This document shows, one piece after another, positions 1-37,667 of a DNA stretch of 37,667 nt. Under the pieces are notes generated by a model. The model worked only from the letters and a program-made list of their open reading frames with translations. It searched no databases and was not told where the DNA came from. Within the stretch, counting starts at the first letter, position 1. Each line of letters opens with the position of its first letter. The position numbers were made by a program, and so were the translations under genes. Source of the stretch: Cyanobacteria bacterium FACHB-DQ100 (GTDB taxonomy: Bacteria; Cyanobacteriota; Cyanobacteriia; Leptolyngbyales; Leptolyngbyaceae); assembly GCA_014695195.1 (NCBI GenBank), contig JACJNW010000020.1, forward strand, positions 1-37,667. Reading direction: 5' to 3'.

Positions 1-492
1 AAAGCCAGCCTGAAGTGCAGCGGCTCGATCTTCGGCTCGAGCAAAGGCAGTCACAGCCAGCGCAGGAATTTGTCCCCCCTGATTCTCATCTAGCGCCCGC
101 ACCCGTTGCAGCAGTGACAATCCATTCTCCTCAGGCATACCAATGTCGCTCACAAGGACATCTGGCTGGGAAACAGTCGCGTCGAGTAGATGCTGGAGCG
201 CCGCCCGAGCGGATGCCACTACCACGACTTCTGCTCCACAGTCCTGCAAAACACACGTCACCAGGTCGCGCATGTCTGCGTCGTCATCGACCACCAGAAT
301 ATGCAAGCCTTGTAACCCAGGTGGACAGGCGAAAATTGGGTCGGAGTTCAGAGTCCCAGTTGTAGTAGACGCAAGTGGAAGCTGGACGGTGAAGGTTGCC
401 CCTTGCCCCACTCCAGCACTCTCCGCTTGAACCGAGCCGCCATGTAGCGTAACCAATTGCTGCACGATTGCCAGTCTCAATCCTAACCCTCC
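1..492 (-). pseudogene. Hybrid histidine kinase, C-terminal fragment (truncated by IS982-like element)
   Basis: Read on the minus strand, this stretch encodes the end of an HATPase domain (a GGLGLRLAIVQQL G2-box helix, then HGGSVQAES) followed by a receiver domain (DDDADMRDL, phospho-acceptor Asp in VSDIGMP, then ALAVTAFARAEDRAAA) that runs off the left window edge. Everything upstream of the G2 box is missing: coding similarity stops at the first base of an inverted-repeat element at 493. The sensor, HisKA and most of the ATPase are therefore gone unless they lie elsewhere. The receiver resembles, but is not identical to, that of the intact kinase at 771-5207, which suggests paralogous tandem kinases. 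The receiver may still be translated from an internal start, but I see no good one. Confidence 0.75.
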
Positions 493-702
493 ATAACCTG
501 AGTTCGGGATAAGGAATTGCCGAAGACTTTGATTTCTCGTACCTTTTGACTCTGATGACTGCGAAGCCATTGTCAATAAAGCTCACAAATGCAATTATTC
601 TCAATTAGGAAAACCTGTTGAGAATAATATGTAAGGCAGTAGTCCGGTTAAGTCCTGTCCCATCGAGCTTCCAGCGTTTGGCTTAACCCGAACTCAGGTT
701 AC
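493..702. mobile_element. 210-bp miniature element with IS982-like terminal inverted repeats
   Basis: The left end (ATAACCTGAGTTCGGGAT, 493-510) is matched in reverse complement by the right end (AACCCGAACTCAGGTTAC, 685-702), with about 15 of 18 positions pairing. The same end sequence with one change (CTCAG for CTGAG) closes the IS982-family remnant near 11553-11570. No transposase fits between the ends. I read it as a non-autonomous IS982 derivative that interrupts the kinase on its left. Confidence 0.6.
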
Positions 703-770
703 TAGAAGCGGGTGTGGCTATGCATAAGAGTGAAGAGAAGGGAAAAGAATGACTACACGGCGTAATAGTC

Positions 771-3700
771 CTAGCATTCTTTCATTAGAGTAGAGATCGC
801 TTTCACCAACGCCTCTGGTTCAACCGGTTTGGCAATATGCTGTTGAAAACCTACGGCCAGTGCTTGCTGTTGGTCTATCTCTCCAGCATAGGCAGTTAAA
901 GCAATGGCAGGAATTTGTTCATTCTGTTCGCACCATTGGTTTCTGATCCGTCGCAAGAGTTCATAACCGTCTATCTCAGGCATACCAATGTCACTCAGAA
1001 GGACATCTGGCTTAAATACTTGTAAAGTTTCTAAGGCTTCAATCGCAGAAGTTGTCACTTTTACCTGTGCTCCAGCCTGTTCTAGAACTGTGCAAATGAG
1101 TTCGCGCATATCGGCATCATCATCTACGACTAAAATTCGCAAGTTAGTAAGGGGCAGCATCTCTACTACAGAGATTGAAGGCTTGACCTCGTCTAGGTTT
1201 TCTCTATTCTCATCGTTTGAAATTGGCAAGAGAACTGTAAACGTTGCACCACACCCCTCCCCAGGGCTTTCTGCCTTAACGGTTCCACCATGTAGTTCAG
1301 TAAAATATCGGGCGATCGCTAACCCTAACCCTAGCCCCCCAAACTTGCGGGTCGTGGAGCCATCCTCCTGTCGGAAGTACTCAAACACATGGGGAAGAAA
1401 CTCTGGAGTAATGCCCTTTCCAGTATCTCTAACCTGAATTTTGGCTTCTATACCAACCTGCTCTAGATAAATTTCAATTTGCCCACCGTTCGGTGTGAAC
1501 TTCACTGCATTAGACAGTAAATTCCAGACAATCTGTTGCAAGCGTCCAGAATCTCCTGAGATTGATCCAATGTCGCCTGACACAGTCCTCTGAATCTCGA
1601 TGCCTTTTGCCTCGGCTGCCAATTGCACCGTTTCTAAAGCCGCATCAATCACAGTCGCTAAATTAACCGGGCAAACATTTAACGCCATCTTGCCGCGCAA
1701 GATGCGTGAAATATCGAGTAAATCATCAATTAACTGCGTTTGTAGTTTGGCATTGCGCTCGATCGTTTCTAGGGCACGCTTTGTACCTGGCTCATCAAAT
1801 TGACGCGTTTGCAGTAGTCTTGCCCAGCCCAAAATTGGATTCAGGGGCGATCGCAATTCATGGGACAGGACAGCTAAAAACTCGTCTTTTATCCGGTTGG
1901 CTTGTTCAGCTTCTCTCCGGGTTACCTGTTCACGGGCGAGGAGTTTTTCACGCTCCTGCGCTGCCTGCTTCCGTTCAGTAATGTTTTCGGCAAAGATGAC
2001 AATGCCGCCAATCTCTCCGACCCTGACATACCAGGGCATAATCTCCCAGTGTAACCAGATCGCCGAGCCGTCCTCACGTGGAAAGTAATCCTCCTCGCAG
2101 CGTTCAGTTGCTCCGGCTAAACATCGTTGATGAATTTGCCGCCAATGTTCAGGGATGTCAGGAGTGACTTCGTAATGGGATAACCCTGTAATGTCAGCGT
2201 AGTTTGGAGCGTATTCCTGCATCCAACGCTGACTGGCAAAGAGATAGCGCATGTTTCGATCAAGCATAGCTACCGCAGCAGGCGTATGTTCAATGAACCG
2301 CTGGAGTGTCTGGTTGGCTAACTGCTCTCTTGCCAAAAGTTGCTCTCGTTCTGCCTCAACTTGTTTGCGATCGGTAATATCAACATTGATGCCCACAATC
2401 CTTAGAGGCTGCCCGTCTTCAGAGCGCATTACCCGCCCTTTAGAGAGAAGCCAACGGATGATTCCATCCTGGCGGATCACCCGGAATTCATCGTAATAGT
2501 CGTCACCTTGGGCAAGGACTGCTTCTACGCGCTGAAATGCTTGTGCTCGGTCATCTGGGTGAATGAAACGAGTGAAAGCCTCTAAGTTAGGAGTGATACT
2601 GTTTGGCTCAAGGGCTAGAAGGGGCCAAATACCATCTGACCAGGACACCTCGTTGGTCAATAAATTCCATTCCCAGGCACCGATTCGGCCTGCTTGTTGA
2701 GCCAATTGTAACCGCTGTTCGCTCTGCCGCAGAGCGGCTTCAATTTGCTTGCGATCGTCGATGTCAGTAGAGGTGCCATACCAGGCTATGATTTGGTCTT
2801 GCTCTGTTTTAATGGGTACAGCACGGGTTAAAAACCAGCGATAAGCTCCATCTGATGCCCGCTTAATGCGAATTTCTGCTTGATATAAAGAACTAGATTC
2901 TGACGCTTCTAACCATCGCTCATAATGCTGTGAGACATCATCAGGGTGAATGACTTGAAGATACTGTGTTGGATCTTGAGTTTGCTCTAGAGTCAGCCCT
3001 GCATAGTCGAACCACTGTTGGCTGACATAATTGACCTCTCCATTAGGATTGGTTGTCCAAACAATTTGTGGCATGGCATTGGCAAGCCTGCGGAACTGTT
3101 CTTCGCTTTGCCGCAATACTTCTTCTGCTTGTTTGCGCTCCGTAATGTCTAGCAGCGTGCCAAAAAAATCAACGGTTCGTCGAGCCTCGCCTTCTCCTTC
3201 AAATTGGGCTTGCCCTTTTGCTAACACCCACCGTTCAGTGCCGTCATCCCAGATAATTCGGTACTCAATTTCGTATATTCCAGATGATTGCGGATCAATC
3301 GCGGCATTCACCGCACTGACTACCCGTTCGCGATCGTCTGGGTGTATCCGCTCCAACACTTGGGGCAAAGGAAGCATCACTGCATCATCGGGTTCTCCCC
3401 AAATTTCTCGCATTCGCTTGTCTATTTCGACCAGGTTGGTATCCAGGTGTAGGCGCCATCCGCCTAATCGCCCGACCTGAATCGCTAATCTTGCCCACTC
3501 CTCGCTTTCTTGCAAGGCTTTCTCCACCTGTTTGCGATCGGTAATGTCTAAAAGCGAAACCAACACTCGGTTATAAGGTTCTGAAGGATCTGGAAAGATG
3601 ATGCTAAACCAGACATGCACTTGCTTACCCTGTAGGGTCTGCAAGGTGGTTTCTGCGGCAAAGTAAGTTTCCTCTGCGGCGATTGCTAGAAGTTCTTCAA

Positions 3701-5207
3701 TAAATATCTCTTGGGTTTCGGGTGTAAAAATTTGGTGTAATGAGTTCAACAAGTCTGCTTTGGTTTGAGCTTCGAACAGTTGAAGAGATGCTTGATTGAC
3801 ATCGCGCACACGAACCATTTCGACTGCCTGTTGCACAAATTCAGGGTGGTTGATGAAGTATTGGCGGAAATCCTGAACTCCCTCTGTTTTAAGTTGGTTG
3901 ATCGCGGCTTTTACATCAGAGAAATCTTCTTCCCAAATCGAAACGCCTACTAATTCAAAAATGTAGCGGTAGCGTTGTTCTTGAGCAGCCAAGGCCATCT
4001 CTGTCTGCTTGCGATTGCTAATATCAAACGAAATCCCGACCGCTCGGACAGCCTGACCTGTTTGGTCATAAGTAAAACTTCCCAGTGCTGCCAGCCAGGA
4101 AACTTGACCATTGTCCGCTCGAATGACTCGGTATTCGGACTGATAAAACCTGTGCTCTTGCCGTGCCTGCTGCCATTCCTGAATCACTTGCTCTAAATCG
4201 TCAGGATGAATACGGCTAGCCCACATTTCTTCAGTTGCTTCCCCTGTTGCAACAGGGTCAAATCCCAACATGGTGAAATGCTGTTCTGACCAGATGGCTT
4301 TTCCTGTCGTCAGATCAACGTCCCAGGTTTCCATCTGAGCGCCTGCCATTGCCAGTCGCAACCGCTCCTCACTTTGACACAGAGCAGATTCTGATCGCTT
4401 ACGCTCTGTAATGTCTCGAAGAACACTTAGAACTATAAGTTCGCCATCAATAACAGCACTCTGAGCACTAACTTCTACCAAAAATTCGCTGCCATCCTTG
4501 CGCTGATGAATTGTTTCAAATAGAATTCCTTCCCGTCCAGCCTGCTCAAACTGCTGAGAGAGCACTGGTAGGGTTTGCGATGCGCGTAAATCAGCAATCT
4601 TCATGGACAACAATTCAGTACGAGCATAACCATAAGCCTGTTCTGCTGCTCGATTCGCTTCGAGAATTTGACCGTCTTTAGCAAGGTAGAGAACAATATC
4701 ACGACTATGCTCTGACAGAAGTTGATAGCGTTGTAAGGCTACTTCAGCCTGTTTGTGTGCCTCTTCAACGCGCTTGCGTTCCGTAATATCGCTAAAGGAA
4801 ATGGCAATGCCATCGTTCAGTTTCACAACAACGTTGCGAAACCAGCCGATTAAATCTTTACTCTCGTAAAAGGTCTCGAATGTTTGAGAATCACCAGTTT
4901 CGGCAACCGCAACGTAGCGATCAAAAATACCGATGCTTTTACAGTTGAGAAATCGCTGTAGTAGGGACTGACCGAGTAATTCTTTTGGTGTCGAATTTGT
5001 AATTCTTGCAGCGGCTGGATTAATATATTCAATATTGAAGTCAACGATCGCTTTAGCTGCATCTCGAACGCTTCGTAAAATGACAAAGCCATCGGGCAAT
5101 ACCTCTAGCGCCAAGCGAAATTGCTCTTCACTCTTTGATAGGGAAACAGCTTCTAAATCATCTTGAGAAGAAGCGCGATTAGAACCTCCAGCCTTTACCT
5201 CAGTCAT
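771..5207 (-). CDS. Multi-PAS hybrid sensor histidine kinase (8 PAS, HisKA, HATPase, REC)
   Basis: This 1478-residue protein has eight successive PAS/PAC units, each ending in a D-I-T-E/D-R-K type linker (about residues 27-150, 157-280, 282-405, 410-570, 572-697, 698-825, 826-955 and 957-1085). A HisKA domain follows with His1116 in LSHELRSP, then an HATPase_c with NLLSNAVKF, DTGKG and GLGLGLA boxes, and a C-terminal receiver with Asp1406 in LLSDIGMP. No membrane segment is seen, so it is probably a cytoplasmic sensor. PAS 3, 5 and 7 carry the W...HPDD signature of the PAS_3 fold. The ligand and output partner are unknown; no stand-alone regulator is adjacent. The ATG at 5207 gives a complete first PAS domain. 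It appears intact beside a truncated paralogue. Confidence 0.95.
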   Translation of the reverse strand: MTEVKAGGSNRASSQDDLEAVSLSKSEEQFRLALEVLPDGFVILRSVRDAAKAIVDFNIEYINPAAARITNSTPKELLGQSLLQRFLNCKSIGIFDRYVAVAETGDSQTFETFYESKDLIGWFRNVVVKLNDGIAISFSDITERKRVEEAHKQAEVALQRYQLLSEHSRDIVLYLAKDGQILEANRAAEQAYGYARTELLSMKIADLRASQTLPVLSQQFEQAGREGILFETIHQRKDGSEFLVEVSAQSAVIDGELIVLSVLRDITERKRSESALCQSEERLRLAMAGAQMETWDVDLTTGKAIWSEQHFTMLGFDPVATGEATEEMWASRIHPDDLEQVIQEWQQARQEHRFYQSEYRVIRADNGQVSWLAALGSFTYDQTGQAVRAVGISFDISNRKQTEMALAAQEQRYRYIFELVGVSIWEEDFSDVKAAINQLKTEGVQDFRQYFINHPEFVQQAVEMVRVRDVNQASLQLFEAQTKADLLNSLHQIFTPETQEIFIEELLAIAAEETYFAAETTLQTLQGKQVHVWFSIIFPDPSEPYNRVLVSLLDITDRKQVEKALQESEEWARLAIQVGRLGGWRLHLDTNLVEIDKRMREIWGEPDDAVMLPLPQVLERIHPDDRERVVSAVNAAIDPQSSGIYEIEYRIIWDDGTERWVLAKGQAQFEGEGEARRTVDFFGTLLDITERKQAEEVLRQSEEQFRRLANAMPQIVWTTNPNGEVNYVSQQWFDYAGLTLEQTQDPTQYLQVIHPDDVSQHYERWLEASESSSLYQAEIRIKRASDGAYRWFLTRAVPIKTEQDQIIAWYGTSTDIDDRKQIEAALRQSEQRLQLAQQAGRIGAWEWNLLTNEVSWSDGIWPLLALEPNSITPNLEAFTRFIHPDDRAQAFQRVEAVLAQGDDYYDEFRVIRQDGIIRWLLSKGRVMRSEDGQPLRIVGINVDITDRKQVEAEREQLLAREQLANQTLQRFIEHTPAAVAMLDRNMRYLFASQRWMQEYAPNYADITGLSHYEVTPDIPEHWRQIHQRCLAGATERCEEDYFPREDGSAIWLHWEIMPWYVRVGEIGGIVIFAENITERKQAAQEREKLLAREQVTRREAEQANRIKDEFLAVLSHELRSPLNPILGWARLLQTRQFDEPGTKRALETIERNAKLQTQLIDDLLDISRILRGKMALNVCPVNLATVIDAALETVQLAAEAKGIEIQRTVSGDIGSISGDSGRLQQIVWNLLSNAVKFTPNGGQIEIYLEQVGIEAKIQVRDTGKGITPEFLPHVFEYFRQEDGSTTRKFGGLGLGLAIARYFTELHGGTVKAESPGEGCGATFTVLLPISNDENRENLDEVKPSISVVEMLPLTNLRILVVDDDADMRELICTVLEQAGAQVKVTTSAIEALETLQVFKPDVLLSDIGMPEIDGYELLRRIRNQWCEQNEQIPAIALTAYAGEIDQQQALAVGFQQHIAKPVEPEALVKAISTLMKEC

Positions 5208-5419
5208 CGAACACTTGTCTCCACCTTCGAGGAATATTGCTTCAACAGGGTTAAACTCTGCTTTTGAAGCTCAATGGTAGACGAGCATCTTAACTCTTTA
5301 AGCATTGTTTTGATCTAAGTGCTAGGGATTAGGTTTGAACGTGCCCGTCTTTACCCTGAGAGGATTATAAACCACGTGAGTTCGACAGAAGTTTTTAGCT
5401 ACGTTTGAACCTGCGGGTA

Positions 5420-5523
5420 GCCCCCTAAATTCCCCACAGGTGGGGGACTTTGAAGGGTTAGGAATCGATTCAATTGGGGAATTGCGGTTCTCTAAGTCCC
5501 CCATTCTGGGGGATTTAGGGGGC
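5420..5523. repeat. Palindromic intergenic repeat, CCCCCTAAAT type
   Basis: The ends GCCCCCTAAAT (5420-5430) and ATTTAGGGGGC (5513-5523) are perfect inverted repeats. Inside lie a second short hairpin (TCCCCACAGGTGGGGGA) and a TCCCCCATTCTGGGGGA hairpin. Elements of this look are dispersed through cyanobacterial intergenic DNA. The 71-codon open frame over it is a by-product of the repeat. Confidence 0.75.
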
Positions 5524-5623
5524 AAGAAGCCGCTCAAACCGCAGCGAAAAATCTCGTCGAACTGACGTTAAACCTAACCCTTGAAAGCCAGGTAGTCGCT
5601 AGCTGGAGCGAACTAAACTCGCG

Positions 5624-5755
5624 ATCGCTTTGACTGCCTTTGCGGGTGAAATGAATCAGCAACAAGCCTTAGCCGCCGGATTTCAAATGCATCCCTCAAA
5701 ACCGGTTGAACCTGAACATCTTATTTTGATGATTGCTAGTCTAGTTGTTCATTAA
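5624..5755 (+). pseudogene. Orphan C-terminal tail of a receiver domain
   Basis: Forty-three codons read IALTAFAGEMNQQQALAAGF, then QMHPSKPVEPEHLI and a normal stop. This is the last third of a CheY-like receiver, including the conserved KP that follows strand 5. It closely parallels the end of the kinase at 771-5207 (IALTAYAGEIDQQQALAVGF) but lies on the opposite strand. The phospho-acceptor half is absent, and a palindromic repeat ends 100 bp upstream. It is the leftover of a third receiver-containing gene or of a partial inverted duplication. Confidence 0.7.
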
Positions 5756-5775
5756 ACTTTATCGGAAATAGCAGC

Positions 5776-6757
5776 CAGTAGGAATTCAGCACTATGTTTC
5801 CTGATCTCGTCAAATTAGGCGAATCTCAACTTGCGGTGGTCAAGGCGAAAATTGTGCAATCCGCACGCCGTCTCCATTACCTGATCCACGTAGTTCTCCT
5901 TGCGGTTGCGAAATTTCTGCATCACAATCTGAGACCGCTTGATCCCGCCAATGTGATGCTCAATCGCCACTCGCTGTTTTGAAATCAGTCGATTCAGTTG
6001 TTTGTCCACGTCGGTCAGTTCCTGATTGCGCGGTTTCTTCTTCGGTTGCAATACAATCACGCCGCTGGGTGCGAATCCTTGAAAACCTGTATCCTGCCAC
6101 AAGCGACTACCCTCGGGAAAGGTGTACCCTTCTTCATTGGCTATCGCTTTATCATGCTTTTTGCCCTCATAGGTCGCACTCAGATACTTCACTTTGCCGC
6201 GTCGTTCAGCAATCAGATTGTTCTTGACTGCGTGAACTTTCTGTTTGCCGCTGTAGTACTTTTTTCGCCCCTCCTTGTCCTGCGGACGATTGATTCTTCG
6301 GTCTGTGCCATCGAGAACAAATTCCAGTGCTGGGCACTCGTTCAAAATCGCTTCAAGCTTGCGAGCGTCGCGCTCTGGTAACTGTTTCTCATAGCCCAAT
6401 GCTTGATTCAGCACCCTGCTCAACTTATGTATCCATTCATTCGCCTGCGGTTGTCCGATGCCAAACAGATAGCCTTGTACCTCTTGCGTCGGATACAACC
6501 GGAAGTACACCAAGATGAACAACAGCCTGTCACAATCCGCTTTCAGTTGCCCCCGTCGCCTACCGCCATAGCTGCGTTGCCAAGACCTGCATTGAATGTG
6601 GTGTTCTACCACGTATGCCTGCCATGCTTGCTCAAACGACGGCAGCAATTGCTCGAACTCGCTCAGACTAATTCCTGTCAAACTTTGAAAGATGCACGGC
6701 TTGTTTCGCAAACTCTGGTAGGTCAACATCGCAAGGCTTCTGAGAAGAAATTCCTGC
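5776..6757 (-). mobile_element. IS5-family insertion sequence (DDE_Tnp_4 type), approximate limits
   Basis: The limits are inferred from the transposase at 5815-6729 and from weak inverted ends: AGTAGGAATT near 5776 and its imperfect complement AATTCCTGCT near 6757. The repeats are short and imperfect, and no clear target duplication was found, so the exact ends are uncertain. Confidence 0.45.
5815..6729 (-). CDS. IS5-family transposase, DDE_Tnp_4 superfamily
   Basis: This 304-residue transposase has an N-terminal helix-turn-helix of the HTH_Tnp_4 type (about residues 50-105, QLKADCDRLLFILVYFRLYP). It is followed by a DDE catalytic core with Asp in FVLDGTDRRI, Asp in LWQDTGFQGF and Glu in RVAIEHHIGGIKRSQ. 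The basic RRINRPQDKEGRKKYYSGK stretch after the first Asp is typical of this group. Length and all three catalytic residues are normal, so the element may still be active, unlike the other transposases in this window. The ATG at 6729 gives the expected N-terminus. Confidence 0.92.
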   Translation of the reverse strand: MLTYQSLRNKPCIFQSLTGISLSEFEQLLPSFEQAWQAYVVEHHIQCRSWQRSYGGRRRGQLKADCDRLLFILVYFRLYPTQEVQGYLFGIGQPQANEWIHKLSRVLNQALGYEKQLPERDARKLEAILNECPALEFVLDGTDRRINRPQDKEGRKKYYSGKQKVHAVKNNLIAERRGKVKYLSATYEGKKHDKAIANEEGYTFPEGSRLWQDTGFQGFAPSGVIVLQPKKKPRNQELTDVDKQLNRLISKQRVAIEHHIGGIKRSQIVMQKFRNRKENYVDQVMETACGLHNFRLDHRKLRFA

Positions 6758-6926
6758 TGCTCAGCTTAACTTATTTCTGATGAAGTTTATTGAATAAAGT
6801 TGTTTTTGTTCTCTTGTTGTAGGGCTATGAAGAGTCTGTGCTCAACTGTATGAGGCGGAACACAGGGCTATGGCACATCACCCGTAACATTTAATGCAGC
6901 GATGGGGTCCTCTCTACTCGCTCCCT

Positions 6927-8294
6927 TCAAGCTACGAAAGATATATCGATTTGCCTAGCCTGTAAAGCTGCAGCAGAAATCGGATCATGGGACGTGAGAA
7001 TTAAGGCACCGCCTTGCTGGGTAAACTGTCGGAGTACTTGCAGCATCAACGCCAAAGAGTGAGGATCTTGTCCAACCGTAATCTCATCGAGTAAGCAGAT
7101 TTGTGGCTGTCTTGCCAACACTGCCCCCAACGCCAGCCGACGTTTTTGTCCTTGTGAAAGCGATTGAGGATGTTGTTCGGCAAACTCTTTCAAACTGAGT
7201 TGTTCTAATAACGTATCTGCTCGATCAAGTGACACGCCGGGCTGCAACACTTCAGATCGCACACTATCCGCAAACAGTTGATGGTTAGGGTTTTGCAAAA
7301 CAAATCCCACGACCGCCGCAATCTCAACCACACTGCGTTTGCTCATCTCTCTTCCAAGAATTTCCAGTCGTCCTGTCGTGGGTTTGAGCAAGCCACTAAG
7401 GAGTTTGAGGAGTGTTGTTTTCCCACATCCATTGTCGCCTTTGAGTAAAACGGTTTCCCCTACGTGAACTTGGAGATCAGGAAAGGGAGGATAGCCATTC
7501 CAACTCAGGTCCTGAGTTTGCAGAAGCAAGACAGATGATATGAAAGGCTGAGGTAGAACTACTGAATTAATTTCAGGTGGCACAGTTGATGGGGATTGCT
7601 CTAGAAGTTGACCGTCGCGAACAGAGAAGACACGATCGCAAATCCGACGAACAGCCTCAATTCGATGCTCTACCAACAGCACTGTTTGTCCTTGATTAAC
7701 TCGCGATCTCAGTAAGTGCAGTAATTGCTCAACGCCTGACGCATCCAAGTAGGCTAGGGGTTCATCTAACAAGAGCACAGGTTGACCCAATGTTAACAGA
7801 CAAGCGATCAGTAATCGTTGCTTCTGTCCTGCAGAAAGTTGCTGAATCAGCCACTGCCGTTGTGCAGCTAAACCAAATTCGTGAATTGCTGCATTCGCTA
7901 ACGCAGGAATTTGCTGAGGAGGAATTTGCCAATTCTCTAGGCCAAAGACAACTTCTTCCCAAACTTGATCGGTAAAAATTTGCAGCTCTACATTCTGCAG
8001 TAGTGTACAAAAAGATTGCGATCGCTGGCGCACGGATAACTGTGTAATATCTGTTCCCTCATAAACAATCCTACCGCTGAAAGCTCCCCCCGTATGATTA
8101 GGAGCAATGCCCGCGACGCAGTTCAGCAAGGTGCTTTTACCACTTCCAGTTGCGCCTGCAATCAGCACGAGTTCACCTTGATAAACAGTCAGGTTCACTC
8201 CACTCAGCGTCGGTTGAGAACTGCCAGGATGCCGGAACGTGAGGTCAATGACGTTCAGGATAGGTTGCTTCGTTGCAGGAGTTATCTGTTCCAT
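6927..8294 (-). CDS. ECF transporter ATPase, fused double ABC domain (EcfA-EcfA')
   Basis: Two complete ABC ATPase domains lie in one 455-residue chain. The first (about 10-230) has Walker A GATGSGKST, signature LSAGQKQRL and Walker B VLLLDEPLAYLD. The second (about 250-455) has Walker A GDNGCGKTT, signature LSQGQKRRL and Walker B ICLLDEITVGQD. Group I/II ECF importers use an EcfA/EcfA' heterodimer; here the two are fused, as in some cyanobacteria and actinobacteria. It overlaps the T-protein gene by 13 bp and is last in a three-gene operon. It powers uptake of a micronutrient bound by the S component. CbiO-like proteins also match, but no cobalt genes are present. Confidence 0.9.
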   Translation of the reverse strand: MEQITPATKQPILNVIDLTFRHPGSSQPTLSGVNLTVYQGELVLIAGATGSGKSTLLNCVAGIAPNHTGGAFSGRIVYEGTDITQLSVRQRSQSFCTLLQNVELQIFTDQVWEEVVFGLENWQIPPQQIPALANAAIHEFGLAAQRQWLIQQLSAGQKQRLLIACLLTLGQPVLLLDEPLAYLDASGVEQLLHLLRSRVNQGQTVLLVEHRIEAVRRICDRVFSVRDGQLLEQSPSTVPPEINSVVLPQPFISSVLLLQTQDLSWNGYPPFPDLQVHVGETVLLKGDNGCGKTTLLKLLSGLLKPTTGRLEILGREMSKRSVVEIAAVVGFVLQNPNHQLFADSVRSEVLQPGVSLDRADTLLEQLSLKEFAEQHPQSLSQGQKRRLALGAVLARQPQICLLDEITVGQDPHSLALMLQVLRQFTQQGGALILTSHDPISAAALQARQIDISFVA

Positions 8295-8980
8295 TCGAGA
8301 TACCCGATTCCACAGAGCAATACAGCCGCACCTAGAGTAAAGTAGGTATCAGAGGATTGCCATTTGAGCGGACGGCTGTTGCTCCGGGGAGCGTTTGGAT
8401 CGTATCCTCGCGTTTCCAATCCGATCGTGACTTCATCGGCATACGATACTATCCGAAAGATGAGTGGCAGGAATAGCCCAGAAAACCATTGTCGAGGCTG
8501 ACGAGCCAAATTGACCCCGCGTAATTGATTCGCTTCAATAATCCGTTGAGCTTCTTGCTGAATCAACGGCAGAAATCGCCAAATCAGCATGATGCTGAGC
8601 ACCAAAAAGCCGGGTAATCGCACGGCCTGCAATGCTCTCACTAAATCACTAGGCGCAGTCGTACCCGCCAGCAGCGGTGCAGGCAGTGCGATCGCAATCA
8701 GCCGCAGCGCACTGAGTAGCGCCGTGTTCTCGTCGCGTAAGATTGTCGCGATCGCAACCCCGATAATTAGCACGATTGCACTATAGCCCCATACCTTGAG
8801 CGAGAGACGAACAGTCAAGAGTGTGAGCAATAGCAAAATACTTACTAATAGCCCGATCGCCTCCAGCTGATGCAAGATCAAAGCAACGATCGTGACACTG
8901 AGACAAACGATTAATTTGAGCAGCGGATTAATTTGACCAAGCATTCCTAGTCGTGTTTGCTGAGTCCTAATCATCAACAT
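8282..8980 (-). CDS. ECF transporter transmembrane T component (EcfT/CbiQ family)
   Basis: This 232-residue membrane protein has about five to six hydrophobic segments (roughly residues 18-55, 65-85, 95-110, 125-145 and 210-228). The long cytoplasmic loop carries the two coupling motifs characteristic of EcfT: an xRG in QLRGVN and a second in ETRGYD, which dock in the grooves of the ATPases. It overlaps the S gene by 14 bp and the ATPase gene by 13 bp, so translation is probably coupled. The product scaffolds the ATPases to the substrate-binding S protein in the inner membrane. Confidence 0.88.
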   Translation of the reverse strand: MLMIRTQQTRLGMLGQINPLLKLIVCLSVTIVALILHQLEAIGLLVSILLLLTLLTVRLSLKVWGYSAIVLIIGVAIATILRDENTALLSALRLIAIALPAPLLAGTTAPSDLVRALQAVRLPGFLVLSIMLIWRFLPLIQQEAQRIIEANQLRGVNLARQPRQWFSGLFLPLIFRIVSYADEVTIGLETRGYDPNAPRSNSRPLKWQSSDTYFTLGAAVLLCGIGYLEWNR

Positions 8981-9515
8981 CCATTTTTCCAGCTTTGCGA
9001 AGTTGCTGAACCGCTAGCTCTCCAAGCCACCACCCGATCCCCCCTGCAAGTCCAGCCGCAACTGTGAGCAACAGAAGGACAAGTGGCTGAGTCACAAACT
9101 GCACAAAAGGAGCAGACCTTGCGCCTCGAATTAGATAAGCACCGAGCAACAACCCTCCTAGATTGGCGCTGCTGAAAAACAGAACATTGCCGAGTAACCG
9201 ATGCCGTTTGTTCCGATAGTTGCTGATGAAGAACATGACGCCTTCAGTGATTAAAACCGTCGCTGCGAGATAAAGCGTGATGATCGGGGAGATCAGTCCG
9301 AGCAGCAGAGCAAGCGGCAAAATCATCAGAGCAACGCTTCCGCGACGCTGCAAGCGCGCCATACCCAGTGTCAGAAAAATGCCGCCCAGCGGTGCCCACG
9401 CTAAGAGTTGTAACCCAGGAGGGGCAAACGGACCTACAATCACCACCGCTAGAATCATACCGATCGTCATGAAGGCGGCAAATACAAAATCTCTTAAATG
9501 CCAAGAATATTGCAT
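8967..9515 (-). CDS. Putative ECF transporter S component (MptD/Trep_Strep-like)
   Basis: This 182-residue, almost wholly hydrophobic protein has about five or six membrane helices. It is first in the ECF operon, where the substrate-specific S subunit is expected. The overall pattern (LRDFVFAAFMTIGMI at the start, LGGIFLTLGMARL, a final GGIGWWLGELAVQQLRKAGK helix) recalls the Trep_Strep/MptD S-component family, whose substrates are largely unassigned. I see no riboswitch in the 117 bp upstream, so the substrate cannot be inferred from regulation. Assignment rests on operon position plus topology. Confidence 0.75.
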   Translation of the reverse strand: MQYSWHLRDFVFAAFMTIGMILAVVIVGPFAPPGLQLLAWAPLGGIFLTLGMARLQRRGSVALMILPLALLLGLISPIITLYLAATVLITEGVMFFISNYRNKRHRLLGNVLFFSSANLGGLLLGAYLIRGARSAPFVQFVTQPLVLLLLTVAAGLAGGIGWWLGELAVQQLRKAGKMDVDD

Positions 9516-9632
9516 TGGGAAGACCTGAAAACAGATGCTTATGAAGATAGAAAGTTTACTATATTCGGCATTTATCTAGTAGGTTTTCTTTACTAATCTT
9601 ACTGGGGTCGGAGCTAGGGGTATATCGCGATA

Positions 9633-10019
9633 CTAACCCTTTAACTTTGTCATCATTGCGGCTTCATCCCAGTAAGACGATACCTTCTGAATCTTATCAA
9701 CGTCATTCATTTCAAAAATACTAATTCCTTCAGTGGTAACAGAGTGACCTTTTTTCGTAACGACCTGCATTGTCCACTTCACGGCTGCTCCATTCTTCAC
9801 AAAGAAGATGTCATCTTTTGACAGTTCTATCTTTTCAAAGAAATTAGCTAATATTTTGAAGAACTGCTGAGAATCTTTATGTGCAAGCCTTGGAGGTTCT
9901 CCAAGGGGGTCATGAATAACAGCATCTTCAGCAAAAATCTCTAACCAGCCCTTTGCATTCATCGCTGCCATGTTGTCAAAGTAAATATTTATCAATGATG
10001 CAATTTCTTCTGTTGTCAT
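9633..10019 (-). CDS. SnoaL-like / NTF2-fold protein
   Basis: This 128-residue soluble protein has the NTF2/SnoaL cone-fold pattern: an N-terminal helix pair (IASLINIYFDNMAAMNAKG), then WLEIFAEDAVIHDPLGEPPR, a helix over FFKILANFF and three C-terminal strands ending in a W-D motif. Members include ketosteroid isomerase-like enzymes and small polyketide cyclases; many are of unknown function. GAGGA lies about 8 bp before the ATG at 10019. It stands alone between the ECF operon and IS debris, so context gives no substrate. Confidence 0.8.
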   Translation of the reverse strand: MTTEEIASLINIYFDNMAAMNAKGWLEIFAEDAVIHDPLGEPPRLAHKDSQQFFKILANFFEKIELSKDDIFFVKNGAAVKWTMQVVTKKGHSVTTEGISIFEMNDVDKIQKVSSYWDEAAMMTKLKG

Positions 10020-10128
10020 CGTATCTTCCTCTGATCTTGTGCTTCAGTGAGGTTGGTAGCAAAAAGTGGTGATATTTCAAGATTTATGAAGAGAAAAACA
10101 GTGTTCTGCAGTTGATCCTAAAGCTCCA

Positions 10129-10283
10129 TTCAAGTAGACAACGTTCTCAGGCTGACATTATCCTGCTCAACCTGTGATGGGATCGCTGCTATGCTCGAAG
10201 CTAGTGGAATTCGGAGGAAATGATGCAAGAGCGTGTTGTTGAAGTCGATCATACAACAATTTATTCTTCCGCACGGTCTTACA
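10129..10283 (+). pseudogene. IS6-family transposase, decayed N-terminal fragment
   Basis: On the plus strand one reads ADIILLNL, a stop, WDRCYARS, a stop, WNSEEMMQERVVEVDHTTIY. This matches the usual IS6 start (ADIILLNLRWYCRY, then LEEMMQERG.VDHTTIYRW). Two nonsense codons and a frame disturbance near the start make it nonfunctional. The frame is lost after TTIY. The C-terminal part of an IS6 transposase lies 90 bp to the right on the opposite strand, so the two halves are not one collinear gene. Confidence 0.7.
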
Positions 10284-10311
10284 AAGCTTCTTAAAGGGGC
10301 ATTATCAACCC

Positions 10312-10361
10312 AACTGTGTATATTCAAAATTAAGCACAATAATTCTTGAATATACACAGTT
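10312..10361. repeat. Perfect 16-bp inverted repeat (hairpin) between two IS6 fragments
   Basis: AACTGTGTATATTCAA (10312-10327) is perfectly complementary to TTGAATATACACAGTT (10346-10361), with an 18-nt spacer. It sits 9 bp past the stop of the minus-strand IS6 fragment and 30 bp after the plus-strand one. It may mark an inversion joint. There is no T-run, so an intrinsic terminator is less likely. Confidence 0.6.
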
Positions 10362-10369
10362 GCTCAATG

Positions 10370-10687
10370 TTACGCAGCACTTTTCACGCGCGCAATTTCT
10401 TGCGAATTCTCAAAGCGTTGGCGCACCTGTTCTCCGTATCGTTTCGCACTCAGTTTATGCTGCCTGGGATGGAAGTGTCCTCGAATCGGTTCAAATGCTG
10501 AGAGAAATCGTTGGACTTGCCCCGCAGATTTAAAGCGTCGCATTCGCTTTTCTCTGACTCGTGTGAGTTGATATGAGTTCTCCGCCTGATTATTTAATCC
10601 CTTGTGTTGTCGATGCTCCACCCTTGGCATCACTCGCTTCTTTACAGCTTCGCACCTCTTCAATTTGTCAGTGCCTGTTTTGCCCTT
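10370..10687 (-). pseudogene. IS6-family transposase, C-terminal fragment
   Basis: The frame reads GTDKLKRCEAVKKRVMP, then VEHRQHKGLNNQAENSYQLT, REKRMRRFKSAGQVQRFLSAF and a normal stop. This is the classic IS6/IS26-type C-terminus, including the catalytic Glu of the DDE core (AENS). The frame is closed by TGA just upstream of GTDKL and the N-terminal two thirds are absent. It adjoins the decayed end of the IS982 remnant. Confidence 0.8.
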
Positions 10688-10742
10688 TCAAACGAATAAA
10701 TTTGAAAGATAGAATCAGGCTTCTAGTCTCTGTGAAAGTTAT

Positions 10743-11483
10743 CTACAACTGTAATACAATGATCGTTTCGATAATGGAGCGGCGACGTAGCATCAACCGG
10801 TCATTCAGTGGTAGCAATCGCTGTTTCATGTTGCGCTTGAGCTTCGTAATCAGTTGAATGCCTGCGGTTTTGAGCAGTTGCTTGGCTAACTTTTGCGAGA
10901 CATAGCCTTTGTCAGCAAACACCTTGCCAAACAACTGCTGTAACAGCTTCGGTACAGGAGTGCGGTCGTCAGTGTTACCGGGAGTCAGCATGATGTTGAG
11001 CAACTCGCCTCGATCATTGACCACCAAATGCAGCTTGAAGCCAAAGAACCAATCGATGGACGTTTTGCCACGTGCGGCAACATTCTCAAACACTTTGTTG
11101 CGCTCGATGCGGCGATTGTGGCAGACGCGTAACGACGTGGAATCCATAAAGCTGATGCCGCTGCACGACCCAAAGCACGAGCGCAAATAAGCGCACATCG
11201 GCACGAGGGTACCAGGAATCCATTCGATGAAGCGCTGGTAGCTCACCAAGCTAGGAAACGCATCTGCCCACTCGGTCTGTACTTTCTCTTGATAGTAAGT
11301 TTTGAAATTGCGGTAACACGACTGATGAAACGCAATCAGGATGGTCATGATTTCGCTTAGGTTCAGGCTTCGGGGTCGTTGACGCATCTGGAGTCCATGT
11401 TCTAAAAGTTGCTGATTCCATTGCGGTTCAAAGGTGTTGCAGAAATCATCGACGGAGCAGAACAGGTCTTCTAGACTAAGCAT
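10743..11483 (-). pseudogene. IS982-family transposase, 3'-truncated
   Basis: The 246 codons show the IS982 pattern: a start rich in LEDLFCSVDDFC, first Asp in SFMDSTSLRVCHNRRIE, second in TPGNTDDRTPVP, then FADKGYVSQ and the final Glu in RRRSIIETI. The frame leaves the family consensus immediately after that Glu (IVLQL, stop) where IS982 normally continues as DQLKNISQIEH. Bases from about 10757 to 10700 still look like a decayed version of that tail. The 5' side is preserved out to the terminal repeat at 11553-11570 (TTATCCCGAACTGAGGTTA). The opposite terminal repeat was not found, so this copy should not transpose itself. Confidence 0.85.
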
Positions 11484-11570
11484 GAGGGCAAACTGGGCTT
11501 GAGATTTAGCATTTTCAGCCTATCGGGTTTGCCCTTTTCTTGTCTCAATTCTTATCCCGAACTGAGGTTA

Positions 11571-11835
11571 CTCTTCATGCTGAGCATGGCTGGCTCCCAA
11601 CTGAACTTCTACTGAACTTCTAATGCAGCAGTACTCAGTGATTGAGTAGTAAGGATTTGCGGCATTAGCCATTCCAGCTATATTAAGCGCGAATACTTGG
11701 TCTCGTCCCGTTGCCGGAATTCAGGGCTTTGCAACTGGTTCATACAGCTCATATCTTCAAATGGGTTGTGCTTAAGTTCCGAGAGATTCCCGTTCCTGCC
11801 TAATTCATCTGGTCTTTTACCAACGCCCCTTAAAA
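11571..11835. other. Intergenic stretch with no recognised gene
   Basis: No reading frame here resembles a protein family. A short tandem duplication, ACTGAACTTCT twice (about 11600-11621), is the only obvious structure. The right end leads into the decayed HxlR gene and may contain its former promoter. Confidence 0.5.
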
Positions 11836-12111
11836 GTGTTAGGTGGAAAATAGAAAATTCTGATTCTGTGGCATCTCAAAGATGAGAAAAAGCGATTTAG
11901 TGAACTCAAACGATTGATGCCAGAAATCCCAGAAAAGATGCTCATTCAACAATTGCGAGAACTGGAAAAAGATGGCATTGTCAACCGTAACATTTATTCG
12001 GAAGTGCCACCTAAAGTAGAATATTCGTTTACGCAGTATGGCTTGACGCTCAAACCTGTTCTGCAAGTCCTTTGCAATTGGGGAGAGAATCACTTGAAGC
12101 GTAGTCAGTAA
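11836..12111 (+). pseudogene. HxlR-family transcriptional regulator with in-frame TAG
   Basis: The frame from 11836 reads VLGGK, TAG (11851-11853), KILILWHLKDEKKRFSELKR, then LMPEIPEKMLIQQLRELEKDGIV and the wing, ending at TAA 12109-12111. HxlR proteins have V.GGKWK.LILWHL here, so the stop replaces the conserved Trp (TGG to TAG). N-terminal CP residues expected a few codons earlier are not recognisable. The winged helix is otherwise well kept, which implies recent inactivation. HxlR regulators often govern neighbouring redox genes; a Rieske oxygenase converges on it 12 bp away. An internal ATG at 11914 could only give the last half of the domain. Confidence 0.8.
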
Positions 12112-12123
12112 AGCAATTGAGAT

Positions 12124-13116
12124 TTATCTGGAAAGATTGGGTGCTACAACATCAGGAAAATTTTCAAAGTTACGGCGTACCCAATCCATACCGACTTCGT
12201 TATTGAGCTTAATCTTCTGCGGGATGTTTGGATAAATCTTGCTTAGAATATCGGCATCTTGATCAACCACGACCTTACCGAACTTGAGATAAGTTTTACC
12301 AAACATTTTAAAGGCAGGATGTTTCGCTTGACCGAAAAGCAGGATGTAAGTCCGGGTGCGATTCTCGGCTTCGGGTACAAAGAAATGGCATTGTGCTGCC
12401 TTCCCTAATGGCATCTCCCCATGGAAGATAATCAGAGAGGGAAAATGGTTTTCTAGATGTGCCTTGATTGTGGTCGGTAGTAGAAATAAATCGGGTTTTC
12501 TCAGCTTCTCTGCCAAGGTGTAAGGTGCAGTGGGCATGTCATAAAACGCATGAGAATTCAGCCCATTGTCAATGAATTGATGAAACTCGACCTCGGTGAT
12601 GCGAAACAGATCCCGATGGGTGCCGTTCTGATGGTTATAGTCGTGCATATTCAGGAGCATGGTCAGTAGATCGGTTTCAACACTACGATCGCCCGTATAC
12701 CCCACGAATTCGTATTTTTCTGCAATCTCATTCATTACAGTAGGAATAGGAACTTTAGGTTCGTATCCACCATATGACCAGATAAAGTCACCTTGAATGA
12801 TGAGTTCCAGGGGGGTCAATAGAGACAGTGTTCTTTTGCCGGAATCCGGTAGAACCGTGCAACCTGGCGCATCAAAAGGCAACGCATGAAAGGGACAAAC
12901 AACGGCACTTGTACCATCCTTCTGCGCTTCACACCATCCTTCAGACAGCATTGCTCCCATATGTGGGCAAGCATTCGGCAAGGCATGAACCGCTTCAGTT
13001 GCATCCTTCCACATCACATAATCAGTACCATACAGCGAAACCTTTTGCGGTTGGTTGACCTTCAGCATCGACTTGTGTGCCAACAACCAGGGCGCACCAG
13101 GAAGCATTGAGCGCAT
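12124..13116 (-). CDS. Rieske non-heme iron oxygenase
   Basis: The N-terminal Rieske domain has the [2Fe-2S] ligands Cys50-x-His52 (CPHMG) and Cys74-xx-His77 (CPFHALPF). The catalytic domain carries NMHDYNHQNGTH, a perfect NxxDxxHxxxxH mononuclear iron motif. Together they identify a ring-hydroxylating or demethylating oxygenase alpha subunit of 330 residues. I place the start at the ATG at 13116, with GGAGG six bases upstream. An earlier ATG at 13203 would overlap the divergent TetR gene and add 29 residues without family resemblance. No reductase or ferredoxin is nearby, so electrons must come from elsewhere. The flanking TetR gene probably regulates it; the substrate is unknown. Confidence 0.9.
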   Translation of the reverse strand: MRSMLPGAPWLLAHKSMLKVNQPQKVSLYGTDYVMWKDATEAVHALPNACPHMGAMLSEGWCEAQKDGTSAVVCPFHALPFDAPGCTVLPDSGKRTLSLLTPLELIIQGDFIWSYGGYEPKVPIPTVMNEIAEKYEFVGYTGDRSVETDLLTMLLNMHDYNHQNGTHRDLFRITEVEFHQFIDNGLNSHAFYDMPTAPYTLAEKLRKPDLFLLPTTIKAHLENHFPSLIIFHGEMPLGKAAQCHFFVPEAENRTRTYILLFGQAKHPAFKMFGKTYLKFGKVVVDQDADILSKIYPNIPQKIKLNNEVGMDWVRRNFENFPDVVAPNLSR

Positions 13117-13178
13117 CGCGTCCTCCACTGATAGAATTGTGAGAAATTCGTCATGTTTTAGCTTGTAGAATTCAAAAT
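13117..13178. promoter_or_regulatory. Divergent promoter region between Rieske oxygenase and TetR
   Basis: This 62-bp gap separates two divergent starts. It holds the oxygenase ribosome site (GGAGG on the minus strand) and an imperfect inverted repeat, TCATGTTT ... AAATATGA, with one mismatch just before the TetR start. Such a site could be the TetR operator. The repeat is weak, and no -35/-10 pair stands out. Confidence 0.4.
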
Positions 13179-13961
13179 ATGACAAAACATTCACGTTCGT
13201 CAAGCCCCCAATCCTCTGCTAATTTGCGTCGTCAGCCGAAACAGCAGCGGGGCAAAGAAAAAGTTGAGAAGATTCTAGATGCAGCCGCTGCCGTGTTTGA
13301 TGAGGTGGGCTATGAAGCGGCAACGACTCATATGATTGCTGCCAAAGCAGGAACGGCGATCGGGTCACTCTATCAGTTCTTTCCAGACAAAGCCGCGATT
13401 TTTAAGGCAATGGAGATCCGCCATTCAGAACGGGTGAAAGGGTTTTGGTCGCAAGTAGACATTCCAGCCCTGGTGCAACTCCCCTTACGTCAGATGATTC
13501 ATGTTCTAGTGGAGTCGGTTGCAGCACTGTTCGAGCAGCCTGTATCACGGGTTGTGTTTGTGCAGTTTTACTTGGCGCGTCAGATTTTTCAATCGATCGA
13601 CGAAAGCATGACCCAAGATGCGATCGCCTTCATGGCAAGTATTCTCAAACACCGCAATCCTGCTCTATCAGAGGAATTGCACGATTTACTGGCGGAAGTC
13701 TGTGTACACAGTAGCAATGCCGTCATCCTAGCAGCACTCCGCAATCCAGATCCGGAACATCGCCAGCGCTTAACGCAGCAAATTGAGGATTTGATGGTGT
13801 CATATTTAGAGCCGCACATCGGCGATCAGCGGTTGGGTAATGTAATGAAAGTAATGATATGCCCCCACTGCCAATCCATCCAGTTATCGAAGAATGGCTA
13901 TCGGCGGGGCAAGCAGTGCTACCTTTGTAAGGATTGTGGAAAGCAATTTGTGGCTCAATAG
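13179..13961 (+). CDS. TetR-family regulator with fused IS1-type zinc ribbon at its C-terminus
   Basis: Residues 22-75 form a TetR helix-turn-helix (KVEKILDAAAAVFDEVGYEA, then TTHMIAAKAGTAIGSLYQFF). A helical ligand-binding domain follows to about residue 220. The last 38 residues (MICPHCQSIQLSKNGY, then RRGKQCYLCKDCGKQF) are not TetR-like: they are the CxxC...CxxC zinc ribbon that starts IS1-family InsA proteins. The natural TetR stop appears lost to an IS1 remnant, giving a read-through fusion. The DNA-binding and core domains look intact, so regulation of the divergent Rieske gene is still plausible. The stop overlaps the end of the convergent amidase gene by 7 bp. Confidence 0.88.
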   Translation: MTKHSRSSSPQSSANLRRQPKQQRGKEKVEKILDAAAAVFDEVGYEAATTHMIAAKAGTAIGSLYQFFPDKAAIFKAMEIRHSERVKGFWSQVDIPALVQLPLRQMIHVLVESVAALFEQPVSRVVFVQFYLARQIFQSIDESMTQDAIAFMASILKHRNPALSEELHDLLAEVCVHSSNAVILAALRNPDPEHRQRLTQQIEDLMVSYLEPHIGDQRLGNVMKVMICPHCQSIQLSKNGYRRGKQCYLCKDCGKQFVAQ

Positions 13962-15433
13962 CCTGATGGCGATCGAAACCCACCAATCACAGTATCGAGC
14001 TTTTGAGCGATCGCCAATAACTCCATTTCTTTCCACCGTTTACCAATAATTTGCATCCCGATCGGCAATCCATTGGTTGTTTGTCCAATTGGAATGACGA
14101 CTGCGGGATGTCCACTTAAATTAAATGGCATTGTATAGGCTCCGTTCGCGATTCCATGCGGATAGGATCGACCATCCACTTCTATTGCACTCCAGGCCGG
14201 ACAATGGGTAAAGGCAAAAGTCGCTGCAGTGGGAGTGAGCCACGCATCCCAGGATTCTAATGCTGTGTCGAGTTGGGTAATGAAGCGATCTCGCTCGGTC
14301 AGTGCCTCAAAATAGCCTTTCAAGCTTGGGTTCAAGAGTTCAGGCAACACGCGGCTAAAATCACCCATTTTGCGAAGTGCCTTATCTCCTTGGGTTGCCG
14401 TGCGAAAGATTTGTGTTGCACTACGCTGAAGGTTGTAGTGATCAACGGGTTGAGCATAGCGGTTGATGTAGGCTGCCATTCTTGTATAGAGATTTAAGAT
14501 AGCGGGCACGTCAAAGTTTTCGGGCAACCAGTGGCGAACTTGAACACCAGACTGGGCTAATGTTTCAATCACCTGTTGCATTGCAGTGCGGCTCTCAGCA
14601 GCAACGGGAACCTGTGCCCACTGATCAGTCCAGGCAATTTTGAGATCTGATAATGATTGACCAGAAGGGGTGTCCAACGGTATAGAAGGAACATCTGGAC
14701 GACGCGGATCGGCTCCTGCTATGAGAGAGAAGCAAAGACGAAGATCGGTGAGCGATCGCGCAAAACACCCGACGGTCATCATTTGCCGTAGGCAGTAGGG
14801 CATTCCAGGAACTTCTGGAATCATACCTGCAGTAGAAATACGGCGATCAGTCGGTTTCAAGCTATAAATCCCACAAAAGTGAGCAGGCTGACGCACTGAT
14901 CCTGCAATATCATTGCCCAAATCCAATGGCGATAAACCTGCTGCTACCGCCGCTGCACTACCCCCTGAACTTCCTCCCGCCGTATATTCAACATTCCAAG
15001 GATTGTTGACTCGCGGAAACAACGAATTGGTGCTTTGGTAATCCCCTGCCAGTTCTGCCATGTTCGTTTTTCCCAGGACGATGGCTCCTGCTACTTTAAG
15101 TTTGGCAACGGCAGTGGCATCCTGTTGGGGAACGTAATCTTTGAGGGGTATATAGCCTGCGGTCGTGCGTAGTCCAGCCGTTTCAAAAATGTCTTTGATG
15201 GTCACAGGAACACCATGTAACGCCCCCCAGTTTTCACCTCTCGCCAGTGCTTCATCTGCTTGTTTGGCGCGAATACGAGCATTTTCCTCATCAAGTGTGC
15301 AAATGGCGTTGAGCCTGGAGTTATGTTGGGCGATTTGCGCTAGGTGAGCGTCTAGGAGTTTGATCGCAGAGAGTTGGCGATCGCGAATCATCTGAGCCAG
15401 TTCAATCGCAGACTTGAACACAAGATTGCTCAT
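13955..15433 (-). CDS. Amidase signature family enzyme
   Basis: This 492-residue amidase has the Ser-cisSer-Lys triad in order: Lys80 in VTIKD, Ser156 in the TAGGSSGGSAAA glycine-serine block and nucleophile Ser180 in DIAGSVRQPA. Family members hydrolyse amides; the group includes GatA-like and indoleacetamide or fatty-acid amide hydrolases. No GatB or GatC partner is present and the C-terminal half is not GatA-like, so a catabolic or detoxifying amidase is more likely. It is divergent from the methyltransferase across a short region with a palindromic operator, so the TetR at 16344 may control both. Confidence 0.9.
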   Translation of the reverse strand: MSNLVFKSAIELAQMIRDRQLSAIKLLDAHLAQIAQHNSRLNAICTLDEENARIRAKQADEALARGENWGALHGVPVTIKDIFETAGLRTTAGYIPLKDYVPQQDATAVAKLKVAGAIVLGKTNMAELAGDYQSTNSLFPRVNNPWNVEYTAGGSSGGSAAAVAAGLSPLDLGNDIAGSVRQPAHFCGIYSLKPTDRRISTAGMIPEVPGMPYCLRQMMTVGCFARSLTDLRLCFSLIAGADPRRPDVPSIPLDTPSGQSLSDLKIAWTDQWAQVPVAAESRTAMQQVIETLAQSGVQVRHWLPENFDVPAILNLYTRMAAYINRYAQPVDHYNLQRSATQIFRTATQGDKALRKMGDFSRVLPELLNPSLKGYFEALTERDRFITQLDTALESWDAWLTPTAATFAFTHCPAWSAIEVDGRSYPHGIANGAYTMPFNLSGHPAVVIPIGQTTNGLPIGMQIIGKRWKEMELLAIAQKLDTVIGGFRSPSGY

Positions 15434-15476
15434 AGTCTTCCCTCAAATTGGGTGTTAAGGTTAATCATATCCTTAA

Positions 15477-15497
15477 TTAGTTAATAGTGTTAACTAA
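15477..15497. promoter_or_regulatory. Palindromic operator TTAGTTAA-5-TTAACTAA
   Basis: Perfect 8-bp arms (15477-15484 and 15490-15497) are separated by TAGTG. It lies 44 bp upstream of the amidase start on one side and 12 bp before the methyltransferase start on the other. The best candidate binder is the TetR protein encoded by the second gene of the rightward pair. Confidence 0.65.
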
Positions 15498-15509
15498 GTT
15501 TCAATCGCT

Positions 15510-16337
15510 ATGAAAGACTTGAAGCAGATTCTCCAGAACGAGTGCTATGGCAAAGACCTGGAGCAACGTAAACACTGGTACTCGCCCGCAGCAACAGCCT
15601 ATCAGCAGGTGAGACCCCGCTATCCTCAAGCCATCATTGAGCGCGTGGTCGAAATCACTCAACTCTCTGCTGATTCGTCCTTGCTAGAGGTTGGCTGTGG
15701 TCCGGCAATCGCCACTCCTGATTTTGCAACTTTGGGATGTCGAATGCTCTGTGTTGAACCCAATCCTGATTTTTATCATCTTGCTCAACAAACCTGCGAA
15801 TCGTATCCAAATGTCGAACTGCAAAACTGCTCGTTTGAAGAATGGCAATTAGAACCTCAACGCTATGATGCGGTGTTGGCTGCCAGTTCATTTCATTGGA
15901 TTTCACCTGACATCGGCTATCCCAAAGCTGCCGCTGCATTGCGTTCAGGTGGACATTTAATTTTGCTATGGAACAAGGAACTACAACCGAGTTATGAAAT
16001 TTATCAGCAATTGCTAACGGTTTATCAAACTCATACACCCTCCTTAGGCCGCACTTATGAAGACAGTGCGACGCAAGCAGCAATTCTAGACCAACTGGGG
16101 CAGATGGCAATTGAGTCTAGCTATTTCAAAGAAATGCAATCTGGACACATTGAAGTTGAGGTAACGTACACCATTGATCAATACTTAATGTTGCTCAGTA
16201 CCTATTCACCTTACGGTAAACTAGAAGCTCAGCAGAGACAAACTTTGTTTGCCGGATTACGAGAGGTGCTAGAACAAAACAGCACAACCATTCAACTCTC
16301 TTTCGTTTCTGCCTTTCATATTGCCCGACCAAATTAA
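15510..16337 (+). CDS. Class I SAM-dependent methyltransferase
   Basis: This 275-residue protein has a Methyltransf_11-type fold. Motif I is LLEVGCGPA (about residue 54), followed by an acidic post-I residue in CVEPNP, motif II around RYDAVLAASSFHWI, and LRSGGHLILLW as motif III. The leading YSPAATAYQQVRPRYP is common in this subgroup, which lacks defined substrates. It is followed after 6 bp by a TetR gene, so the two are co-transcribed. A perfect palindrome sits just before the start codon and could block its transcription or translation start. Confidence 0.88.
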   Translation: MKDLKQILQNECYGKDLEQRKHWYSPAATAYQQVRPRYPQAIIERVVEITQLSADSSLLEVGCGPAIATPDFATLGCRMLCVEPNPDFYHLAQQTCESYPNVELQNCSFEEWQLEPQRYDAVLAASSFHWISPDIGYPKAAAALRSGGHLILLWNKELQPSYEIYQQLLTVYQTHTPSLGRTYEDSATQAAILDQLGQMAIESSYFKEMQSGHIEVEVTYTIDQYLMLLSTYSPYGKLEAQQRQTLFAGLREVLEQNSTTIQLSFVSAFHIARPN

Positions 16338-16343
16338 GTATCT

Positions 16344-16949
16344 ATGGGTCGTCCAACGAAAGAGAATTCACTCACCCAACAGGATGTGATTGCAGCCGCG
16401 ATCGCCTGTCTTGACCAAGAGGGAGAATCTGCCCTGGGAGTCAATCGCATAGCGCGAGAGCTGAATATTAAACCTCCCGCTATTTATAAACATTTAGACG
16501 GAAATACCGGGCTCCAACGGGCTGTTGCTCTGGCAGTTTGGCGGCAGTATTTAACCGAGTGTCAGCAGCAAACCAATAGCATTGCAGATTCACGAGAATT
16601 ATTCTGCGTTAGTGCACATGCGACTCGAAATTTTGCACGATCGCATCCTGCACGTTATAGAGTCATGATGCACTATCAAATGCGACCAACTGACCCAGAA
16701 GAAGCTGAGGTGATGCAAGACGCACTAAAACTTTTTCAAACCTCTTTGCATCTGCAAGGCTTGAACCAGGATGCTCTAATTGATGTGATGCGAATGGTGA
16801 ATGCAGCGATTTATGGCTTTATCATGCGAGAACAAGCTGAATTGATGACGATCGCTCGCTCCAGTGATAAGAGCTATGAAGTGATGCTGGATGCATTATG
16901 GGTGGCGATTGAACATATTCAACGTTCTTCAAAACTTAGAGACGCATGA
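16344..16949 (+). CDS. TetR/AcrR-family regulator (WHG-type C-terminal domain)
   Basis: In this 201-residue protein the helix-turn-helix is at about 12-60 (ALGVNRIARELNIKPPAIYKHL). The KPPAIYKHL recognition helix and the C-terminal MMHYQMRPTDPEEAEVMQ region resemble the TetR_C_33/WHG subgroup. It is the second gene of a methyltransferase operon and ends overlapping the convergent TetR gene by 14 bp. It probably autoregulates through the palindrome at 15477-15497. Confidence 0.88.
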   Translation: MGRPTKENSLTQQDVIAAAIACLDQEGESALGVNRIARELNIKPPAIYKHLDGNTGLQRAVALAVWRQYLTECQQQTNSIADSRELFCVSAHATRNFARSHPARYRVMMHYQMRPTDPEEAEVMQDALKLFQTSLHLQGLNQDALIDVMRMVNAAIYGFIMREQAELMTIARSSDKSYEVMLDALWVAIEHIQRSSKLRDA

Positions 16950-17520
16950 GAATAAGGTCCAGAGAACGGCGTACATAACTTTCCCAGGATTCAGAAGTTG
17001 GCTGGAAAATCATGGCATACAGCATGATTCCGCTCATGGTGTGAAAGACCAATTCTGGGTCTAAATCAGGCTGCACTTCCTGTCTTGCCTTTGCTCGCTC
17101 CAGGACAACTGCAAATGCTTCTCGTCGTGGTTGTAAGTACTTCGTCCAGTAGATTTGAGCAAATTCAGCGCTACTTGATGCACTGCTGATAATCATAGCA
17201 ACCGTTTGCCGTCCCAGAGGATTAAGCGAGATCTGAGCTGCATTTTGAATGAGAGTATCCAGATCACCCCAAAGGCTTCCGGTGTCAGGGATGACAATCT
17301 CTTCCCGAATACTCTCGATCGCATCCGCCACCAATTCTGCTTTGCCGCTATAGCGCCGATAAATGGTCGTTTTGCCAACCCCTGCACGGGCAGCAATCGC
17401 CTCAATGCTCATCGCTTCAAAACCAACCTCTGCCAGCAATTCTAGGGTTGCTTGCAGCATTGCTTGATGCGATTGGCCGCTCCGGGGTCTTCCAGGCGAC
17501 TTTTTACTTGGATTCGTCAT
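16936..17520 (-). CDS. TetR/AcrR-family regulator
   Basis: This 194-residue protein has a basic start (SKKSPGRPRSGQSH) and a canonical helix-turn-helix (MSIEAIAARAGVGKTTIYRR). The C-terminal domain contains RREAFAVVLERAKARQEV and DPELVFHTMSGIMLY, as in the TetR_C_16-like group. It is divergent from the Coq4-like gene; the shared 52-bp gap holds a perfect 17-bp palindrome. A TATAAT lies about 10-15 bp upstream of its ATG, so its transcript is short-leadered or leaderless. It is the likely repressor of itself and of the Coq4-like gene. Confidence 0.9.
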   Translation of the reverse strand: MTNPSKKSPGRPRSGQSHQAMLQATLELLAEVGFEAMSIEAIAARAGVGKTTIYRRYSGKAELVADAIESIREEIVIPDTGSLWGDLDTLIQNAAQISLNPLGRQTVAMIISSASSSAEFAQIYWTKYLQPRREAFAVVLERAKARQEVQPDLDPELVFHTMSGIMLYAMIFQPTSESWESYVRRSLDLILMRL

Positions 17521-17529
17521 GGCTGTTAT

Positions 17530-17553
17530 TATAATTTACGATACAGTATCGTA
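17530..17553. promoter_or_regulatory. Bidirectional -10 (ATTATAAT) and 17-bp palindromic operator
   Basis: ATTATAAT reads TATAAT on both strands (17530-17535 on the plus strand). It is followed directly by TACGATACAGTATCGTA (17537-17553), a perfect palindrome around one central base. The palindrome would cover the start point of the rightward gene and the upstream promoter of the leftward TetR gene, as expected for a TetR operator. Confidence 0.7.
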
Positions 17554-17572
17554 TCGATATGGGAAATCGCTC

Positions 17573-18064
17573 ATGCAACGTCCTCGTTATGCCGATAAGG
17601 CTAGCACCCAAACTCTCGAAGAAGGGTTGGCAGAATACTACACCCTCAATCCCCATCTCACGCTACCTGAAACCCAGCCACCTGAATTTGCCAGAATTCT
17701 GCGTGCTCATGATGTCGGTCATGTCATTTATGGCTGTGACACCGGAATGTACGACGAGTTAAAACTCCTACCGCTGTTTTGGTGGACAAGTGAGTGTACC
17801 TTTCAACGGTTCCGGGAAATGAGAATGAACAATTCTGCTGTGATTGATGTGATGTACAACGACCTGATTCGAGACAAAGGCTCATTATGGCTGTATGGCA
17901 GTATTCTCAAGGTGCTTCCACAACTCATGCCGGATCTGATTTCGCTTTGGTTAAAAACGCGCAATCGCGCCCATCAAGTTCCCTTTCTAGGCTTTGAACC
18001 TCTACTCGATCGCTCTCTTCTAGATATTCGCCAGGAGTACGACTTACTGCCACTGCTTAAATAA
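17573..18064 (+). CDS. Coq4-like protein
   Basis: The central AHDVGHVIYGCDTGMYDE matches the Coq4 zinc motif HDxxHx11E exactly (His-Asp-Val-Gly-His, eleven residues, Glu). In eukaryotes Coq4 is an essential ubiquinone-biosynthesis factor, reported to act on C1 of the ring. Bacterial relatives exist but are poorly characterised, and cyanobacteria make plastoquinone rather than ubiquinone. The protein is 163 residues from the ATG at 17573. An upstream ATG at 17519 would overlap the divergent TetR start and put the operator inside the gene, so I reject it. GGGA lies about 10 bp upstream. Control by the TetR at 16936 is likely. Confidence 0.72.
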   Translation: MQRPRYADKASTQTLEEGLAEYYTLNPHLTLPETQPPEFARILRAHDVGHVIYGCDTGMYDELKLLPLFWWTSECTFQRFREMRMNNSAVIDVMYNDLIRDKGSLWLYGSILKVLPQLMPDLISLWLKTRNRAHQVPFLGFEPLLDRSLLDIRQEYDLLPLLK

Positions 18065-18084
18065 GCAAGTCTAGTCATTATCTT

Positions 18085-18108
18085 GAGAAGTTGATTAATC
18101 AAGCTCTC
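18085..18108. terminator. Possible bidirectional hairpin between convergent genes
   Basis: The imperfect palindrome GAGAAG-TTGATTAATCAA-GCTCTC falls in the 45-bp gap between the stops of the Coq4-like gene and the convergent SDR gene. The position suits a shared terminator, but there is no clear U-tract. Confidence 0.35.
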
Positions 18109-18109
18109 C

Positions 18110-18814
18110 TTACCAGGGCACAGGCTTACCATCTCGAAAGAAGCCGCCTGTCGGTCCATCGTCAGGTAGCATCGCCGCCCAAACGACACTGGCGGCACCA
18201 TCTTCTACAGGTCGCCCCCCTGCTCCTCCCATATCGGTTGCCACCCAACCCGGACAGACCGCATTCACCAAAATCCCTGCACTCTTCAGTTCAGCCGCTA
18301 GAGAACGGGTAAATGCGTTTAATGCCGCTTTAGAAACGCTATAAGCAGGAGTGCTGTTGTCCATAGTGGTGATCGACCCCGCTCCACTGGAAACATTAAC
18401 AATTCGGCCGTGTTGGCTACGTCGCAGTAAGGGGACAAATACCTTACACATCCGCCACGGTCCGAATGTATTGGTACTGATTGCTTCCTGCACTGTATCA
18501 AAATCCGCTGTACTGGGTTGCTGCCAAGTATCGTAGAGGATGCCCGCATTGTTGACCAAAATATCTAGGCTTCCATACTCCTGCTCTACTTGAGCCGCAA
18601 GCCGAGCCATACTTCCCGAATCAGCGACATCGAGTTGGCGGGGAAGAACTTGTAACCCTGCGTCGATTAGTTGCGCCGCTGCCCTTTCACCTTTTTGCAA
18701 ATCCCGCGAACCCAGAATTACGGTCATGCCTTTGTGAGCGAGTTGCCGCACCACCTCCAGCCCAATTCCACGATTTGCGCCTGTAACAATGGCAATACGT
18801 TCTGCTTGTAGCAT
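18110..18814 (-). CDS. Short-chain dehydrogenase/reductase
   Basis: This is a classical SDR of about 234 residues. It has TGANRGIG for the dinucleotide, NNAG (in ILVNNAGIL), a catalytic Ser in VNVSSGAG and the YSVSK catalytic Tyr/Lys, ending in the FFRDGKPVPW typical of carbonyl-reductase-like cyanobacterial SDRs. SRD after strand 2 suggests NADP(H) preference. The start is probably the ATG at 18814 (MLQAERIAIVTGA); an ATG at 18829 would add five residues. The substrate is unknown. It is convergent with the Coq4-like gene. Confidence 0.92.
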   Translation of the reverse strand: MLQAERIAIVTGANRGIGLEVVRQLAHKGMTVILGSRDLQKGERAAAQLIDAGLQVLPRQLDVADSGSMARLAAQVEQEYGSLDILVNNAGILYDTWQQPSTADFDTVQEAISTNTFGPWRMCKVFVPLLRRSQHGRIVNVSSGAGSITTMDNSTPAYSVSKAALNAFTRSLAAELKSAGILVNAVCPGWVATDMGGAGGRPVEDGAASVVWAAMLPDDGPTGGFFRDGKPVPW

Positions 18815-18898
18815 AGGTGATCGCTCCATTTATAAAGGGGACAACATCATCCTATGACCTCTAGACAGCTATCTCAAGTTACAGTTGGAGGACTAGTG

Positions 18899-19033
18899 GG
18901 CGTTGCTGAATGAAGAAATGAATCAGGAACGTGAGCAAGATGCTCACACTACAAAAATTTGGAATGAATTAGGTAGTGTGAGCGTCTCGCTCACGTTTCA
19001 ATCAGGCAAATCATACAGTAATTCAGCAACGCC
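18899..19033. mobile_element. 135-bp miniature element, GGCGTTGCTGAAT termini
   Basis: The perfect 13-bp terminal inverted repeats are GGCGTTGCTGAAT (18899-18911) and ATTCAGCAACGCC (19021-19033). Inside is a long hairpin with arms at about 18928-18952 and 18973-18997 (AACGTGAGC... / ...GCTCACGTT). No target duplication is evident. The element at 26597-26764 has identical termini. Confidence 0.75.
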
Positions 19034-19082
19034 ATCACGTCTTTACGAAGCAGTCATGGATAGCAGATTCCGTCTACTCCAG

Positions 19083-20357
19083 TTAAGGAGCGACGTAAAA
19101 ATCGGAACTTAGAGTCAGCCGCAGGTCGTTGGACGGATCAATCACAATCAAGTTACCAGGAGTCTGTGTTGGATTGGTCTGCCCACCTGTTGCACTTGTC
19201 AGGATGCTGCCCAAATCTACTTTTTGCCCCAACAGGACGGATAGCGCTGCCCTAGCTGCCGCAGAGGTAACAGCATCTTTCAGCGTTCCAGGATTGGTGT
19301 TTTGGTCGATCTTTTGTCCATTAACCACCTGTGATCGGGCAATGAGGGGATAGGAGCGAGTGCCAATCGTCACCTGTTGAGCAAGATACTGGGTTCCCAG
19401 AACTTGAGAGTTGCTGCTCACCGGAACCAGTTGACCGACAATTTCGCTGTCTCTCGGAATGACGACCGTTCCTTGAGCGCTTTTGATGTCATCGACAACG
19501 CGCAGGGTGAGGTTGTTGATAGTTTCGCCAGGAGTTACCACAATTTTGTTAGAACCGAGATACCGAATATTAACCGTCGTTCCTTGGGACACTTTGTAGC
19601 GGGGATCGGTGCTGACCGGAGAAGGCGTTGGGGTGGTGCCCGTCGTGGGTGAGGCGGTGATGCGGGCAATGTAGGAGTTAGCACCCTCGCTTGTGGCGAT
19701 CGGGGCGAGCTTTCCTTGGTTGACTAATGCCTGATAGATATACGCGGCAACATCGGCACGAGTTGCGGTTGCATTAGGACTAAGGAAGTTGACGTTAGGA
19801 TAGTTGACCACCACACTGCGTTCTGCCGCAGCTGCAACGCCCGTCTTCGCATAGTCGGGAATTTCTCCGCTGTCTCTGAAATTTGCCAGCGTGGTTGCGG
19901 TTGCGCCAGTGGGGGTGTAGTTTAAGCCGCTAGACAGCGATACGAGAGCTTGTACTTTGGGAATTTGCTGTTCGGGTTTGAAGGTATTGTCGGGATAACC
20001 GCTCATGAAGCCTGTTTCGTAGGCTTTGTTGATGGCGGCGGCTGCCCAGTATTTGGCGGCAACATCATTAAACCCACGGGCGACGCGGACTTGGTTGCTG
20101 GTAAAGGCGTTTTTGACGATCGCGGCGAATTGCGCGCGGGTGACCGGGGCATCAGGTTTGAAGGTGCCGTCGGGGAAGCCAGCGATGATCTGTTTGTCAG
20201 CAAGTGCTTCGATGAAGGGTCTTGCCCAATGGGTGCGGGTGTCGGTGAAATTAGCGGCAGTGGCGGGAGCCGAAGTGACGATCGGGACGACAGCACTTGC
20301 GGTCATACCCAAGACTAGCAGTAGGGCACTTGATGACAGATGACGAACGTTAGACAT
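19083..20357 (-). CDS. SLH-domain envelope protein
   Basis: The 424-residue product starts at the ATG at 20357, with an ACGGAG ribosome site about 9 bp upstream. A signal peptide (LLLVLGMTASAVVPIVTSA, then PATAA) is followed by three SLH repeats: FTDTRTHWARPFIEALADK with FPDGTFKPD; FNDVAAKYWAAAAINKAYE with YPDNTFKPE; and a weaker third, FRDSGEIPDYAKTGV. A Thr/Pro linker (GTTPTPSPVSTDP) then leads to a beta-rich domain of about 170 residues (NIRYLGSNKIVV, VVIPRDSEIVGQL) that resembles TrbI/VirB10-like conjugal proteins. SLH domains anchor to peptidoglycan-linked polymers, so a periplasmic or outer-envelope role is expected. It appears to be a single-gene unit. Confidence 0.9.
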   Translation of the reverse strand: MSNVRHLSSSALLLVLGMTASAVVPIVTSAPATAANFTDTRTHWARPFIEALADKQIIAGFPDGTFKPDAPVTRAQFAAIVKNAFTSNQVRVARGFNDVAAKYWAAAAINKAYETGFMSGYPDNTFKPEQQIPKVQALVSLSSGLNYTPTGATATTLANFRDSGEIPDYAKTGVAAAAERSVVVNYPNVNFLSPNATATRADVAAYIYQALVNQGKLAPIATSEGANSYIARITASPTTGTTPTPSPVSTDPRYKVSQGTTVNIRYLGSNKIVVTPGETINNLTLRVVDDIKSAQGTVVIPRDSEIVGQLVPVSSNSQVLGTQYLAQQVTIGTRSYPLIARSQVVNGQKIDQNTNPGTLKDAVTSAAARAALSVLLGQKVDLGSILTSATGGQTNPTQTPGNLIVIDPSNDLRLTLSSDFYVAP

Positions 20358-20686
20358 TGAGAAAACTCCGTAAAGCTTGAGAGAGTGCGATCGCAAAAGG
20401 GCTTTTCAGTGATGCTTGTTAGCTCACCGTTTATAAGTTCAACAAAGGATGCAATCGTGGATTCGCCCGTACTTCATTGTTCGGCTGCGATCGCGCATTC
20501 ATTGACTACTCAGTAGTTCCGACTGAGGCTATAGAACTTTGTTCCCAAGACTTTTTATTCAGATAGAGAAGTGATGTAGAGGTCGAGGGCATCCGTAAAA
20601 GATTTGGGAGGGAAATGTCTGATTTGACACTTTGATCTTTTTACCGCAGATGTTTAACTTTGAGCTAAATCAAACAGCTCTAGAGG
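20358..20686. promoter_or_regulatory. Upstream region of the SLH gene
   Basis: No coding region is recognised in these 329 bp. The SLH promoter should lie here. A perfect small palindrome, ACTACT-C-AGTAGT (20505-20517), and two GCGATCGC-like sites are the only marked structures. Confidence 0.4.
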
Positions 20687-20899
20687 TTACATGCTTAAGG
20701 GCTGCTTCTGAACGTGAGAATAGCCCAATATTTTGCTATCTATCGTCACCAATGGGCAACTAGTCAATCGTGCTGTTGCTACGATAATTTGGTCGGCTGG
20801 ATCTCGATGAAAATCACCAGGAAGCTGAGTAGATTCTACGCAAATTCGGGGGGTTAGCTCCAAAAGACGCATCCCAGGATAGGCTAACGCTTGATGGCG
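20687..20899 (-). pseudogene. VapC-type PIN-domain toxin, C-terminal fragment
   Basis: The frame reads ALAYPGMRLLELTPRICVES, then TQLPGDFHRDPADQIIVATA and RLTSCPLVTIDSKILGY. This is the C-terminal half of a cyanobacterial VapC, with the catalytic DPAD...VTIDSKI acidic residues. The N-terminal half with the first catalytic Asp is missing: the frame ends at TAA just upstream of 20899, next to an IS1-type fragment. No VapB antitoxin is adjacent. An ATG at 20872 could give a 61-residue peptide, which should be inactive. Confidence 0.78.
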
Positions 20900-20931
20900 T
20901 TACATAATAGAGGGAGGAACAGAGGTGACGA

Positions 20932-21063
20932 ATGATGGACTGTCCCGACTGCCACTCAACTCATATTCGCAAGAACGGCAAGCGCAGAGGCAAGCAGAAT
21001 CACATCTGCGTGGAGTGTAAACGCCAATTTCTAGATCGCTATGATCCGTCTGATTGTCTCTGA
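20932..21063 (+). pseudogene. IS1-family InsA-like N-terminal zinc ribbon, fragment
   Basis: Forty-three codons read MMDCPDCHSTHIRKNGKRRG, then KQNHICVECKRQFLDRYDP. This is the CxxC...CxxC ribbon that opens IS1-type transposases. After YDP the expected helix-turn-helix does not follow; the sequence passes into an unrelated large gene. A ribosome site (GAGGTGA) lies upstream. Its left edge abuts the truncated vapC and its right edge the truncated giant gene, so the insertion or a later deletion cut both. Confidence 0.75.
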
Positions 21064-21898
21064 TGGCATGAGTTCTACCGTGATCAACTCCGTCACAGCA
21101 GGTCGCAAGGCACGAATTTTAGTGATTGATGACGAAGCGCGATTGGCTTCGCCAAGCCCCGAAGGATCGCATGGTAGCGAGGTCTTGCACGATCGCAATA
21201 ATCGCGCAATTCCCCCTGAAGAACTGAACCAGCTTTACGACAAGATGGGCGACGGAACGATGCTGGTTGCCACACCTGTCATGAAGCGCCTGCTAACCAT
21301 AACAGAGGTCGAGCAAGTGATCGTCAAAGTTTTAGAAAAAGCTGGCATCGAGGCAGATGTTTCTGAACTCATCGATATCTATCAGCGAGAAGGCACCTTC
21401 AAAACAGCACCCATCCCATCCGAGGCTGCTGAAGCGCTCGATAAACGCCTTAACTATCTGGCTCGCACAACCGTGACTCAGTTCCGCGCTGCCACTCCAG
21501 ACCTTCCTGGCATGGTAAAGGGAACACTGGCAACGAGCCGATGGTGTGAGCGATTAGGAGTAGACGCGATCATCTCCAAAAACGACATCAAAGGGGATGA
21601 TGGTATTCTCTCTAAGCCGGGGATCAAAGAAGTTGAGGAATTCTGGATTAATCGTAAATCGGATGGGAAGTACGGTGAGCAGGTGGTCGGTCCACAAGTC
21701 AAAGGCTGCATTCCTGACGCAACGCTGACCGAATTTAATCCGCGTATGTTGGCGCAAGCCGAGGCACTGGCAGCGGTTGCAGTTGACCCACGACGATTAG
21801 GGCAATACTACCTGGATCAAAAGGACAAACAGCGAGAAGTTCTGGCAACTGACGATAGCGAAGTAGACGAGCAATCTGATGGCTCTATGAGGTCTTGA
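21041..21898 (+). pseudogene. Giant polymerase-like gene, 5' part (N-truncated, ends at a frameshift)
   Basis: The first few codons come from the IS1 fragment; own sequence starts near 21049 (LIVSDGMSSTVINSVTAGRK). Features seen are ARILVIDDEA, a palindrome-encoded RLASPSPEGSH insert, IPPEELNQLYDKMGDGTMLV, KGTLATSRWCERLG and VVGPQVKGCIP. I recognise no family in this part alone. The TGA at 21896 is a frame error: the sequence continues coherently in another frame from 21895 (LKSDQFGQLDQFSKINYELD). The true start is lost, so an ATG at 21041 is unlikely to be a native start. Confidence 0.55.
21139..21170. repeat. Short dispersed palindromic repeat inside coding sequence
   Basis: GCGATTGGCTTCGCCAAG and the following CCCCGAAGGATCGC form a small hairpin (TTGGC-TTC-GCCAA) bounded by HIP1-like GCGAT/ATCGC ends. 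It resembles short repeats dispersed in cyanobacterial genomes. Here it encodes an out-of-place RLASPSPEGSH stretch in the giant gene. Confidence 0.5.
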
Positions 21899-22317
21899 AG
21901 TCTGATCAGTTCGGGCAACTAGATCAATTTAGCAAGATTAACTATGAACTGGATCGCTACCTGCGCGGTGAACGAGTCGATCTAGCTGTAGGTGGCATCT
22001 ACGTTCCCTCCGCAATAGCACAGCACCACGCCCAGATGATGCCTTAGGAGGTTTGTAATAGAGACTTGCCACATGGCGCGATCGTGGCGTATTACCGCTT
22101 TCCCTTCCCCAGCGTGGGAGCCGCCGCGATCGCAGTTAACAACACCAAAGTCCTAGCGCAAGCAGATCCAGAAGCATTTCGGAAAGAGGGGGTTGCCTAT
22201 CTGAATCCGTGGACGGCAAAGCACGTTGCAATCACTGATTTTGACAAAGATGCCAATGGCTATTTTGTTGGCTATCTCCCTACGGTTGAGGATGTGCCCA
22301 ATCAGATTCGAGCGTAG
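21895..22317 (+). pseudogene. Giant polymerase-like gene, middle part with DFDKD loop and two in-frame TAGs
   Basis: This part is continuous in one frame with the 975-codon part downstream, interrupted by TAG at 22045-22047 and 22315-22317. Between the stops it reads GAIVAYYRFPFPSVG, then about 30 residues, then EGVAYLNPWTAKHV and AITDFDKDANGYFVGYLP. The order R-x-P ... LN ... DFDxD ... P is that of the second double-psi beta barrel of RNA polymerases (NRAP ... NADFDGD in beta prime), where the three Asp bind the catalytic magnesium. All three Asp are kept (22237-22251); Lys replaces the usual Gly. This is my pattern match, not a search result. TAGGAGG at 22045 could be a ribosome site for TTG 22066, which would make the parts separate chains. 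Confidence 0.5.
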
Positions 22318-25245
22318 TTGGCATCGACCGTCGATCAATCACCTGCCGAGCAGTACGAAGCCGGACGATCGCTGTTCGGGCAATTAATCGCCCAGATGCA
22401 AACTGAGCCAGAGCACGCTCTAATTCGTCCTGGTGATTTTCCAGTTGCCGTTGCTGAAATCATCGATCGTAATGCCCCAGACCGAAAACCGCCAGAAATC
22501 GTGAAGCAGAAGAAAGTCAAACACGCCTGGGAGCAGGCACACGAATCCCTGTCTGAAGCAATCTGGAGAGCCTGGGAAATTACCGCGAATAATCCCACGG
22601 GCAAAGTGGCGAATGTCGGTATGATTCTTCAGTCTCTCGCGTTAGAGACCCAGTACATTGCTGCTGAGCAGAAAGAGCCATTGCTAGTCCAGATTTCAAC
22701 CCATTACAAGAAACTGCTGAATTCTGATACCGTTATTCCTGACGACACAGCCCTTCTCTCAAATGGCTTCCCTGCTTACGGTTTTAGAAATCGGATGGAC
22801 GCGATCGCGCAAGCTGCTGAGCAATTATCGACAATGCTGGATGTCGAGCAGCGGCAGCAGTTCGTCGAAGCCCAACTCAACAATGTTTATCAGCTTTTAA
22901 CAGATGTCGTTGACGGTCCCAACGCGGTTAACCTGCAAACGGCAGTTGATACTGCTAAAAGTTCAAAGGGCATTGATAAATCGATTCAAGCGTTTGCCAA
23001 AGCTCTCGCCCACAGACTCCATGAACTTCGTCAGCATCAGAAGGACCCAACGATTTACACGAATGGGAAGCTGATGCCGACTAATACTCAGGAACCGATC
23101 GGGTGGGGCGTGGAAGCGATGAACCGTCTCTACGAAGCAACTCAATTGGCGGAGTATTCGAACGAAGCATACCGGGATCTTTTTCCTAAGGATTTCACGC
23201 CGGAACAGGAAGAAAAAGCCCTTATGCTCGTGGAAGCCTACAACAATTTGGTGAAGCAAACGATCGAAACCAAAGAACGACTGCGCGAGAATCGTCCAGA
23301 AGACCAGCAACCCACGCTTATCTTGACCTCGCCTAAAACAGGCAAACATCTAACGCTCCAGCGACTTTGTGATGTCAACCCGGACGACTCACCGATTTGG
23401 GAAGCAAATAGTGAAACCAATTGGCAGACCTTCATTCAGGCAAATCCTAGAGTCACAAAGAGCAATCCAGAGCAATTTCTCGTTCAGCGGGTTCTCCGTG
23501 CTGAAGATGGAACAGAAACGCGAATTCCTCTGGGTTTTGTTGCGCCGGAGTCAGCGATCACACATAACCTGGAAGAGCGCTTTGGGCAGCATTCGCGAAT
23601 TCCGCTTGCTAATCCATCGGTTCAGTTTCGTCCATCTCTGGTGCTGCAAAGTGATGCCAAAGAACAGTTAGCTAGAGCAGCTCAATATCTTCAAGATGCC
23701 GTCGCAACTATCCCAACCGAAGAACGCATGGCCTACGCTTCGGCAATGTGGCGACAGAGTTCGGGGATGGGCGTTGTCCTCAAGGCATTTACGCGAGAGA
23801 TCTGCCAGCGGCTGCAAGCCGTTCCCGAAATTACCCTGACAGGTATTCAGCGAGAAACGAACGAAGTAGGTCGAATTCCAGATGGGGAATATACGGTCCG
23901 ATTCAGCCAGTACGCCTATCAAACCAAGGGTGGCGAAACTCGGACGACGCAATCTGTTGCGATCGTTGAAGCCGACGGAACAGAGAAACAGTTTGGCGCA
24001 ATTGATCCCCGATCAATGCGACTGCCCGTTGGCACGACCGTTATAGCCCAAATTACGACTCCTCTAGCAGACAAAGTGACAGCAAAAACTCCAGTGGGAG
24101 AGATCAGCATTAAGAAGATTCTGGAGCATGACTTGCGCGATCACGCTTGGCAGCCCGATTCGGCAATGCTTTATATCGGGTATCAAGACCAGATCGCGAT
24201 CGCGCAGGTGGAAATAGATGGCACTCGCAAAACATTAGGTATTCTCGATTCGACCTCCGAGCGGAAATTGAAGAGTTCTAAATTGCTACAAGTAGGAAGT
24301 TTCCAAGGAACTCAGGCAGTTCTCAATCAGGAAGCTGGCAACGTGGCTCAAGTGCAAGTCATGAGTTTGATCGCACAACCTCTTGCTAAATCCGTCCAAC
24401 GAGCAATGCAGGAGCGATCTAGCGAGGTGGCAACAGAACTGGCTACCTCTTCAGCCGTCAAAATCACGGGCAAACCAGTGCAGATGACGTATCCGCTGAT
24501 GATGTACGGCGAGGTAAATCCACTTCCAGTCGGTAACTGTTTGGAGGCAATGCGCGGCTACGGGCGCTGCCACACTACACGCACCTTTGAACCCTACAAA
24601 GCCTATGCTTTCAAAGAAGGCGATGTTGCGATCGCCTATGCGGGAGAACGAAAAGTTACCTTCCGAGTCGGCGAACAATATCGCATTACTCCTGCAATGG
24701 TTGCTGACTCAGCCTACCAACAGCAGTGGGCAGACATGGAAAAACATAGCGCAAAGGCATTGCCTCAGCTTTTCCTGAATAAGCAGGAAGTTTGGGGATT
24801 AAAGATGGAGCCGTTGGGCGACTATGTAGATGGGCGGATTAAGCCATTTCCGCCTACTCAACCGATTCAGGTACAGCCTCTTCAACCTGCACCGCCATCA
24901 GCAGTGGTAGCACCAGAGCAGAGTTACTCACCTTCTAGACAGGAGTTGCTCGATTGGTACACTGCTGTCAAAGCGAAAGGAGACATTTCTCGATTAGAGG
25001 GGATCAAGGCAATCGGAAACCGCTTGAGGCAGGTGTTTAACCAAGAGCAAGGTAATTCTGAAGCCATAGCAGCGCCGCCGCCAGACTATCGGAACTCAGA
25101 GGTTACGATCAGCCTGAATGAGCGAAAAATGATGCGTCGCGATATTACTAATTTTCAGACCGCCATTAGTGCTTTGCACAACTCCGCAGGAACCATGCAG
25201 CTTCAATCTGCTGAAAAAACGCAACCAATTCAAGTCGAACGCTAA
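22318..25245 (+). CDS. Giant polymerase-like gene, 3' part: 975-codon open frame
   Basis: The frame opens at a TTG directly after TAG 22315-22317, with no ribosome site, and belongs with the preceding frame. About residues 85-120 (NNPTGKVANVGMILQSLALE, then TQYIAAEQKEP) recall the G-x-(I/V)-(A/S)-N helix that follows the DxDGD loop in QDE-1/YonO-like polymerases. A long helical region follows, then a beta-rich part (about 500-620, IPDGEYTVRFSQYAYQ), and a block at about 727-846 (GRCHTTRTFEPYKAYAFKEG, MEPLGDYVDGRIKPFPP) that I recall only as a conserved region of unknown function in large cyanobacterial proteins. A Pro/Gln linker leads to a final helical segment. The lack of stops over 2.9 kb argues for recent decay or for retained use of this part. 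Confidence 0.55.
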   Translation: MASTVDQSPAEQYEAGRSLFGQLIAQMQTEPEHALIRPGDFPVAVAEIIDRNAPDRKPPEIVKQKKVKHAWEQAHESLSEAIWRAWEITANNPTGKVANVGMILQSLALETQYIAAEQKEPLLVQISTHYKKLLNSDTVIPDDTALLSNGFPAYGFRNRMDAIAQAAEQLSTMLDVEQRQQFVEAQLNNVYQLLTDVVDGPNAVNLQTAVDTAKSSKGIDKSIQAFAKALAHRLHELRQHQKDPTIYTNGKLMPTNTQEPIGWGVEAMNRLYEATQLAEYSNEAYRDLFPKDFTPEQEEKALMLVEAYNNLVKQTIETKERLRENRPEDQQPTLILTSPKTGKHLTLQRLCDVNPDDSPIWEANSETNWQTFIQANPRVTKSNPEQFLVQRVLRAEDGTETRIPLGFVAPESAITHNLEERFGQHSRIPLANPSVQFRPSLVLQSDAKEQLARAAQYLQDAVATIPTEERMAYASAMWRQSSGMGVVLKAFTREICQRLQAVPEITLTGIQRETNEVGRIPDGEYTVRFSQYAYQTKGGETRTTQSVAIVEADGTEKQFGAIDPRSMRLPVGTTVIAQITTPLADKVTAKTPVGEISIKKILEHDLRDHAWQPDSAMLYIGYQDQIAIAQVEIDGTRKTLGILDSTSERKLKSSKLLQVGSFQGTQAVLNQEAGNVAQVQVMSLIAQPLAKSVQRAMQERSSEVATELATSSAVKITGKPVQMTYPLMMYGEVNPLPVGNCLEAMRGYGRCHTTRTFEPYKAYAFKEGDVAIAYAGERKVTFRVGEQYRITPAMVADSAYQQQWADMEKHSAKALPQLFLNKQEVWGLKMEPLGDYVDGRIKPFPPTQPIQVQPLQPAPPSAVVAPEQSYSPSRQELLDWYTAVKAKGDISRLEGIKAIGNRLRQVFNQEQGNSEAIAAPPPDYRNSEVTISLNERKMMRRDITNFQTAISALHNSAGTMQLQSAEKTQPIQVER

Positions 25246-25764
25246 CGCTCAATTTCCCGGCTGTTATTCTGCTGACTTCGGGATTGGTTCTGCTGTCGCT
25301 CAAAGCTGCGATCAACCTAGCGGGTCATTTGCCTCGAAAGTAGCCATTACTAAAACGTCGAGTACTGGCATCAAACAAGTATTTGGCGCTTTTAGAAATG
25401 GCGATGTTCATGCCAAATAATCCACTAGCTCTCGAATCCTTACAGTGGACATATCCGCATCAATTTCGTGAATCGCACATTGTCGATCACAAGTCGCTTG
25501 ATTTGCTACTCCAGTGAAGTTAGCGCAAGGCGCAGGGCAAGGAAATTGCTCCAAATGACGAATTAAACTTAGAGATTTTGGTTTCCCATAACTTGTCTTG
25601 TGTTCATTCGACAAACCGCTAGAAGTGCTCCAGAACATTTGTTACAGAGCCCTTTAGAGGTTATATTTTGAGAATCACAAACGACCGGATACTGTTGGCG
25701 AACTCAGATTGGGATCACAATCAGGTTTCTGCCAAAGCTGCAAATCGAGAGACGCGATTTTTTG
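25246..25764. other. 519-bp stretch without a recognisable gene
   Basis: Neither strand shows a family I know. A minus-strand frame at 25408-25638 ends STVRIRELVDYLA, which looks protein-like but is short and lacks a convincing start. The DNA lies between the giant gene and the IS6 element and may be decayed sequence. Confidence 0.4.
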
Positions 25765-25861
25765 GGTTGTGTCGCAAAAATGGTAGGGTAGGGAGGCTCA
25801 ATTTTCGGTTCTGTCGCAAAGCTTTTAAAGCGACATACGAACTGGTTTCGTTCGTATTGTT

Positions 25862-26572
25862 TTAAGCAATCACTCCGAAGAGTTCATTGATGAATCTTGC
25901 TTGAGATACACTATCCCCTTGACTGATTCCCTTCACTTGTCCTTTACGAAGCATTGCCATTGCCTCTATCCCGCGCAACGTTCTCTTGGCTGTGTTGAAG
26001 ATTGAAATCCCATCGGCGGTCTGACAATGCGCTTCACGTTGCGATGGTCTTGCTCAATCATGTTGTTCAAGTACTTGCTCTGTCGTAATTCGGTCTCGGC
26101 TCTCAATGTTTTGTCCTGCTTCAACTCATCCATTGCCACGGGATAGGCATCATTCTTATCGACGGTAATCACTCGGGGCGTTTGAGTGTGTTTCGCTCCC
26201 AACACTTTACGGAAAAAGCGTGCCGCCGCTTTTCCGTCTCGCTTCGCACTCAGCACAAAATCCAGGGTGTTGCCTGCCGAATCTACCGCTCGGTACAGGT
26301 ACTTCCATTCTCCCCGGATTTGGATATAGGTCTCGTCGACTCTCCACGAATCACTCGTGGGACTTAAGAACCGTCTAATGCGTTTGTCTATTTCTGGGGC
26401 AAACTTCAAAACGAGCGCGATTAATGGTCGAATGATCCACGGCGATTCCCCGCTCCGCCATCATTTCCTCCAAATCTCGGTAGCTCAAGGAATAACGACA
26501 ATATCAGCGCACATTTAGCAAGATGATTTCAGGCAGAAAGTGATGCCATTTGAACAGCGTGTCAGTCCTCAT
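25862..26572 (-). pseudogene. IS6-family transposase with one nonsense codon and two frameshifts
   Basis: From the ATG at 26572: TDTLFKWHHFLPEIILLNVR, TGA (26504-26506, where Trp is expected), YCRYSLSYRDLEEMMAERGI, VDHSTINR. There is then a frame change near 26420; the long frame KFAPEIDKRI, SWRVDETYIQIRGEWKYLYR, ITVDKNDAYPVAM and LNNMIEQDHRNVKR; and another frame change near 25996 into FNTAKRTLRGIEAMAMLRKG, ending FINELFGVIA. All DDE residues are present (VDET, VDKN, IEQDH), so decay is by three small lesions rather than truncation. Confidence 0.88.
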
Positions 26573-26596
26573 TGAGAGCAAGACTAGAGAAAATTG

Positions 26597-26764
26597 GGCG
26601 TTGCTGAATGATGGCATGAATTCCGGGTTTGCCCTCATCCCCAACCCTTCTCCCCAGGGAGAAGGGAGCTAGAAATACTCTTGTTCCCTCTCCCCAGGGA
26701 GAGGGTTAGGGTGAGGGCAGCAACCCATTTAAACGAAGAAAACATACCGCTATTCAGCAACGCC
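26597..26764. mobile_element. 168-bp miniature element with GGCGTTGCTGAAT termini and 8-bp target duplication
   Basis: The terminal repeats GGCGTTGCTGAAT (26597-26609) and ATTCAGCAACGCC (26752-26764) are perfect. The target duplication GAAAATTG is seen at 26589-26596 and 26765-26772. The core is a CCCTCATCCCCAACCCTTCT...AGAGGGTTAGGGTGAGGG hairpin of a type widely dispersed in cyanobacteria. It inserted into the end of the IS6 element. It shares only its termini and hairpin architecture with the element at 18899-19033. Confidence 0.82.
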
Positions 26765-26933
26765 GAAAATTGAACTTCCCCCCCTACCATTTTTGCAACA
26801 CAACCATTTATGCTTGTTCAAGAGACACGAAGTGCTTTTGAGGTTCAACGGATAACCGATTTTCTGCCCGCTCTGGTTTGAAATTTTTAGAACGTTTATC
26901 GTTATTTTTTTAGTCGTATTTGAGGATGAGGTA

Positions 26934-29900
26934 ATGGCTGATCTGGCTACAAGCGTCGTCGAGCAACTGCAAGCGAGAGTTGAGAAGCTAGAAGCACAGC
27001 TAGATCAGTTAACAGCAAGCGAAGCCAAGTTCCGAGCGATCGCAGAATACGCCAGCGATACGATCTGTACCCTCAGCTCCGAAGGCAACATTACTTACCT
27101 TTCTTCCAATGTTCAGGAGACGATCGGCTACAGTGCGATCGAGCTAGAAGGGCAAAGCTTTCAGTCGTTGCTGCACGCTGAGGATCTAGTCGATTGCACC
27201 GAGATACTTCAGCAGGTGATTGCAACTCACCGACCCCATACAGGTTTAGAATATCGGGTGCGACACAAGCAGGGGCACTATGTCTGGCATCGTGCTAACC
27301 TGTCGGTCTGTCCGGATCAAGATGGACAGGCGATGCTGATTGCGATCGGGCGAGATGTCACTCACGAAAAAGAAACAGAAGCGGCTCTGGCAAAAACTCA
27401 GGCGCAATTTGAAGCAATTTTACAAAATGCGAGCATGCCGATTTTTGCCAAGGATTTAGAAGGGCGTTATCTATTTGCGAATCGCTGGGTCTCAGAGGAA
27501 GTAGGACTGCCGATCGATCAAATTCTAGGCAAAACCGATGCTGATTTATTACCTCCAGATGTTGTAGAGATGTTGCAGGCGAACGATCAACTGGCGCTGC
27601 AATCCGGTCAGGCGATTTGGACTGAAGAAGTCATTCACACGCCCCACAGCGAATCAATCTATCTTGCCGTCAAGTTCCCGCTTCTCGATCCCGATGGCAT
27701 TCCCTATGCAATTTGTGGCATCTCTACTAATATTACGGACTTAAAGCGGGCGGAAGCTGAACTCCGAGCCTCAGAAGCCCGACTGAACGAGATTCTGGAT
27801 CGTACCTCTGCCGCAATCGCAAACTATCGAATCTATGCCGATCGAAGATTTGAGCCAGATTATTTCTCGTCTGGAAGTCTACAGCTTTGGGGCTTTACAC
27901 CAGAGGAACTTCTCACAGATTTGCAACCGTGGCTGTCTCGTTACCACCCCGATGATTTGCAAACGATCCTCGATGAAGCATTTGATTTCATTTTTAGCGA
28001 ACGTCCCTACACTCACGAATACCGCTATCATCACCCTGACGGCAGCTTGCGCTGGATTCAGTTAAATTTAACTCCTTATTGGGATGAGGCAGAGGGCTGT
28101 TGGCACACAGCGTCTTTTTCGATCGACATTACCGATCGTAAACACACAGAAGCGGCACTCTTTGAAGCACAGCAGTTTGCTCAAAGCATTGCCGAAAAAA
28201 CTCCGACGGTCGTCCACATCCATGACATCGTAGCACAACGTAATCGGTACAGTAATCGATCAGTGTTTGAACTCTTGGGATACACAGCCGACGAAATTGC
28301 AGCAATGGGAGCAGACATGCTGCCGACTCTGATTCATCCCGATGATCTCGGTGCGGTGATGGAGTATCAAAAAGCGATCGCGGCGGCGGCTGACCATGAA
28401 GATCTAGAAATCGAATGTCGAATGCACCATGCAAACGGCGATTGGCGCTGGGTGTTGTGCCGCGATAGGGTGTTCAAACGGGATGAGCGCGGCAATATGG
28501 TTCAACACATTGGAACACTGCAAGATATTACCGATCGCAAGCTTGCTGAACAAGCCCTCCGACGCAGCGAACAGAAATATCGCAACATTTTTGAAAACTC
28601 CTATGTAGGGGTTGGGAGAGCGAAATTTAGCACGGGCACTATTCTAGAGTGCAATCAGCGCATGGCAGACCTACTGGGCTATGATCATCCCTCGGAATTG
28701 TGCAATCAACCGTGGAAAAAACACTGCCCCAGCGAAGAACAAGCCCAAAGCATCATGACTGCCTTGCAAGAACATGGCATGGTCAACACGGAAGTCTCAG
28801 TTCAAGTTCTAGATGGTTCGCTTCGCTGGTGGTTAATGTCTAATCGAGTCAATTTCGATGATGACTGTATTGATTTTTTGGTGGCTGATATTACTGATCG
28901 CAAACGCCTAGAAGAGGATCTCCGTCAGTCTCAGCAGTTTCTCAACAGCGTGATTGAAAATATTCCGCTTGGGTTCTTTGCTAAAGATGTTCGCAATGAT
29001 TTTCGTTACGTGCTGATCAATAAATGTGCTGAACTGTATGTCGGTTTTACCCAAGCGCAAGGCATCGGGCGCAATGACTATGAGCTATTGCCTGAATCAG
29101 AAGCAGACTATTACCGCAAACAAGATCAAGCGGTGGTGAAAGCACGATCGCTGATCGAAACTCCTGAAGTTGATATTACAACAGCGACAGGAGAACGCTT
29201 ACTGACCCGTGTGATCAAGTTTCCTTTATTTGATGACATGGGTAATCTGACGCACTTACTTTGCCTCAACGATGACATCACCGAGCGCAAACAGCGAGAA
29301 CAGGAACTACGCCTCGCTAAAGATGCAGCAGAAGCAGCTAATCGCGCTAAAAGTACCTTTCTCGCTAACATGAGTCATGAACTCCGCACTCCGCTCAATG
29401 TCATTCTCGGCTTCACGCAACTCATGGAGCGAGAAAGTGCATTGAACGATCGACAGCGCGGCTTTATCACGACGATCAACCGGAGCGGAGAGCACTTGCT
29501 GAATTTGATCAACGACGTGCTGGAGATGTCCAAGATTGAAGCGGGACGAATTGTGCTTCATCCTGAACCGTTTGATCTGCGGCATTTATTGGACATGCTG
29601 CAAGAAATGTTTCGGATTCGAGCAGAAGTAAAGCATCTCTCTCTCTCGTTTGATTTGTCGCCGGATCTGCCTGCGATGATTGTGGCTGATGAAGGGAAAC
29701 TCCGGCAGGTTTTGATCAATCTTCTGAGCAACGCGGTGAAATTTACCGATCGGGGAAGCATTACGCTACAAGTCCACCTGAAAATCGAAGAGCAGCAAGG
29801 TCACAATGACTCGATCGTGCTTTCTCCTTTGCTTCACTTTGCAGTAAGTGACACGGGTAGCGGGATTGCCCCCGAAGAAGTTGAGCAATTGTTTCAGCCC

Positions 29901-30761
29901 TTCATGCAAACGGCAAGCGGGATTCAAGTCAAAGAGGGCACTGGATTGGGATTAACCATTAGCCGTCAATTTGTGCAATTGATGGGCGGTGACATCCAGA
30001 TTCAAAGCGCAGTAGGTCAGGGATCAACGTTTATGTTTCAAATTCCAGTCACGCTCACTCAAGCTTCGATTCCGTCTCGCTCGATCTCCTCAAAACAGGT
30101 ACTAGGACTAGCACCAGATCAACCGAATTATCGATTATTGATTGTGGACGATCAACCCGACAATTGCAGATTACTGACACATCTCCTACAAGCGTTTGGA
30201 TTTGAAACCCGCAGCGCGAATAATGGACAAGAAGCGATCGCATGCTGGCAAACTTGGCATCCTCACCTGATCTGGATGGATATGCGAATGCCGATTATGG
30301 ATGGCTATGAAGCGACTCGACACATTCGCGCTCTAGAAAGAGCAAGCAACACGCAGCAACCGACAAAAATCCTGGCGCTGACTGCGAGTGCGTTTGAAGA
30401 ACAACGAGCCACAATTCTGACAGCAGGTTGCGATGATTTTGTGCGAAAACCGTTTCGAGCGCAAGTCATTGCTGACAAACTCAAGGAGCATTTAGGTGTG
30501 CAGTTTATTTATGCGGAACCCTTAGAAGCTGTTACTCCTGTAGTTCAGAAGCCTCAATCGCAATTCACAATTCAAGTGATGCCCTCAGAATGGATTCTGA
30601 ACTTACAGCAAGCTGCGATCGAGGTTGATGGGGATCGAGTGTTGCAACTAGTGGCAGAGATTCCCTCCGCGCACGCTTGTTTAGCAGAGCAGTTGAACAA
30701 TTTAGTCCAACGTTTCTGTTTTGATGAGATCCTAGAACTGATTGGAGAAATTGATGGATAG
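26934..30761 (+). CDS. Multi-PAS hybrid sensor histidine kinase (6 PAS, HisKA, HATPase, REC)
   Basis: This 1275-residue protein begins with a short coiled coil (VVEQLQARVEKLEAQLDQL). Six PAS/PAC units follow to about residue 787, then HisKA with His815 in NMSHELRTPLN, an HATPase_c with NLLSNAVKF, DTGSGI and GTGLGLTI, and a receiver with Asp1116 in WMDMRMPIMDGYEATRHI. The final 75-residue helical tail (PSEWILNLQQAAIEVDGDRV) is common on cyanobacterial hybrid kinases. It is the first gene of a three-gene operon; its stop overlaps the next start (ATGGATAG). There are no membrane segments, so it is probably a cytoplasmic sensor feeding the two proteins encoded downstream. The ATG at 26934 follows GAGGATGAGG. 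Confidence 0.95.
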   Translation: MADLATSVVEQLQARVEKLEAQLDQLTASEAKFRAIAEYASDTICTLSSEGNITYLSSNVQETIGYSAIELEGQSFQSLLHAEDLVDCTEILQQVIATHRPHTGLEYRVRHKQGHYVWHRANLSVCPDQDGQAMLIAIGRDVTHEKETEAALAKTQAQFEAILQNASMPIFAKDLEGRYLFANRWVSEEVGLPIDQILGKTDADLLPPDVVEMLQANDQLALQSGQAIWTEEVIHTPHSESIYLAVKFPLLDPDGIPYAICGISTNITDLKRAEAELRASEARLNEILDRTSAAIANYRIYADRRFEPDYFSSGSLQLWGFTPEELLTDLQPWLSRYHPDDLQTILDEAFDFIFSERPYTHEYRYHHPDGSLRWIQLNLTPYWDEAEGCWHTASFSIDITDRKHTEAALFEAQQFAQSIAEKTPTVVHIHDIVAQRNRYSNRSVFELLGYTADEIAAMGADMLPTLIHPDDLGAVMEYQKAIAAAADHEDLEIECRMHHANGDWRWVLCRDRVFKRDERGNMVQHIGTLQDITDRKLAEQALRRSEQKYRNIFENSYVGVGRAKFSTGTILECNQRMADLLGYDHPSELCNQPWKKHCPSEEQAQSIMTALQEHGMVNTEVSVQVLDGSLRWWLMSNRVNFDDDCIDFLVADITDRKRLEEDLRQSQQFLNSVIENIPLGFFAKDVRNDFRYVLINKCAELYVGFTQAQGIGRNDYELLPESEADYYRKQDQAVVKARSLIETPEVDITTATGERLLTRVIKFPLFDDMGNLTHLLCLNDDITERKQREQELRLAKDAAEAANRAKSTFLANMSHELRTPLNVILGFTQLMERESALNDRQRGFITTINRSGEHLLNLINDVLEMSKIEAGRIVLHPEPFDLRHLLDMLQEMFRIRAEVKHLSLSFDLSPDLPAMIVADEGKLRQVLINLLSNAVKFTDRGSITLQVHLKIEEQQGHNDSIVLSPLLHFAVSDTGSGIAPEEVEQLFQPFMQTASGIQVKEGTGLGLTISRQFVQLMGGDIQIQSAVGQGSTFMFQIPVTLTQASIPSRSISSKQVLGLAPDQPNYRLLIVDDQPDNCRLLTHLLQAFGFETRSANNGQEAIACWQTWHPHLIWMDMRMPIMDGYEATRHIRALERASNTQQPTKILALTASAFEEQRATILTAGCDDFVRKPFRAQVIADKLKEHLGVQFIYAEPLEAVTPVVQKPQSQFTIQVMPSEWILNLQQAAIEVDGDRVLQLVAEIPSAHACLAEQLNNLVQRFCFDEILELIGEIDG

Positions 30762-32223
30762 AAACGGCTACAAAGGTGACATTCTGATTGTGGATGACAC
30801 CCCGGAAAATTTGACTTTACTGACCGAAATGCTGAAGCAAGAGGGGTATAAAGTCCGTAGTGTCACTAAGGGATCAACGGCTTTACGTGGGGCGCAGGCG
30901 GCTCCGCCCGGTGTGATTCTGCTGGATGTGAATATGCCAGAAATGAATGGTTACGAAGTCTGTCGGCAGTTAAAACTCCACGATCGTACTCGTGACATTC
31001 CCGTTATCTTCATTAGTGCGTTGGGAGATGTGCTAGACAAAGTAAAAGCCTTTGAGGTGGGTGGTGTAGACTACATTACTAAACCTTTTCAAATCGCAGA
31101 AGTCAAAGCACGAATTACGACTCACCTCACCGTTTGTCGGTTACAGCAGCAGCTTCAGGTTCAAAACCTGCAACTTCAGGCAGAAATCCGAGAACGGCAA
31201 CAAGCCGAAGATAAGTTTGCCAAAGTGTTTCGCACCAGTCCACACCCGATCGCGATTACAACTCACAGCGAGGGACGATTTGTAGAAGTGAATCCTGCCT
31301 TTCTTCAACTCACGGGTTACACGCAATCCGAGATAGTTGAACTGACTGTTGCAGATTTGAACTTAGACATCGATCACGATTCCCAAACTATCTATAACCA
31401 AGAGTGCGAACTACGAACAAAATTAGGCAAAAAACGAACTGTATTGCTGTCTCTGGAAAACATTGAGCTAGACGGCGTACCTTGTATTCTGAATCTAGTC
31501 AATGACATTACTCAACGCAAGCGTTTAGAAAATGAATTTATCTCTGTGGTCAGTCATGAGCTGCGAACCCCTCTTTCCTCACTCATGGGTGCGTTAGATG
31601 TATTAGGGACAGGGCAGCTAGGGAGCTTAAATAATCAGGGTCAATCTGTGTTGAATATTGCCATTACCAGCACTGAGCGGTTGACCCGGTTAATCAATGA
31701 CATTCTTGATTTGGAGCGATTGAAGTTCGGCAAAATTACACTACACCTAGCTCAATGCGACTTAGCTCAAGCGATGATTCAGGCAACCGAGGGGATGCAG
31801 GCTATGGCAAACCATGCTCAGGTGCAGCTACAGCTCCAACCTTTATCCGTCATGCTATGGGCAGATTGCGATCGTTTAATCCAAACGTTCACGAACTTAC
31901 TCAGCAACGCGATTAAGTTCTCTGAGCCAGGTAAAACAGTGTGGCTGGATGCAGAGATGAAAAGCGCGGATTCGGTTTTGCTGACCGTGCGCGATCAGGG
32001 GCGAGGCATTCCCGCTGACAAACTGGACTTAATCTTCGATCGATTTCAGCAAGTCGATACCTCTGATAATCGCGCCAAGGGTGGGACTGGATTAGGATTA
32101 GCAATCTGTCGCAGCATTGTTGAACAACATCAGGGTAAGATCTGGGTAGAAAGCACTTTGGGACAAGGAAGTACGTTTTTTGTCGCTTTACCCCTTGCAC
32201 TGCCGGACAAGAGCTATGAGTAG
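30754..32223 (+). CDS. Receiver-PAS-histidine kinase
   Basis: This 489-residue protein is composed of an N-terminal receiver (Asp58 in ILLDVNMPEMNGYE), a coiled linker, a PAS domain (FAKVFRTSPHPIAITTHSEG), HisKA with His268 in SVVSHELRTPLSS, and HATPase_c (NLLSNAIKF, DQGRGIP, GTGLGLAI). The receiver-first layout suits a second-tier kinase phosphorylated or gated by an upstream kinase, here most simply the product of the preceding gene. The start is the ATG at 30754 with GGAG about 9 bp upstream; it overlaps the upstream stop. Its own stop overlaps the next gene. Confidence 0.94.
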   Translation: MDRNGYKGDILIVDDTPENLTLLTEMLKQEGYKVRSVTKGSTALRGAQAAPPGVILLDVNMPEMNGYEVCRQLKLHDRTRDIPVIFISALGDVLDKVKAFEVGGVDYITKPFQIAEVKARITTHLTVCRLQQQLQVQNLQLQAEIRERQQAEDKFAKVFRTSPHPIAITTHSEGRFVEVNPAFLQLTGYTQSEIVELTVADLNLDIDHDSQTIYNQECELRTKLGKKRTVLLSLENIELDGVPCILNLVNDITQRKRLENEFISVVSHELRTPLSSLMGALDVLGTGQLGSLNNQGQSVLNIAITSTERLTRLINDILDLERLKFGKITLHLAQCDLAQAMIQATEGMQAMANHAQVQLQLQPLSVMLWADCDRLIQTFTNLLSNAIKFSEPGKTVWLDAEMKSADSVLLTVRDQGRGIPADKLDLIFDRFQQVDTSDNRAKGGTGLGLAICRSIVEQHQGKIWVESTLGQGSTFFVALPLALPDKSYE

Positions 32224-32584
32224 ATGTGTCTTGATTGTTGATGATGAGAAAGATGTACTGTCGGTCATACAGATGGGTCTAGAAATGAGTGCAGGCTGGA
32301 GAGTGTTAACAACTACTTCCGGGAAAGAAGCCGTTGCGATCGCGACAGAATACCAGCCCGATGTGATCTTGCTCGATTGGATGATGCCAGAAATGGATGG
32401 ACGAGCAACGCTGCAAGCGCTACGATCAAATTCTGCAACAAGCAGCATCCCGGTAATTCTAGTGACTGCTAAAACCCAGTCGCCAGATGGTGATACCTTT
32501 GCGGGGATCGAGGTTGCAGCAATTCTTACGAAGCCGCTCCGTCCACTAAAGTTGGCAGAGCAAGTCGATCGAGCGTTGGCTTAG
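32216..32584 (+). CDS. Stand-alone response regulator receiver
   Basis: This 122-residue single CheY-like domain has the DDE acidic pocket (LIVDDEKDV), phospho-acceptor Asp54 in ILLDWMMPEMDG, Thr in LVTAKT and Lys in LTKPLRP. No output domain is present. The start at 32216 overlaps the kinase stop by 8 bp, indicating translational coupling. It is most likely the terminal receiver or a phosphate shuttle of the operon. It ends convergently with the NHLM export genes. Confidence 0.93.
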   Translation: MSRCVLIVDDEKDVLSVIQMGLEMSAGWRVLTTTSGKEAVAIATEYQPDVILLDWMMPEMDGRATLQALRSNSATSSIPVILVTAKTQSPDGDTFAGIEVAAILTKPLRPLKLAEQVDRALA

Positions 32585-32660
32585 AAAGTCCAAATTTGAT
32601 CGAAATTCTACATCGTCTGCGGTTCAAGCAGTCGCTCAACGCAAGTCTGTTCTATTAGTC

Positions 32661-32912
32661 CTAATTGCTAGATGGGGAAGTAGGCAATTGGTACTCCTCA
32701 GCACCAGTAGGGACATGAAGACCTTGAGTTAACTGCGATTGTCGATAGCGGAACATCATTAGTCCTCCAACCAAGCCAAGCAGAATTAACAGCCCCAAGG
32801 CAGTGAGCGGTAGCCAATCTAAAGGCTTGATGATCTGCACGGCTTGATCAAGACGCTCTGGAGAGCGCAATCGTTCTAGTGAGGTTCTGCGGAATAAATG
32901 CTGATTATTCAT
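32661..32912 (-). CDS. NHLM-type HlyD-like adaptor, N-terminal stub
   Basis: The 83 residues begin NQHLFRRTSLERLRSPERLD, then QAVQIIKPLDWLPL, the usual start of the NHLM secretion (HlyD) protein. One transmembrane helix (about 35-54, ALGLLILLGLVGGLMMF) and a short polar tail follow. Normal members have a long coiled-coil/beta-barrel adaptor of 200 or more residues after the helix; this one stops after about 27. Position, 3 bp after the ABC transporter gene, is canonical. Either the gene is truncated or it is a reduced membrane partner. No continuation of the adaptor was seen downstream. Confidence 0.7.
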   Translation of the reverse strand: MNNQHLFRRTSLERLRSPERLDQAVQIIKPLDWLPLTALGLLILLGLVGGLMMFRYRQSQLTQGLHVPTGAEEYQLPTSPSSN

Positions 32913-32915
32913 GAC

Positions 32916-34970
32916 TTAAATCGATTGACGGGCAATGAGGGTTTGGAATAGACCGGGCTGTGTCGCTAATTGATCGAAAGTGCCTTGTTGAACAATGCTG
33001 CCATGATCCAGGACATAGATACGATCAGCTTGACGAATCGTACTTAAGCGATGGGCGATCATAATGCGAGTGATATTGAGTTGCTCTAGGTTGCGGTTCA
33101 CGGTGGCTTGGGTGAGATTATCTAAAGCGCTTGTCGCTTCATCTAAGAGTAAAATTCGCGGTTTCAGCCCTAGAGCGCGAGCAATGAATAATCGCTGTCG
33201 CTGACCTCCTGACAGATTTAATCCTCCTTCTGACAGCAGCGTGTGCATCTCCATCGGCATCGATCGAATATCATCAGCAATTCCAGCCAGTCGAGCCGCT
33301 TCCCAAGCCTCATCCAACGTGACTATTGCGCCGTTAGCAATGTTCTCGAAGATTGAGTAATTCTGTAGGCGACCTTGTTGTAGAACTACCCCCAGTTGTC
33401 GTCGTACTGCCGTGATATCCAATTCCGCTAAGTCCTGATCGTCATAGTAAACGGTTCCTGATTCAGGAGTGTCAAAGCCCAACAGCAATCGAAATAAGGT
33501 TGATTTACCACTGCCGGAAGCTCCCACTAAGGCAATCAGTTCGCCAGGCTCGGCTTCTAGTGTTACCTGGTTTAGTGCGAGAGGACTCTGATCTCGATAG
33601 CGAAAATCAACGCGATCGAGCTTAATTCGTCCCGTCAGTTTCTCAGGATTACGGTGACTTGTGTCGACTTCAGGCGTTGCTTGGAGAATCGGTTGAGCTT
33701 GCTCCCAGAGCACTTCAGCTTGCAGGAATTGCGTCAGCGTGTTGCTTAAGCCTGTGGCACCCTGGATAAATGCGCTGAACGCAACATTAAACGCTAGGAA
33801 CGTGCCGATCAACAGTCCAAATTGATGAATCAAGAGGGCGGCAAGTCCAAACAGAAACATTGAACTCACGGTGGAGAGTAGTGTGTTGAACACCATCAGC
33901 AGGTCTTCGATCGCTTGCGTTTTCAGCATGACCTGAAGTTGCTGGCGATAGAGCGTATGCCAATAGTCGAAGGCACGATTCTCGGCTCCTGCTACGCGCA
34001 GTTTCGCAATTCCGCCGAGCAGTTGAGTCATCGTGCCAAAGATGATTCCTTCTAGAGTCTGACGAGATCGGTAATGTTTGAGCGCGATCGCTCTAATCCG
34101 AGCCGTTACCACAAGAATTGTTCCTGCAATCAGCGTGACAACAATCGCGAGCGGGACGTTATAGATAAACAATAGTCCTAGATTGAGCAGTGCAAAGAGA
34201 CTCGTTAACAGAGTCGAGAGTGTTACCCCACCAAATAATTCTCGAATTTGGTTGATCGATAGAACGCGGGTTCTTAGATCACCACTGGTATATTGCCGAA
34301 AAAACGAGAGTTTCAGCCTCAGCACATGATCCCAGAGGGCCGCTTGCGCCGTCATTTCCGCGATCGTTTGCACTCTCAGAATCACGCGCCGTTGGGCAAT
34401 TTGAAAAATGGCAACCGCGAGACTGATGACCAGCAATCCTGCTCCAATGAGTAGTAGAAGGTCTCGATCCGCGGTAGGAATCGCTTGAGTGATCAGTAGC
34501 ACGATCGCTTGGGGTGTCACCATTCCTAACAGCACCGCAGCCAATCCAAGCCAGAGAATCCGAACTCCATCGGCAAGGCGATTAGCGAGTGCAAAGTGCA
34601 GAAGCGCGATCGCGCTTTCTATTTGGTGGGGGAAGGGACGATAAAACATCCAAGCAGAGGGCGAAATTTGAGCGGCAGTGTGGGCATTGATCGGAATGCG
34701 CTTGTGCGTTACGGGATCGAAGTATTCATACTTTCCGGCTGCAATGGGAAGTAGGGCGATCAGTTGCTCGGTTGCTTCTAGATAGCCGAGTAGAGATCCG
34801 CTATCAGTTTTCCACCAGCCTGGTTCTAGCAGAATGCGACGCTTGCGAATGCGGGACGATCGCGCAATGTCTTCAAGTGGATCTTTCGTCGATCGATCAG
34901 ATTGAGGGGGGTGAAGAACAATGCCTTGAGTCCGTGCTACGGCTCCGGCAGCAATGAGTAAAGCGTCCAT
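32916..34970 (-). CDS. NHLM-type bacteriocin/RiPP ABC transporter, ABC-2 class
   Basis: This 684-residue protein has an N-terminal region of about 160 residues resembling a degenerate peptidase or accessory domain (KDPLEDIARSSRIRKRRILL, WWKTDSGSLLGYLE, MFYRPFPHQ). A six-helix exporter domain follows (about 165-420), then an ABC ATPase with Walker A GASGSGKST, signature LSGGQRQRL, Walker B ILLLDEATSALD and H-loop AHRLST. This layout fits the second transporter of NHLM export systems, which works with a peptidase-bearing ABC-1 partner. The ATG at 34970 lies 2 bp after the ABC-1 stop. The gene looks intact although its partners are not. Confidence 0.85.
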   Translation of the reverse strand: MDALLIAAGAVARTQGIVLHPPQSDRSTKDPLEDIARSSRIRKRRILLEPGWWKTDSGSLLGYLEATEQLIALLPIAAGKYEYFDPVTHKRIPINAHTAAQISPSAWMFYRPFPHQIESAIALLHFALANRLADGVRILWLGLAAVLLGMVTPQAIVLLITQAIPTADRDLLLLIGAGLLVISLAVAIFQIAQRRVILRVQTIAEMTAQAALWDHVLRLKLSFFRQYTSGDLRTRVLSINQIRELFGGVTLSTLLTSLFALLNLGLLFIYNVPLAIVVTLIAGTILVVTARIRAIALKHYRSRQTLEGIIFGTMTQLLGGIAKLRVAGAENRAFDYWHTLYRQQLQVMLKTQAIEDLLMVFNTLLSTVSSMFLFGLAALLIHQFGLLIGTFLAFNVAFSAFIQGATGLSNTLTQFLQAEVLWEQAQPILQATPEVDTSHRNPEKLTGRIKLDRVDFRYRDQSPLALNQVTLEAEPGELIALVGASGSGKSTLFRLLLGFDTPESGTVYYDDQDLAELDITAVRRQLGVVLQQGRLQNYSIFENIANGAIVTLDEAWEAARLAGIADDIRSMPMEMHTLLSEGGLNLSGGQRQRLFIARALGLKPRILLLDEATSALDNLTQATVNRNLEQLNITRIMIAHRLSTIRQADRIYVLDHGSIVQQGTFDQLATQPGLFQTLIARQSI

Positions 34971-34971
34971 C

Positions 34972-35571
34972 TTAATCTGCTCCTGCTAAACGAATTAAAT
35001 CGGCATAGCTGCCTTGGGCCGCCCATAAGCTCTCATGAGTGCCGCGCTCCACAACTTGGTTAGTGCCTAGGACAAGAATTTCATCACAATCGCGGATCGT
35101 GCTTAAACGGTGCGCCACAATCAAACAGGTACAACCGCGTTGCTGTAGATTTTTCACAACGCGCAGTTCCGTGTCTGCATCAAGGGCACTTGTCGCTTCA
35201 TCTAAGATCAAAAAAGTAGGATCTGTGATTAATGCGCGGGCAATTTCTAACCGTTGCCGCTGTCCTCCACTGAGGTTTGCGCCTGCTTCTAGCACTTGCG
35301 CTGAAAATCCGCTTGGTAAGGACTGGATTGTGTCATACACCTCTGCATCCTGGCAGGCTTTTACAAGTTGTGCTTCAGAAATCGTGGTATCCCAAAGCGT
35401 GAGATTGTCTCGCACACTGCCGCCAAACAAAAAGATATCTTGCTCAATCATCGATACAGATTGAATGAATGTTGAGGGATTAATTGCGCCTTCAGGCATC
35501 CCATCGAATAGAATCTCACCCGACCAAGGTTGATACAAGCCAGCGACCAGCCGCGCGATCGTAGATTTAGA
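34972..35571 (-). pseudogene. NHLM-type ABC-1 transporter, only the ATPase 3' of Walker A remains
   Basis: The coding frame begins abruptly at SKSTIARLVAGLYQPWSGEI, where KST is the tail of the Walker A motif. It continues with the Q-loop, signature LSGGQRQRLE, Walker B FLILDEATSALD and H-loop VAHRLST. The C39 peptidase, membrane domain and first half of Walker A, some 500 residues, are absent. Upstream DNA is directly the 3' end of the precursor peptide gene, in the same frame, separated by TAA. A TTG at 35538 might start a useless fragment. This is best explained by a deletion between precursor and ABC-1. Confidence 0.85.
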
Positions 35572-35829
35572 TTAGAACGTTGTGCAGCGCTTGGTGTAGC
35601 AGATGTACGGTTTGCCACCACTCACGCCTAGTAGCTCTTCTTCGCTCAGTTCGTTCGAGCCAGCCTTGAGTTCATTGAGCAATTGGCTCACGCTGTCTAC
35701 TGTGAGAGAGTAGCCTTTTTCTGCACCAGCAATTACCAGCAGTTTGACCACTTCGGCTTGGTTAGCTGCGGCTTTGATTTGAGCTTGCAGTTAAGCGTTT
35801 TGCAGCAGTTCTTTAAGGTTGTTAAGCAT
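35572..35829 (-). pseudogene. Nif11-like double-glycine RiPP precursor with early TAA
   Basis: From the ATG at 35829 (GGAGAA ribosome site 6 bp before) the frame reads MLNNLKELLQNA, TAA (35793-35791), LQAQIKAAANQAEVVKLLVI, AGAEKGYSLTVDSVSQLLNE, LKAGSNELSEEELLGVSGG, then the putative core KPYICYTKRCTTF. The amphipathic leader ending in EELLGVSGG is typical of Nif11-type natural-product precursors cleaved by C39 peptidases. The 13-residue core has two Cys and three Thr, which could support thioether or disulfide bonds, but no LanM-type or other modifying enzyme is in this window. The ochre stop blocks full-length translation unless suppressed or re-initiated. The NHLM transporter context supports the assignment. 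It is too short and interrupted to appear as a long ORF. Confidence 0.75.
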
Positions 35830-35889
35830 TTGATTTCTCCAAATTGGTGGATGGTTTCGTGTTCAGCGCCCGTTGTTTGGTTGGTGTCG

Positions 35890-36105
35890 CTTGAACTGAT
35901 TAGAAGTAAAGTAATCAATCGAGGAGAACTAGGGGAGAAAATCCGGGCGAAAGTTGAACATGTTTTCGGCGATTGGATCATGACGATGGTCGGCAAACTC
36001 GTGCGCTCGATTGGGCTTGACGCAGTGAGCGCGATGCTCGGACTCAAGCACTTAACTTACAATGTCAAGCGATTCGTGTATCATCAAGCTCAAATTACAG
36101 CTTAA
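35890..36105 (+). pseudogene. IS5-family transposase, C-terminal fragment
   Basis: The frame GELGEKIRAKVEHVFGDWIM, then KLVRSIGLDAVSAMLGLKHL and TYNVKRFVY corresponds to the last 60 or so residues of IS5-type transposases, including the catalytic Glu in RAKVEHVFG. The rest is missing. It lies 60 bp upstream of the precursor start and has probably replaced that gene's promoter region. Confidence 0.8.
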
Positions 36106-36192
36106 TCAGGGCAAGCGAACCGGGCTTCTCGCTCACCGAGCAATGAAAGTTGCTCCTTTCCCGCTTCAATTTGAATGTGGGTTCTTAAGCGG

Positions 36193-36398
36193 TTAATTTT
36201 TCGAGGTTCCCTCTACTTGTTTGATGAAGTATCGCCGCTCTCGATCGACCAGCCGGGACTCGATCGCGCCTGAGATGCTGAGATTTTGGGTCTGTCGCCT
36301 AATCTGCTCATAAGTGAGACCAGAGTGACTAATTCGCTGCGGGTGAGTCCGTCTGTCTCGTTGAGAATTTTTAGAATGCGCTCAATACAGGTCAGCAA
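36193..36398 (-). pseudogene. Small winged-helix protein with one-base frameshift
   Basis: The first frame gives IERILKILNETDGLTRSELV, then TL; the neighbouring frame continues GLTYEQIRRQTQNLSISGAI, ESRLVDRERRYFIKQVEGTS and a stop at 36193-36195. Joined across a missing base near 36330, they make a plausible small helix-turn-helix domain followed by a wing ending in RRYF. The family is not identified. No convincing ribosome site is seen. Confidence 0.55.
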
Positions 36399-36650
36399 CG
36401 CTTATCACAGGGAGAACGAATCTCTACATCAGAAAAACTGGATTTTGTTGACTATAAATCAGGAAGAGTAAATTAAGAATTTAGAACGGTAACTACTGAA
36501 GCGGAATGCTCGTCACCTTCCAGACCAGCCAAAAGGCGATCGTGGGCTGCCGCCAATTCGCTAGTGATTGAAGATATCAAAGGGTATCAACGCCCAATCA
36601 GTTAGCTTATGCTGCTATTGCCTGATGGTACATTTCTATTCGTAAGCTCT
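36399..36650. other. Intergenic stretch with a short coding-like remnant
   Basis: On the minus strand a frame ending at 36471 reads SSITSELAAAHDRLLAGLEG, then DEHSASVVTVLNS. Its amphipathic, coding-like composition suggests the C-terminal scrap of a protein, but TGA closes it about 37 codons upstream and no family is recognised. Nothing else is seen. Confidence 0.3.
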
Positions 36651-37097
36651 CTAACGGGTTAGAATTTCTCGATTTGCCCTTTCCTTCTCGCCTTTAAGGA
36701 CGATCGGATCAAAGTTAACTTTGATCGTTTTCCCTGTTTTCCTGCCATTGACAACCTCCTTGAAGGAACCGGATGGAAAGTTGCAGTATCCTCGAACTTC
36801 ACTGATCAGTTTTCCACGAATGTAGTCTCTAGCAAAACAATTCGTGTCGCTACCAGAGATGATAACTGTCCGAAACTGATCCCCAGACCACAGCAGGCTC
36901 TTATCAACTGTCAGCTCAACAACAATTCGACTATCCGTTTTTCCTATGCCCAAGTCGTTGTTAAAAACTTCCGTACTGAGAGGTTCTGGACTGCTGCTAT
37001 TGAAAGTGATTTGCCCTTCGGTAGTAGCGCGGACGGAAGGAAAGCAACCAGGTAGAAGAATTAGAACGGACGAGATCACCAATCCGAGTTTGTTCAT
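36651..37097 (-). CDS. Hypothetical lipoprotein
   Basis: The 148-residue product starts with a lipoprotein signal peptide (MNKLGLVISSVLILLPGC) whose lipobox LLPG-Cys18 predicts lipidation at Cys18. The mature part is polar and beta-rich, with two further Cys (TNCFARDY and RGYCNFPSG) that could form a disulfide in the periplasm. I recognise no family. It is a single gene between remnants. Confidence 0.65.
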   Translation of the reverse strand: MNKLGLVISSVLILLPGCFPSVRATTEGQITFNSSSPEPLSTEVFNNDLGIGKTDSRIVVELTVDKSLLWSGDQFRTVIISGSDTNCFARDYIRGKLISEVRGYCNFPSGSFKEVVNGRKTGKTIKVNFDPIVLKGEKERANREILTR

Positions 37098-37213
37098 TTT
37101 CGCTTAGTGCAGGCTTTTTTGCTGTGTAATATACAAAGCCTACTCACCTTTTTCCAAAAGCATCTTCAAATCTGTGACAGCTATTTGTGGTTGCTTTTGT
37201 CCGGATACACTTA

Positions 37214-37426
37214 GAGGATGTTTCAGAAGTATAAAAAGGCTTCTCGCTTCGATTGCAGTCCATCCGTGATTTTCAATCACGGGCTATCGGCACAAAGTCC
37301 ACTTAAGGGACTAAAAGCCATGTCTTGCAGGCACTTCAGTCGGTTTCACCCGGCTTTGTGTCGATAGCCCCGACTTCCAGTCGAGCGGCGGATGATGCAA
37401 TGAACGACTACCTCTAAAACATCCTC
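37214..37426. mobile_element. 213-bp miniature element with nested hairpins and TTA target duplication
   Basis: The termini GAGGATGTTT (37214-37223) and AAACATCCTC (37417-37426) are perfect inverted repeats flanked by TTA on both sides (37211-37213, 37427-37429), a target type used by IS5-group elements. Inside are CCGTGATT-TTC-AATCACGG (37264-37282) and a long pair, GGCTATCGGCACAAAG (37282-37297) with CTTTGTGTCGATAGCC (37354-37369), one mismatch. No coding frame is present. The nested stems could also fold as RNA if transcribed. Confidence 0.7.
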
Positions 37427-37429
37427 TTA

Positions 37430-37667
37430 GATCTCCGGAGACACTCAGAACGCCTCGACTCGAATATCACCTGCGCACCTTTCGCACTCGCTGAGTTTAC
37501 TCTCAAGCTCTACTTCTGCAAGTCGCGCCTGAACAAACATAAGATCAAAACAAAACAGAGATGATATTAAGCGCATGAATTCAAAGCCCCCCTTTCGAGA
37601 ACTCGGACGGAAATCCCAAAAGCACAAACTCAAGTCTGGAATCAAACAACGATTCAATGGAGCCTGT
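37430..37667. other. Window end, no convincing gene
   Basis: A 70-codon minus-strand frame (37445-37657) ends ARLAEVELESKLSECERCAG, which is coding-like, but its first half is not and no ribosome site is clear. It may be the tail of something broken or cut by the window edge. Confidence 0.3.

Follow-up and report, generated by a model that had tools for sequence, protein, structure and literature searches.

Among the two-barrel polymerases are all cellular RNA polymerases and the RNA-silencing polymerases, and in the beta-prime subunit of the cellular enzyme R-x-P is followed by D-F-D-G-D, the same order as in the family described here. Single-chain two-barrel polymerases of phages and plasmids are already in print (PMC5467207; PMC7598289; PMC10770324). 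YonO of Bacillus phage SPbeta, with 839 residues, is described as a single-chain DNA-dependent RNA polymerase (PMC5467207), and for QDE-1 the first-barrel residues Q736, K743 and K767 have been singled out (PMC1750930). Protein gp66 of the crAss-like phage phi14:2 has been grouped with QDE-1 and with plasmid enzymes (PMC10770324), and mobile-element RNA polymerase homologues of Firmicutes and Cyanobacteria are named in a further study, whose passages on them mention neither a plasmid protein from cyanobacteria nor a catalytic-loop Lys (PMC7598289). Those homologues are very likely of the same general kind as the family reported here, borne on plasmids or other mobile elements. The original prediction that led to this analysis had considered such a protein undescribed, which is contradicted for the wider kind by these three sources and stands for the variant with Lys in the Asp triad, of which no published report was found in the literature searched.

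The window analysed here, a stretch of 37,667 nucleotides from Cyanobacteria bacterium FACHB-DQ100, holds on its plus strand the worn relic of a large gene that encoded a single-protein RNA polymerase. By blastn, positions 21048–25421 are 93% identical to the DNA of an intact polymerase gene in locus L012 (6730–11104) and 84% identical to that of locus L013. Since the similarity to L012 begins at 21048, at about codon 122 of the L012 gene, the ATG at 21041 is a false start and about 121 first codons are absent; at the other end it extends beyond the stop. Where a single reading path of about 1,400 codons had been predicted, there are three open reading frames. The first (frame 2, 21041–21898), located also by profile matches, covers the first-barrel region with its two Lys; alignment to L012 places a lost base and the resulting frame change at 21879–21880, and an in-frame stop is read at 22045–22047. 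The second (frame 1, 22066–22317) covers the second barrel and ends in another stop at 22315–22317, and the third (frame 1, 975 codons, 22318–25245) comprises post-barrel helices, a middle region and a C-terminal accessory domain (24457–24852), which is common to Nostoc and Pseudanabaena homologues in alignment A1 and has short stand-alone matches. Adjoining the polymerase relic lies that of an IS6/IS240-type transposase (25764–26602; Pfam DDE_Tnp_IS240, 1.7e-40), within which an open reading frame runs on the minus strand at 25966–26409 and which resembles, by blastn, the DNA upstream of the polymerase gene in L012.

Residues characteristic of both barrels can be recognized in the relic. In the first, the conserved Gln lies in TQFRAAT (21476–21496; compare Q736 of QDE-1), the first catalytic-type Lys in VKGTL (21515–21529) and the second, 24 residues further on, in IKGDD (21587–21601; compare K743 and K767), and all three are invariant in alignments A2 (10 rows) and A4 (12 rows, distant members). 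The motifs quoted in the original prediction were all found at 22090–22623: YYRFPFPS (22090–22113), containing R-x-P as RFP (22096–22104) where the aligned intact homologues have RSP; LNPWTAKHV (22201–22227); DFDKD (22237–22251), a putative metal-binding triad with Lys where Gly is usual; and GKVANVGM, part of NPTGKVANVGM (22591–22623), which aligns as the G-x-x-x-N helix motif. They are followed by AVDTAKSS (22942–22965), aligned as D-x-x-K. Because the identical motif order recurs in open frames of other cyanobacteria, the set found in the window goes beyond chance. The Asp triad columns are invariant in A2 and A4, while the presence of D-x-D-x-D in 54 of 54 rows is a matter of selection, the motif scan having required it; the Arg of R-x-P, which precedes the triad in the window, L012 and L013, is missing in three of these rows (L058, L059 and L061). 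In L012 and in L013 the motif sets of both barrels share one open frame, the first barrel being N-terminal.

Of the 386 genomes sampled, 37 had a match to the wider cyanobacterial family, the source genome among them, as did 62 and 80 plasmid records, so that the suggestion of a gene borne on mobile elements has proved sound and the plasmid association is real. Neighbouring genes differ among the eight plasmid regions compared, where no constant partner gene was found; the order MobF, ParM, polymerase is repeated in two Nostoc plasmids.

Sequence profiles support homology of the family to the YonO/QDE-1 group, the kind of divergent two-barrel polymerase that had been predicted. When the invariant residues of A2 and A4 are set against those of the YonO alignment (A5), the two Lys, R-x-P, the three Asp, the Gly and D-x-x-K stand in the YonO order, as does G-x-x-x-N. 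The proposed HMM-HMM comparison with YonO gave a clear signal in hhalign, with a probability of 93.9 for A4 against A5 (E 1.5e-7, score 71.6) and an E value of 8.9e-4 for A2 against A5 (score 40.4), compared to a best E value of 0.32 and scores of at most 21.5 for the controls (A5 reversed and in 20 column-shuffled versions); A2 and A4 match each other with a probability of 100 (E 2.6e-81). Three of the 10 distant members match Pfam RdRP (PF05183; E 1.2e-5 to 1.6e-4, one above the cut-off) and three match PHROG 4291, "RNA-dependent RNA polymerase" (best 1.5e-8). The top matches of the A4 profile in the PDB are to Arabidopsis RDR2, on its D-x-D-G-D stretch, at an E value of 0.12 that is not significant alone. 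Four proteins of the window's own subfamily were tested and match no RdRP or RNA polymerase family at E values up to 10, whether in Pfam, in NCBIfam or in PHROGs, and the subfamily profile has no polymerase match in the PDB, so that the link to polymerases runs via the distant members. A scan of 14 different family proteins, all intact or nearly so, gave no match to Pfam Rpb1; PF00623 picks up the cell's own rpo gene at another genome site (C28). AlphaFold models of a Nostoc member (945 residues, 10 rows) and of the second-barrel piece of L012 (136 residues, 9 rows) were without confidence (mean pLDDT 35.5 and 34.0, respectively), so that no barrel could be made out in them, and the preceding MAFFT runs on varied cuts and fragment mixes mostly misplaced the triad because the insertions are long.

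Five scans of viral contigs yielded no confirmed relative, and tblastn searches in phages returned nothing for the third piece of the window or for L059. All 10 distant members match PHROG 34895, which implies that phage relatives exist somewhere. A role in defence was also considered and set aside, since the PADLOC matches are weak and scattered over three of seven proteins (Csx19, E 0.021; Cas4, 0.0023; Cas7, 0.00041) and were taken as chance.

With about 1,520 residues the family is larger than YonO, and it is plasmid-borne rather than phage-borne; activity has been demonstrated for YonO only. With QDE-1 it shares the first-barrel Gln, the Lys pair and the second-barrel Asp triad, whereas size and outer domains differ and the PF05183 match of the distant members does not extend to the window's subfamily. 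From beta-prime it differs in the absence of an Rpb1 match and in having a single chain where the cellular enzyme has two large subunits. We consider it quite probable that the relic is what decay has left of a chromosomal-type copy of a gene for a single-chain RNA polymerase with two barrels, from a family of the YonO/QDE-1 group found on many cyanobacterial plasmids, that the intact enzyme likely makes RNA for its plasmid and that the Lys form probably works. We infer the fold, activity, template and plasmid role of the intact enzyme as follows: the two Lys and the Gln would come from the N-terminal barrel, R-x-P would form a strand of the second barrel, whose Asp triad would hold the catalytic Mg, and the cleft would be bordered by the later helices with G-x-x-x-N and D-x-x-K. 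The intact enzyme would likely carry out template-dependent RNA synthesis for the carrier plasmid, in the simplest form transcribing plasmid genes as YonO does phage genes.

The loop Gly of DxDGD is kept in 50 of the 54 rows and throughout the 12 rows of A4. Lys takes its place in the window and its two close relatives L012 and L013, which together form a single derived clade with one origin of Lys (FACHB-63, Phormidium tanganyikae FI6-MK23 and the window relic), and beside the triad the Arg usual in sisters has become Ala (DFDGDR in most sisters versus DFDKDA). The two intact homologues of this clade, which show 92% and 88% identity to the final 975 residues of the relic, both retain DFDKD and the rest carry DxDGD; the conservation expected by the original prediction thus holds for the Asp triad. 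Both intact DFDKD genes evolve under purifying selection: dN/dS between L012 and L013 is 0.078 overall and 0.014 around the loop, and the loop region changes slowest, with 6 non-synonymous versus 63 synonymous changes in residues 400–540. The predicted alternative of an inactivated relative therefore applies to the truncated, frame-shifted and twice interrupted window copy and is not evident for the intact homologues, in which, given this selection, Lys is probably a working variant, in use and not dead. YonO itself has DNDGD, but phi14:2 gp66, a single-chain virion protein of 2,180 residues compared by motif alone, has DFDID and a YonO-like protein of phage BUCT082 has DFDYD, which makes Gly the usual residue and not a strict rule.

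The relic state could in principle be an artefact, as the draft assembly comprises 44 contigs and the remainder of the gene is mostly open. Four separate defects (the missing 5' end, one lost base and two stops) and the higher dN/dS of pairs that include the window (0.20 with L012, compared to 0.09 for the intact pair over the same region) make assembly errors in an intact gene a very improbable cause. Equally improbable is a coincidental string of motifs in a plasmid protein of other descent: the window's own subfamily gives weak matches when compared directly and no structural model is confident, yet conservation is ordered across distant members and the profile scores greatly exceed those of the reversed and shuffled controls.

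More weight is due to the idea that the family is two-barrel by descent and that catalysis has been lost in the DFDKD clade, which is kept for another job, such as nucleic-acid binding or plasmid regulation. The near-universal Gly means that Lys might harm catalysis, a Lys near the metal could substitute for the ion, and selection demonstrates use, not catalysis; against this, both intact genes retain the three Asp, the two Lys, R-x-P and the later motifs, the loop is their most constrained region, and phage relatives have Ile or Tyr at the same position, so we regard the loss as unlikely. The enzyme might also act in plasmid replication, by making primers or processing RNA-DNA hybrids, instead of transcribing genes, as one member from a Gloeothece plasmid carries an RNase H fusion (Pfam 2e-29), with a second species listed likewise, and an SSB gene is present in the L012 locus and close to the Gloeothece gene. 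However, none of the five other long members tested carries the fusion and the neighbours vary among the plasmids examined, which leaves this role a minority possibility beside that of a polymerase making RNA for its plasmid. Returning to that polymerase, it is conceivable, and we propose it tentatively, that the Lys clade rebuilt its catalytic loop, placing a positive charge in the metal site of an enzyme that remains active but differs in how it uses metal, in its fidelity or in the template it chooses; if true, it would be the first case of a basic residue within the triad of a two-barrel polymerase.

Taken together, the intact relatives look, by their sequence profiles, akin to a phage polymerase and to eukaryotic gene-silencing enzymes. 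The Lys clade offers a natural test of the need for the metal-site loop Gly, and a large cyanobacterial plasmid branch, mostly annotated as "hypothetical protein", provides fresh material on the kinship of single-chain and silencing enzymes.

The decayed polymerase-like gene at 21041-25245, which the original prediction had taken for a single reading path, is broken into three open reading frames, the first at 21041-21898 in frame 2 and the second and third at 22066-22317 and 22318-25245 in frame 1, with frame-1 stops at 22045 and 22315; the motifs quoted there are present, spread over the three pieces. The closest intact homologue, a 1,520 aa protein of Cyanobacteria bacterium FACHB-63 (L012), is 92% identical to the third piece, and its gene matches the relic DNA from 21048 to 25421 (93% over 4,379 columns), in which alignment the relic has lost one base near 21879 and, at its 5' end, about 121 codons. 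Searches of the 5.5 Mb draft genome, in which the window forms contig 20 (37,667 bases), turned up no second copy of the polymerase gene outside the relic position. Directly upstream of the truncated end lies a short PIN-domain-like fragment (20687-20872), below the Pfam cut-off. The downstream region holds an IS6/IS240-type transposase relic (25764-26602), whose DNA also matches L012 upstream of its polymerase gene, in two pieces running in opposite directions. The C-terminal domain (24457-24852) is also matched on its own by a 104 aa open frame in a genome of the same family (L009).

The next intact homologue (1,515 aa, 88% identity to the third piece) stems from a MAG of Phormidium tanganyikae FI6-MK23 (L013), and both homologues keep DFDKD. 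Using our own Nei-Gojobori script, this intact pair gave dN 0.060 and dS 0.779 (ratio 0.078), with a ratio of 0.014 over residues 400-540, where dS (1.34) is near saturation. For the third piece, dN/dS was 0.203 between window and L012 and 0.109 between window and L013, compared with 0.088 for the intact pair, a pattern expected from recent decay of the window copy. Towards the 3' end (aa 1260-1520) the intact pair shows a synonymous divergence of 0.2-0.3, down from about 0.8, perhaps a trace of recombination.

In ten aligned rows from the window's own side of the family (A2), a Gln, K-G-T, a second Lys, R-x-P, D-x-D-x-D and a Gly are among the columns that never change, and N and A-V-D-x-x-K hardly do. 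Across 12 distant members (A4), there is no variation in the Gln, the two Lys, the Pro, the Gly-bearing triad, a Gly further on and D-x-x-K, but the R-x-P Arg and the Asn that follows this second Gly do vary. A five-row alignment of YonO, the single-chain phage polymerase, has K, K, R-x-P, D-x-D-x-D, G-x-x-x-N and D-x-x-K in the same order. For QDE-1, Q736, K743 and K767 are described as supplied by the first barrel and D1007, D1009 and D1011 by the second (PMC1750930); the two Lys of L012 are 24 residues apart, as in QDE-1, and those of other family members 23 to 43. The A2 and A4 profiles match each other (probability 100, E 2.6e-81), and the YonO profile is matched by A4 (probability 93.9, E 1.5e-7) and by A2 (probability 23, E 8.9e-4), against E 0.71 (A2) and 0.32 (A4) for reversed YonO and best values of 0.21 (A2) and 0.37 (A4) in 20 column shuffles. 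These profile matches and the shared residue order support the proposal of a divergent two-barrel polymerase. Three of ten distant proteins match Pfam RdRP PF05183, one over the cut-off (1.2e-5) and two below (7.3e-5 and 1.6e-4); three match PHROG 4291 ('RNA-dependent RNA polymerase') and all ten PHROG 34895, which has no function label. In the PDB, A4 hit Arabidopsis RDR2 best, in two sequences (E 0.12 and 0.13), with the alignment covering the R/K-x-P to D-x-D-G-D stretch. The A2 profile found no polymerase in the PDB, and searches of Pfam, NCBIfam and PHROGs with the window's four closest large relatives gave nothing relevant up to E 10. Since neither AlphaFold model gave a usable structure, we infer the two-barrel fold from sequence alone.

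The Lys noted in place of the loop Gly is real. Of the 54 rows in which a motif scan of all fetched loci found the triad, duplicates included, 36 read DFDGD, nine DYDGD, three DTDGD, two DKDGD and four DFDKD, the last being two organisms each counted twice. In a 36-row tree (relic omitted, duplicates removed), the two DFDKD genes form a single clade (support 100/97) nested in a DFDGD group, where the program warns of long branches; its sister is L005, with DFDGDR. Just after the triad, the DFDKD genes carry Ala, and the five other members of this seven-row group Arg (four) or Thr (one). The active phage protein phi14:2 gp66 has DFDID and a YonO-like protein of phage BUCT082 DFDYD, so the superfamily does not strictly require Gly at this place.

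Matches occur in 8 of 42 genomes of the order and, with the A2 profile, in 37 of 386 sampled across the phylum, the window's own included in both counts. Tblastn found homologues in 62 plasmid records with the third piece and in 80 with a shorter family member (P0006), two possibly overlapping sets that bear out a plasmid association; MOB-suite classed 26 and 32 of them, respectively, as conjugative. All names among the best 20 of the 62 and the best 40 of the 80 are cyanobacterial, and among these matches listed the genes are mostly annotated 'hypothetical protein', two as 'ribonuclease H'. The Pseudanabaena ABRG53a plasmid (L031) carries two members in the same direction with a few genes between them, at 1251-6137 (1,629 aa) and 7858-10221 (788 aa). 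On a Phormidium yuhuli plasmid (L083), a P0006-matched gene (1033-4236) has an HU-family gene 36 bases behind it, and VapE and integrase genes lie close by. Residues 1168-1258 of the L. boryana member P0005 match phrog_2072 and, with 48 bits against a cut-off of 45, the NCBIfam model NF049995 (A1S_2505 family phage protein); judged by these matches, the segment is an accessory domain that phages share.

One paper (PMC7598289) notes homologues of RNAP in what are probably mobile elements of Firmicutes and Cyanobacteria, and another (PMC7824862) mentions mobile-element relatives of YonO. The open literature searched, whose coverage leaves out four key papers, yielded no report of a Lys-bearing triad. 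With the broader polymerase kind already in print, the novelty would lie in the Lys variant, of which the window holds a relic.

Such a polymerase might instead serve in priming or hybrid processing, a reasonable alternative because one plasmid member, on Gloeothece verrucosa PCC 7822 plasmid Cy782203 (L064 7995-15341, 2,448 aa), carries a C-terminally fused RNase H (Pfam 2e-29), although five other long members have no Pfam domain. Beyond the observed residue set, relatives, plasmid association and selection on the intact DFDKD pair, the product is predicted to be an RNA polymerase of the plasmid. YonO is described as transcribing SPbeta genes (PMC5467207), and by analogy the simplest role of the family would be the transcription of plasmid genes.
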